Assembly (NCBI GenBank): GCA_017402445.1
Contig: JAFPME010000044.1
Coordinates: forward strand, 1-37,978
Length of the DNA: 37,978 bases
Origin: Prevotella sp.
GTDB taxonomy: Bacteria; Bacteroidota; Bacteroidia; Bacteroidales; Bacteroidaceae
Reading direction: 5' to 3'
A program made the position numbers and the translations under genes. Below the pieces are notes generated by a model, which had not been told where the DNA came from, searched no databases, and saw nothing but the letters and a program-made list of their open reading frames with translations. This document shows, piece after piece, positions 1 through 37,978 of this stretch (the stretch's first letter is position 1; every line of letters begins with the position of its first letter).

Positions 1-131
1 GCTCATCATCGGGTGTTCATTGAGTGCAATTTATAGCAGAACGAAGAATTGAGTACGGTCGCCAATTCGTAACCCATTTTTTCCTCAATCCTCCAGACTG
101 CCTTTATACAAAGAAATTCTGCGATTTCTTC

Positions 132-162
132 CAAAGTTACGGAAAAACGAGCGCAGAACAAA
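132..162 (-). promoter_or_regulatory. Bacteroidetes-type promoter firing out of the window
   Basis: Read on the minus strand there is TTTG (162-159), 19 bases, then TAACTTTG (139-132). This matches the Bacteroidetes primary sigma factor consensus (TTTG, about 19-20 bases, TAnnTTTG). It would start transcription near 125 toward the left edge, so an unseen gene probably begins just beyond base 1. Confidence 0.6.
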
Positions 163-242
163 ATAAACTTGTTTGTTTTTTATGCCGAGTTCGACAAACT
201 TACTAAAAGTTCCTTTCAGCATGGCAGTGCAGAAGGATGGAT

Positions 243-629
243 ATTGTAAACATTTTCTACCAAAAAAACGTGTCCACGTATTTTTTCATTCTACGTGAAC
301 GGAAGCCGTTCGGTTGGTAAAAGAACCTGACAAAATCGCGAAAAAATTCTTCCCGTTTTTCAAAATGAGCCGTTTTACTTTGCAAAAAGGCCCATTTTGC
401 TCACCAAAATGAATCATTCTGCGCGCGGAAACGGCCCATTTTGAAATGTAAAATGAGTCATTTTGAAAGCGCAGAAAATGTAAAGAAAATACAAGTGCTT
501 TCGTTTCAGACGATTAGGACATCCTCATATTTCGCGTGTACGCGTCCGTCGGATTTTAATTTCAGAACGATGGCACTCACGAACGACATTTTCGCACTTT
601 TTGTCCGAAAAATTCAGCGTCTTTCCAGC
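243..629 (+). repeat. Five-palindrome dispersed element, copy A
   Basis: This is one of three related non-coding copies in the window. Five 15-bp imperfect palindromes begin at 362, 384, 406, 428 and 450, an exact 22-bp period with 7-bp spacers: AAAATGAGCCGTTTT, AAAAAGGCCCATTTT, AAAATGAATCATTCT, GAAACGGCCCATTTT, AAAATGAGTCATTTT. A block GAACCTGACAAAA starts 39 bases before the first palindrome (323). AAATGTAAAGAAAATACAAG starts 114 bases after its first base (476), and GTGTACGCGTCC starts 174 bases after it (536). The outer limits are set by ATTGTAAAC near 243 and AATTCAGC..TTTC near 611-629, which recur in the other copies. The function is unknown. No reading frame is shared by the copies. 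Confidence 0.9.
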
Positions 630-864
630 ATCTCGTCCTCGTCCTGACCCGTCTGTCAGGCATGTCGTTTGAGCCTTCAACCTGAGCGTTTCGCGCCCCT
701 GCGGAATGCGGAAATCAGGCTTTTTATATATAATAAGGTAGGGAAAAGCAGATAACAGAAAAGAGCTGTCCGGCAACGATAACTCAGACATTGAAACTAT
801 AAGTGTACTTCTGCCAACAAAAAGAAATAAAAAAGCGAGTTGCGATAATATTTCGTTTAAAATA

Positions 865-896
865 TTTGCATATTTAAAAAAGATTCTATAATTTTG
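865..896 (+). promoter_or_regulatory. Promoter of the large secreted protein gene
   Basis: TTTG at 865-868, a 20-base gap and TAATTTTG at 889-896 match the Bacteroidetes promoter consensus closely. Transcription would start near 903, leaving a leader of about 80 bases before the ATG at 982. Confidence 0.75.
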
Positions 897-981
897 CATT
901 CGATATCATTTTACGTAAACAGATTTTTATCGGAAATTTCTTATTTTTTATATATTATTTATTAACTAAAAGTAAAGTAGT

Positions 982-3900
982 ATGAGTAAAACATTAACAT
1001 GTTTGTCGGCTATTGCTACAGCTGCACTGTTGGCATTGCCGATGAAGGGCACCGCACAGGTTGCCTCTCAGTTCTCGCGTGCTACAGCTGCAACAATGCA
1101 GAAAGCGCAGTCTGCAAAGGCAGTGAATCCGCTGCTCGCCAAGCGCATGATGTACCAGCAGACGCAGCGGCGTAACTCTCCCTTTGCCTCAGCCAACAAG
1201 GGTCCGGTGAGGAAGATGAAGGCACAACGTAGGAACGGACACACCACGCTCACCGCAGGCAACACGGTCCTGTGGGGTAACTGGGTTTATGATCCCCTGA
1301 ATGCAAACCTCGATGCCGGTTGGTATTCTTTCAATCCGACCTTCGAGAATACTGAAATGCTGATGTCGTTCAGTGAGGTAGGTTCTCTGAGCGGTGGTAG
1401 TGCCATCGTTGACGGTGTGCTCTACGGTAGCTCATATTGGTCTTTCTTTGGCTTGATATTCTTCGACAGAATCTCTATCGACACGAACACATGGGAACTC
1501 ATCAGCGTAGATTCTGGCGATATGCCCGACTATGCTCAGGAGACTGCTACCGATCCTAATACAGGTCTTGTCTATGGTGAGTTCTTCAATGAGGAAGGTG
1601 ATGGTTTCATGCTGTCACTCATGGACTATCCTACATGGACCAGAACAGACATTGCTCCCCTGGAGCACAGTTACGTCGCAATGGGTATCTCGAACAAGAG
1701 CGAGCTCTTCGGTGTCGATGCCGATGCTAACCTCTACAAGATCAACTTAACCACTGGCGAAGAGACACTCATTGGCGCTACCGGCCTGAACTTTAAGAAT
1801 GCCGAGGGACAGGTTTATTTAATGAGCGGTGACATCGACCCGACTGACAATACCTTCTATATCAATGGCATGGACGGTATGACTGACGATACCGGCCTTT
1901 ATACCGTTGATCTTGAGACAGGTGCTGCCACACGCGTGGGCTACGACGTGGGTGAGGTCCTCGGCTTGATGTTGGCTCCGGGCTCTGGCATCGATGCCAA
2001 TGCTCCTGCCAAGGCTCAGGAAGTGGGCGTCGTGATGGATGGTGCCACCACAGCTGGTGTCGTCTCTTTCACCATTCCTACTGCCACACAGGGCGGCGGC
2101 GAGCTGAGCGGCGCTGTTAGCTATCAGGTTCTGGAGAACCTGCAGGTTGTTGCCGAGGGTACTTCAGCTGCCGGTGAGACCGTTTCTGCTCCCTTCACTG
2201 CCAACGCAGAGGGTCAGCAGTTCCTCTCAGTGGTCCTGAGCAATGCTGCCGGCAAGTCGGCTCCTGCTACTGTTGGTGCATGGGTCGGTATTGACGTTCC
2301 TGGTGCTGCAACAGATGTGGAAGCTGTAATCGAGAATGGCAATGCAACCGTCACATGGACTGCTCCTGAGGCTGGTGTTCACGGTGGTTTCCAGGGCGAT
2401 ATGAGCTTCAACGTCTACCGTATCGTCGGTGATGAAAAGCCAGTCAAGGTGGCCGAAGGTCTCAAGGAGTGCACATACTCTGAGGCTATTCCCGAGGGCG
2501 GCTTGAACTATTACTGCTATGCCGTGGAGGGTCAGAACGAAAAGTACACGGGTGCAACCGTTACATCCACAGGTGTAGTATACGGTAATGCATTCGAGGT
2601 TCCTTACGTGGCTCCGATGACTTCAACCTCTTCTAAGCTGTTCACCATCATTGATGCTAACGAAGACGGCAGCACATGGAGCTTCGATACTTCTTACAAC
2701 TTGTTCAAGAGCAGGTGGCATTCTACCAACGTTGCTGACGACTGGCTCATCACTCCTCCGATTCGCCTGGAGGCTGGCAAGAGCTATGCATTCACTACCA
2801 TTGCTAAAAACGGATCTGAATTCTGGGGTCCTGAGAGAATGGAAGTGAAGATGGGTACTGCTGCTACTGCAGAGGCTATGACGACGACCATCGTTGAGCC
2901 GACCGACCTGACCAACACTGAAGAAGAGTACGGAAATGAGATCATCCGCGTCGAGGAGACTGGCGAGTACTACTTCGGTATCCACGCTATCAGTGATGCT
3001 GACATGTACACTATCGAGGTTTCTTACATCTCTGTTGATGCTGGTCTCGAGCCCACATCTCCGCTGGCTGTAGAGAACCTGACCGTCACTCCCGATGCAC
3101 AGGGTGAGGCAAAGGCTACCGTTTCGTTCGTTGCTCCTACCAAGAACATGAGCGGTGAGAACATCGAGGGCGATGTGAAGGCACAGGTGCTCCGCGACAA
3201 GGTTGTTGTCGGCGAGGTTACTGTTGCTCCCGGTGCTGAGGCTTCGTTCGTTGACGCTGAGGGCCTGACCAACGGTATTCACGTCTATCAGGTGATTCCG
3301 TTCGTCGGTGAGAACCGCGGTGTGAAGAGTAAGACCGTTTCTGCATTCATCGGCTTCGACGTTCCTGCTCCTGTTGATGTGACCGAGACACTGAACCCGG
3401 CTGCCAACAAGGTGAGCATGAAGTGGACTGAGGCTACAGAGGGTGTGAACGGTGGACTCGTTCTTCCCGAGAAGACCTACTATAAGGTTTACAGCACTAT
3501 CTATAATGAAGATGCCCAAAGACTGGAACTTGTTGACCAGATTGACTCTGTCTATGCAGAGACAAGCACTGAGTTCGCTTACGCTACCGAGACGGGTGAG
3601 AACATTCTCGACTACTGGTTTGTCTTCCCGGGTAACGCTGGTGGTGAGGATCAGAATGGTGCTGCTGGTTCTATGTATGTCGGTAAGCCCTTCACGCTGC
3701 CGTTCGTCGAGAGCTTCACTGGTAACACCCTCGCAGGTCCGTTGACATACTTCTTCTCTGACAATACGAACTCCAATAATTCTGGCATGTACTTCTCGAA
3801 GGAGTCTTCCGATAACGACGGAGCAAGTGTTATGATGCAGACTATCGATGCTAACTCTTGGATCCGCATGGCTTACGGTAAGTTCTCTGCTGCCAACGGC

Positions 3901-5481
3901 GCTGTGAACCCCGTTGTCATCTTCGACTACCAGACCGACAATGATGCTAACAACGCTTATGTCGTCGTTGACCTGCAGAACGGTAAGAAGGATGTCTTCG
4001 ACATGCCGAAGGGCAAGGGATGGCAGACTGGTAAGGTTTCTCTGAAGAACTACGCTAACGAGCGCTACGTCGTGCCTTACATCGGCGGTAACTTCGTGGA
4101 GCCGGGCAGCATGCTGATTGACAACATCATGATCTTCGACATGCTCGAGTACGACCTCGTTGCTTCTGTGGAGGCTCCGAAGGCTGTTGAGGCTGGTCAG
4201 ACTGCTAAGGTGACCGTGAAGGTTCGCAACCTCGGTGAGAACGCCGCTAAGGGTTACACCGTACACGTTTACGCTGGTGACGAGGAGCTGGCTCTCGACG
4301 GAGCTGAGTTCAACGAAATCAAGTCGCTCGAGACTGCTGTCTTCACTGCTAACTTCCGTGAGGATATCTTCTCCGACGCTAAGAACGTAACGCTGAAGGC
4401 TGTCGTTGACTACAACGTCGACCTCGATCCCGACAACAACGTGGCTGAGACTTCGGTCAAGGTGAACACTGCTTCGCTCAACGGTCCGGAGAATGTCGCT
4501 GCTGCTGCTAAGGACAACGGTGTACACGTTTCTTGGACGGTTCCCGAAAACACCGTCTCTGAGGTAACTGAAAGCTTCGAGGATCAGGAAGTCTTCAAGC
4601 CGCTCAGTGCAGGTGGTATCACAGCAGATAACCATTACGGTTCGTTCGGCAACTGGTCGCTCTACGATGCAACTGGTGCTGCAACCTACAGCTGGAAGGG
4701 CATCAGCTACGATGGTGCCTTCTCTCCGATGGCATTCAAGGTCATCAATCCTGCTCAGCTTTCTGCACAGCTCGCTGAATCTTACGGAGCTGCTACTGGT
4801 GAGCAGTACCTGATGTCGTTCTGCGTATCTGACGGTACTCCTATCATGGCTACTGACCACTGGCTCATTTCACCCGAGCTGCCTGGTGGCGAGCAGACCA
4901 TTAGCTTCAGTGTTCGTGAACTCACCACACAATATGGCGCTGAGACCTTCGAAGTTCTCGCTTCTAAGGGTGGTGTTGCTCCGTCAGAGTTTACTCTCGT
5001 GAAGGCACTCTCTACCACAAGCACCGAGTATGAGACTGTTGAGGTTACTCTGCCTGCTGGTACAACTCACTTCGCAATCCGTCACACTTCACGTGATATC
5101 TTCGGTCTGATGCTTGACGACGTGAAGTTCACTACTTCCGGTGGTGTTGACCTGAAGGGTTACAAGGTATATGTTGACCGCGTGCTCGTCGCTGGTCTGC
5201 CTGCTGACGTCAGGGGTTACGTATATCCTGAGTACCTGACCAACGGAACTCACGAGTTCTCAGTATCTGGTGTCCTCGCTAACGGTAAGGAAACCAAGCC
5301 GGTATCTGTTACTGCTACTGTCAACAATGCTCCGACAGCTATCGAGAGCATCGTTGCTAAGGGCGAGCCGTTCGACGTTTACACTGTTGACGGTGTGGCT
5401 GTTCGCAGGAACGTTACCAACGTTGAGGGCCTGAAGGCTGGTGTTTATGTGATCAACAACCAGAAGGTAGTGATCAAATAA
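982..5481 (+). CDS. Large secreted fibronectin/choice-of-anchor-J repeat protein with C-terminal sorting-like tail
   Basis: This 1499-residue protein has an N-terminal signal peptide (about residues 1-26, ending near GTAQ). Residues about 90-330 look like a beta-propeller-type region. Fibronectin III-like stretches begin near 444, 692, 797 and 1167. Choice-of-anchor J (cleaved-adhesin-like) beta-sandwich stretches lie near 541-680, 908-1050 and 1197-1390, and a CARDB-like segment near 1055-1160. The last 75 or so residues (FDVYTVDG, then GVYVINNQKVVIK at the end) resemble the type IX secretion sorting tails common in Prevotella, so it is probably exported and surface-attached. No catalytic motif was seen, so a binding or structural role is inferred. 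Codon use is very biased (GCT, GTT, AAG), which suggests high expression. It has its own promoter and a strong terminator, so it is monocistronic. The exact substrate is unknown. Confidence 0.85.
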   Translation: MSKTLTCLSAIATAALLALPMKGTAQVASQFSRATAATMQKAQSAKAVNPLLAKRMMYQQTQRRNSPFASANKGPVRKMKAQRRNGHTTLTAGNTVLWGNWVYDPLNANLDAGWYSFNPTFENTEMLMSFSEVGSLSGGSAIVDGVLYGSSYWSFFGLIFFDRISIDTNTWELISVDSGDMPDYAQETATDPNTGLVYGEFFNEEGDGFMLSLMDYPTWTRTDIAPLEHSYVAMGISNKSELFGVDADANLYKINLTTGEETLIGATGLNFKNAEGQVYLMSGDIDPTDNTFYINGMDGMTDDTGLYTVDLETGAATRVGYDVGEVLGLMLAPGSGIDANAPAKAQEVGVVMDGATTAGVVSFTIPTATQGGGELSGAVSYQVLENLQVVAEGTSAAGETVSAPFTANAEGQQFLSVVLSNAAGKSAPATVGAWVGIDVPGAATDVEAVIENGNATVTWTAPEAGVHGGFQGDMSFNVYRIVGDEKPVKVAEGLKECTYSEAIPEGGLNYYCYAVEGQNEKYTGATVTSTGVVYGNAFEVPYVAPMTSTSSKLFTIIDANEDGSTWSFDTSYNLFKSRWHSTNVADDWLITPPIRLEAGKSYAFTTIAKNGSEFWGPERMEVKMGTAATAEAMTTTIVEPTDLTNTEEEYGNEIIRVEETGEYYFGIHAISDADMYTIEVSYISVDAGLEPTSPLAVENLTVTPDAQGEAKATVSFVAPTKNMSGENIEGDVKAQVLRDKVVVGEVTVAPGAEASFVDAEGLTNGIHVYQVIPFVGENRGVKSKTVSAFIGFDVPAPVDVTETLNPAANKVSMKWTEATEGVNGGLVLPEKTYYKVYSTIYNEDAQRLELVDQIDSVYAETSTEFAYATETGENILDYWFVFPGNAGGEDQNGAAGSMYVGKPFTLPFVESFTGNTLAGPLTYFFSDNTNSNNSGMYFSKESSDNDGASVMMQTIDANSWIRMAYGKFSAANGAVNPVVIFDYQTDNDANNAYVVVDLQNGKKDVFDMPKGKGWQTGKVSLKNYANERYVVPYIGGNFVEPGSMLIDNIMIFDMLEYDLVASVEAPKAVEAGQTAKVTVKVRNLGENAAKGYTVHVYAGDEELALDGAEFNEIKSLETAVFTANFREDIFSDAKNVTLKAVVDYNVDLDPDNNVAETSVKVNTASLNGPENVAAAAKDNGVHVSWTVPENTVSEVTESFEDQEVFKPLSAGGITADNHYGSFGNWSLYDATGAATYSWKGISYDGAFSPMAFKVINPAQLSAQLAESYGAATGEQYLMSFCVSDGTPIMATDHWLISPELPGGEQTISFSVRELTTQYGAETFEVLASKGGVAPSEFTLVKALSTTSTEYETVEVTLPAGTTHFAIRHTSRDIFGLMLDDVKFTTSGGVDLKGYKVYVDRVLVAGLPADVRGYVYPEYLTNGTHEFSVSGVLANGKETKPVSVTATVNNAPTAIESIVAKGEPFDVYTVDGVAVRRNVTNVEGLKAGVYVINNQKVVIK

Positions 5482-5513
5482 GCAGACGAATCAACTGATA
5501 ATCTCTAAATAAG

Positions 5514-5554
5514 GGACCGCGCTCCGTCATGTGGGGCGCGGTTCTTTTTTTTTT
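5514..5554 (+). terminator. Rho-independent terminator of the large secreted protein gene
   Basis: ACCGCGC (5516-5522) pairs with GCGCGGT (5536-5542), with extra G/C pairing toward the loop, followed by a run of ten T residues (5545-5554). It lies 33 bases after the stop codon. Confidence 0.85.
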
Positions 5555-5655
5555 AAATCTTCGCCTTTCTGTCTGTCAGCATTCGCCACTGATGCAAATG
5601 TCTGCCCGTTTGGTCGGCTTTCTTGCCGGCTTTCCCAGCTCAATAGTATATTCTA

Positions 5656-5667
5656 TGTACGCGTACA
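5656..5667. promoter_or_regulatory. Perfect 12-bp palindrome TGTACGCGTACA
   Basis: TGTACGCGTACA is its own reverse complement. It sits between the terminator at 5514-5554 and the protease promoter at 5734. It shares TGTACGCGT with the distal conserved block (GTGTACGCGTCC) of the three dispersed elements. It could be an operator for a dimeric regulator, but no regulator can be named. Confidence 0.4.
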
Positions 5668-5733
5668 TTACTTTAATAGGGGGCTTTGGCAAAGAAAATC
5701 ACATTTTTATACATGATTAAAGCAGATTATTTG

Positions 5734-5741
5734 TACCTTTG
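5734..5741 (+). promoter_or_regulatory. -7 promoter box of the C10 protease operon
   Basis: TACCTTTG at 5734-5741 (within TTTGTACCTTTGC) matches the Bacteroidetes -7 box. No clear -33 box lies 19-20 bases upstream. Its position makes the upstream in-frame ATG at 5686 untranscribed and supports the ATG at 5779 as the start of the first protease. Confidence 0.6.
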
Positions 5742-5778
5742 CAGCAGAATCTTAAGAATCTTATTTATTTTGCAACTC

Positions 5779-8364
5779 ATGCATCGAAACTACTGTTATG
5801 CACTCGTTCTTGCTTGTCTTTTCGCTGGTGTCGTCACCATCCAGGCCAAGCCAAGAACAAAGGCTGCTATGGAAAATGCAGCCGTAGCGGCTCTCACGAA
5901 CAAAGGAGGACATGCCGCTCCTGTCAATGGGACGTTGAAGCAGTTTGCCGCAACTCCGACGTATTCTGTCTTTGGTTATGAAAAAGGTGGCTATGTCATC
6001 GTATCGTCTGACGACTTGCTGCCCGAGATTCTCGGAATCAGCGAGACCAGCTATCATGCCAACAATACAAACGCTAACTTCATGTGGTGGCTCCGCATGA
6101 TGGACGACGTGACTGCAAACGTTGTGAGGAAAGGGCAGCCACGAAACGTCACCAAACCTGATACTACTGTCTATGCCGACGCTGTTCCCACGCTGCTCAC
6201 TTCGCTCTGGGGACAGGAAGCTCCGTACAACAACATGTGCCCGTACGGCGTCAACAGCGGTACTTCTGAGTGGCAGGACTATGGCGGTGGCGAGGGTCGC
6301 TGCGTGACTGGCTGCGTGGCTACGGCCTTGTCGCAGATTCTCTACTATCATCAGTATCCTGTCCGTGGCCGCGGAACGCATTCGGTCGATGTCAAGCAGG
6401 GACAGGGCCACTCGAAAAAGTACACCGTAGACTACGATGCTGCCGCTGACTTCGACTGGGAGAACATGCTCGACGAATATCCCGAGGGTGAATATACAGA
6501 AGAAGAAGGGCGTGCAGTGGCTCAGCTCGTCTATTTCGTCGGCGTTGCTTCCGACATGGACTATGCCACCGATGGCTCTGGTACCTTTTCGGAGAATGCG
6601 GTAAATGGATTGGTCCGCAACTTCGGCTTCTCTCCTGACACTGTAAAATGCCTCGTGCGAAGCGGTGTTTGGGGCAGCGACCAGATGACTGAGTCCGAAG
6701 TGATGAATGTAGTCTACAAAGAAATCAACGAGAATCGGCCTGTCTATTACACAGGAGCAGACATGAGTATTCGCGCCGGACATGCTTTCGTGCTCGACGG
6801 CTACAATTCCGACGGCCTTGTTCACGTAAACTGGGGATGGGATGGAAGTGACAACGGTTACTATAACATTTCGCTGCTCAACCCTGAAGATATGTCTTTC
6901 TCTGCACAGCAGGACATGATCATCGGTATCAGCGGTCCTGAAAGGGTGAAAACAGAGCTGGACGTGACGCTGGAGAAGCCGGGTGTCCTGGCCGAAATGA
7001 TGAATGATGACACTGCGCTCGAAAATGTCAGTAAGCTGAAACTGAAGGGCGACATCAACTCGACTGACCTTCAGACCATCCGTTTCATGGCTGGTAGCAA
7101 GGTCAATGGCAAGAGTTCTCGCGGCTCGCTTGCTGAGCTGGACCTGAGCGAAGCCCGCATTGTGGTGGGTGGCGACGCTTTCTTGAAGGTCGATGGAAAA
7201 GACTATCTGGTGAAGAAGGCTGATGAGCTGCCAATGTTTGCATTCAAGGACTGCCGCAAACTGTCGAAACTGGTGCTCCCGAAGGGGTTGGTAGCAGTGG
7301 GCGACGGTGCTTTCGCCGGTTGCTCGCATTTGAGCGAAGTCACCGTTGCGAATGATAAGACCGAGAATTTTGTCTTCATTGACGATGTGTTCTACACACC
7401 CGACACCACTGAGGTCATCTCCGTTGTGCCCAGCAAGCGCGGCTCTTTCACTGCTCCGAAGTCGGTGAAGAAGATTCACGGCTATGCTTTGGCTGGTTGC
7501 GCACGCATGACTACTGTTGAACTCACTTCGTCGGTGGACTCCATCGGTGATTGTGCTTTCGCTGGTTGCGACATTACTGAGCTGCGTTTGAAGAGTCGTA
7601 CGCCTCCCGTGGTAGGCGATGATTGTTTCCGTCGCATCGTTTCTTTCTGCAAACTGTTCGTTCCGCGTGGCAGCAGCTCGGCTTACAAGAATCTGATCGG
7701 TTGGAAGGACTTCTTCAGTGCTGGTAATGTGGAGGAGTTCGGAACAGTGGTGAAAATCCGAAACATGGTGAGAAAGTATGGCGAGCCGAATCCGAAGTTC
7801 CCCTATAGCATCGAAGGTGAAGATCTGGAAGAAGGCGGTGAGCCCATCATCATTTGTGAAGCTGACGAGAAATCGCCTGTAGGTCGATATGTGGTGAAGG
7901 TGCTGCACGGAACCCTGGACCCCGAAGTCGTGGACTGTGTCGACGGAATACTGGTCGTCATGCAGGCTCCGTTGACAGCAAAGGCTGTCAGTACCGACCG
8001 CAAGCCAGGCCAGGAGAATCCTGTTTTCAAAGTGGAATATGAAGGATTCAAGAATAATGAGGCGGAAGATGTGCTGATTGAAAAGCCTATCGTCACCACG
8101 ACGGCTACGAAAACGTCGCCTATCGGCTTCTATGAACTGGTCGTCAGCGGCGGAAAGGCAGAGAATTACACGCTCGACTACGTGAACGGTACCCTGGAAA
8201 TTACCGATACCCCGACGGCCATCGATGCCGTACTTTTCGGCAATGACAATAAATTCGATGTCTACACGCTCGATGGTCAGGTGGTCCGCAAGGCTGCCAC
8301 TACGCTCGAAGGCCTGAAGATGGGTACTTATATCGTGAATGGTAAAACCATTTTGATCAGATAA
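5779..8364 (+). CDS. C10-family cysteine protease with BspA-like LRR, MBG domains and sorting-like tail (first of tandem pair)
   Basis: Predicted as 861 residues from the ATG at 5779; an in-frame ATG at 5686 precedes the promoter box and was rejected. A signal peptide (about 1-23, MHRNYCYALVLACLFAG) is followed by a prodomain with the YSVFGYEKGGYVIVSSDD pattern typical of C10 zymogens. The peptidase domain has the catalytic Cys179 in GCVATA and the catalytic His335 in GHAFVLDG, followed by the family motif VNWGWDG. Residues about 484-623 carry BspA/Treponema-type leucine-rich repeats (FAGCSHLSEV, FAGCDITEL). Residues about 654-810 resemble two MBG-type domains (VRKYGEPNP, then NYTLDYVNGTLEI). 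The tail (FDVYTLDG to GTYIVNGKTILIR) resembles a type IX secretion sorting signal. The relatives streptopain and interpain A degrade host proteins. It is followed 13 bases later by a paralogue. Confidence 0.92.
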   Translation: MHRNYCYALVLACLFAGVVTIQAKPRTKAAMENAAVAALTNKGGHAAPVNGTLKQFAATPTYSVFGYEKGGYVIVSSDDLLPEILGISETSYHANNTNANFMWWLRMMDDVTANVVRKGQPRNVTKPDTTVYADAVPTLLTSLWGQEAPYNNMCPYGVNSGTSEWQDYGGGEGRCVTGCVATALSQILYYHQYPVRGRGTHSVDVKQGQGHSKKYTVDYDAAADFDWENMLDEYPEGEYTEEEGRAVAQLVYFVGVASDMDYATDGSGTFSENAVNGLVRNFGFSPDTVKCLVRSGVWGSDQMTESEVMNVVYKEINENRPVYYTGADMSIRAGHAFVLDGYNSDGLVHVNWGWDGSDNGYYNISLLNPEDMSFSAQQDMIIGISGPERVKTELDVTLEKPGVLAEMMNDDTALENVSKLKLKGDINSTDLQTIRFMAGSKVNGKSSRGSLAELDLSEARIVVGGDAFLKVDGKDYLVKKADELPMFAFKDCRKLSKLVLPKGLVAVGDGAFAGCSHLSEVTVANDKTENFVFIDDVFYTPDTTEVISVVPSKRGSFTAPKSVKKIHGYALAGCARMTTVELTSSVDSIGDCAFAGCDITELRLKSRTPPVVGDDCFRRIVSFCKLFVPRGSSSAYKNLIGWKDFFSAGNVEEFGTVVKIRNMVRKYGEPNPKFPYSIEGEDLEEGGEPIIICEADEKSPVGRYVVKVLHGTLDPEVVDCVDGILVVMQAPLTAKAVSTDRKPGQENPVFKVEYEGFKNNEAEDVLIEKPIVTTTATKTSPIGFYELVVSGGKAENYTLDYVNGTLEITDTPTAIDAVLFGNDNKFDVYTLDGQVVRKAATTLEGLKMGTYIVNGKTILIR

Positions 8365-8377
8365 TCAAGGAAAAACG

Positions 8378-10912
8378 ATGAACATGAAAAGAACATTCCG
8401 CAACACTTGTCTGCTGTTGGCTGCTTTTGCCTGCACTTGCAACGCCGATGCTAAGCCGCGAACCTTCCAGCAGATGGAAGAGGCAGCCAAGGAAGCATTT
8501 GCCAGTTTGTCTTCTAACCGCCGTCAAGCACCCGCTGTCATCAAGGTGACAGCCATGCAATCGACAGACAACTACACGGTTTTTGCTCGCGAAGACGGTG
8601 GCTACGCCATCATAACGTCCGACGATTTGGCGCCAGCCGTCATTGGTGTGTCAGAAAAAGCCTACAACGAGGAGAACGAAAACTTCAAGTGGTGGTTGAA
8701 ATTGGCTGACGAAGCCGTCAGATATGTCGTGGAGAACAACGTAACGCTGACGGCCACCCCGCCAACAGACTTGGATTTCCCTGAGTCCGTGGCTCCAATG
8801 TTGACATCCGAGTGGGATCAGTCGACACCTTATAATAATTATGCGCCGCAAACCCCAAGTTCCCGGTGCCTCACCGGGTGCGTAGCCACAGCCATGGCTC
8901 AGGTGTTGAACTACTTCAAGTCGCCAGTCAAGGGGCGCGGACAGCGTACCATCACCTATCCTTATCGCAGTAAGAACGGTCAGAAGGTGAAGGCAGAGTT
9001 TGAAGAGCACTACTACGACTGGGACCATATGCTCGATAAATACCGCTTCGTCAGCTATAGTGACGAGGAAGCACACGCCGTGGCTGAGCTGATGCGCGAC
9101 TGTGGCGTTGCTGCCAACATGCAGTACGGCACGAGTTCTGCAGGCGGTAGCGGTGCTTATAGTGAAAATGCTGCAACTGGTTTGCGCACCTATTTTGGCA
9201 TGGTGGATGCCGAGTGTGTCTACCGCGAGCAACATTCTGAAAAGGATTGGATGCGTCTTGTGTACAATGAGCTGAGCAATAATCGTCCGGTCTATTACGG
9301 TGGTTCGAGCAGAAGCTCTGGCGGTCACGCCTTTGTGCTTCATGGTTACAACGCTGCAGGCTTGGTTTATGTGAACTGGGGCTGGAGCGGCGATGATGAT
9401 GGCTATTATGACATCGCTCTTCTGAACCCAGGGTTCTATCGTTTCAGCGAAGGACAAGACATGATTATCGGTGTTTATCCCCAGCCGACGGAATTTGAGG
9501 AAATGACTGTCAGCGTCAATACGCCCGGAACACTGAGCAGTCTGGTGCCCGATGACCTTATCGGTGTGGTAGGTTCGCTGAAAGTGAAGGGTAACATCAA
9601 CTCGTCCGACCTGCTTCAGCTGCGCAAACTGGCGGGTAGCGACCTGACTGGTGAGCGCACCGGCGGTTGGCTGCAGCAGTTAGACCTCAGCGAGGCTCGC
9701 ATTGTGGCTGGTGGTGACGAGTATTTCGTTTCGTCGCCCATTAGTAGCGAAGCTCCCTACGTTACGGAGGACGATGTACTGGGTAAATATGCTTTCTATA
9801 ACTGTCTCACGCTGCGCAGCCTGACATTGCCGAAGGGTCTGAAGCGAATTGCTCCATCTGCTTTCAAAGGTTGTTTCATGTTGGACGAACTGAACGTGGA
9901 AGGTGCCGCAGACAAGGACTTCGTGATGAAAGACGGCATTATATATAATAAGGATATGACCGAAATCGTCTATGCAACGGCAGGTCTGCGCGATTCGCTG
10001 ATTGTTGCAGACGGCGTGACTACCTTGGGAACTGATGCTATGAGGGAATGCGAGCAGCTGGAGTATGTCGCTTTGCCTGCCAGCCTCAAGACGTTCGGCA
10101 ACGAGTCGATGGCTCACTGCACACACATGAAGGAACTGCGCGTTGCCTCGAAGAGCATACCCACACTGGGTAACTCTGTGTTCAGCAACGTCTTCGTGAT
10201 GGAATGCGACCTCTATGTGCGCAATGGCATGAAGAATAAGTACGCTCAGGCTAACCAGTGGTCTGATTTCGCATACGAAGACTATTTCGATAACATTTAT
10301 GAGTTCGGCACAACCATCAAGGCGCGCAATGCTGTTCGCGTATATGGCGATCCCACTCCGGTCTTCGGCTACCAGATTTCGGGTGATTTGGTGGAAGGAA
10401 CGCCAGAGATCGTCTGTGAAGCCGACGAGAAATCTCCCGCCGGACGTTATCCAATCAAGGTCTTGCCGGGTAGCATTACCGACAGTTCCGTTGACTATGA
10501 GGACGGTTTCCTGATCGTGCAGAAGGCTGAACTCACAGCTACTGTAGACGACGCAACGCGCGCCCGCTACGACGAAGACCCCGTCTTTACCATTACCTAT
10601 ACTGGTTTCAAGAACAACGAGGATGCCAGTGTCCTCGACACGAAGCCTGTTGTCGTTTCGACTGCAAAGAAAGACAGTCCTGAAGGCACGTATGAGCTTA
10701 CGGTAAGCGGCGGTGAAGATGACTGTTACGAGTTCAAGTACGTCAGCGGACTGCTGACTATTGCAGGTGTCAGTGCCATCGATGGTGTCGAAGCCGATGG
10801 TGGTAAGCTTGTGATTCGCCGTCTTGACGGCACGCTTGTCCCTGGTGGAAGCGTGGCTGGTCTGCCGAAGGGCGTGTACATCGTGAATGGACGCAAGATG
10901 GTGGTCAAGTAA
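8378..10912 (+). CDS. C10-family cysteine protease with BspA-like LRR, MBG domains and sorting-like tail (second of tandem pair)
   Basis: This 844-residue paralogue of the preceding protease starts 13 bases after it, with AAGGAA just upstream of the ATG; a second ATG at 8384 is also possible. It has a signal peptide (MKRTFRNTCLLLAAFACTCNA region) and a prodomain with YTVFAREDGGYAIITSDD. Catalytic Cys168 lies in GCVATA and catalytic His317 in GHAFVLHG, followed by VNWGWSG. BspA-type leucine-rich repeats occupy about 467-604, MBG-like domains about 641-797, and a tail ending GVYIVNGRKMVVK resembles a type IX sorting signal. Same domain order as its neighbour but clearly diverged, so this is an old tandem duplication rather than a recent one. 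The two are probably co-transcribed secreted proteases with different specificities. Confidence 0.92.
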   Translation: MNMKRTFRNTCLLLAAFACTCNADAKPRTFQQMEEAAKEAFASLSSNRRQAPAVIKVTAMQSTDNYTVFAREDGGYAIITSDDLAPAVIGVSEKAYNEENENFKWWLKLADEAVRYVVENNVTLTATPPTDLDFPESVAPMLTSEWDQSTPYNNYAPQTPSSRCLTGCVATAMAQVLNYFKSPVKGRGQRTITYPYRSKNGQKVKAEFEEHYYDWDHMLDKYRFVSYSDEEAHAVAELMRDCGVAANMQYGTSSAGGSGAYSENAATGLRTYFGMVDAECVYREQHSEKDWMRLVYNELSNNRPVYYGGSSRSSGGHAFVLHGYNAAGLVYVNWGWSGDDDGYYDIALLNPGFYRFSEGQDMIIGVYPQPTEFEEMTVSVNTPGTLSSLVPDDLIGVVGSLKVKGNINSSDLLQLRKLAGSDLTGERTGGWLQQLDLSEARIVAGGDEYFVSSPISSEAPYVTEDDVLGKYAFYNCLTLRSLTLPKGLKRIAPSAFKGCFMLDELNVEGAADKDFVMKDGIIYNKDMTEIVYATAGLRDSLIVADGVTTLGTDAMRECEQLEYVALPASLKTFGNESMAHCTHMKELRVASKSIPTLGNSVFSNVFVMECDLYVRNGMKNKYAQANQWSDFAYEDYFDNIYEFGTTIKARNAVRVYGDPTPVFGYQISGDLVEGTPEIVCEADEKSPAGRYPIKVLPGSITDSSVDYEDGFLIVQKAELTATVDDATRARYDEDPVFTITYTGFKNNEDASVLDTKPVVVSTAKKDSPEGTYELTVSGGEDDCYEFKYVSGLLTIAGVSAIDGVEADGGKLVIRRLDGTLVPGGSVAGLPKGVYIVNGRKMVVK

Positions 10913-10932
10913 TCTCCCTGACAGCATATATA

Positions 10933-10974
10933 CGAAAGAGGCGCAGTGTTCATCATGACACTGCGCCTCTTTCG
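10933..10974. terminator. Shared hairpin terminator between convergent genes
   Basis: A perfect 17-bp stem, 10933-10949 with 10958-10974 and an 8-base loop, lies 20 bases after the protease stop and 22 bases from the stop of the convergent cytidylyltransferase gene. It is well placed to end transcription from both sides, though the flanking T-runs are weak. Confidence 0.8.
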
Positions 10975-10996
10975 GTTTGTTATGCAGAAGCTTTCT

Positions 10997-11722
10997 TCAG
11001 AGCCCTTTGGGCATCAGCTCCTGAGCCCGTTGGAAATCCTCGGGCGTGTCGAGTTCGTATGAGAAATAACTGGTTGTATCGATGACTCGGAAAGTGTGAC
11101 CTTGCGGAATGAGCCTTTCAAACGCCTTTTCGTAGAAGATGTCAATCTGTTTTTCCTGCAGAATCATTTGGTCGAGTTCGTCGAACAGGGCTGCGCTGTA
11201 GTCTGCTGTGATCTTCTCAATGCCCACCGATTCGCCGATGGCCTCTTCAGGGCTGCATGTCTTGCTGATTTCCGTGATGCGCATGTCGCTGTCAACGACA
11301 ACTTTCATTTCCTCTTCGCCCAGTTCATGGCGGTTCAAAGCCAGCGCCGGCTCCTCTTGTCGAGCTATGAGTACAACGGCAGCCGGATCGCACAGGATGT
11401 CACTGTCCATCAGCAGGAACTCTTTTCCGCGCACAACCTGTCCCGACATCCACAGAGAGTAGATGTTGTTGTTGTGCTCATAGTCGGCGTTGTGGATGAA
11501 ACGGAAAGTGTGGTCGGGATAGTGAGAGGTGAGGAAGTCGCGTATCATTTCTCCCAGATAGCCTGTCACCACGACGAAATCGTTCACACCTGCCTGTAGC
11601 ATGGCATCGACGGTCCGTTCAAGCAAAGTGCGCTGACCGACGGCCAGCAGGCACTTGGGCTTCGATTCGGTTAGGGGGCGCAGCCGTTTGGCCATGCCTG
11701 CCGCGAGAATGACGCCCGTCAT
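10997..11722 (-). CDS. LicC-like phosphocholine/phosphoamino-alcohol cytidylyltransferase
   Basis: A 241-residue NTP-transferase-fold protein. It opens with MTGVILAAGMAKRLRPLT, the nucleotide-binding glycine-rich signature (AAGxxxRLxPLT..KPK). It has YEHNNNIYSLWMS, very like the NNIYS motif of LicC-type CTP:phosphocholine cytidylyltransferases, and MDSD as the metal-binding aspartate motif. The start at 11722 is chosen because its ATG overlaps the upstream stop as ATGA (4-base overlap); an in-frame ATG at 11752 lies inside the neighbour. The family transfers CMP from CTP to a phospho-alcohol such as phosphocholine. Being the last gene after a PLP enzyme and a CDP-alcohol phosphotransferase suggests it makes a CDP-amino-alcohol. 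The true substrate (phosphoethanolamine, phosphoserinol or another) is inference. Confidence 0.85.
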   Translation of the reverse strand: MTGVILAAGMAKRLRPLTESKPKCLLAVGQRTLLERTVDAMLQAGVNDFVVVTGYLGEMIRDFLTSHYPDHTFRFIHNADYEHNNNIYSLWMSGQVVRGKEFLLMDSDILCDPAAVVLIARQEEPALALNRHELGEEEMKVVVDSDMRITEISKTCSPEEAIGESVGIEKITADYSAALFDELDQMILQEKQIDIFYEKAFERLIPQGHTFRVIDTTSYFSYELDTPEDFQRAQELMPKGL

Positions 11723-12753
11723 GGCTTCACCAACTTTAAGATGGTGTCGCAAACGGTCTGTGTCTGTTCCTTGCGGCCCAACGTGATGCGCAGGCAGGAC
11801 TCCAGCCCTTTGTCGCCCATGAATTTTATCTTGTAGTCTTCAATGGCCAGTGCTTTCTGCAGGGCCTCTTTGATTTCTATCGGGTACTTGATGAGAATGA
11901 AGTTTGCCACCGATTTGTATACCTTGAAGCCTGGCAGATGGCCCAGTTCCTTCTTGTACAGCTGGCGTCCCCATTCCATGTCGTCGGCCACTTGGCGGTA
12001 GTGTTCGTCGCTGTCGAGTGCTGCCAGTGCCACGGCTTCAGAGAAACGGTTGTAGCCGAGGTACTTGTTGGCGTAGCTGATGAACTGTTCGTGCCCTTTG
12101 CCGATGAATCCGAAGCCCACACGCAGGCCAGGCAGCCCATAGAACTTGGAAAGTGTCCTCGATATGATGAGGTTGTCGTACTTGTTCACCAGCGGTGCAA
12201 TGTAGTCTGTATCGGTTGAAATGAAGCTGGCGTAAGCTTCGTCGATGAGCACCATGGTGTCATCAGGAATGTTCTCCATGATTTGTCCTATCTCGTCGGG
12301 CAGCAGTCCGTTACCCGTAGGATTGTTGGGTGATGCCAGCAGGAGCATGCGCGGATGGATGCGGTTGGTGTATTCGATGACCTCGTCCACGTCGTATGCA
12401 AAAGTGTCGTCGGTCTCGTGCAGCGGGTACATGGTGAAATCTCCCCCACATTCGCTTGCAATGCGGTTGTAGTACCACCATGAGAACTGAGGAATGAGAA
12501 TCATCTTGTTGTCACCCTTCATCAGGAAGTAGTGGACAACGTTCTTCAACATGTCCTCACCGCCGTAGCTCAGCAGAACCCTTTCTTCAGGCACACCGTA
12601 GATTTCGCTGAGACGAACACTGATGACGCTCTTCTTTCCCTGATCGTAGATACGGGTATAGAAGCACAAAGTCTTCGGGTCGAAGTTCTTGATGGCATCA
12701 ATCACTTTCTGGCTCGGTTCAAAATTAAATTCGTTTCTATCTAAATAATTCAT
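11719..12753 (-). CDS. HisC-like PLP-dependent aminotransferase or phospho-amino-acid decarboxylase
   Basis: A 344-residue fold-type I class I/II aminotransferase. The PLP lysine is Lys203 in SRTLSKFYGLPGLRVGFG; ASPNNPTG and LIDEAYASF are the other cofactor-binding motifs. HisC relatives include histidinol-phosphate aminotransferases, threonine-phosphate decarboxylase (CobD) and phosphoserine or dihydroxyacetone-phosphate enzymes of sugar-decorating pathways. No other histidine-biosynthesis gene is nearby. It overlaps a LicC-like cytidylyltransferase by 4 bases and follows a CDP-alcohol phosphotransferase by 58 bases. I infer that it produces a phosphorylated amino-alcohol, for instance phosphoethanolamine from phosphoserine or serinol phosphate from dihydroxyacetone phosphate. 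True HisC activity cannot be excluded. Confidence 0.85.
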   Translation of the reverse strand: MNYLDRNEFNFEPSQKVIDAIKNFDPKTLCFYTRIYDQGKKSVISVRLSEIYGVPEERVLLSYGGEDMLKNVVHYFLMKGDNKMILIPQFSWWYYNRIASECGGDFTMYPLHETDDTFAYDVDEVIEYTNRIHPRMLLLASPNNPTGNGLLPDEIGQIMENIPDDTMVLIDEAYASFISTDTDYIAPLVNKYDNLIISRTLSKFYGLPGLRVGFGFIGKGHEQFISYANKYLGYNRFSEAVALAALDSDEHYRQVADDMEWGRQLYKKELGHLPGFKVYKSVANFILIKYPIEIKEALQKALAIEDYKIKFMGDKGLESCLRITLGRKEQTQTVCDTILKLVKP

Positions 12754-12811
12754 ATCTATAGTTTATTTTTCCCCTTTTCTATACATAAATGTTTATTCCT
12801 TTTCAACATTT

Positions 12812-13804
12812 TCAAGCTTCATTGTCCACGGTGTCTGCCAGTTTCTTGCTTAACGATTCGTAGCACGAATTGACATACTTGGCCAGTAGCCCCATGACGA
12901 TGATTTCGAAGAGAAAGTTGAATACCGGAACATCAAACAGGCAGAACAAGAACATCCAGAACGACCTGAAGTTGAATGTCAGCAGTCCGTTCCAGAACAT
13001 GAGCATGCGAGACCGCTTGTGAAAAGTCTCACGGATGTGACTTGGCATTCTGTCTGCCGATCCGAACTTCTCCCGCAGGCTGTTCATCAGCCGTTGGAAC
13101 TGCGGTGTGGCTGCTTCCTGTTTCTTGGTGTAGCCCACGTATGAGTACTGGAAGAGCTTCTCGGCGATGTGTCCCTTCCAGGACATCTTGTCGTATAATT
13201 CTTGCTGTCGGGCCGAATTGTCGAGCTCGCTGCCCTTTTCGCCTTTCAGGAAGAAGAGGTGCACCTGTATGTAGTAGTCGGCCAGGCGCGTCTGGCCTGC
13301 CATACATACTGCCCCCGACACCAGTGCGAGCACGAATACCACGGCCGTGGCAATCCAAACGTTCTGTTGCGTTTCCTCGATGCCCAGCAGGGTGAACTCC
13401 AGTTCGTGGTGGATGTAGAAGCGATAGACGAGAGCCGCGTAGATGGGAGTGAACCAGACGAATCCGGCCACTCCGTCGAGAATGCGTCCCAGTCGGCTTT
13501 TCTGCCCTGTCATGCGTGCCAGCTGTCCGTCCGTACAGTCGAGAATGTCTGCAATCATCAGCAGCAGGATGGCCAGCAGATTGTAGCCGAGTCCTTCCGT
13601 TCCTTCATAAAACGTGCATCCGTGTGCGAAGAAGACACAGCTTCCTGCCCCGAATACCATGGAGAGAATCGTGACTGTGTTTGGATGCACATGGAGTGCG
13701 GCAAACGCCTTTGCGCAATAATAACAAATCGGCCTGATGACGTGGAAGTCGAGCCAGTCTTCAGTCTCAACAGACTTGAGTGTCTGATAATATTTTTCGT
13801 TCAT
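12812..13804 (-). CDS. CDP-alcohol phosphatidyltransferase family membrane protein with altered active-site motif
   Basis: A 330-residue membrane protein. The CDP-alcohol phosphotransferase signature D-x2-D-G-x2-A-R-x8-G-x3-D-x3-D is present as Asp89, Asp92, Gly93, Ala96, Arg97, Gly106 and Asp110. The fourth aspartate, expected at 114, is glycine (LDGVAGFVWF). Hydrophobic segments flank this region and recur near the C terminus (about residues 270-315). A polar, charged stretch of about 80 residues (roughly 180-265) separates them, and the N terminus carries about 25 soluble residues. The family transfers a phospho-alcohol from a CDP donor to a lipid or the reverse. The gene leads a three-gene unit with a PLP enzyme and a cytidylyltransferase, so it likely attaches an amino-alcohol phosphate head group. 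Whether the changed aspartate alters chemistry or activity is open. Confidence 0.85.
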   Translation of the reverse strand: MNEKYYQTLKSVETEDWLDFHVIRPICYYCAKAFAALHVHPNTVTILSMVFGAGSCVFFAHGCTFYEGTEGLGYNLLAILLLMIADILDCTDGQLARMTGQKSRLGRILDGVAGFVWFTPIYAALVYRFYIHHELEFTLLGIEETQQNVWIATAVVFVLALVSGAVCMAGQTRLADYYIQVHLFFLKGEKGSELDNSARQQELYDKMSWKGHIAEKLFQYSYVGYTKKQEAATPQFQRLMNSLREKFGSADRMPSHIRETFHKRSRMLMFWNGLLTFNFRSFWMFLFCLFDVPVFNFLFEIIVMGLLAKYVNSCYESLSKKLADTVDNEA

Positions 13805-13929
13805 CCTATAGCTTGTTGTATATTGTATGAATCAGCTCCTCCGTTCTTGTCAGCCCACTTGCCCTTCATTCTGGTAGTTGGCGGAGTCGGAAGGAGTGTT
13901 ACTTGATGTTTGCTTTACAAAATTCGTTG

Positions 13930-13937
13930 CAAAGTTA
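13930..13937 (-). promoter_or_regulatory. -7 promoter box of the CDP-alcohol operon
   Basis: Read on the minus strand, TAACTTTG (13937-13930) matches the Bacteroidetes -7 box. There is no good TTTG box 19-20 bases upstream. It lies about 125 bases before the start codon at 13804, giving a leader of over 100 bases. Confidence 0.5.
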
Positions 13938-14002
13938 CACATTTTTCATGGTAAAACTCTCGATAGACCCTATTTAAATCTTATAAAGCGTTAAAAACAA
14001 TA

Positions 14003-14045
14003 CTACGTTTTGCATGTTCCCGATAAAAAAACATGCAAAACGTAG
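14003..14045 (-). terminator. Hairpin terminator of the GH3 gene
   Basis: A perfect 16-bp stem (14003-14018 with 14030-14045) with an 11-base loop lies about 30 bases beyond the GH3 stop codon on the minus strand. It is followed in that direction by a short T-run (TTTTT near 13998-13994). Confidence 0.75.
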
Positions 14046-14077
14046 ATAATGGAGATAAAAAAGAAGTCGCCAGCTTG

Positions 14078-17011
14078 TTATCTGACAGTGAAATCAAGCG
14101 ACTGCAAATCTTGGTCCATCGACGACGTCCCGTAGAGTATCTGGTAGCGCCCAGGGCGTGTGGACAATTCGTCGATGCTCGGATTGTAGTACTCGAAAGC
14201 CTCTCCGTCGAGCGTGATGTTGAGCTTCACGGTCTGTCCCGGTGCGAGGCTTACTTTCTCGAATCCGCGAAGCGACTTGATGGGCGCATCGTCGTAGTCG
14301 AGTGATTTCACGTAGACTTGTACGGTCTCCGTGCCTTGTCGCTTCCCCGTGTTGGTGACAGGGATGGTGACGGTGACTTTTCCGTCGGTCTTCATCGATT
14401 TCCTTGACAGCTTGGCCCGGCCTGTCTTGAACGTGGTGTATGACAGTCCGTAGCCGAAAGCATAGAGCGGCGTGCCGAGGAAATAGCGGTACGTGCGGTT
14501 CTCCATGCTGTAGTCGAGGAAGTCGGGCAGGTCATCGTTGCTGCGATAGAAGGTCACTGGCAGCTTGCCGCCAGGATTGTAGTCGCCGAAAAGAATGTCG
14601 GCCAGCGCACACGCGCCGCCCTGTCCGGGATACCATGCCTGCAGCAATGCGTCGTATTGGTCCTCAATGCTCCCGAAAGCAATGGCCGATCCCGAGCAGT
14701 TCACCATGACGACGGGCTTTCCTGTGGCGTGCATAGCTCTGACCAGCCGTTGCTGAACGCGCGGCAGCTCAATGTCAGCCTTGTCACCGCCTTCACCTTC
14801 CATCTGTGCCGATATGCCTCCGATGACGATAATGGCGTCGGCTCTTTTCACTTTCTCGGCCAGTGGAGCGAAGTCAATCAGGTTTCGCTCGCAGATGTCA
14901 CCCCTCAGCAGTGCGAATTGTCCGTTGCCCCTCCTGTATTCCAGCACGAGGTCGTAGCGTTCGCCTGCCTTCACGGGGAACGACTTGTATGTCGTTTCGC
15001 GGTGGAAGAATCCTCCCCGTCGTCCTTCCGGCTTTGCATCCTCCACCACTTCACCGTTCACTTTCAGCAGGTAGCCGTTGTCTGTGGTGAATGTGTACTT
15101 CATCTCACCCGTGAAGGTGGCCACGTAGCTACCCGACAGGCGCACGGACAGGCTGTCGTTGTTGATGCCTTCGGCAAAGCCCCATGCTCCGAAGGTGGAG
15201 AAGTTCAGTTCGTTGTAGTAGCCCGTCTTGTCGGGATTCCCGCTCAGCGTCTTGTTGTTGAAGAACTCCACGAAGACGCCTCGGCCCTCGTTGAAGTCTT
15301 TCAGGTGGTGCACGGTGGCGTATTCGTCGTTCAGCTCGCAGCCCTTTTCGTAGATCACTTCAGTCTGAGGCAGGGCAGCCTTGATGCCTTGCAGCAACGA
15401 GTGCGTGTGAGCTTTGGTGGGTGTGCCGCCGTAGTTGCCGTTCAGCAGGGCGGCATCGTCGGCGTTCGGGCCCACCACGGCGATGGTCTTCAGCGACTTT
15501 GAAAGCGGCAGCAGTCCGTTGTTCTTCAGCAGGACCATCGATTCGCGTGCAGCCTGAGTGGCCAGCGCGTTGTTGGCCTCGCTGCTGATGACCGATTCCG
15601 GCAGGTTGGCCCATGGCAGTTGGTCGGCCGGGTCGAACATTCCCAGCTCAAACCGTCCCAAGAGCGTCTTCCGCAGATGTCCGTCCAGCGTGCTTTCGCT
15701 GATGAGTCCTTTCTCGAGTGCCTCAGTGAGCACCATGAACACCTTTCCACATTCAAGGTCGGTACCGTTGAGCACAGCGTCGACCGATGCCTCCAGCGGT
15801 CCTTTGTGCGTCTCGTGTTGCCCCTTTGTGTAGAAGTTGTTGATGGCGTCGCAGTCGGTCAGCACGATTCCGTCGTAGCCCCACTTGCGCCGCAAGATGT
15901 CGACCAGCAGCCGGTCGCTCGTGCAGCAGGGCTTGCCTTCGTAGCGGTTGTAGGCGCACATCACCTCGCGCACGTTGCCTTTCTTGACCAATGCCTTGAA
16001 GGCGGGCAGGTAGGTTTCCCACAAATCGCGCATCGATACGGTCGCATTGTATGTGTGGCGCAGCGGTTCCGGCCCACTGTGCACGGCATAATGCTTTGCG
16101 CAGGCGTGGGTCTTGTAGTATCTGTCGTCGTTGCCTTGCATGCCCAGTACGGTCTGCACGCCCAGCACGGCGTTCAGGTATGGGTCCTCTCCGCACGTTT
16201 CCTGTCCGCGTCCCCATCTCGGATCGCGGAAGATGTTCACGTTCGGGCACCAGAAAGTCAGCTCGGGATTGCCCGGATAGTACGTTGCCCCCATCGGAAC
16301 GTTGAACACGTTGTGGTCCGAACGGTTCCAGTTGGCGCGTGCTTCGTCGCTGACAGCCGTGAAGACGTCGTAGACCTGTTGCGGATTGAAGGCTGCCGCC
16401 ATGCCGATGGGCTGGGGGAACACGGTGTAGTCGCTCTGTCTGACGCCATGGCAAGCTTCGCTCCACCAGTTGTAGGAAGGAATGCCGAGCCGGTCGATGC
16501 TCACGGACTTGTTCATCATCAGGCCCACTTTCTCTTCAGGCGTCAGCAGCGAAATCAGGTTTTCCACGCGCTCTTTGTAGCTGAGAGCCGTGTTCAGATA
16601 GGGGTATTTCGCCTTGTTGACGTCCGATGGCATGTTGTGCACTTCGGCTTTTACCGTCAGTGCGCCCAGCGTGCGCCCGTTGGCGTCGAGCAGTTCCACG
16701 CTGCGGAAGGTCTTCCCCTGCGAAGTGGCAGGCGAGAACACCACCATGACGCGTGCTTCTTCGCCGGGCATGACCACTTCGGTGGGGTAGTCGGCCCAGA
16801 TGCACTCGCAGCTGTTGACGGCTTTGGCGATGCTGATGCCTGTCTTCGACGTGTTTTTCATCTTGAAGGTGTGGCACACGCTTCCGTACGCAGCGTTCAG
16901 CTGCCCGAAGTCCCACTCATAGGAGTCAAAGACGGCGGCACTCTTTTGCTGTGCCAAGAGAGGTGAGCTCATGAAGAGCGCACACAGAACTGTAAGAAAT
17001 GATGTCTTCAT
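14078..17011 (-). CDS. Secreted GH3 glycosidase, beta-xylosidase-like, with N-terminal DUF1573-like and inserted PA14 domains
   Basis: A 977-residue protein from the ATG at 17011. An in-frame ATG at 17056 was rejected because the signal peptide (MKTSFLTVLCALFMSSPLLAQ) starts at 17011 and the promoter -7 box lies at 17061-17054. Residues about 22-120 look like a DUF1573/ASH-type beta-sandwich (VFDSYEWDFGQL, CHTFKMKNTSKTGI). The GH3 N-terminal barrel follows, with KHYAVHSG and the nucleophile Asp386 in VLTDCDAINNF; the TDCDA form is typical of GH3 xylosidases and arabinofuranosidases. The C-terminal GH3 domain is interrupted by a PA14 carbohydrate-binding insertion (around FNNKTLSGNPDKTGYYN to the YRRGNGQFALLRG region), and a fibronectin-like domain ends the protein. 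The protein likely acts in the periplasm or at the surface on xylo- or arabino-oligosaccharides; exact specificity is inferred. It is monocistronic. Confidence 0.9.
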   Translation of the reverse strand: MKTSFLTVLCALFMSSPLLAQQKSAAVFDSYEWDFGQLNAAYGSVCHTFKMKNTSKTGISIAKAVNSCECIWADYPTEVVMPGEEARVMVVFSPATSQGKTFRSVELLDANGRTLGALTVKAEVHNMPSDVNKAKYPYLNTALSYKERVENLISLLTPEEKVGLMMNKSVSIDRLGIPSYNWWSEACHGVRQSDYTVFPQPIGMAAAFNPQQVYDVFTAVSDEARANWNRSDHNVFNVPMGATYYPGNPELTFWCPNVNIFRDPRWGRGQETCGEDPYLNAVLGVQTVLGMQGNDDRYYKTHACAKHYAVHSGPEPLRHTYNATVSMRDLWETYLPAFKALVKKGNVREVMCAYNRYEGKPCCTSDRLLVDILRRKWGYDGIVLTDCDAINNFYTKGQHETHKGPLEASVDAVLNGTDLECGKVFMVLTEALEKGLISESTLDGHLRKTLLGRFELGMFDPADQLPWANLPESVISSEANNALATQAARESMVLLKNNGLLPLSKSLKTIAVVGPNADDAALLNGNYGGTPTKAHTHSLLQGIKAALPQTEVIYEKGCELNDEYATVHHLKDFNEGRGVFVEFFNNKTLSGNPDKTGYYNELNFSTFGAWGFAEGINNDSLSVRLSGSYVATFTGEMKYTFTTDNGYLLKVNGEVVEDAKPEGRRGGFFHRETTYKSFPVKAGERYDLVLEYRRGNGQFALLRGDICERNLIDFAPLAEKVKRADAIIVIGGISAQMEGEGGDKADIELPRVQQRLVRAMHATGKPVVMVNCSGSAIAFGSIEDQYDALLQAWYPGQGGACALADILFGDYNPGGKLPVTFYRSNDDLPDFLDYSMENRTYRYFLGTPLYAFGYGLSYTTFKTGRAKLSRKSMKTDGKVTVTIPVTNTGKRQGTETVQVYVKSLDYDDAPIKSLRGFEKVSLAPGQTVKLNITLDGEAFEYYNPSIDELSTRPGRYQILYGTSSMDQDLQSLDFTVR

Positions 17012-17053
17012 TGTATGTCGGTTGTAGGATTGATGTTTTCCCTGACTTTCCTG

Positions 17054-17085
17054 CAAAATTAGTCTTTTTAGCCGAAGCGGCCAAA
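17054..17085 (-). promoter_or_regulatory. Promoter of the GH3 gene
   Basis: On the minus strand TTTG (17085-17082), a 20-base gap and TAATTTTG (17061-17054) fit the Bacteroidetes consensus. The leader to the ATG at 17011 is about 35 bases. Confidence 0.7.
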
Positions 17086-17294
17086 CGGGCGCGGCCGTTT
17101 TTCGTTTCGGTTCGTCCGTTTGTTACATCAGGCAATGTTTTTGGTGGCATGAAAAAAGGTATGTCGCCTACCATCGGCTTCTTCAGTACGGCTCCTTTGG
17201 ATCATTGTTGCCCAGTCAGGCAGCCGACTGTCTCACATTTGAGCATTCCTGTTACACGAGAAGCGGCGTCGGCCGAAGGGTTCTGACATGAATG

Positions 17295-17675
17295 CAGAAA
17301 TGCTGAATTTTGTTTACGAAATAATATATTTTCACAAAAATACGGCGTTTTTTCAAAATAAAAAACTGGTGGACGCGTACACGCGAATTATGAGCATGTC
17401 ATAAGGCTTTAAAAACAAGCGACTTGTATTTTCTTTACATTTTTCGGATTTTCAAAATGATTCATTTTACACTTGAAAACGGCCCATTCTGCCGCGCAGA
17501 ATGATTCATTCCGACGCGCAGAATGGGCCGTTTTACGATGTAATATGGGCCGTTTTGAAAAACGGAAAGAAAAATTTTCTGCTTTTGTCCGATTCTTTTA
17601 CCCAAACAAGCGCATTCGTCTTCGTAAAGCGGGAAAAAACAGTGAAGTCGCTTTTTTAGTAAAAATGTTTACAAT
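17295..17675 (-). repeat. Five-palindrome dispersed element, copy B (inverted)
   Basis: In plus coordinates the palindromes start at 17454, 17476, 17498, 17520 and 17542: AAAATGATTCATTTT, AAAACGGCCCATTCT, AGAATGATTCATTCC, AGAATGGGCCGTTTT, AATATGGGCCGTTTT. The period is exactly 22 bp with 7-bp spacers. Read on the minus strand from 17556, the upstream GAATC block starts at -39 (17595), AAATGTAAAGAAAATACAAG at +114 (17442) and GTGTACGCGTCC at +174 (17382). These offsets are the same as in copies A and C. The ends (ATTGTAAAC at 17675, AATTCAGCATTTCTGC near 17295-17310) also match copy A. It lies downstream of the transporter gene and upstream of the GH3 promoter, in the same direction as both. 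Confidence 0.9.
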
Positions 17676-17779
17676 CCATTGCCCTTTCCTCCTTCTCTTG
17701 GGCTTGGGCCGTTTCCCGGCTGACGGGAACGCTCAGATGTTACGTCTGTTCTGGTTTCGATGGAGCGTTGGGGCTGCGC

Positions 17780-19447
17780 TCAGAGAAGGAACATCAGCAT
17801 CACTTGGACAATGATAACGCGGATAAACATGCCCAGCGGATAAACCGTGGCATAGCTCACAGAGGGGGCGTCGCCGTCGATTGTGGAGTTGGCATAGGCC
17901 AGCGCCATCGGGTTGGCCATGGCTCCGCAAAGGATTCCGCAGATGGTTCCGAAGTCGATTTTACCTATGCGCAGGGCGGCAAACCCGACAATCAACACAG
18001 GAATGACGGTCAGTAGGCCCCCGACACCTACCCATAGCAGACCCTCTGGACGGATGATGGTCTCGAAGAAATGGGCTCCGCTGTCCAGTCCGAGACACGC
18101 CAAATAGAGCGACAGACCCAGTTTCCGGAGCATGAGCGACGCGCTGCGCGTGGTGTACGTAATGAGATGGAAACGTGGTCCGAAGGCTCCTATCAGTATG
18201 CCTACGATGATGGGTCCGCCCGCAATGCCCATTTTCACCGGTACGCTCATTCCTGGCAGATTGACAGGAACGGCTCCCAGAGCGAGGCCCAGAATGATTC
18301 CGATGAAGATGGCAGCCAGATTAGGCTCGTTCAGACTCTGTACGGCGTTGCCGAAGAATCCTTCGATGGCCTCGACTGCTTTCGGGTCGCCCACAATGTG
18401 GAGACGGTCACCGTACTGCAGCCGAAGGTCGGGCGTGGCCAGCAGCTTGATGTCTCCGCGCGTGATGCGGCTGATGTTCACGCGGTAGGTCTGGCGCAGG
18501 TGCAGACTGCCCAGCAGTTTTCCGTTGAGCATAGGTCGTGTGAGCACCACCACCTTGCTTTCCATTTTCGCATCCAGCGCGTTCCAGTCTATCTCGTCGC
18601 GGTTCCAGTCTTCTTCCTGCAGTCGTTGGCCGAAGAGAATCTCCAGCGCATCCACCTCGTCTCGTTTCGTCACCACCATCAGCCGGTCGTTCATCTGCAG
18701 CTGTGTGGCTGACTTGGGAACAATCACTTCGTTGTTTCTCCAGATGCGCGAGATGATAAAGCGCAGGTGGGTCATGGCTGCTATCTCGGCCAGATTCTTG
18801 TTTTGCAGGGCTGGATTCACCACGTTGAAGCGCGCTATGAAGGTTTCGTTCTCGTTGCTGCCGCCTCGGCGAAGCAGGTCCGAGGGCTTTACCACCAGCT
18901 TGCGCAAGGCCAGGATGGCCAGTATGACTCCCACGACGCCCAATGGATAGGTGACGGCACATCCCAAAGCAGCCCCGTCGTGAGCAATCCCCATCTGGGT
19001 CAGCGTCTGTTGCACTGCTCCTAAGGCAGGTGTGTTCGTGGTGGCTCCGCATAGCAGTCCTGCCATGTCGGGTAGTGTAATGCCTGTGAGCGGACAGAGG
19101 GCTACGGCCATGAGGGTTCCCAGCAGGATAAGGGCCATGCTCCACATGTTGAGCGATAGTCCTTCGTGTGCGAACGAGCCGAAGAAGCCCGGTCCCACGC
19201 TCAGTCCGAGACAATAGACAAACAGTATGAGTCCGAAGTTTTGGGCGTAGTCGAGCATCCGGCTGTCCACGGTCAGTCCGAGATGTCCGGCAAGAATACC
19301 GATAAAGAAGACAAAAGCCACGCCCAAGGAAATGCCGAACACCCGAATCTTTCCGGCTGCAAGCCCCAGTGCGCAGACCATCGACAATACGACGACGGTC
19401 TGCGTGGCTGATGGTTCGAACAACAAACTGTTAATCCAATCGGTCAT
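17780..19447 (-). CDS. YidE/AspT-type membrane transporter with two RCK_C (TrkA-C) domains
   Basis: A 555-residue protein from the ATG at 19447 (MTDWINSLLF); an in-frame ATG at 19567 would add 40 residues unlike the family. Length matches the E. coli YidE/YbjL family (about 550). Two blocks of five hydrophobic segments flank a central soluble region of about 180 residues with two TrkA-C-like domains (LVVKPSDLLRRGG onwards, LLATPDLRLQYGDRLHIVG). Both halves contain the duplicated permease motif (LCGATTNTPALGAVQQ and ILCGAMANPMALAYANS). AspT, the best-studied relative, exchanges aspartate and alanine. The substrate here is unknown, and the TrkA-C domains suggest gating by a bound ligand. It stands alone, with a possible -7 box at 19572-19565. 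Confidence 0.88.
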   Translation of the reverse strand: MTDWINSLLFEPSATQTVVVLSMVCALGLAAGKIRVFGISLGVAFVFFIGILAGHLGLTVDSRMLDYAQNFGLILFVYCLGLSVGPGFFGSFAHEGLSLNMWSMALILLGTLMAVALCPLTGITLPDMAGLLCGATTNTPALGAVQQTLTQMGIAHDGAALGCAVTYPLGVVGVILAILALRKLVVKPSDLLRRGGSNENETFIARFNVVNPALQNKNLAEIAAMTHLRFIISRIWRNNEVIVPKSATQLQMNDRLMVVTKRDEVDALEILFGQRLQEEDWNRDEIDWNALDAKMESKVVVLTRPMLNGKLLGSLHLRQTYRVNISRITRGDIKLLATPDLRLQYGDRLHIVGDPKAVEAIEGFFGNAVQSLNEPNLAAIFIGIILGLALGAVPVNLPGMSVPVKMGIAGGPIIVGILIGAFGPRFHLITYTTRSASLMLRKLGLSLYLACLGLDSGAHFFETIIRPEGLLWVGVGGLLTVIPVLIVGFAALRIGKIDFGTICGILCGAMANPMALAYANSTIDGDAPSVSYATVYPLGMFIRVIIVQVMLMFLL

Positions 19448-19564
19448 TGAAACGTTCTGAAATGCTTTTGCACTTGTCTGTGGCGGGATGCAGCATGGTC
19501 GGGCGGTCCGTTGCCACCGTCCCCTCTCGGCGATGATTCTCGACGAAGAACTGCTTTCCCTGTG

Positions 19565-19572
19565 CAAAAATA
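19565..19572 (-). promoter_or_regulatory. Possible -7 box of the transporter gene
   Basis: On the minus strand TATTTTTG (19572-19565) fits TAnnTTTG. No TTTG box is seen at the expected distance. It lies about 120 bases before the start codon at 19447. Confidence 0.4.
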
Positions 19573-19725
19573 CGAAGAATCGTTGACTTAGACGATGCTT
19601 TTGGGAAGTTTAACGCTGCCGGACACTGGAATGTGCTCTCTGTTGGGTGCTGTGGGGGCTGGTTGCGGAGATACCGCAACATACCAGACGGGTAGATGGC
19701 AACATACCGGAGGGGGTGACGGAGG

Positions 19726-20850
19726 TCAGTCGTAAGGCGTGTCCGAGGGGTGCTTGCTGTCCCGTACGTTCACCTCCCACACCTTGCAGCACAGGTCGTT
19801 GCCTTCGGGCCCTTCGACACGAAGCGTCACCACGTAGTGCGTGTAGTCTTTGGGGTAGGTGTGGACGGGGTTCTGCTCGTCCGAAGTGGTGCCGTCGCCG
19901 AAGTCCCAGTGCCAGGCCGTGATGTTGCCGTAGCTGTTGTCGCGGAAACAGACGGTCCGCGTTTCAGGCACAACGTGGAAGGTCCAGTCGCATTCCACGG
20001 GTTTTCTGAACTGTTTCTCCAGTGGCATCAGCGTGAAGAGGCGTTCCATAGAAGCATTGCCATACATCTGATGATGCTTGGAGAGATTCCAGAAGCCGTT
20101 GTTCTCCTTTTTCCCGTCGTAGTCGATGACGGCCCAGCACAGCCCGATCTGCTTGTTCTCGACGAGTCGGCTTTCCACCGACTTCTCTGGTCCTTCCGCG
20201 CTGGCGTAGTCGAAAGGCGTGATGTAGAACTCCATGCGCAGCCGTCCCTCCTGTCCGTGACTGAAATTGTAGTCGTAGGCGTAGTTGGCATAGGGCAGAT
20301 ATTTCAGCCATTGCTGTGGTCCCCACACCATTGTCCACGATTTCCCCTCTGTCGGTGGCGTCATGATGTGGTAGTTCTGGGCGTGTACGTTCTGGAAGTC
20401 GAAGAAAGACTCTATGCGCGGCTTCACGTCGGGGTTCAACCTGAACCTGTCGATGTGTGGCCCGCCTGAGAGATCGGCATCCACGACTATTTCGTAGGTG
20501 TCGTTGTGTAGGTCTAACTGGTTGAAGTCCCAGAAGTCGTCGTAGGCTTCGTAGAGGAAATAGAGCCGGTTCAGGCCGGCCACCCAGCCCACCTTCACCT
20601 TGATGTCGAGCGTCGAACGGTCAACGGAAGGGTGCTTGCCCGAGTCGTCCCACATCTCGTCGATGCCTACAGCATAGCTGTCGGGGACGATGTCCCAGTC
20701 GGAGAAGTCGCCGTCGATGCGCGGAATGGCCGTCCGCGGAAACTGGAACACCTTGAAGCCTGGTTCTTGTACTTGTACTTGCGTCTGTTGTGGGTACGAC
20801 GGCAGAATGCTCATCAGTCCCAAAATGAGTGTTGTCAGACTTTTTTTCAT
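19726..20850 (-). CDS. Secreted CBM9-like carbohydrate-binding protein with PKD domain
   Basis: A 374-residue protein with a signal peptide (MKKSLTTLILGLMSILPSYPQ). Residues about 35-250 match the CBM9-like pattern, opening with IPRIDGDFSDWDIVP (IDG..W) and containing FLYEAYDDFWDF and EIVVDADLSGG. A PKD domain lies near residues 300-365 (ITAWHWDFGDGTTSDEQNPVHTYP). No catalytic motif was recognised, so it is probably a glycan-binding accessory protein at the surface or in the periplasm. It starts 3 bases after the stop of the GH35 gene, so the two are co-transcribed, and it ends the long gene run that begins with a TonB receptor. No clear terminator follows; a 7-bp hairpin at 19662-19680 lacks a T-run. 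Confidence 0.85.
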   Translation of the reverse strand: MKKSLTTLILGLMSILPSYPQQTQVQVQEPGFKVFQFPRTAIPRIDGDFSDWDIVPDSYAVGIDEMWDDSGKHPSVDRSTLDIKVKVGWVAGLNRLYFLYEAYDDFWDFNQLDLHNDTYEIVVDADLSGGPHIDRFRLNPDVKPRIESFFDFQNVHAQNYHIMTPPTEGKSWTMVWGPQQWLKYLPYANYAYDYNFSHGQEGRLRMEFYITPFDYASAEGPEKSVESRLVENKQIGLCWAVIDYDGKKENNGFWNLSKHHQMYGNASMERLFTLMPLEKQFRKPVECDWTFHVVPETRTVCFRDNSYGNITAWHWDFGDGTTSDEQNPVHTYPKDYTHYVVTLRVEGPEGNDLCCKVWEVNVRDSKHPSDTPYD

Positions 20851-20853
20851 CTG

Positions 20854-22564
20854 TCAGTATCTGAAGAGTTCAACTTTTAGGAATGCCGGTTCAGGCCGAC
20901 CGAAGTTCAGTCCTTGTCCGGAGAATCCTTCGTCGACGGCGTAGAGCAAATCGTAGCGCAGCTGTATTTCGTCGCCGTTCAGCCAGCGACCTTCTTTCCA
21001 CTGTCCCTGCTGGTCGAAGACGCCTTCCGTGACTTTTGCCAGACCGACGTAGCCTTTGCCGTCGGCAGGCAGGAAGGTGACGCGTACATTGGAGCCGAGG
21101 AACAGGAATCCCTCTTCCTGCCGGATGGCGACAACGTAGCCGATGGCTTCCGGATCGTACGTACCGCCCGTCAGTTGGGGTGCTCCGCCGTTTCTCATGC
21201 CGCTCGATACCAGCTCGCACTGTATGCGCACGTCGCCGAGAATGATTTCGTCTTTCACCTTCATGGGGTTGTCACCTTTCAGCCAGGCAGCCCCGATGCG
21301 TCCTTCGGCCTGTGCTGACAGGATCTGTCCGGCTATGCAGCCGGCTTTATGGTAAAAATCGCGGAACGTAGCGTTCGTGTCGTCGTCGCAGTTGCGCTCG
21401 AATCCAAATGGCGAATAGCCGATGGCCCCCATGGCTCCGATGGCGTAGGCAGCGTTGGCTGCTCCGTTCTGTCCTGATCTCGATTCAGGCACAAACACAG
21501 GATTGCCTGCACGGGTGTAGAGCGCCAGCTGCTGCGGGAAGTCGTTCAGATAGATGTCTGGCGACAGGATGTCGATGTGCGGTGCGGCAGCGCGCCAGAT
21601 GTCGTGGTTCTGGGCCTGCGGTCCGCCTGAGGGGTAGTTGCCTGGCCGCGTGTCTTCGGGCTGAACAATCCAGGCATTGACGAAAGTGGGCAGTGGATAT
21701 TCTGCTTTGCCCGCAGCGGCGATGCTGTTCATGTAGGAAGCGTAGTTCCACGCCATGAAAATCTCAGCCGTACGGTCGTTCTTTCTTTCCGAATACTTCT
21801 TCCCACGTTCCGGATGTCTTGAAGCCGTTGGCTTGCCAGGCACTCAGTGTTTCGGGCAGCAGTTGGTCGCGATGTGCGGTCAGCCAGTCGGTGAGAGCCT
21901 TGGGGACGGGCGCATGGTAGGCTGTTTCTGCCAGCGGGCAGTAGTCGCGTGGGTGCCCATGCAGGCCGACTTCGTTCTCTATTTGGATCATGATGACAGT
22001 CTGTTGCTGTGAGTCAACGTCTTTCAGATGGCGCATCAGAGCTGCGAAAGCTTTGCCGTCGGCCTTGCAAGCCTCTTCGCCGAGCGTGGTCAGGATGGGA
22101 AGCGGCTTGCCTTCGGGTGTTTGTGCCAGCGGGAATCGTTTCGTGTCCTTCTTCACCCACGTGGGAGTGTAGCTGGTGATACCGTTTTTCCACGATCCGA
22201 ACCAGAGCAGAACCAGTTTCATGTTGTTGGCGCGGGCATCGGCCTGTAGGTTGTCTACCACCGTGAAATCGAATTGTCCCTCGCTGGGTTCGGTCTGTTC
22301 CCACGATACAACAGCCAGTACGGTGTTCACTCCGGCGTCCTTCAGCTTCTGCCAGTAAGGCAACAAGTAGTCTCGGCTCGACGAAGTGGAGTTGCCGAGC
22401 TCACATCCCAAGGCCAACCATGGTTCACCTTGCACGATGAGCTGTGTGGTGTTGCCTCTCTTTTCGAGGTGAGGAGGGGCTGTCTGTGTGGTTTCTTTCG
22501 CTTCTTGTGTGCAACCGCAGGCCAGCACGGCAGCGGTCAGTAAGGTTAGGACTGATTTCTTCAT
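20854..22564 (-). pseudogene. GH35-family beta-galactosidase-like gene (DUF5597 type), interrupted by one-base frameshift
   Basis: Two overlapping frames, 22564 to 21764 and 21843 to 20854, together encode one protein. The first half has a lipoprotein-like signal (LLTAAVLACGC) and the GH35 barrel start, with the likely acid/base Glu198 in IQIENEVG. The second half carries the likely nucleophile in VFVPESRSG (Glu360 in the joined product) and a C-terminal beta-domain of the DUF5597 type. The break falls at 21778-21790, where the minus strand reads GGAAAGAAAGAACGACC. Removing one A gives an uninterrupted 569-residue reading, the usual size for this family. It could be a real loss, a sequencing or assembly error in an A-rich run, or slippage. 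It lies 13 bases after the PL22 gene and 3 bases before the CBM9/PKD gene. Confidence 0.85.
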
Positions 22565-22577
22565 AGGTTTATGGTTT

Positions 22578-23912
22578 CTATTTTTGATAGCGGTTTAGTA
22601 GGTGCTCAGGCAGACGCACGATGCAGATGTTCATCGACCGGCCGTCCTCTGAAAGCATGGCCGACTGTATCTCAATCTCTGTTCCGTCGGGTTTGAACGT
22701 GGGATGCACGTGGTCACGTGCTGTTGTCTTGTGGCCTGCTGTCAGCAGAATGCGCTCACCTGTATGTCTGTCGATGATCCAGAGCTCGCGGGCGAAGTCA
22801 TCGCCTGCCACCCAGTGGCCGTCTTGTGATCCGGCCACATGCCAGAAGTTATCGCCAGGCACCTGTCCTTCGAGTGTCAGCTCGCGGTTGCGCATGTTCA
22901 CCACTGCAATGCCTGTGGCAAACTCCTTGGTACCCGAGGGTCCCCAGTCGTCGGATGTAGCAAAGGACTCCAGTCCATCAATGGCTTTTTTCTCTTCCTT
23001 GTTGATAGGTCGGTGCCCGATGATGGCTATTACCAGTTCGTCGGCACTGATGACCGCCTCGTGTGTCACCCAGTCGTATTCTGTTTCGCGGTAGATGGGG
23101 CGAAGGTTAGTCCCGTCCGCATTCACCATCCAAGTCCGCTGCGGTGCCTTGCCGCCGGTCTCCCAGCAGAAGATAACTTCTCCGGGATGCCAAGGGTTGC
23201 CCTGAATGTGTCCCACCTTGAAGTGAACGGCGACGACGGGTTCAGACAAACCGGTTCTGAGGTCCATCTTGCCGATGCCGCCTGGGCCTGCTCCCATGTT
23301 GCGTGGCCCGAAATTGCCTGCTATCGGTTCGGCTATGGGGAAGCGGCGGGCGTAGTCTTTGTCAAGTCGGAAATAGATAAAGTCCTCGCTGCCGTCGAGA
23401 GCCATGTCACCCTCGCTGCACATCTCGGCCGGTATGACACCACAGATGCGCTCATAGTGTTTCTTCTTTTTCAGGTGTCCTGATTCGGAATCGGAAAAGA
23501 GCTGCTGAAGATTCACCTCCACCACTTCCATTCCGGTGCGTTTCCCTTTCTTGTCCCTGGCAACTCGCATGTGGTAAAGGTTCATCGACTTGCGAGCCAC
23601 GCAGAGCATACCCGTATATCCACCCTCGGTGACCTGCACGATGTCGCCCGTTTCTTCGTTGACCGCCATGGCCTCACCTGGCACTCGGTCGGAACGGAAT
23701 ACTACCCAGCGGCCGTCGGCTGTCCACTGGTTGTGAGTTTGGTAAATCTTGGAGTCGCCTGTCCCGCTCTTGCTGGTCAGGAAAACCAGTTCCACTCCAG
23801 TCTTTGGGTCTTTGATTACTTTACGCTCGGACGGAAAGCGGCGTCCTATTTGGGCACAAACGGTGATTGTGCTCAGCATTACAAGGCAAAATAGTGTTGT
23901 TAGTCTTTTCAT
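22578..23912 (-). CDS. Oligogalacturonate lyase-like protein (PL22 family)
   Basis: A 444-residue protein from the ATG at 23912 (MKRLTTLFCLVMLSTITVCAQ signal peptide); the in-frame ATG at 23996 would add 28 residues before the signal peptide. It has the seven-bladed propeller pattern of PL22 oligogalacturonate lyases: ERKVIKDPKTGVELVFLTS at the start, a central GHIQGNPWHPGEVIFCWETGG, TEYDWVTHEAV, and a late RDHVHPTFKPDG. The histidines of the last two motifs correspond to the manganese-binding cluster of the family. Such enzymes split unsaturated or short galacturonate oligomers from pectin. Cytoplasmic forms are better known, whereas this one has a signal peptide, so it probably works in the periplasm. 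It follows the MG2/plug-like gene by 84 bases without a visible promoter. Confidence 0.85.
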   Translation of the reverse strand: MKRLTTLFCLVMLSTITVCAQIGRRFPSERKVIKDPKTGVELVFLTSKSGTGDSKIYQTHNQWTADGRWVVFRSDRVPGEAMAVNEETGDIVQVTEGGYTGMLCVARKSMNLYHMRVARDKKGKRTGMEVVEVNLQQLFSDSESGHLKKKKHYERICGVIPAEMCSEGDMALDGSEDFIYFRLDKDYARRFPIAEPIAGNFGPRNMGAGPGGIGKMDLRTGLSEPVVAVHFKVGHIQGNPWHPGEVIFCWETGGKAPQRTWMVNADGTNLRPIYRETEYDWVTHEAVISADELVIAIIGHRPINKEEKKAIDGLESFATSDDWGPSGTKEFATGIAVVNMRNRELTLEGQVPGDNFWHVAGSQDGHWVAGDDFARELWIIDRHTGERILLTAGHKTTARDHVHPTFKPDGTEIEIQSAMLSEDGRSMNICIVRLPEHLLNRYQK

Positions 23913-23996
23913 ATTTTTCGGATTTGTTTTAGTTGTCTCGTGGATGAGTCTTTCTTTTAGCAGGATTCCCGACGTTCCGTCGTCTATCCGTAGCAT

Positions 23997-25316
23997 TCAA
24001 GGGAATTCGTATATCAGATACTGAGCGTTAGTGTCGGTCGGGTAGTTGGTTAGTCGGCCGGATCGCGTTACAAACGAAATGACTCCATTATAAATGTCAT
24101 GCCCGAATGTGTACTGTCCCTCGTAGATGTTGATGTAATGAAGTCGGCGTGCGTCGTAGTTGAGCAGTTGTTCTGTGTCGTAGACAGGCATGCCGTCAAT
24201 CAGAACCAATGGTGGTAGGACACTATTGTCGTATCTCTGCTCTCGAAGGACAAATAGCTTTGTCATTCCATCGACTTTCTTTCTCTCGACGCTGGTGACA
24301 TATTCCAGCAGCACTTCTCTGACGGTGAGGAATTGGCGGTATTCGTCGAGATTGTAGGTGATGTCAGGCTTAGTGCCAAACAGAGCATCGTCGTAGGGGG
24401 AGGTGGTTTCCTCCAAATCCATTGCTTTTCCCTTCGGCCAGCTACCGTTGGTTTCCGATTGAAGCTCGCCTACCCGTAGCCTTTGACGACGCTGCATGTC
24501 AAGGGAGCGAGCTTCCACCTCGCTGCGCTTGTAATGAAACACGAGATGGGGAAGCTTCTTCGGCAGCAATGTTGCGAAAGGACTAATTATTTCGACCGGC
24601 AGACTCACGCCAGTGGACGTCGTGGCAGAGATTATCAATGGCAGTATGCCGTGAATGCCGTAGGTATAGAAAACAACCAATGAGTCGTTCACCATCTTTC
24701 CTTCAAAATAGTGTATCTGCTTTCCCACGATGCTCAGCGAAGAACGTATCTGAGACGCTCTAAACGTATGGCCACCATAGGCGTTCTTGACGCGAGCCTT
24801 GATGATGTGGCCTTCCGTTTCACGCTCGTCGGACAAATCTACCGACAGTTCCCCATGCCCCCGAGGGGAAGCCGTGGAGCCATATTCTGTTCCTTCCCTC
24901 GTCACCCAGCAGCTGTCGCTCTCCGTCCATTCGATATCGTCGTCCACACTCTTGCGAAGTGGATTGACAACAGCGACAAGTCTGTGAGACAGAGAAGCGT
25001 CGCCACGCGCATAGACCGTCAGTAAATAGTACCCGCTATGAAGGTCGGGAGGCAGTTCTATGGTGCCTGTTCCCTTGTATGCAAGCTTTGTTTGCCTGCT
25101 GAAAGACTCATTCGCTTTAAGACTGATGATGGTGCCGGCCGCCATCCCCTGCGTATCGCACAATTCTGCGTAGGCGATCAGGGCATCATCGTCGGTCACG
25201 CTGACCTTCATTGCCTCTCCTGCGAGATACCATGCCCGGTCTGTCTCAACATTCATCGCAAAGGAACTCAGAGAGAGAGCAAGAGTGACTGTCAGTGATA
25301 ATATTCTGTTTTTCAT
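23997..25316 (-). CDS. MG2-like/TonB-plug-like secreted protein of a TonB receptor-DUF4249 operon
   Basis: A 439-residue protein from the ATG at 25316, one base after the DUF4249 stop; ATGs at 25325 (overlapping that stop) and 25373 are alternatives. A signal peptide (MKNRILSLTVTLALSLSSFA) is followed by a macroglobulin MG2-like segment (VETDRAWYLAGEAMKVSV, then IELPPDLHSGYYLLTVYAR). The C-terminal 110 residues (FLTVREVLLEY, PPLVLIDGMPV, VISFVTRSG) resemble a TonB receptor plug, but no beta-barrel follows. Proteins of this build occur beside TonB receptors in Bacteroidetes; their role is not established. Its place after the receptor and DUF4249 lipoprotein suggests a periplasmic or outer-membrane partner in uptake or assembly. 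Confidence 0.75.
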   Translation of the reverse strand: MKNRILSLTVTLALSLSSFAMNVETDRAWYLAGEAMKVSVTDDDALIAYAELCDTQGMAAGTIISLKANESFSRQTKLAYKGTGTIELPPDLHSGYYLLTVYARGDASLSHRLVAVVNPLRKSVDDDIEWTESDSCWVTREGTEYGSTASPRGHGELSVDLSDERETEGHIIKARVKNAYGGHTFRASQIRSSLSIVGKQIHYFEGKMVNDSLVVFYTYGIHGILPLIISATTSTGVSLPVEIISPFATLLPKKLPHLVFHYKRSEVEARSLDMQRRQRLRVGELQSETNGSWPKGKAMDLEETTSPYDDALFGTKPDITYNLDEYRQFLTVREVLLEYVTSVERKKVDGMTKLFVLREQRYDNSVLPPLVLIDGMPVYDTEQLLNYDARRLHYINIYEGQYTFGHDIYNGVISFVTRSGRLTNYPTDTNAQYLIYEFP

Positions 25317-25317
25317 C

Positions 25318-26514
25318 TTATTCATTTGCATTTTCACTTTGTGACCAAAAATCAGGTTCGTCAATGTATGCACCTTTATATTTATATCTGACGTCGAGCT
25401 GTTGCAAGGAAGCCCATGCTGCCCGCAGCTTGCCGGTAGGCGACATCTCAGCCACCTGCCATTCGCACAGGTACATACCTCTTCCTACCATCTGGCAGCA
25501 TTCGTCCTCAGACGGATTCTCGAGCCAAACGCGGTTGTCCGAACCTGAAGGTTGGCGGATGGAGTATTCACCGGCATTGAGGAAAAACCTGTATTCGCTC
25601 GTATTCAAGGAACACCCAACAAACCCAATCACATGCTTGCTCGAAGTGAGGCAATGAAGATTGGTGGGCAGGGCAGATGGCAAGGGGGTGAACAACCCTC
25701 CCATCTCAGAACTGGCCTGACGCCGTGCAAGCTCATATTCGTACTCTGCTTTCGAGATAGCACGCTGATGTACCACTGCGCTGTACCTGTGATACATGCG
25801 TACATCGCTGCGGTCTATGTCGTAGATCTTGATGTTCCGAATGTGCTGGTCGTCATAACCGGTGCTGGCACCGACCGTGACCGTGGCCCCCTTTGCATCT
25901 ATCCATCCGCATTTAGGAAATTTGTAGATGTCCTTAAAGACAGGTTCTTTCTTCTCAGTGTCATAATACATGGCGGTCTTGTAGTCAGGATAGACTTGCC
26001 ATGTCTCATCGTATGTCCACGAATAGTAATTTGCATGCTCTCTCTCGAAAGGTTCGTCAGGCGAAATCAGTATGTCAATGCTGCTCTCTGGTGAGCTTTG
26101 GACGCCCTTCACGTCAGCGATTGTCTCGGTACGGAGTGGTTTTTGAGGGTCCGACTCAAATATCTCTCCCTCTGTTTCGATATGCAGACGGTACTCCACG
26201 TCAGGCTCCAGACGATCAATCCAACAGGTATAATAGCCATCGGCGGCCTGAGTAGGATATTCAGAACCGTCGCTTCCACGAACAGAAACATTCGCACCCG
26301 TCACCATTCGAGGCGCTTCGGAAGAATTAACAGGCTGCGTGCGCGACAGGGAGAACCTGTTCAATTGTGCAGAACAAATCGTTCCTTCAACAACGAGCAA
26401 GCCGGAATCCTCTGCTGAAATGTCAGCTTCATATTCTTCAATACATCCCGACAGCAAGCATATTCCTACAGTCAGGCATAGCACAGAATATAGTGTCGTT
26501 CTCAGTCGCATCAT
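25318..26514 (-). CDS. DUF4249 lipoprotein
   Basis: A 398-residue protein with a lipoprotein signal peptide ending LLSGC at about residue 24. The acidic residues right after the cysteine (CIEEYEAD) fit the Bacteroidetes surface-lipoprotein export signal. The body matches the DUF4249 pattern: LLVVEGTICSAQLNRFSLSRT near the start, GANVSVRGSDGSEY, and conserved Trp/Cys positions. Genes of this family typically sit just downstream of a TonB receptor lacking a SusD partner, and the protein is thought to be an outer-membrane accessory. It starts 3 bases after the receptor stop (26518), so it is translationally linked to it. Its ligand is unknown. Confidence 0.88.
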   Translation of the reverse strand: MMRLRTTLYSVLCLTVGICLLSGCIEEYEADISAEDSGLLVVEGTICSAQLNRFSLSRTQPVNSSEAPRMVTGANVSVRGSDGSEYPTQAADGYYTCWIDRLEPDVEYRLHIETEGEIFESDPQKPLRTETIADVKGVQSSPESSIDILISPDEPFEREHANYYSWTYDETWQVYPDYKTAMYYDTEKKEPVFKDIYKFPKCGWIDAKGATVTVGASTGYDDQHIRNIKIYDIDRSDVRMYHRYSAVVHQRAISKAEYEYELARRQASSEMGGLFTPLPSALPTNLHCLTSSKHVIGFVGCSLNTSEYRFFLNAGEYSIRQPSGSDNRVWLENPSEDECCQMVGRGMYLCEWQVAEMSPTGKLRAAWASLQQLDVRYKYKGAYIDEPDFWSQSENANE

Positions 26515-26517
26515 ATC

Positions 26518-29500
26518 TTAGTTGAATTTTATGTTGAGTGAAACGTATGGAATGGCCGTGCCGAACACAGACAGCTTGTACCCTTGGATGTCTTCACCTT
26601 CGTTGACATAATAAACATTGTAGGCGTTCTTGCGGGCAAGGGCATTGTATACACCAATGGAGAAGGACGTGTGGAGGAAGCTTGTCAGTTTATGCGTCGG
26701 CTCTATGTTAAACGCAAGGTCCAAACGCATATAGTCGGGAATGCGGTAAGTGTTGCGGTCTGTATAGTACGGCATGTATTTCTGACTATAAGAGTCGTAA
26801 TACTTGCCGACGGGCAGTGTCGTCGGACGTCCGGTGGCATAGTTGAAGTTGCTTGACAGGCTATATCGCTCGGTAAACTTGTAGTTGAGCACTGCCTTTA
26901 CCTCGTGTGGACGGTCGTACTCAGACGGATACCAGTCGCCACCGTTCAGAGGCATGGCCACCCGCTTGTCGTCCTGACAGAGCAAAGAGCGTGAAAAAGT
27001 GTAGCTCACCCATCCGTTCACTTTCCCTGTGGGCTTCTTCGCCTGGAGCTCTAATCCGTATGCTTGTCCTTTGGTCGGGATTACGTCGGTCTCAAGGTGG
27101 TGGTTCATCAGCAGCACGGCAGAACTGCGATAATTGAGATAATCGCTGATGTGCTTGTAGTATGCCTCTGCGGAGAACTCGTATTTCTTGTCATCGGTCT
27201 CATGGTAGATGCCGGCAGCTAATTGCCAGCCATTCTGGGGCTTGATGTTCAGGTCGGAGAGCTTCCAAATGTCAGTGGGCGACATGATGGAAGTGTTTGA
27301 TACCTTATGGATGTACTGGTGCATGGTGTTGAAGCCGACCTTCAGCGAGAGGTTCTCCTTCAGGGTATAGCGGGCTGACAGACGCAGTTCTGGGGCATGA
27401 TAGGTCTTGATGACACCTGTCTCGTGCCGTGTCTCCGACAGTGTGCCCTCTGTCGGCAGTTCGCCGTCGTGATAGTAGTTCACCTGGCGAGGCCCGAGCG
27501 CATTGAACACCGAATAGCGCAGGCCGGCAGAAACCGTCAGCTTTTCTGTGAGCGAGCGCTCATAGTCGATGTAGGCTGCACTTTCCAGAGCCTTCTCTCT
27601 TTGCAGTTGGTTAGTCGTTATGCGCGACTCACTGCCCACAGGTTCATACTTGCCTGCCTGGACATCGTAATGCTGGACGGAGAGACCGTACGAGAGGGTC
27701 TGGTTTTCGGTCAGACGATGACGAATGTGCAGCTTGCCCCAGAGCTGGTCGATGCCGAAACTCAGCCGGCCGGCCATGGTGGGCGTGCTTCTGTCTTCGT
27801 TGAAATAGTCGTAATGGTCGAGCCCGAAAGAGAGCGTGGCCGTTATTTTTTCTTTCAGAATAGAACGCCACTCGGCAGAGAGGTTGCGGTTCTGGTAGCC
27901 GTAGTTGTCCTGCGAGCTGAACGAGAACTCGTCGTTGCTCCAATAACCATAGATTTTCAGGCGGTGTAAACTGTTGAGCTTCCACGTCAGAACACCGCCA
28001 TAATCATAGAAATTGGCTGTACCGTTGCGGTAGCCGCTTTTCTCGGGCAGCTTCTTGAGCATCCAGTCGCTGTAGGTGGTACGGCAGTTCAGCAGCAGCG
28101 ACACATGGTCCCTGACAATCGGAATCTCAATGTTCGCCTTGCTGGTGAGTGCACCGATGCTGGCCTGTCCCGTCAGCTTCTGCATGTTCGCCTCCTTCGA
28201 AGCCACTCTCAGCACGCTGCTGATCCTGCCGCCATATTCCACGGGAATGCTCGACTTGAACAGCTCAACGTCCTCAACGGCGTCGGAATTGAACGATGTG
28301 AACAACCCGAACAGGTGTGACGGATTGAAAACGGTGCCGCCATTGAACAATATCAGGTTTTGGTCGGTGGCACCTCCGCGCACATTATATCCGCTCGATG
28401 CTTCACCGACAGTCGTGACACCAGGCAGCGATAGCACAATCTTCATGATGTCCGACTCGCCGAAGGCCGACGGAATGTTCTTCAGCAGCTGAGGCTTGAA
28501 CTTCTCGGAACCCATCGTCACGTCGTTCACTGCCGACTGTCGGCCGCCGACAACGACGATTTCGTCAAGCTCCTGATCGTCTGCCACACTTGCACTTGCT
28601 TTCTTAACGCCAGGCACGATGTACGTCCTCGTCTTTGCATGTTGCGCCGTCGTAGCAAGAGAATCATCATCAAGAACAGGAATGCCGGCAATCAGCGTCT
28701 TGTCATCAACAGATGTCTCGGAGCTGGTCCCCTGTCCAGAACGACTGTCATTCACTTCCTGTCTGCGATTGTCGGCGGCAGATTGCGGGTCGCGTTGAGT
28801 GCTTGCAGAACTGGTCGCTCTCTTTCCCGACGACGGGACGGCCTGTACGCTTTCAACAAGCTTCACAAGGCTTTGCTCACGCTCCTTCTTCGAGAAGGAA
28901 AGACGATTCTTCTTCACAAACTGCTTGATCTGCTTCTTTTGTTCAGGAAAGAGCTTTGCCACATCCGACGAACTCTTCACGTGGTGCAGTCCTCCGTCGG
29001 TGGTTACAAGCGTGTAGTGATCCTTCGTGCTGAGAATCTTCTGGTACTTATCTCTTCCAAAGACTCGTTCGCCGTCATAAACCTTCCAAACATGATGAAA
29101 AAGCTGAATGCCGTTCGTGCTGCCGTCGCACAGCACGTACGAATAGCGGGAAGGGTCTTCCGGATCGTGTACATATCTGTGACCGTCCATTTCGAACCAG
29201 TCAACGTAAGCTTGCTCTGGCAGGCAGAAGACTTTCTCTACAGGAGAAAGGACAACAACCTGCTGCTTCAGTTGGTCATAACGGAGTTGAACATGATCAT
29301 AGACAACACCGTGGTAGCTGATACGGCCATCATAAACGTTTGTCTTGTCTTTATAATATGGAATGTCATGCCAAAGCCATGATTCGTACTGTGGCTCAAC
29401 GGCACCCACATACAGGCGGGCAAAATCCGATGCCGACAAAAGGCTATGGGTAGGCGACGGAACCTCGGGAATGAAAGGTTCCTGAGCTTCCACCTTCTGT

Positions 29501-29544
29501 ATGGCTGCCATCATACAGACAAGTATAAGCAAATAGTTTTTCAC
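26518..29544 (-). CDS. TonB-dependent outer-membrane receptor with unusual N-terminal domain
   Basis: A 1008-residue protein with signal peptide MKNYLLILVCMMAAIQKVEAQ. Residues about 30-235 form an uncharacterised domain (SYHGVVYDHVQLRYD, LPEQAYVDWFEMDGHRY, KQIKQFVKKNRL) in place of the usual carboxypeptidase-regulatory domain. A polar Ser/Thr/Gln-rich linker follows (about 236-325). The plug starts at ELDEIVVVGG (about 325), with NVRGGATDQNLILFNGG and VFNPSHLFGLFTSFNSDAVEDVELFKS. A 22-strand barrel-type region makes up the remainder, ending with the aromatic residue pattern VSLNIKFN. It is not a SusC; no SusD gene is near, and a DUF4249 gene follows after 3 bases. The downstream PL22 and GH35 genes suggest a pectin-derived oligosaccharide ligand, which is inference; metal chelates are an alternative. 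Confidence 0.9.
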   Translation of the reverse strand: MKNYLLILVCMMAAIQKVEAQEPFIPEVPSPTHSLLSASDFARLYVGAVEPQYESWLWHDIPYYKDKTNVYDGRISYHGVVYDHVQLRYDQLKQQVVVLSPVEKVFCLPEQAYVDWFEMDGHRYVHDPEDPSRYSYVLCDGSTNGIQLFHHVWKVYDGERVFGRDKYQKILSTKDHYTLVTTDGGLHHVKSSSDVAKLFPEQKKQIKQFVKKNRLSFSKKEREQSLVKLVESVQAVPSSGKRATSSASTQRDPQSAADNRRQEVNDSRSGQGTSSETSVDDKTLIAGIPVLDDDSLATTAQHAKTRTYIVPGVKKASASVADDQELDEIVVVGGRQSAVNDVTMGSEKFKPQLLKNIPSAFGESDIMKIVLSLPGVTTVGEASSGYNVRGGATDQNLILFNGGTVFNPSHLFGLFTSFNSDAVEDVELFKSSIPVEYGGRISSVLRVASKEANMQKLTGQASIGALTSKANIEIPIVRDHVSLLLNCRTTYSDWMLKKLPEKSGYRNGTANFYDYGGVLTWKLNSLHRLKIYGYWSNDEFSFSSQDNYGYQNRNLSAEWRSILKEKITATLSFGLDHYDYFNEDRSTPTMAGRLSFGIDQLWGKLHIRHRLTENQTLSYGLSVQHYDVQAGKYEPVGSESRITTNQLQREKALESAAYIDYERSLTEKLTVSAGLRYSVFNALGPRQVNYYHDGELPTEGTLSETRHETGVIKTYHAPELRLSARYTLKENLSLKVGFNTMHQYIHKVSNTSIMSPTDIWKLSDLNIKPQNGWQLAAGIYHETDDKKYEFSAEAYYKHISDYLNYRSSAVLLMNHHLETDVIPTKGQAYGLELQAKKPTGKVNGWVSYTFSRSLLCQDDKRVAMPLNGGDWYPSEYDRPHEVKAVLNYKFTERYSLSSNFNYATGRPTTLPVGKYYDSYSQKYMPYYTDRNTYRIPDYMRLDLAFNIEPTHKLTSFLHTSFSIGVYNALARKNAYNVYYVNEGEDIQGYKLSVFGTAIPYVSLNIKFN

Positions 29545-29625
29545 AATTGGTATTTTTTCTTACTGTTTCAACGGTAAAGATCCAGGGAATGTTCCATCAC
29601 TTGTCGTCTAACTTAAATGTGATTG

Positions 29626-29633
29626 CAAAATTA
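29626..29633 (-). promoter_or_regulatory. -7 promoter box of the TonB receptor operon
   Basis: On the minus strand TAATTTTG (29633-29626) matches the -7 consensus, 82 bases before the receptor start at 29544. No TTTG -33 box is present at 19-20 bases, which may mean the promoter needs an activator or another sigma factor. Confidence 0.5.
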
Positions 29634-29883
29634 GACATTTTTTCCGATATTAGAGGCTTTATTCCTAAAAATATGAACATTTTGCTCCCCCAAAGATTGG
29701 AATCATAACCTCAACATGCTTTATCCTGTCTTTTTAGCTTGCTCTCTGTGTCTAATCCTTAGGGCAGGGTGAGTCTTTTGATTTTTATGTCGGGACAACC
29801 TCGTTTTTTCATTGTCCGTGGCCGATTGCAACGGTCATTTTTGATGAAAGCATCACTTTGTCGTTTGTGACATTCGGCTATAC

Positions 29884-30263
29884 TTGTCAATATTATTTAT
29901 CGAAAAAAACTGCAAGATTTTTTTTCATTCTACGAAAACAAAATGCGTCAAATCGGAAAACTGAACCTAACAAAAATGCGAAAAAAACTCGGCGCTTTTC
30001 CAAAAAGAGCCGTTTTACACCACAAAAAGAGCCATTTTGCTCTTCAGAATGGCTCATCTTGACGAGCAGAATGAGCCGTTTAGAAACTCAAAATGGGCCG
30101 TTTTGGAAACGAAAAAAATGTCAAGAAAATACAAGTGCTTTGTTTTCAGGTTCTTGGAAGTTTCGCGAGATTCGTGTGTACGCGTCCTTCCGACTTTTTT
30201 TTCAGAAAAACGGCACTCTCAGAGGCCCAAAATGCACTTTTTGTCAACATAATTCATTTCTGC
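29884..30263 (+). repeat. Five-palindrome dispersed element, copy C
   Basis: Palindromes start at 30002, 30024, 30046, 30068 and 30090 (AAAAAGAGCCGTTTT, AAAAAGAGCCATTTT, AGAATGGCTCATCTT, AGAATGAGCCGTTTA, AAAATGGGCCGTTTT), again exactly 22 bp apart. GAACCTAACAAAA starts at -39 (29963). A near-identical copy of the AAATGTAAAGAAAATACAAG block (one change) starts at +114 (30116), and GTGTACGCGTCC at +174 (30176). The outer match to copy A runs from TTGTCAATATT near 29885 through TTTTTTCATTCTACG to AATTCATTTCTGC near 30263. It points opposite to both flanking operons. Confidence 0.9.
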
Positions 30264-30298
30264 TGACGCTGCTTTCTCTCACCGACGATCGGCTTTCG

Positions 30299-30703
30299 TC
30301 AACCCTTACGGAGCAGGCTCAGGACAATTCTTTCCCACTGCTGGTAGAGCTGGCCGACGTGTTCGAAATGGGCATCTTCTGCGGCCTTGTGGAAGGGGAG
30401 GCTGAGGTCTCTTCTCAGCACAAGGGTGTTGCCATAGCCAAGGTTGACGACTTCCCATTCGTCGTTTTCCGACCTGCCGCCGAGGAGGCTCAACTTGATG
30501 TCGCTGAAGACGGGGATGACGTCGTTGATGTGGTGGGGGTCAAGGTGGTTGTCGCCGTAAGCGTAGTTGGCATGATAGGTTTGTCCTTCGGCGTCGATGA
30601 TAATGATACCGCCAGGGTCGCCCATGGCTCCTCCGTGGGCGAAGGAAAAGGCCACGATGTTGAGGTGGGTGTAGGAGAGGTAGTTGTTGTTGTCGATTTC
30701 CAT
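30299..30703 (-). CDS. Small unknown protein at the end of the sbcDC operon
   Basis: A 134-residue protein that I do not recognise. It has no signal peptide or membrane segment. It contains a glycine-rich stretch (FSFAHGGAMGDPGGIIIID), a His/Asp-rich stretch (YGDNHLDPHHINDVIPVFSD) and a charged C-terminal helix-like end (FEHVGQLYQQWERIVLSLLRKG). It begins 24 bases after the sbcC stop with no promoter between, so it is probably co-transcribed with sbcD and sbcC. That suggests a link to DNA-end processing, but the sequence alone does not show a function. Confidence 0.7.
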   Translation of the reverse strand: MEIDNNNYLSYTHLNIVAFSFAHGGAMGDPGGIIIIDAEGQTYHANYAYGDNHLDPHHINDVIPVFSDIKLSLLGGRSENDEWEVVNLGYGNTLVLRRDLSLPFHKAAEDAHFEHVGQLYQQWERIVLSLLRKG

Positions 30704-30727
30704 ATTTGGTGGTTTGGGTGTTTGGGG

Positions 30728-33700
30728 CTATGGGTAGATTTCGATGTGACTGCTGCCCGTGGAGCCGTTGCGGATGATGCGTATCTGCGTGTTGATGCGC
30801 GACATGGACTCGGTGTGGCTGATGACGCCCACCTTCTTGCCCTGTGACGACTGCAGCATGGCGAGTGAGTCGATGACGGTCTCGAGCGTGTCGCGGTCGA
30901 GCGTGCCGAATCCTTCGTCGATGAAGAGGTTCTCGAAGGATACGTTCTTCGACGACAGTGCTGAGAGGCCGAGCGCGAGTCCGAGGGAGACGATGAATGT
31001 CTCGCCGCCCGAGAGCGAGGTGGTGTCGCGCACGTCGTCGGCGCGGTCGTGGTCGATGACTCGGATGCCGAGTGAGTTCTTCACTTGCAGCAGTTCGTAG
31101 CGGCTGTTGAACTTGCGTATCTCGTCGTTGGCATGGGCTATGAGGAAGCGGAGGGTGTAGCACTGTGCTATCTTGCGCAGGGTCTTGCCGTCGGCGCCGA
31201 TGGCGTTGACGATCTCCTCCCATTCTTCCTTCTGCTTGGCTTTCTGCTTTATCTCGTCGTGCAGTGTGCCCAGCTGGCGCTTTGCGTCGTCGTGGCGCTT
31301 CTTGCGTGCCTGACATTCCACGAGCTCCGCGTTGGACCTCTGCTGGAGTTGTGTTTGTCGGACTGTGAGTGTTGACCGATCGTCGGCAGGCTTCTTGGCC
31401 AGATGTGCCTCGTGGTTGCGTTGCTCGTTCTGGTAGGTGGTCTTAGCAGCGGTGGCGGCCTGGGTCAGCTTGTCGTGCTTGCGGCGAATGGATTCCCAGT
31501 CAGCATCGGACTCGCTGATGCGGACGATGGAAGAAAAAGCCCCCTCCAAACCTCCCCCGAAAGGGGAGGCTTCCTGTTGTTGGTCGAAAGGGGAGACTTT
31601 CTGTTGTTGGTCGAAAGGGGAGACTTCTTGTTCTGTGACGGAGGACCCTCCCCCTCGGGGGAGTTGGAGGGGGGCCGCAGTTTGTTCGTTCGGGGCCATG
31701 TTTTGTTCGTTGTAGTGTCTGAGCCAGTCTTCGAGTTGAGTCGTCTTTTCTGAGAGATGCTGGGCTTCTGACCGTTTGGCTTCCTCTGTGGCTGCTTTTT
31801 GGCCTGTCAGACTTTCTTTCTCTTTCTCCAGCTTCCCGATTTCCTCTTCTTGCTTCCTGACAGCTTCGTCGGCCTGGTGTTTTGCCGCCGCGAGCTCACT
31901 CTCGAACGCGTCGGGATCCTTGTCGCCTATTTCCGACTTGATGGCGTTTTCCTTGGTGCTGACGTCAGCTTGGGCATCACGCAACAGGGTGACGGCAGTT
32001 TCAAGTGCCTGTTTTTTCTGTTGCTCCTGTTCACTGAGGTTTTGCGTTTTCGCCTGTTCGGTCTGCAGCCGGGTGTCGGCATCGGTTTTCCTGAGTTGGG
32101 CCTTGCTGAGTTCGCCAGCTGACCGCTCCTTATAGTTGCTCAGTGCTTTGGCGGCGTCCTCTTTCAGCTGGCGCAGACGTTTGGTTTCCTTGTCGAGTGC
32201 ATGATAAGAGTCTAAAGCCTGACGTGCGTTTTTGGTCCGGGTGTCGATTTTCTGCTGCAGGTTCGTCAGTAGTTCCACGTTGTCGGGCCACTCGGGATGC
32301 TGTGAGCGGAAGAGGGTCCAGCAGTCCTGTTGCTGTCCGAGATCGGCTTTCAGACGTCTGAGCGAGTTGTCCTTTTCGACGATGGTGCCCTGGTTTCGGT
32401 TTTTCTCCTCAGAGAGCTGTTGGCTTTGTTTGTTCAGCCCGTCGAGCTGTTTCTTCTTCTCCCTGATGAGTGCGTCCATGTCGCTGACAACCGGTGCAAA
32501 AGACTCGTTACTGACGTAGGGGTGATGGACGGCGCCACAGAGAGGGCAGGGCTGTCCGTCGCGGAGTCCGGTGCGGTGGCGGGTCCAGTCCTCGCTGGTC
32601 ATGAGGGTATAGGATTTCTGAAGTGTCTCGAGCTCTGTTTTCAGTGTTTCGGTGTCAAGCTGTCGGAGTTCCTTTTCGATTCCTTGCCAACGGAGGGTGA
32701 GTTGCCGTATTTCTTCTTCCGTCTTTTTGATGTTCGCGGCATTCTCGTTGATTGTCCTGCGCGTCTTGATGGCCTCGACGATGTCGGCCTTCTGCCGGTT
32801 GGCCTCACGGTCGGCTTTCTGCAGCTCTTCGGCATCGAGACCGTGAAGCTTCTGTTCCTCTGTTTCCAACGCCTTGCAGGCCTGACTGGCGACATCTTCT
32901 TTCTTCTTCGTCTCTTCGCTGATGGTCGACGTCAGGTTGTTCAGTTCTGTTTCAGCTTTTTTCAAGGTCTGCCGCGCTGTCTCTATGGCTTTGGCATTGT
33001 CACAGACAGCCTGTTTCGCCTTCTCGTATGCTTTTTCTGCCTCTTTACGGGCGTTTCCCTTTTCACACAAGGTCTTTCTGGCATTGAGGAGTTCGCCTTT
33101 GATGGTGCGGGCCTTGTTGATATGCGGTTTCTGGTCGTCAAGGGCTTTTTCGGCACGGGCGGCCGCATCTTTGAGGGACGTAAGGGCCTTGCCTGCTTCT
33201 GTAATCTCTGCCTGTTTTGCCTCTAATTTCCCGTCAAGGACTTTCAGTTGCCGTTCTTTGCTGCTTATTGCTTTTTGGGTTTTCTGAATGTCGCGGTAGA
33301 CATCCACGGCTGGAAGGGTTTCATCGTGCAGTTTCAGCAAATCGGCATCAGCTTTCATTCCCTCCAAATCCTGCTGACACTGCTTGAGCTGGGATTCGTA
33401 TTTGCTGAGATTCTCAAGATACTGCTCTTCTGCAGTATACCATCCCAACGACTCGACAACCTTAGCGAATTCTTCCTTTGCCCGTTTTTCGTCTTCCACA
33501 AGTTCGCTGATGTGTTTTTCGAGCTCAGGCAACTCTTCGTCGGGGATGATGTCTTTCTCGAATGCCGACATGTTGGCAGCGACGGCGTTGTATGCTTCGG
33601 CCGCTCGCTCTTTCTGCTCCTTGATTTTGGAGGCGATGGTGGTGTAGAGCTCCTCGCAGCCGATGAGTTTCTCGAGCAGCTGGTAGCGTTCGTCTTCCTT

Positions 33701-34258
33701 GGCGGTGAGGAAATTAGCGAAAGAGCCCTGGGCAATGAGCACTGTGCGCAGGAACTGCTCGTACTCGAGACCGACAATCGAGGGAATGTCTTCCCAACGT
33801 GCCTCTTCCTCTTTGAACAGTCCGTTTTCGCGGGTGAGCAGGTAGAGGCAAGTCTGAGGTCTGTCGTATTCCTTGGTCTTGAATCTCACATGCCATTCGG
33901 CGCGATACACATTGCCGTTGTTGGCCTTGAAGGTTAGTTTGGCGTAGCCGTTCTTCTTCCCGCGCGTCAGGATGTTGACGCTGTCGGTCGGTGCAGGACG
34001 ATTCTGCTCGTCGTTGTCTTTCTCGCCATAGACGACAATGCCTTGCTTGCGGTCGCCCGGCTTGCGAGGATAGCGCGGCGCCCGTCCATAGAGTGCCAGA
34101 CAGATGGCATCGAGCAAGGTGGACTTGCCGCTGCCCATGGGTCCCACGATGCTGAAGATGGTGCTGTCGCCGAGCGCCCCTTCATCGAAATTGATCACTT
34201 CGCCGCCAGGGCGGTCGAGCGAGGCCAGGTTGAGAATCTCAAGTCGGATGATTTTCAT
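30728..34258 (-). CDS. sbcC: SbcC, Rad50-like ATPase of the SbcCD nuclease
   Basis: A 1176-residue SMC-type ATPase that with SbcD cleaves hairpins, palindromic DNA and blocked ends. The Walker A motif is at residues 39-46 (GPMGSGKS). Long coiled coils surround a zinc hook with CPLC near residues 569-572. The ABC signature (TTSLSGGETF) and Walker B (LFIDEGFGTLD) lie near the C terminus. It is longer than E. coli SbcC (1048). Part of the excess is an in-frame repetitive insertion in the second coiled coil, encoded at 31539-31676 (inverted repeat with 9-residue SPFDQQQ repeats). Its ATG overlaps the sbcD stop by 4 bases (ATGA), showing translational coupling. It is the middle gene of sbcD-sbcC-unknown. 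Confidence 0.95.
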   Translation of the reverse strand: MKIIRLEILNLASLDRPGGEVINFDEGALGDSTIFSIVGPMGSGKSTLLDAICLALYGRAPRYPRKPGDRKQGIVVYGEKDNDEQNRPAPTDSVNILTRGKKNGYAKLTFKANNGNVYRAEWHVRFKTKEYDRPQTCLYLLTRENGLFKEEEARWEDIPSIVGLEYEQFLRTVLIAQGSFANFLTAKEDERYQLLEKLIGCEELYTTIASKIKEQKERAAEAYNAVAANMSAFEKDIIPDEELPELEKHISELVEDEKRAKEEFAKVVESLGWYTAEEQYLENLSKYESQLKQCQQDLEGMKADADLLKLHDETLPAVDVYRDIQKTQKAISSKERQLKVLDGKLEAKQAEITEAGKALTSLKDAAARAEKALDDQKPHINKARTIKGELLNARKTLCEKGNARKEAEKAYEKAKQAVCDNAKAIETARQTLKKAETELNNLTSTISEETKKKEDVASQACKALETEEQKLHGLDAEELQKADREANRQKADIVEAIKTRRTINENAANIKKTEEEIRQLTLRWQGIEKELRQLDTETLKTELETLQKSYTLMTSEDWTRHRTGLRDGQPCPLCGAVHHPYVSNESFAPVVSDMDALIREKKKQLDGLNKQSQQLSEEKNRNQGTIVEKDNSLRRLKADLGQQQDCWTLFRSQHPEWPDNVELLTNLQQKIDTRTKNARQALDSYHALDKETKRLRQLKEDAAKALSNYKERSAGELSKAQLRKTDADTRLQTEQAKTQNLSEQEQQKKQALETAVTLLRDAQADVSTKENAIKSEIGDKDPDAFESELAAAKHQADEAVRKQEEEIGKLEKEKESLTGQKAATEEAKRSEAQHLSEKTTQLEDWLRHYNEQNMAPNEQTAAPLQLPRGGGSSVTEQEVSPFDQQQKVSPFDQQQEASPFGGGLEGAFSSIVRISESDADWESIRRKHDKLTQAATAAKTTYQNEQRNHEAHLAKKPADDRSTLTVRQTQLQQRSNAELVECQARKKRHDDAKRQLGTLHDEIKQKAKQKEEWEEIVNAIGADGKTLRKIAQCYTLRFLIAHANDEIRKFNSRYELLQVKNSLGIRVIDHDRADDVRDTTSLSGGETFIVSLGLALGLSALSSKNVSFENLFIDEGFGTLDRDTLETVIDSLAMLQSSQGKKVGVISHTESMSRINTQIRIIRNGSTGSSHIEIYP
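31539..31676. repeat. In-frame inverted-repeat cassette with 27-bp tandem repeats inside sbcC
   Basis: The left arm at 31539-31569 and right arm at 31646-31676 are near-perfect inverted copies, differing by a few bases and small indels. Each arm also contains a small hairpin of its own (CCCCCGA..GGGG type). Between them a 27-bp unit occurs twice (31570-31596 and 31597-31623, one to two changes) plus a partial third from 31624. In the SbcC frame this encodes PLQLPRGGGSS, a linker with repeated SPFDQQQ, and SPFGGGLEGAFS, all very unlike the charged coiled coil around it. It looks like a palindromic repeat sequence that entered the gene in frame. Confidence 0.85.
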
Positions 34259-35523
34259 TGGTTGTCGGATTCTGAGGTGATGGAGCGGAGCAGTTCGGAG
34301 AGCATCTGCTCCTGATGCTCGCTCAGTTCTTTGTTTTTTGCGGCGAAGACTTCACGGATGGTGTCGAGCGGGTTGCGGTTCAGGATGTCGTCGATGCTGC
34401 GGATCTGCTCCTTGCCCGTGACGGTGGACACGTCGAGCGAGGGGATGATTCGTTGCGTCTTGCACAGCACGGCGTTCTTCGTGGCGATGAGTTCTTCGAG
34501 CGCAGCAAGCTCGTCGTTGCTGACTTTTTCGAGCTTGACCTTTAGCATGAGGTAGACAAATTGGTCGTCGAGCTTTCCGTCGACTCTGTCGTCTAATTCC
34601 GCTTCGATGAGTTTCTTCAGTTTCTTCGGAGTCAGCTCTTCGTCGTTCTTCGGAAGAATCAGCAGCTTGTGCTGGGGTTCGTATTCGAGGAATGCCGTCT
34701 GGTGTCTTCCGTCAGGATGGATGGTGACAAGGTCGGCGCCATGACGATAGTCGACTTCGGCAAACGACATGGGCAGCGCGCTGCCGCTGTAGCGGGCCCA
34801 GTCGGTGTTCCAGATATGCTGGCGCTTATGGATATGTCCGCAGGTGAGATAGTCGGGATGGTCGGTCCAGCCGTCCATGCTCACCTCCTCGACGCCGCCG
34901 ATGACAATCTTCTCGCTGGCATCCCTGGGAGCAATGTCGGCTCCCTTGGCATACATGTGGGCCATCATGATCAGGGGAAGGCCCGGATATCTTTGTCGTG
35001 CCTGCGACGTGAGCTCGCGTAGAAACTGCCTGACACCATCAGAATAGCTGGCGTTGTGGACAATGTCGTTGCGCAGGTAGGGGACGGCCAGCACGACGGC
35101 CTGCTCGCCCTCGCGGCTGCAGATGGACAACATAAGGTCGTCGTAGTCGGTTTGCCACTCGCCATGGTCGTCGGTCTGTACCCACGAGCGACTGATGACG
35201 CCCCGCACCTCCACATGATGGCGCGTGAGCAGGGCGCGAGGGGCTTCGAGACGGTTGGCAGAATCGTGATTGCCCGCAGTGATGATGATTTGCATTGTGG
35301 GACATTTCTCGCTGGCGTCGGCAAGGAAACCGTAGTAGGCTGCCTGCGATGCTGCCGATGGGTTGCCGTTGTCGAAGATGTCGCCCGCGACGAGCAGGGC
35401 ATCGGGCTGTTGATCCTCAATCTGCGATAGCAGCCACGACAGGAAATGCTTGTGTTCTGGCAGCCGGTCGTTTCCGTGAAACATATTTCCGAGGTGCCAG
35501 TCGCTGGTAGCTATTATCTTCAT
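34255..35523 (-). CDS. sbcD: SbcD, Mre11-like nuclease subunit
   Basis: A 422-residue calcineurin-like metallophosphoesterase. Metal-binding motifs are in order: SDWHLG (Asp8, His10), VAGDIFDNG, AGNHDS, AHMYAKG and CGHIHKRQ. The C-terminal part (about 280-420) fits the SbcD dimer and SbcC-binding region. Length matches the family (about 400). It is the first gene of the operon, with a good promoter 26 bases upstream, and overlaps sbcC by 4 bases. With SbcC it forms the dsDNA exonuclease and hairpin endonuclease of recombination repair. Confidence 0.95.
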   Translation of the reverse strand: MKIIATSDWHLGNMFHGNDRLPEHKHFLSWLLSQIEDQQPDALLVAGDIFDNGNPSAASQAAYYGFLADASEKCPTMQIIITAGNHDSANRLEAPRALLTRHHVEVRGVISRSWVQTDDHGEWQTDYDDLMLSICSREGEQAVVLAVPYLRNDIVHNASYSDGVRQFLRELTSQARQRYPGLPLIMMAHMYAKGADIAPRDASEKIVIGGVEEVSMDGWTDHPDYLTCGHIHKRQHIWNTDWARYSGSALPMSFAEVDYRHGADLVTIHPDGRHQTAFLEYEPQHKLLILPKNDEELTPKKLKKLIEAELDDRVDGKLDDQFVYLMLKVKLEKVSNDELAALEELIATKNAVLCKTQRIIPSLDVSTVTGKEQIRSIDDILNRNPLDTIREVFAAKNKELSEHQEQMLSELLRSITSESDNQ

Positions 35524-35548
35524 TCCTTTGTGGTATGATTATGTGCAG

Positions 35549-35580
35549 CAAAGATAGGCATTCCCTTTCAAACGGCCAAA
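35549..35580 (-). promoter_or_regulatory. Promoter of the sbcDC operon
   Basis: On the minus strand TTTG (35580-35577), a 20-base gap and TATCTTTG (35556-35549) match the Bacteroidetes consensus. The leader to the sbcD ATG is about 20 bases. Confidence 0.7.
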
Positions 35581-35716
35581 GATTTGAAAGAAAATGTGGG
35601 ATTACAGAAGTGTGGTGAGCTTGCTTTCAAGTCTTGTTCCTTCTCATTCAGGCCGTCATTCTTCCTGCTGGCGGCGACCTGGATTCCATCGTTTCCAATC
35701 GTTACTAAAATTGCTC

Positions 35717-35764
35717 GTTGAAGAGAATAAAAGTGAAGAAGTTGAAGAGAATGAAAGTGAAGAA
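35717..35764 (+). repeat. 24-bp direct repeat, two copies
   Basis: GTTGAAGAGAATRAAAGTGAAGAA, split here as GTTGAAGAGAATR and AAAGTGAAGAA, occurs at 35717-35740 and 35741-35764 with one difference. It lies upstream of the XRE gene promoter. Function unknown; it may be a simple duplication. Confidence 0.7.
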
Positions 35765-35832
35765 TAAGATATAAAAATGATGGAATTTAGCAGAAAAAGT
35801 GATTTCCCTTCGTTATTTTGTGAGGAAATAGC

Positions 35833-35840
35833 TAATTTTG
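35833..35840 (+). promoter_or_regulatory. -7 promoter box of the XRE gene
   Basis: TAATTTTG at 35833-35840 matches the -7 consensus, 43 bases before the ATG at 35884. The nearest TTTG (35817-35820) is too close for a normal -33 box. Confidence 0.5.
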
Positions 35841-35883
35841 TACACGTAATAATTATAATAAGGTACAATTCATCTGAATAAGA

Positions 35884-36081
35884 ATGGAAAATAGAATCAA
35901 AGTAGTTCTCGCAGATAAGAAGAGAACAAACAAGTGGTTATCCGAGCAGTTGGAGTGTGCACCGACTACTGTGAGTAAATGGTGTACTAATGCCAGCCAG
36001 CCACCTATGGAGACATTCGTCAAGATTGCAGAACTCCTCGAAGTCGATATAAACGAACTGTTGAGGATAGAGAAGAAATGA
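35884..36081 (+). CDS. Small XRE-family helix-turn-helix regulator
   Basis: A 65-residue protein that is essentially one HTH_3 domain: NRIKVVLADKKRTNKWLSEQL as the first helices, CAPTTVSKWCTNASQPP as the recognition helix and turn, then FVKIAELLEVDINELLRIEKK. Proteins of this size often sit as the first gene of restriction-modification, toxin-antitoxin or other defence loci, controlling their timing. It lies 292 bases before a PLD-nuclease/helicase gene on the same strand. Binding its own promoter is plausible but not shown. Confidence 0.88.
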   Translation: MENRIKVVLADKKRTNKWLSEQLECAPTTVSKWCTNASQPPMETFVKIAELLEVDINELLRIEKK

Positions 36082-36111
36082 CCGTCTTAGGAGCTACGTT
36101 TTAACTGACAA

Positions 36112-36340
36112 CAATCATACCTGGCAGAGATACAGAACCATAGCAGAGGAGTAGCAATCCGCCGTCGTTCGAAGGTCGTAGCAAGGACGCAGATAGACGT
36201 AGGATGCCTTACTAAGCCAAGAGCAATTGGCTGAACGTGTACGCCTCTTGCAAGAAGAATTGTATGAAACAAAACGTTTGATGGACAAGGTGGACAATAT
36301 TGAAATCAACGAAAGTGGTGGCATTTATTCCAACTATTAA
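36112..36340 (+). pseudogene. Degenerate small gene between the XRE regulator and the helicase
   Basis: No intact frame is present, but pieces look protein-like. TDNNHTWQRYRTIAEE (about 36112-36159) ends in a stop (TAG). A frame open from 36203 to the stop at 36338-36340 reads ALLSQEQLAERVRLLQEEL, then YETKRLMDKVDNIEINESGG, an amphipathic coiled-coil-like C terminus, with no usable start codon. Joining the parts needs at least one frame change and a stop read-through. It may be a decayed partner gene of the island, or an atypical leader; I cannot name the parent family. Confidence 0.4.
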
Positions 36341-36373
36341 AGAAAAAAACTTTTTAGAAGTACAATAAGCTCT

Positions 36374-37978
36374 ATGAATGATAGCATTATTCAGCCCGGT
36401 ATATACGAACAAATCATTAACCGCCTCTTTCAATTGAAACTGAAAGAAGTGGATGCTAATCGTTTCTATATTGGTAAGAAACCAATTACCAAAGATGATG
36501 CCGTGCATATACTGAGCAAATACCTACAACGACTAATTGAAATAGCATTTATCGGGACACCTGAAGATCTGAAAACTGATAAGTATACGGATTTCATTAA
36601 TTCCGTAATCAAAATATTGGGAAAAGAATTCAATGTGGATGATGCGGAACTTGATTTAATTGACGCTCAGAAGAGTATTTTAACAGCAGTTATTGACCGC
36701 ACCAATTGTGAATACCCCGACATAGAGGAGCATCTGCGAACCATTACACCTATTACAACTCTCAGCCGGAGTGCTCTGTTCTTCGGAGGCAGAGGACCTG
36801 CAGATATGGAGAGTGAGTTGAACCGAGAGATACTTTGTGCTGATGAGATTTGTTGGGTTGTTTCATTCATTAAAACGAGCGGGTTAAACTTGCTTTGGGA
36901 TAGTTTGAAGAAGTTCTCGGCCGAAGGAAAACGCTTACGGATTATAACAACGACTTATACGGGAGCGACGGATTATGATGCAATTGCTCGATTGGCGACT
37001 TTACCTAATACTGAAATAAAGATTTCATATGATGGAACGCAGGATCGTCTGCACGCCAAGTCTTACATCTTTTTGCGTAACTCAGGTTTTCATACCGCTT
37101 ACATTGGTTCGAGCAACCTGTCGCGCTATGCATTGAAAGATGGTAAAGAATGGAACTTCAAGGCTACACAATTTGAACTGCCACAGGTTATTGAAGAAGT
37201 GCGTAATTCGTTTGAGGCCTATTGGTGTGACGAGACGTTTGAGGTATTCATTCCTGGCGTGAGCGATGAACGCCTAAAGAAAGCTCTGGGTGCTGATTGG
37301 GAAACACCTTTGCTTGATTTCTCGGCACTCGACTTGATGCGTGCGAAGGATTATCAGCAGGAGATTCTGGAGAAGCTTGATGTAGAACGCAACGTCCATG
37401 GACATTATCGTAATCTGGTAGTTGCTGCAACGGGTACGGGTAAAACAGTCATAGCTGCATTTGACTTCAAGCGCTATCGTGAGGCACATCCCGATAGTCA
37501 TTTCCTCTTTATTGCCCATCGACAGGAGATATTGATGCAAGCGATGCATACATTCCGCATTGTGCTTGAAGACCCTAACTTCGGTAGCGTCTGGGACGGC
37601 AATAATGAGCCAACCAGCTATCAGCATGTGTTCGCGAGCAAGGACACTTTGCGAAATCGTATTGATAATCTTCAACTGGCGGAGGATTATTACGATTACA
37701 TGATAGTGGACGAAGTGCATCATATTGTTGCTCCAACCTACGTTAAACTGATGACATGCTTCAAACCACAGATACTGCTAGGCTTGACGGCAACACCGGA
37801 ACGTACCAATGAGCAAGAAGATATTACGGTTTTCTTTGATGGTCACATATCGGCAGAAATTCGTCTTCCAGCTGCCCTGAATGCGGGTTTGCTCACACCA
37901 TTCCATTATTATGGTATTCCTGATAATGTTGATCTGTCAGAGGTGAAATGGAGTGGACATGGTTATGATGTAGCAGAA
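36374..37978 (+). CDS. PLD-nuclease/DEVH-box superfamily II helicase, partial (runs off the window)
   Basis: From the ATG at 36374 the frame is open for 535 codons to the window edge with no stop. The N-terminal part (about 150-260) is a phospholipase-D-like nuclease module: His227-x-Lys229 in LHAKSYIF followed by GSSN at 245-248. A superfamily II helicase core follows: Walker A ATGTGKT (352-358), DEVHH (446-450) and LTATPER (about 472-478). Proteins of this order often end in a DUF3427 domain, not visible here. The PLD-helicase pairing is typical of antiviral or restriction-like enzymes that act on DNA. Composition is more AT-rich than sbcDC next door, and a small XRE regulator precedes it, so an acquired defence island is likely. 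The immediate phage-defence role is inference. Confidence 0.85.
   Translation, partial: MNDSIIQPGIYEQIINRLFQLKLKEVDANRFYIGKKPITKDDAVHILSKYLQRLIEIAFIGTPEDLKTDKYTDFINSVIKILGKEFNVDDAELDLIDAQKSILTAVIDRTNCEYPDIEEHLRTITPITTLSRSALFFGGRGPADMESELNREILCADEICWVVSFIKTSGLNLLWDSLKKFSAEGKRLRIITTTYTGATDYDAIARLATLPNTEIKISYDGTQDRLHAKSYIFLRNSGFHTAYIGSSNLSRYALKDGKEWNFKATQFELPQVIEEVRNSFEAYWCDETFEVFIPGVSDERLKKALGADWETPLLDFSALDLMRAKDYQQEILEKLDVERNVHGHYRNLVVAATGTGKTVIAAFDFKRYREAHPDSHFLFIAHRQEILMQAMHTFRIVLEDPNFGSVWDGNNEPTSYQHVFASKDTLRNRIDNLQLAEDYYDYMIVDEVHHIVAPTYVKLMTCFKPQILLGLTATPERTNEQEDITVFFDGHISAEIRLPAALNAGLLTPFHYYGIPDNVDLSEVKWSGHGYDVAE

Follow-up and report, generated by a model that had tools for sequence, protein, structure and literature searches.

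The stretch of Prevotella DNA analysed here (37,978 nucleotides, contig JAFPME010000044.1; hereafter the window) carries three copies of an element in which palindromes recur every 22 bp, and it raises the question of what such an array is for. The contig belongs to a metagenome genome, G000, of 1.87 Mb in 44 contigs (51% complete). A sequence-only reading had described the element as non-coding, rigid in length, fitted for binding by a dimer and unlikely to act as RNA hairpins, and all of this was supported; the iteron-like replication role that it had also considered was not. It had noted the three copies correctly and had missed the size of the family, an exclusion distance of roughly 10 kb between its members, the existence of other palindrome families with the same geometry, and the change of palindrome words between species.

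The element and its copies

A pattern search of the window placed the five palindromes of the first copy where they had been reported, with 15-bp cores starting at 362, 384, 406, 428 and 450 and a period of 22. This copy (A) occupies 244..617 on the forward strand, matches positions 1-374 of the family profile with 355.6 bits, and carries its five 17-bp palindromes, which repeat at a pitch of 22 bp, in 361..465. Two conserved blocks follow on the forward strand: GTAAAGAAAATACAAG at 480..495, which lies 14 bp past the array in G000 and in a distant homologue, and GTGTACGCGTCC at 536..547, which belongs to the right arm. They correspond to the blocks that had been located +114 and +174 from the first palindrome; the former begins at 476 and has its GTAAAG at 480, and the latter begins at 536. 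Copy B lies on the reverse strand at 17303..17674 (298.3 bits), with its array cores on the forward strand at 17454-17556, and copy C lies on the forward strand at 29884..30257 (250.3 bits), with cores at 30002, 30024, 30046, 30068 and 30090. Allowing up to two mismatches, the palindrome pattern matched the window 16 times against 1.28 expected, a number reached in none of 100 shuffles; this simple pattern picks up four of the five units of copy B.

Copies B and C can be aligned with copy A along the entire element. Columns 80-354 of this alignment are free of gaps, in agreement with the indel-free core proposed earlier, and three small indels lie outside them: in copy C a single base is missing at column 26 and another is inserted at column 79, and in copy B the two bases of columns 355-356 are missing. 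As for the surroundings, two neighbouring genes at 5686-10912 of the window encode Spi inhibitor, Peptidase C10, BspA-type LRR and MBG domains, and adjacent SbcC/RAD50-like and calcineurin-like phosphoesterase genes at 30728-35523 adjoin copy C.

The three copies are members of a dispersed intergenic family whose 374-bp core starts with TTGTAAA and ends with AATTCAG. BLAST scored at least 40 copies in G000 (93 first-look candidates), and a profile built from BLAST copies found 50 in 1,090,395 of the 1,866,360 bases (12 contigs), all of them matching 339 or more of the 374 model positions. One subfamily is longer, by about 70 bp on the right and 50-190 bp on the left. The rigidity of the element was assessed in a 374-column alignment of 60 copies from G000 and 30 from G240, a genome of a related species. 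Gap cells number 16 of 22,440 in G000 and 20 of 11,220 in G240, with 12 insertion columns in addition, at mean pairwise differences of 0.298 and 0.250, respectively, and five gap-free units are present in all 60 and all 30 copies. Variable unit number or spacing, which the sequence-only reading had named as the outcome that would speak against rigidity, was absent from the 60 aligned G000 copies; the homologue of the distant species has six units. For nine of the 50 G000 elements, a contig or fetched stretch ends no more than 2.7 kb away, and copy A itself starts at base 244. A different, tandemly repeated sequence stands beside several elements (right flanks of L020, L039 and L004; left flank of C42:45412).

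Palindrome geometry

Complementarity around the unit centres is high out to ±8 bases, except at weak positions, and low beyond (0.16-0.33 in G000, 0.06-0.49 in G240), which gives a unit of about 17 bp with 7-bp arms and a 3-bp centre. A de novo detector that demands only five such palindromes at one fixed pitch returned 55 arrays at pitch 22 from the G000 sample of 1,090,395 bases, zero or one at every other pitch from 18 to 27, and none from three shuffles of the sample. Eight G000 arrays found by the detector lie outside the element family and lack its arms; six are written in CAAWWTCASTGAWWTTG-like words and two in TGACCA...TGGTCA. Helical phasing of conservation was considered and rejected, the 11-bp signal being confined to the array and absent from the arms.

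Placement and spacing

With ORFs called by a simple longest-frame method, none of the 50 G000 copies lies within a called ORF, which bears out the non-coding claim and argues against a coding element. Among the 46 copies with both neighbours called, 21 have convergent neighbours, 11 divergent and 14 co-directional ones. The convergent share is far lower elsewhere (97 of 679 other gene pairs, 14%; p = 3e-7), and the enrichment persists in comparison with gaps of at least 150 bp (p = 4e-6). A stricter cut that keeps ORFs of at least 150 aa gave 19 convergent placements out of 46 (p = 6e-6; p = 1e-4 against gaps of at least 150 bp), and a cruder count gave 17 of 40.

The 38 gaps between G000 elements measure 6.9-50 kb, and 24 of them fall between 10.0 and 17.6 kb. 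A single gap is shorter than 9.5 kb; random placement in intergenic gaps gave 15.4 such gaps on average and at least seven in any of 5000 runs. All eight armless arrays sit in the larger gaps of the element family, and with these arrays included one of 46 gaps is below 9.5 kb (random mean 19.6, minimum 10) and the coefficient of variation of the gaps is 0.44, against 0.89 for random placement. Since 161 of 462 element-free intergenic spots lie that far from any element, the chance that all eight arrays keep the distance is about 2e-4. The rule is weaker in G276, a genome of a more distant species, where gaps between arrays scoring at least 24 range from 3.5 to 73 kb on two contigs, one element is separated by 3.5 kb from an other-word array, and several gaps measure 7-8 kb.

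Of the 32 ORFs adjacent to 16 armless arrays (8 in G000, 8 in G276), 20 were searched with Pfam. These 20 share no common function; five have no Pfam match, two encode sigma-70-type factors and one an AraC-type regulator. In G276, one array is located between two genes of one strand, 38 bp past a glycosyltransferase-4 gene and 30 bp ahead of a MurD-like gene.

DNA site or RNA hairpin

The palindromes could form 7-bp stems with 3-nt loops, as tandem RNA hairpins or another structured RNA would require. We evaluated this reading with a covariation test in which arm complementarity was compared with that obtained after the 3' letters had been redealt among copies. Observed and redealt values are 0.807 and 0.817 in G000 and 0.821 and 0.819 in G240, so that the arms pair no better than chance. 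A.C and G.T mismatches are both present (165 and 158 in G000, 108 and 75 in G240), and A-A and T-T opposites occur in the CAAWWTCASTGAWWTTG arrays. The features of a structured RNA family, covarying stems and an Rfam match, were thus not found: Rfam has no match within the window, and in eight loci with elements or arrays a tRNA was matched and nothing else. The null covariation and the A-A/T-T opposites make RNA hairpins highly improbable; the sequence-only reading had judged them less likely from C-A mismatches. Half-sites that vary independently are what one would expect for a dimer on duplex DNA and, together with the pitch of 22, they support the earlier suggestion of sites two helical turns apart that are compatible with a dimer. 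From the symmetry of the units, their pitch and their independent half-sites, we consider it quite likely that dimers bind the array side by side.

Relatives with other words

With copy A as the query, none of 39 relatives matched, and a consensus query (E 1e-3) matched 13 of 299 genus genomes, G000 included. Such a DNA match, found in about 5% of the genus genomes, misses arrays written in other words. We read by eye 14 hits from the 11 genomes besides G000 and G240: clear 22-bp arrays were seen in eight (G251, G300, G210, G276, G312, G258, G012 and G074), G051 and G283 were doubtful, and G255 had no array. The right-arm block pattern occurs in 14 of 299 genomes, 29 times in G000, 43 times in G276, twice each in G012 and G258 and once in ten others; a reversed control pattern also gave one match in each of nine genomes, and little weight can therefore be placed on single matches.

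The same element is present in G240 with other palindrome centres. Unit 3 reads TGACGCA in 24 of 30 G240 copies, and TGATTCA or TGAATCA in 41 of 60 G000 copies. The homologue in G276 is 384 bp long and has six palindromes of other words (TCATTTGTGGCATCTGA, TCAAAGCATAGCTTTGA). Among 13 G276 matches above 200 bits on two contigs, ten measure 382-385 bp, two reach 409 and 416 bp through insertions, and the remaining one is a partial match. By consensus counts, the G276 homologue exceeds the G000 element by 22 bp in the array and by 11 bp in the left arm, and its right part falls 18 bp short; in both, GTAAAG follows the array after 14 bp.

Armless arrays of other words exist in G276 as well, for example runs of TAAAATAATTTATTTTA. 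In 369 kb of this genome, the detector found 13 arrays at pitch 22 and none at the other pitches from 18 to 27. It found three pitch-22 arrays in 200 kb each of G210 and G016, with at most two at other pitches (pitch 18 in G210), two in 120 kb of G010, where the threshold was set slightly lower and one array at pitch 33 was also returned, and one each at the P. illustrans and RGIG7546 loci. Pitch-22 arrays were present in all four further genus-mate genomes sampled, and the same geometry recurs in other words in G240, G276, G210, G016, G010 and P. illustrans. The small samples taken outside the genus, 62 and 80 kb from two other Bacteroidales families and 50 kb of E. coli, gave no pitch-22 array. 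Searches of plasmid and phage collections returned no similar DNA, and a viral contig that matched a 21-base pattern has no pitch-22 array in the 14,260 bases scanned. In three arrays of G210 (C1 66986, 144416 and 157124), the outer units are mirror images, AATACATGCCATTT on the left and AAATGGCATGTATT on the right, flanking three central palindromes.

Turnover between species

A tree of copies consists mostly of two species clades with short recent branches, and three copies fall inside the clade of the other species. We then compared with G000 the 17 of 30 G240 sites that have a mappable near flank. At eight of them G000 carries an element in the same place, which would happen by chance in about 4% per flank; at one, an other-word G000 array lies 305 bp off, and at eight there is neither an element nor a detected array. 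One of the matches (L101) rests on a repeat flank and was dropped, which leaves 7 of 16 mappable sites sharing an element. The seven counterparts rank 1, 1, 1, 3, 28, 38 and 54 of 60 in similarity. Shared sites whose counterpart is often not the closest relative indicate that addresses persist in part and that their content has in part been exchanged, through either copying between sites or fresh insertion. At one locus (L113), the flanks are 98% and the element 93% identical.

Several smaller observations concern the flanks. Between G240 L162 and G000 C42:45412, identity is 82% on one side of the element and 99% on the other; between G240 L150 and G000 C29:133751, it is 99% on one side, and the other side maps 3.4 kb away. 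Given these steps in identity, exchanged blocks may have their end points at elements. Many recent G240 copies (L151-L173) have GC-rich repeats such as CCCCTCGGGGGAGACGGAGGGG in their flanks, and a ACGGGATAACGG-like repeat lies near some of them.

A possible chromosome-organising role

To our knowledge, the arrangement and topological division of Bacteroidales chromosomes are poorly understood. The reading we favour, with a little less than even confidence, is that the spaced dimer-bound arrays are chromosome-organising or topology sites. Each element would be a rigid double-stranded DNA site, whose five 17-bp palindromes (six in the distant species), about two helical turns apart, would carry a row of dimers of a DNA-binding protein, perhaps bound cooperatively, along a single face, with the two conserved fixed-length arms positioning further contacts. 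One such site per about 10-20 kb, intergenic and most often where genes converge, could act as a domain anchor, supercoil sink or boundary, in a BIME-like role. Several palindrome families of the same geometry would do one job, and the words might change between species through co-evolution with the binder or copying between sites. What suggests a role in chromosome organisation is the even spacing across word families, the intergenic and convergent placement and the lack of gene specificity; the restriction to pitch 22, the scarcity of indels at pairwise differences of about 30% and 25%, the independent variation of the arms, the seven sites shared by G240 and G000, the recurrence of the geometry in other words and the constant 14-bp step to GTAAAG also count in its favour. 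The weaker distance rule in G276, the eight of 17 mappable G240 sites with neither element nor detected array at the G000 counterpart and the recent bursts of copies count against it, as does the low share (about 5%) of genus genomes with a DNA match, a test that misses other words. If the arrays do organise the chromosome, they would mark positions for mapping its domain boundaries, loops and supercoiling, and their words, together with the binders, would form a natural series in which co-evolution may have occurred.

Alternative explanations

The main rival, which we regard as less likely, is a non-autonomous, MITE-like mobile element moved by an unseen transposase, in which the palindromes would be sites of the transposase or its partner and target immunity would cause the roughly 10-kb exclusion. 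The ends of Mu and Tn7 carry several protein sites at about 22 bp, and their insertion is excluded near existing copies. The pitch found here is similar, as is the exclusion near copies in G000 (weaker in G276), and gaps of mostly one to two exclusion lengths are as expected from random filling with exclusion. Many copies have two sharp ends, the sequence near the ends is by eye similar and imperfectly inverted and may correspond to the terminal inverted repeats of MITEs, copies are present or absent between species, and the recent species-specific bursts, seen as short-branched clades, look like those of a mobile element; such bursts can also explain the words shared within a species without co-evolution. 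Set against this, insertion with target duplication was rejected: 12 recent G240 copies show no consistent duplication (a 4-5 letter match in four, at varying offsets), and no clean empty site was found at the compared G000 and G240 sites. The whole-element profile revealed no gene-carrying copy in the G000 sample, and no split element, the form expected of an autonomous copy with a transposase and a target-choosing ATPase between its ends, was seen in 58% of this half-complete genome. Unlike in Mu and Tn7, the sites are palindromic and the exclusion extends to armless arrays of unrelated words. Counterpart sites are often occupied by an element other than the closest relative, and indels are nearly absent, unlike in decaying insertions. 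If the element is mobile after all, it nearly fills the chromosome under its own immunity, and this immunity acts even on arrays without sequence relationship to it; that, too, would be unusual.

Bidirectional terminators or read-through blocks between operons would account for the enrichment between convergent genes, but they would have no need of five units or a 10-kb spacing, the arms pair no better than chance, 25 of the 46 copies lie between divergent or co-directional genes, and the G276 array between the glycosyltransferase-4 and MurD-like genes separates two genes of one strand; we consider this reading improbable. Tandem palindromes of such size are typical operators, and the sigma-70-type and AraC-type genes near armless arrays would suit operator arrays through which one or a few ordinary regulators control neighbouring genes. 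Yet 35 of the 46 copies are not between divergent genes, the searched neighbours have no function in common, and the copies are too many and too evenly spaced, which makes this reading even more doubtful. Iterons of replication origins are likewise tandem sites at about two helical turns. Those of plasmids and phages form a few arrays beside a Rep gene, whereas the 50 chromosomal copies found here are dispersed over the contigs at about 46 per Mb, and this density leaves an iteron-like role in replication unsupported.

Comparison with known systems

Nearest in role to the proposed organising sites would be the BIMEs, which, in the available excerpts of PMC1525189 and PMC6379681, bind gyrase, are proposed to aid genome organisation and often lie between convergent genes. 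Like the BIME/REP sequences of E. coli and others, as far as these excerpts describe them, the family is dispersed and intergenic, consists of grouped palindromic units and is frequent between convergent genes. It differs in its rigid 374-bp element, fixed unit number, exact 22-bp pitch, exclusion distance and unrelated words in one geometry, and the paired stems of REP sequences have no equivalent in it. Other marks of the REP/BIME class are binding of gyrase, IHF or Pol I and a linked RAYT transposase. The BrickBuilt MITE of Porphyromonas gingivalis, of the same order of bacteria, is intergenic too and has a tandem short repeat between a leader and a tail; the excerpt of PMC4596501 gives it a 23-nt unit without spacers, IS5-like terminal inverted repeats and, in one copy, 18 repeats, and counts 19 copies in strain ATCC 33277. 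In contrast to this unit length and variable repeat number, the present family keeps strictly to pitch 22, has five units in each of the 90 copies aligned and differs in sequence.

Among the named families considered, none had all of its tested defining features present here. The parts of the open-licence PMC literature that were available, including those of PMC5771137, PMC8040213 and PMC12306157, do not describe such arrays; the main text of the REP survey PMC12306157 does not mention Prevotella, and the excerpt of PMC8040213 names palindromic candidate RNAs in Bacteroidetes that may overlap with the arrays. Judged on this literature, we regard the family, with reservation, as categorically new; a cautious reader could class it among dispersed intergenic palindromic repeats.

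A broader and somewhat unlikely possibility is a genus-wide system of chromosome addressing, in which one geometry (17-bp sites at 22-bp pitch), repeated at least about 10 kb apart, would be read by a fast-evolving family of dimeric DNA-binding proteins with co-evolving specificity, and each species would give dozens of sites new words, with length, unit number and some of the placement left unchanged. Sites such as parS and those of Noc, SlmA and MatP are palindromic, chromosome-wide, dimer-bound, mostly single and of one conserved word. The present sites resemble them in being palindromic and spread over the chromosome, with dimer binding probable, and differ in forming arrays in rigid elements whose words vary between species and between families of one genome. 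As a candidate binder, HU-HIG was not retained except as a lead: its profile matches 3, 14, 5, 6, 7 and 6 times in six genus genomes and 3 times and once in two other families, and also matches 9 of 14 control genomes. The 14 HU-HIG (PF18291) matches are those of G276, against 3-7 in the five other genus genomes, and several array words occur on the two scanned contigs of this genome.
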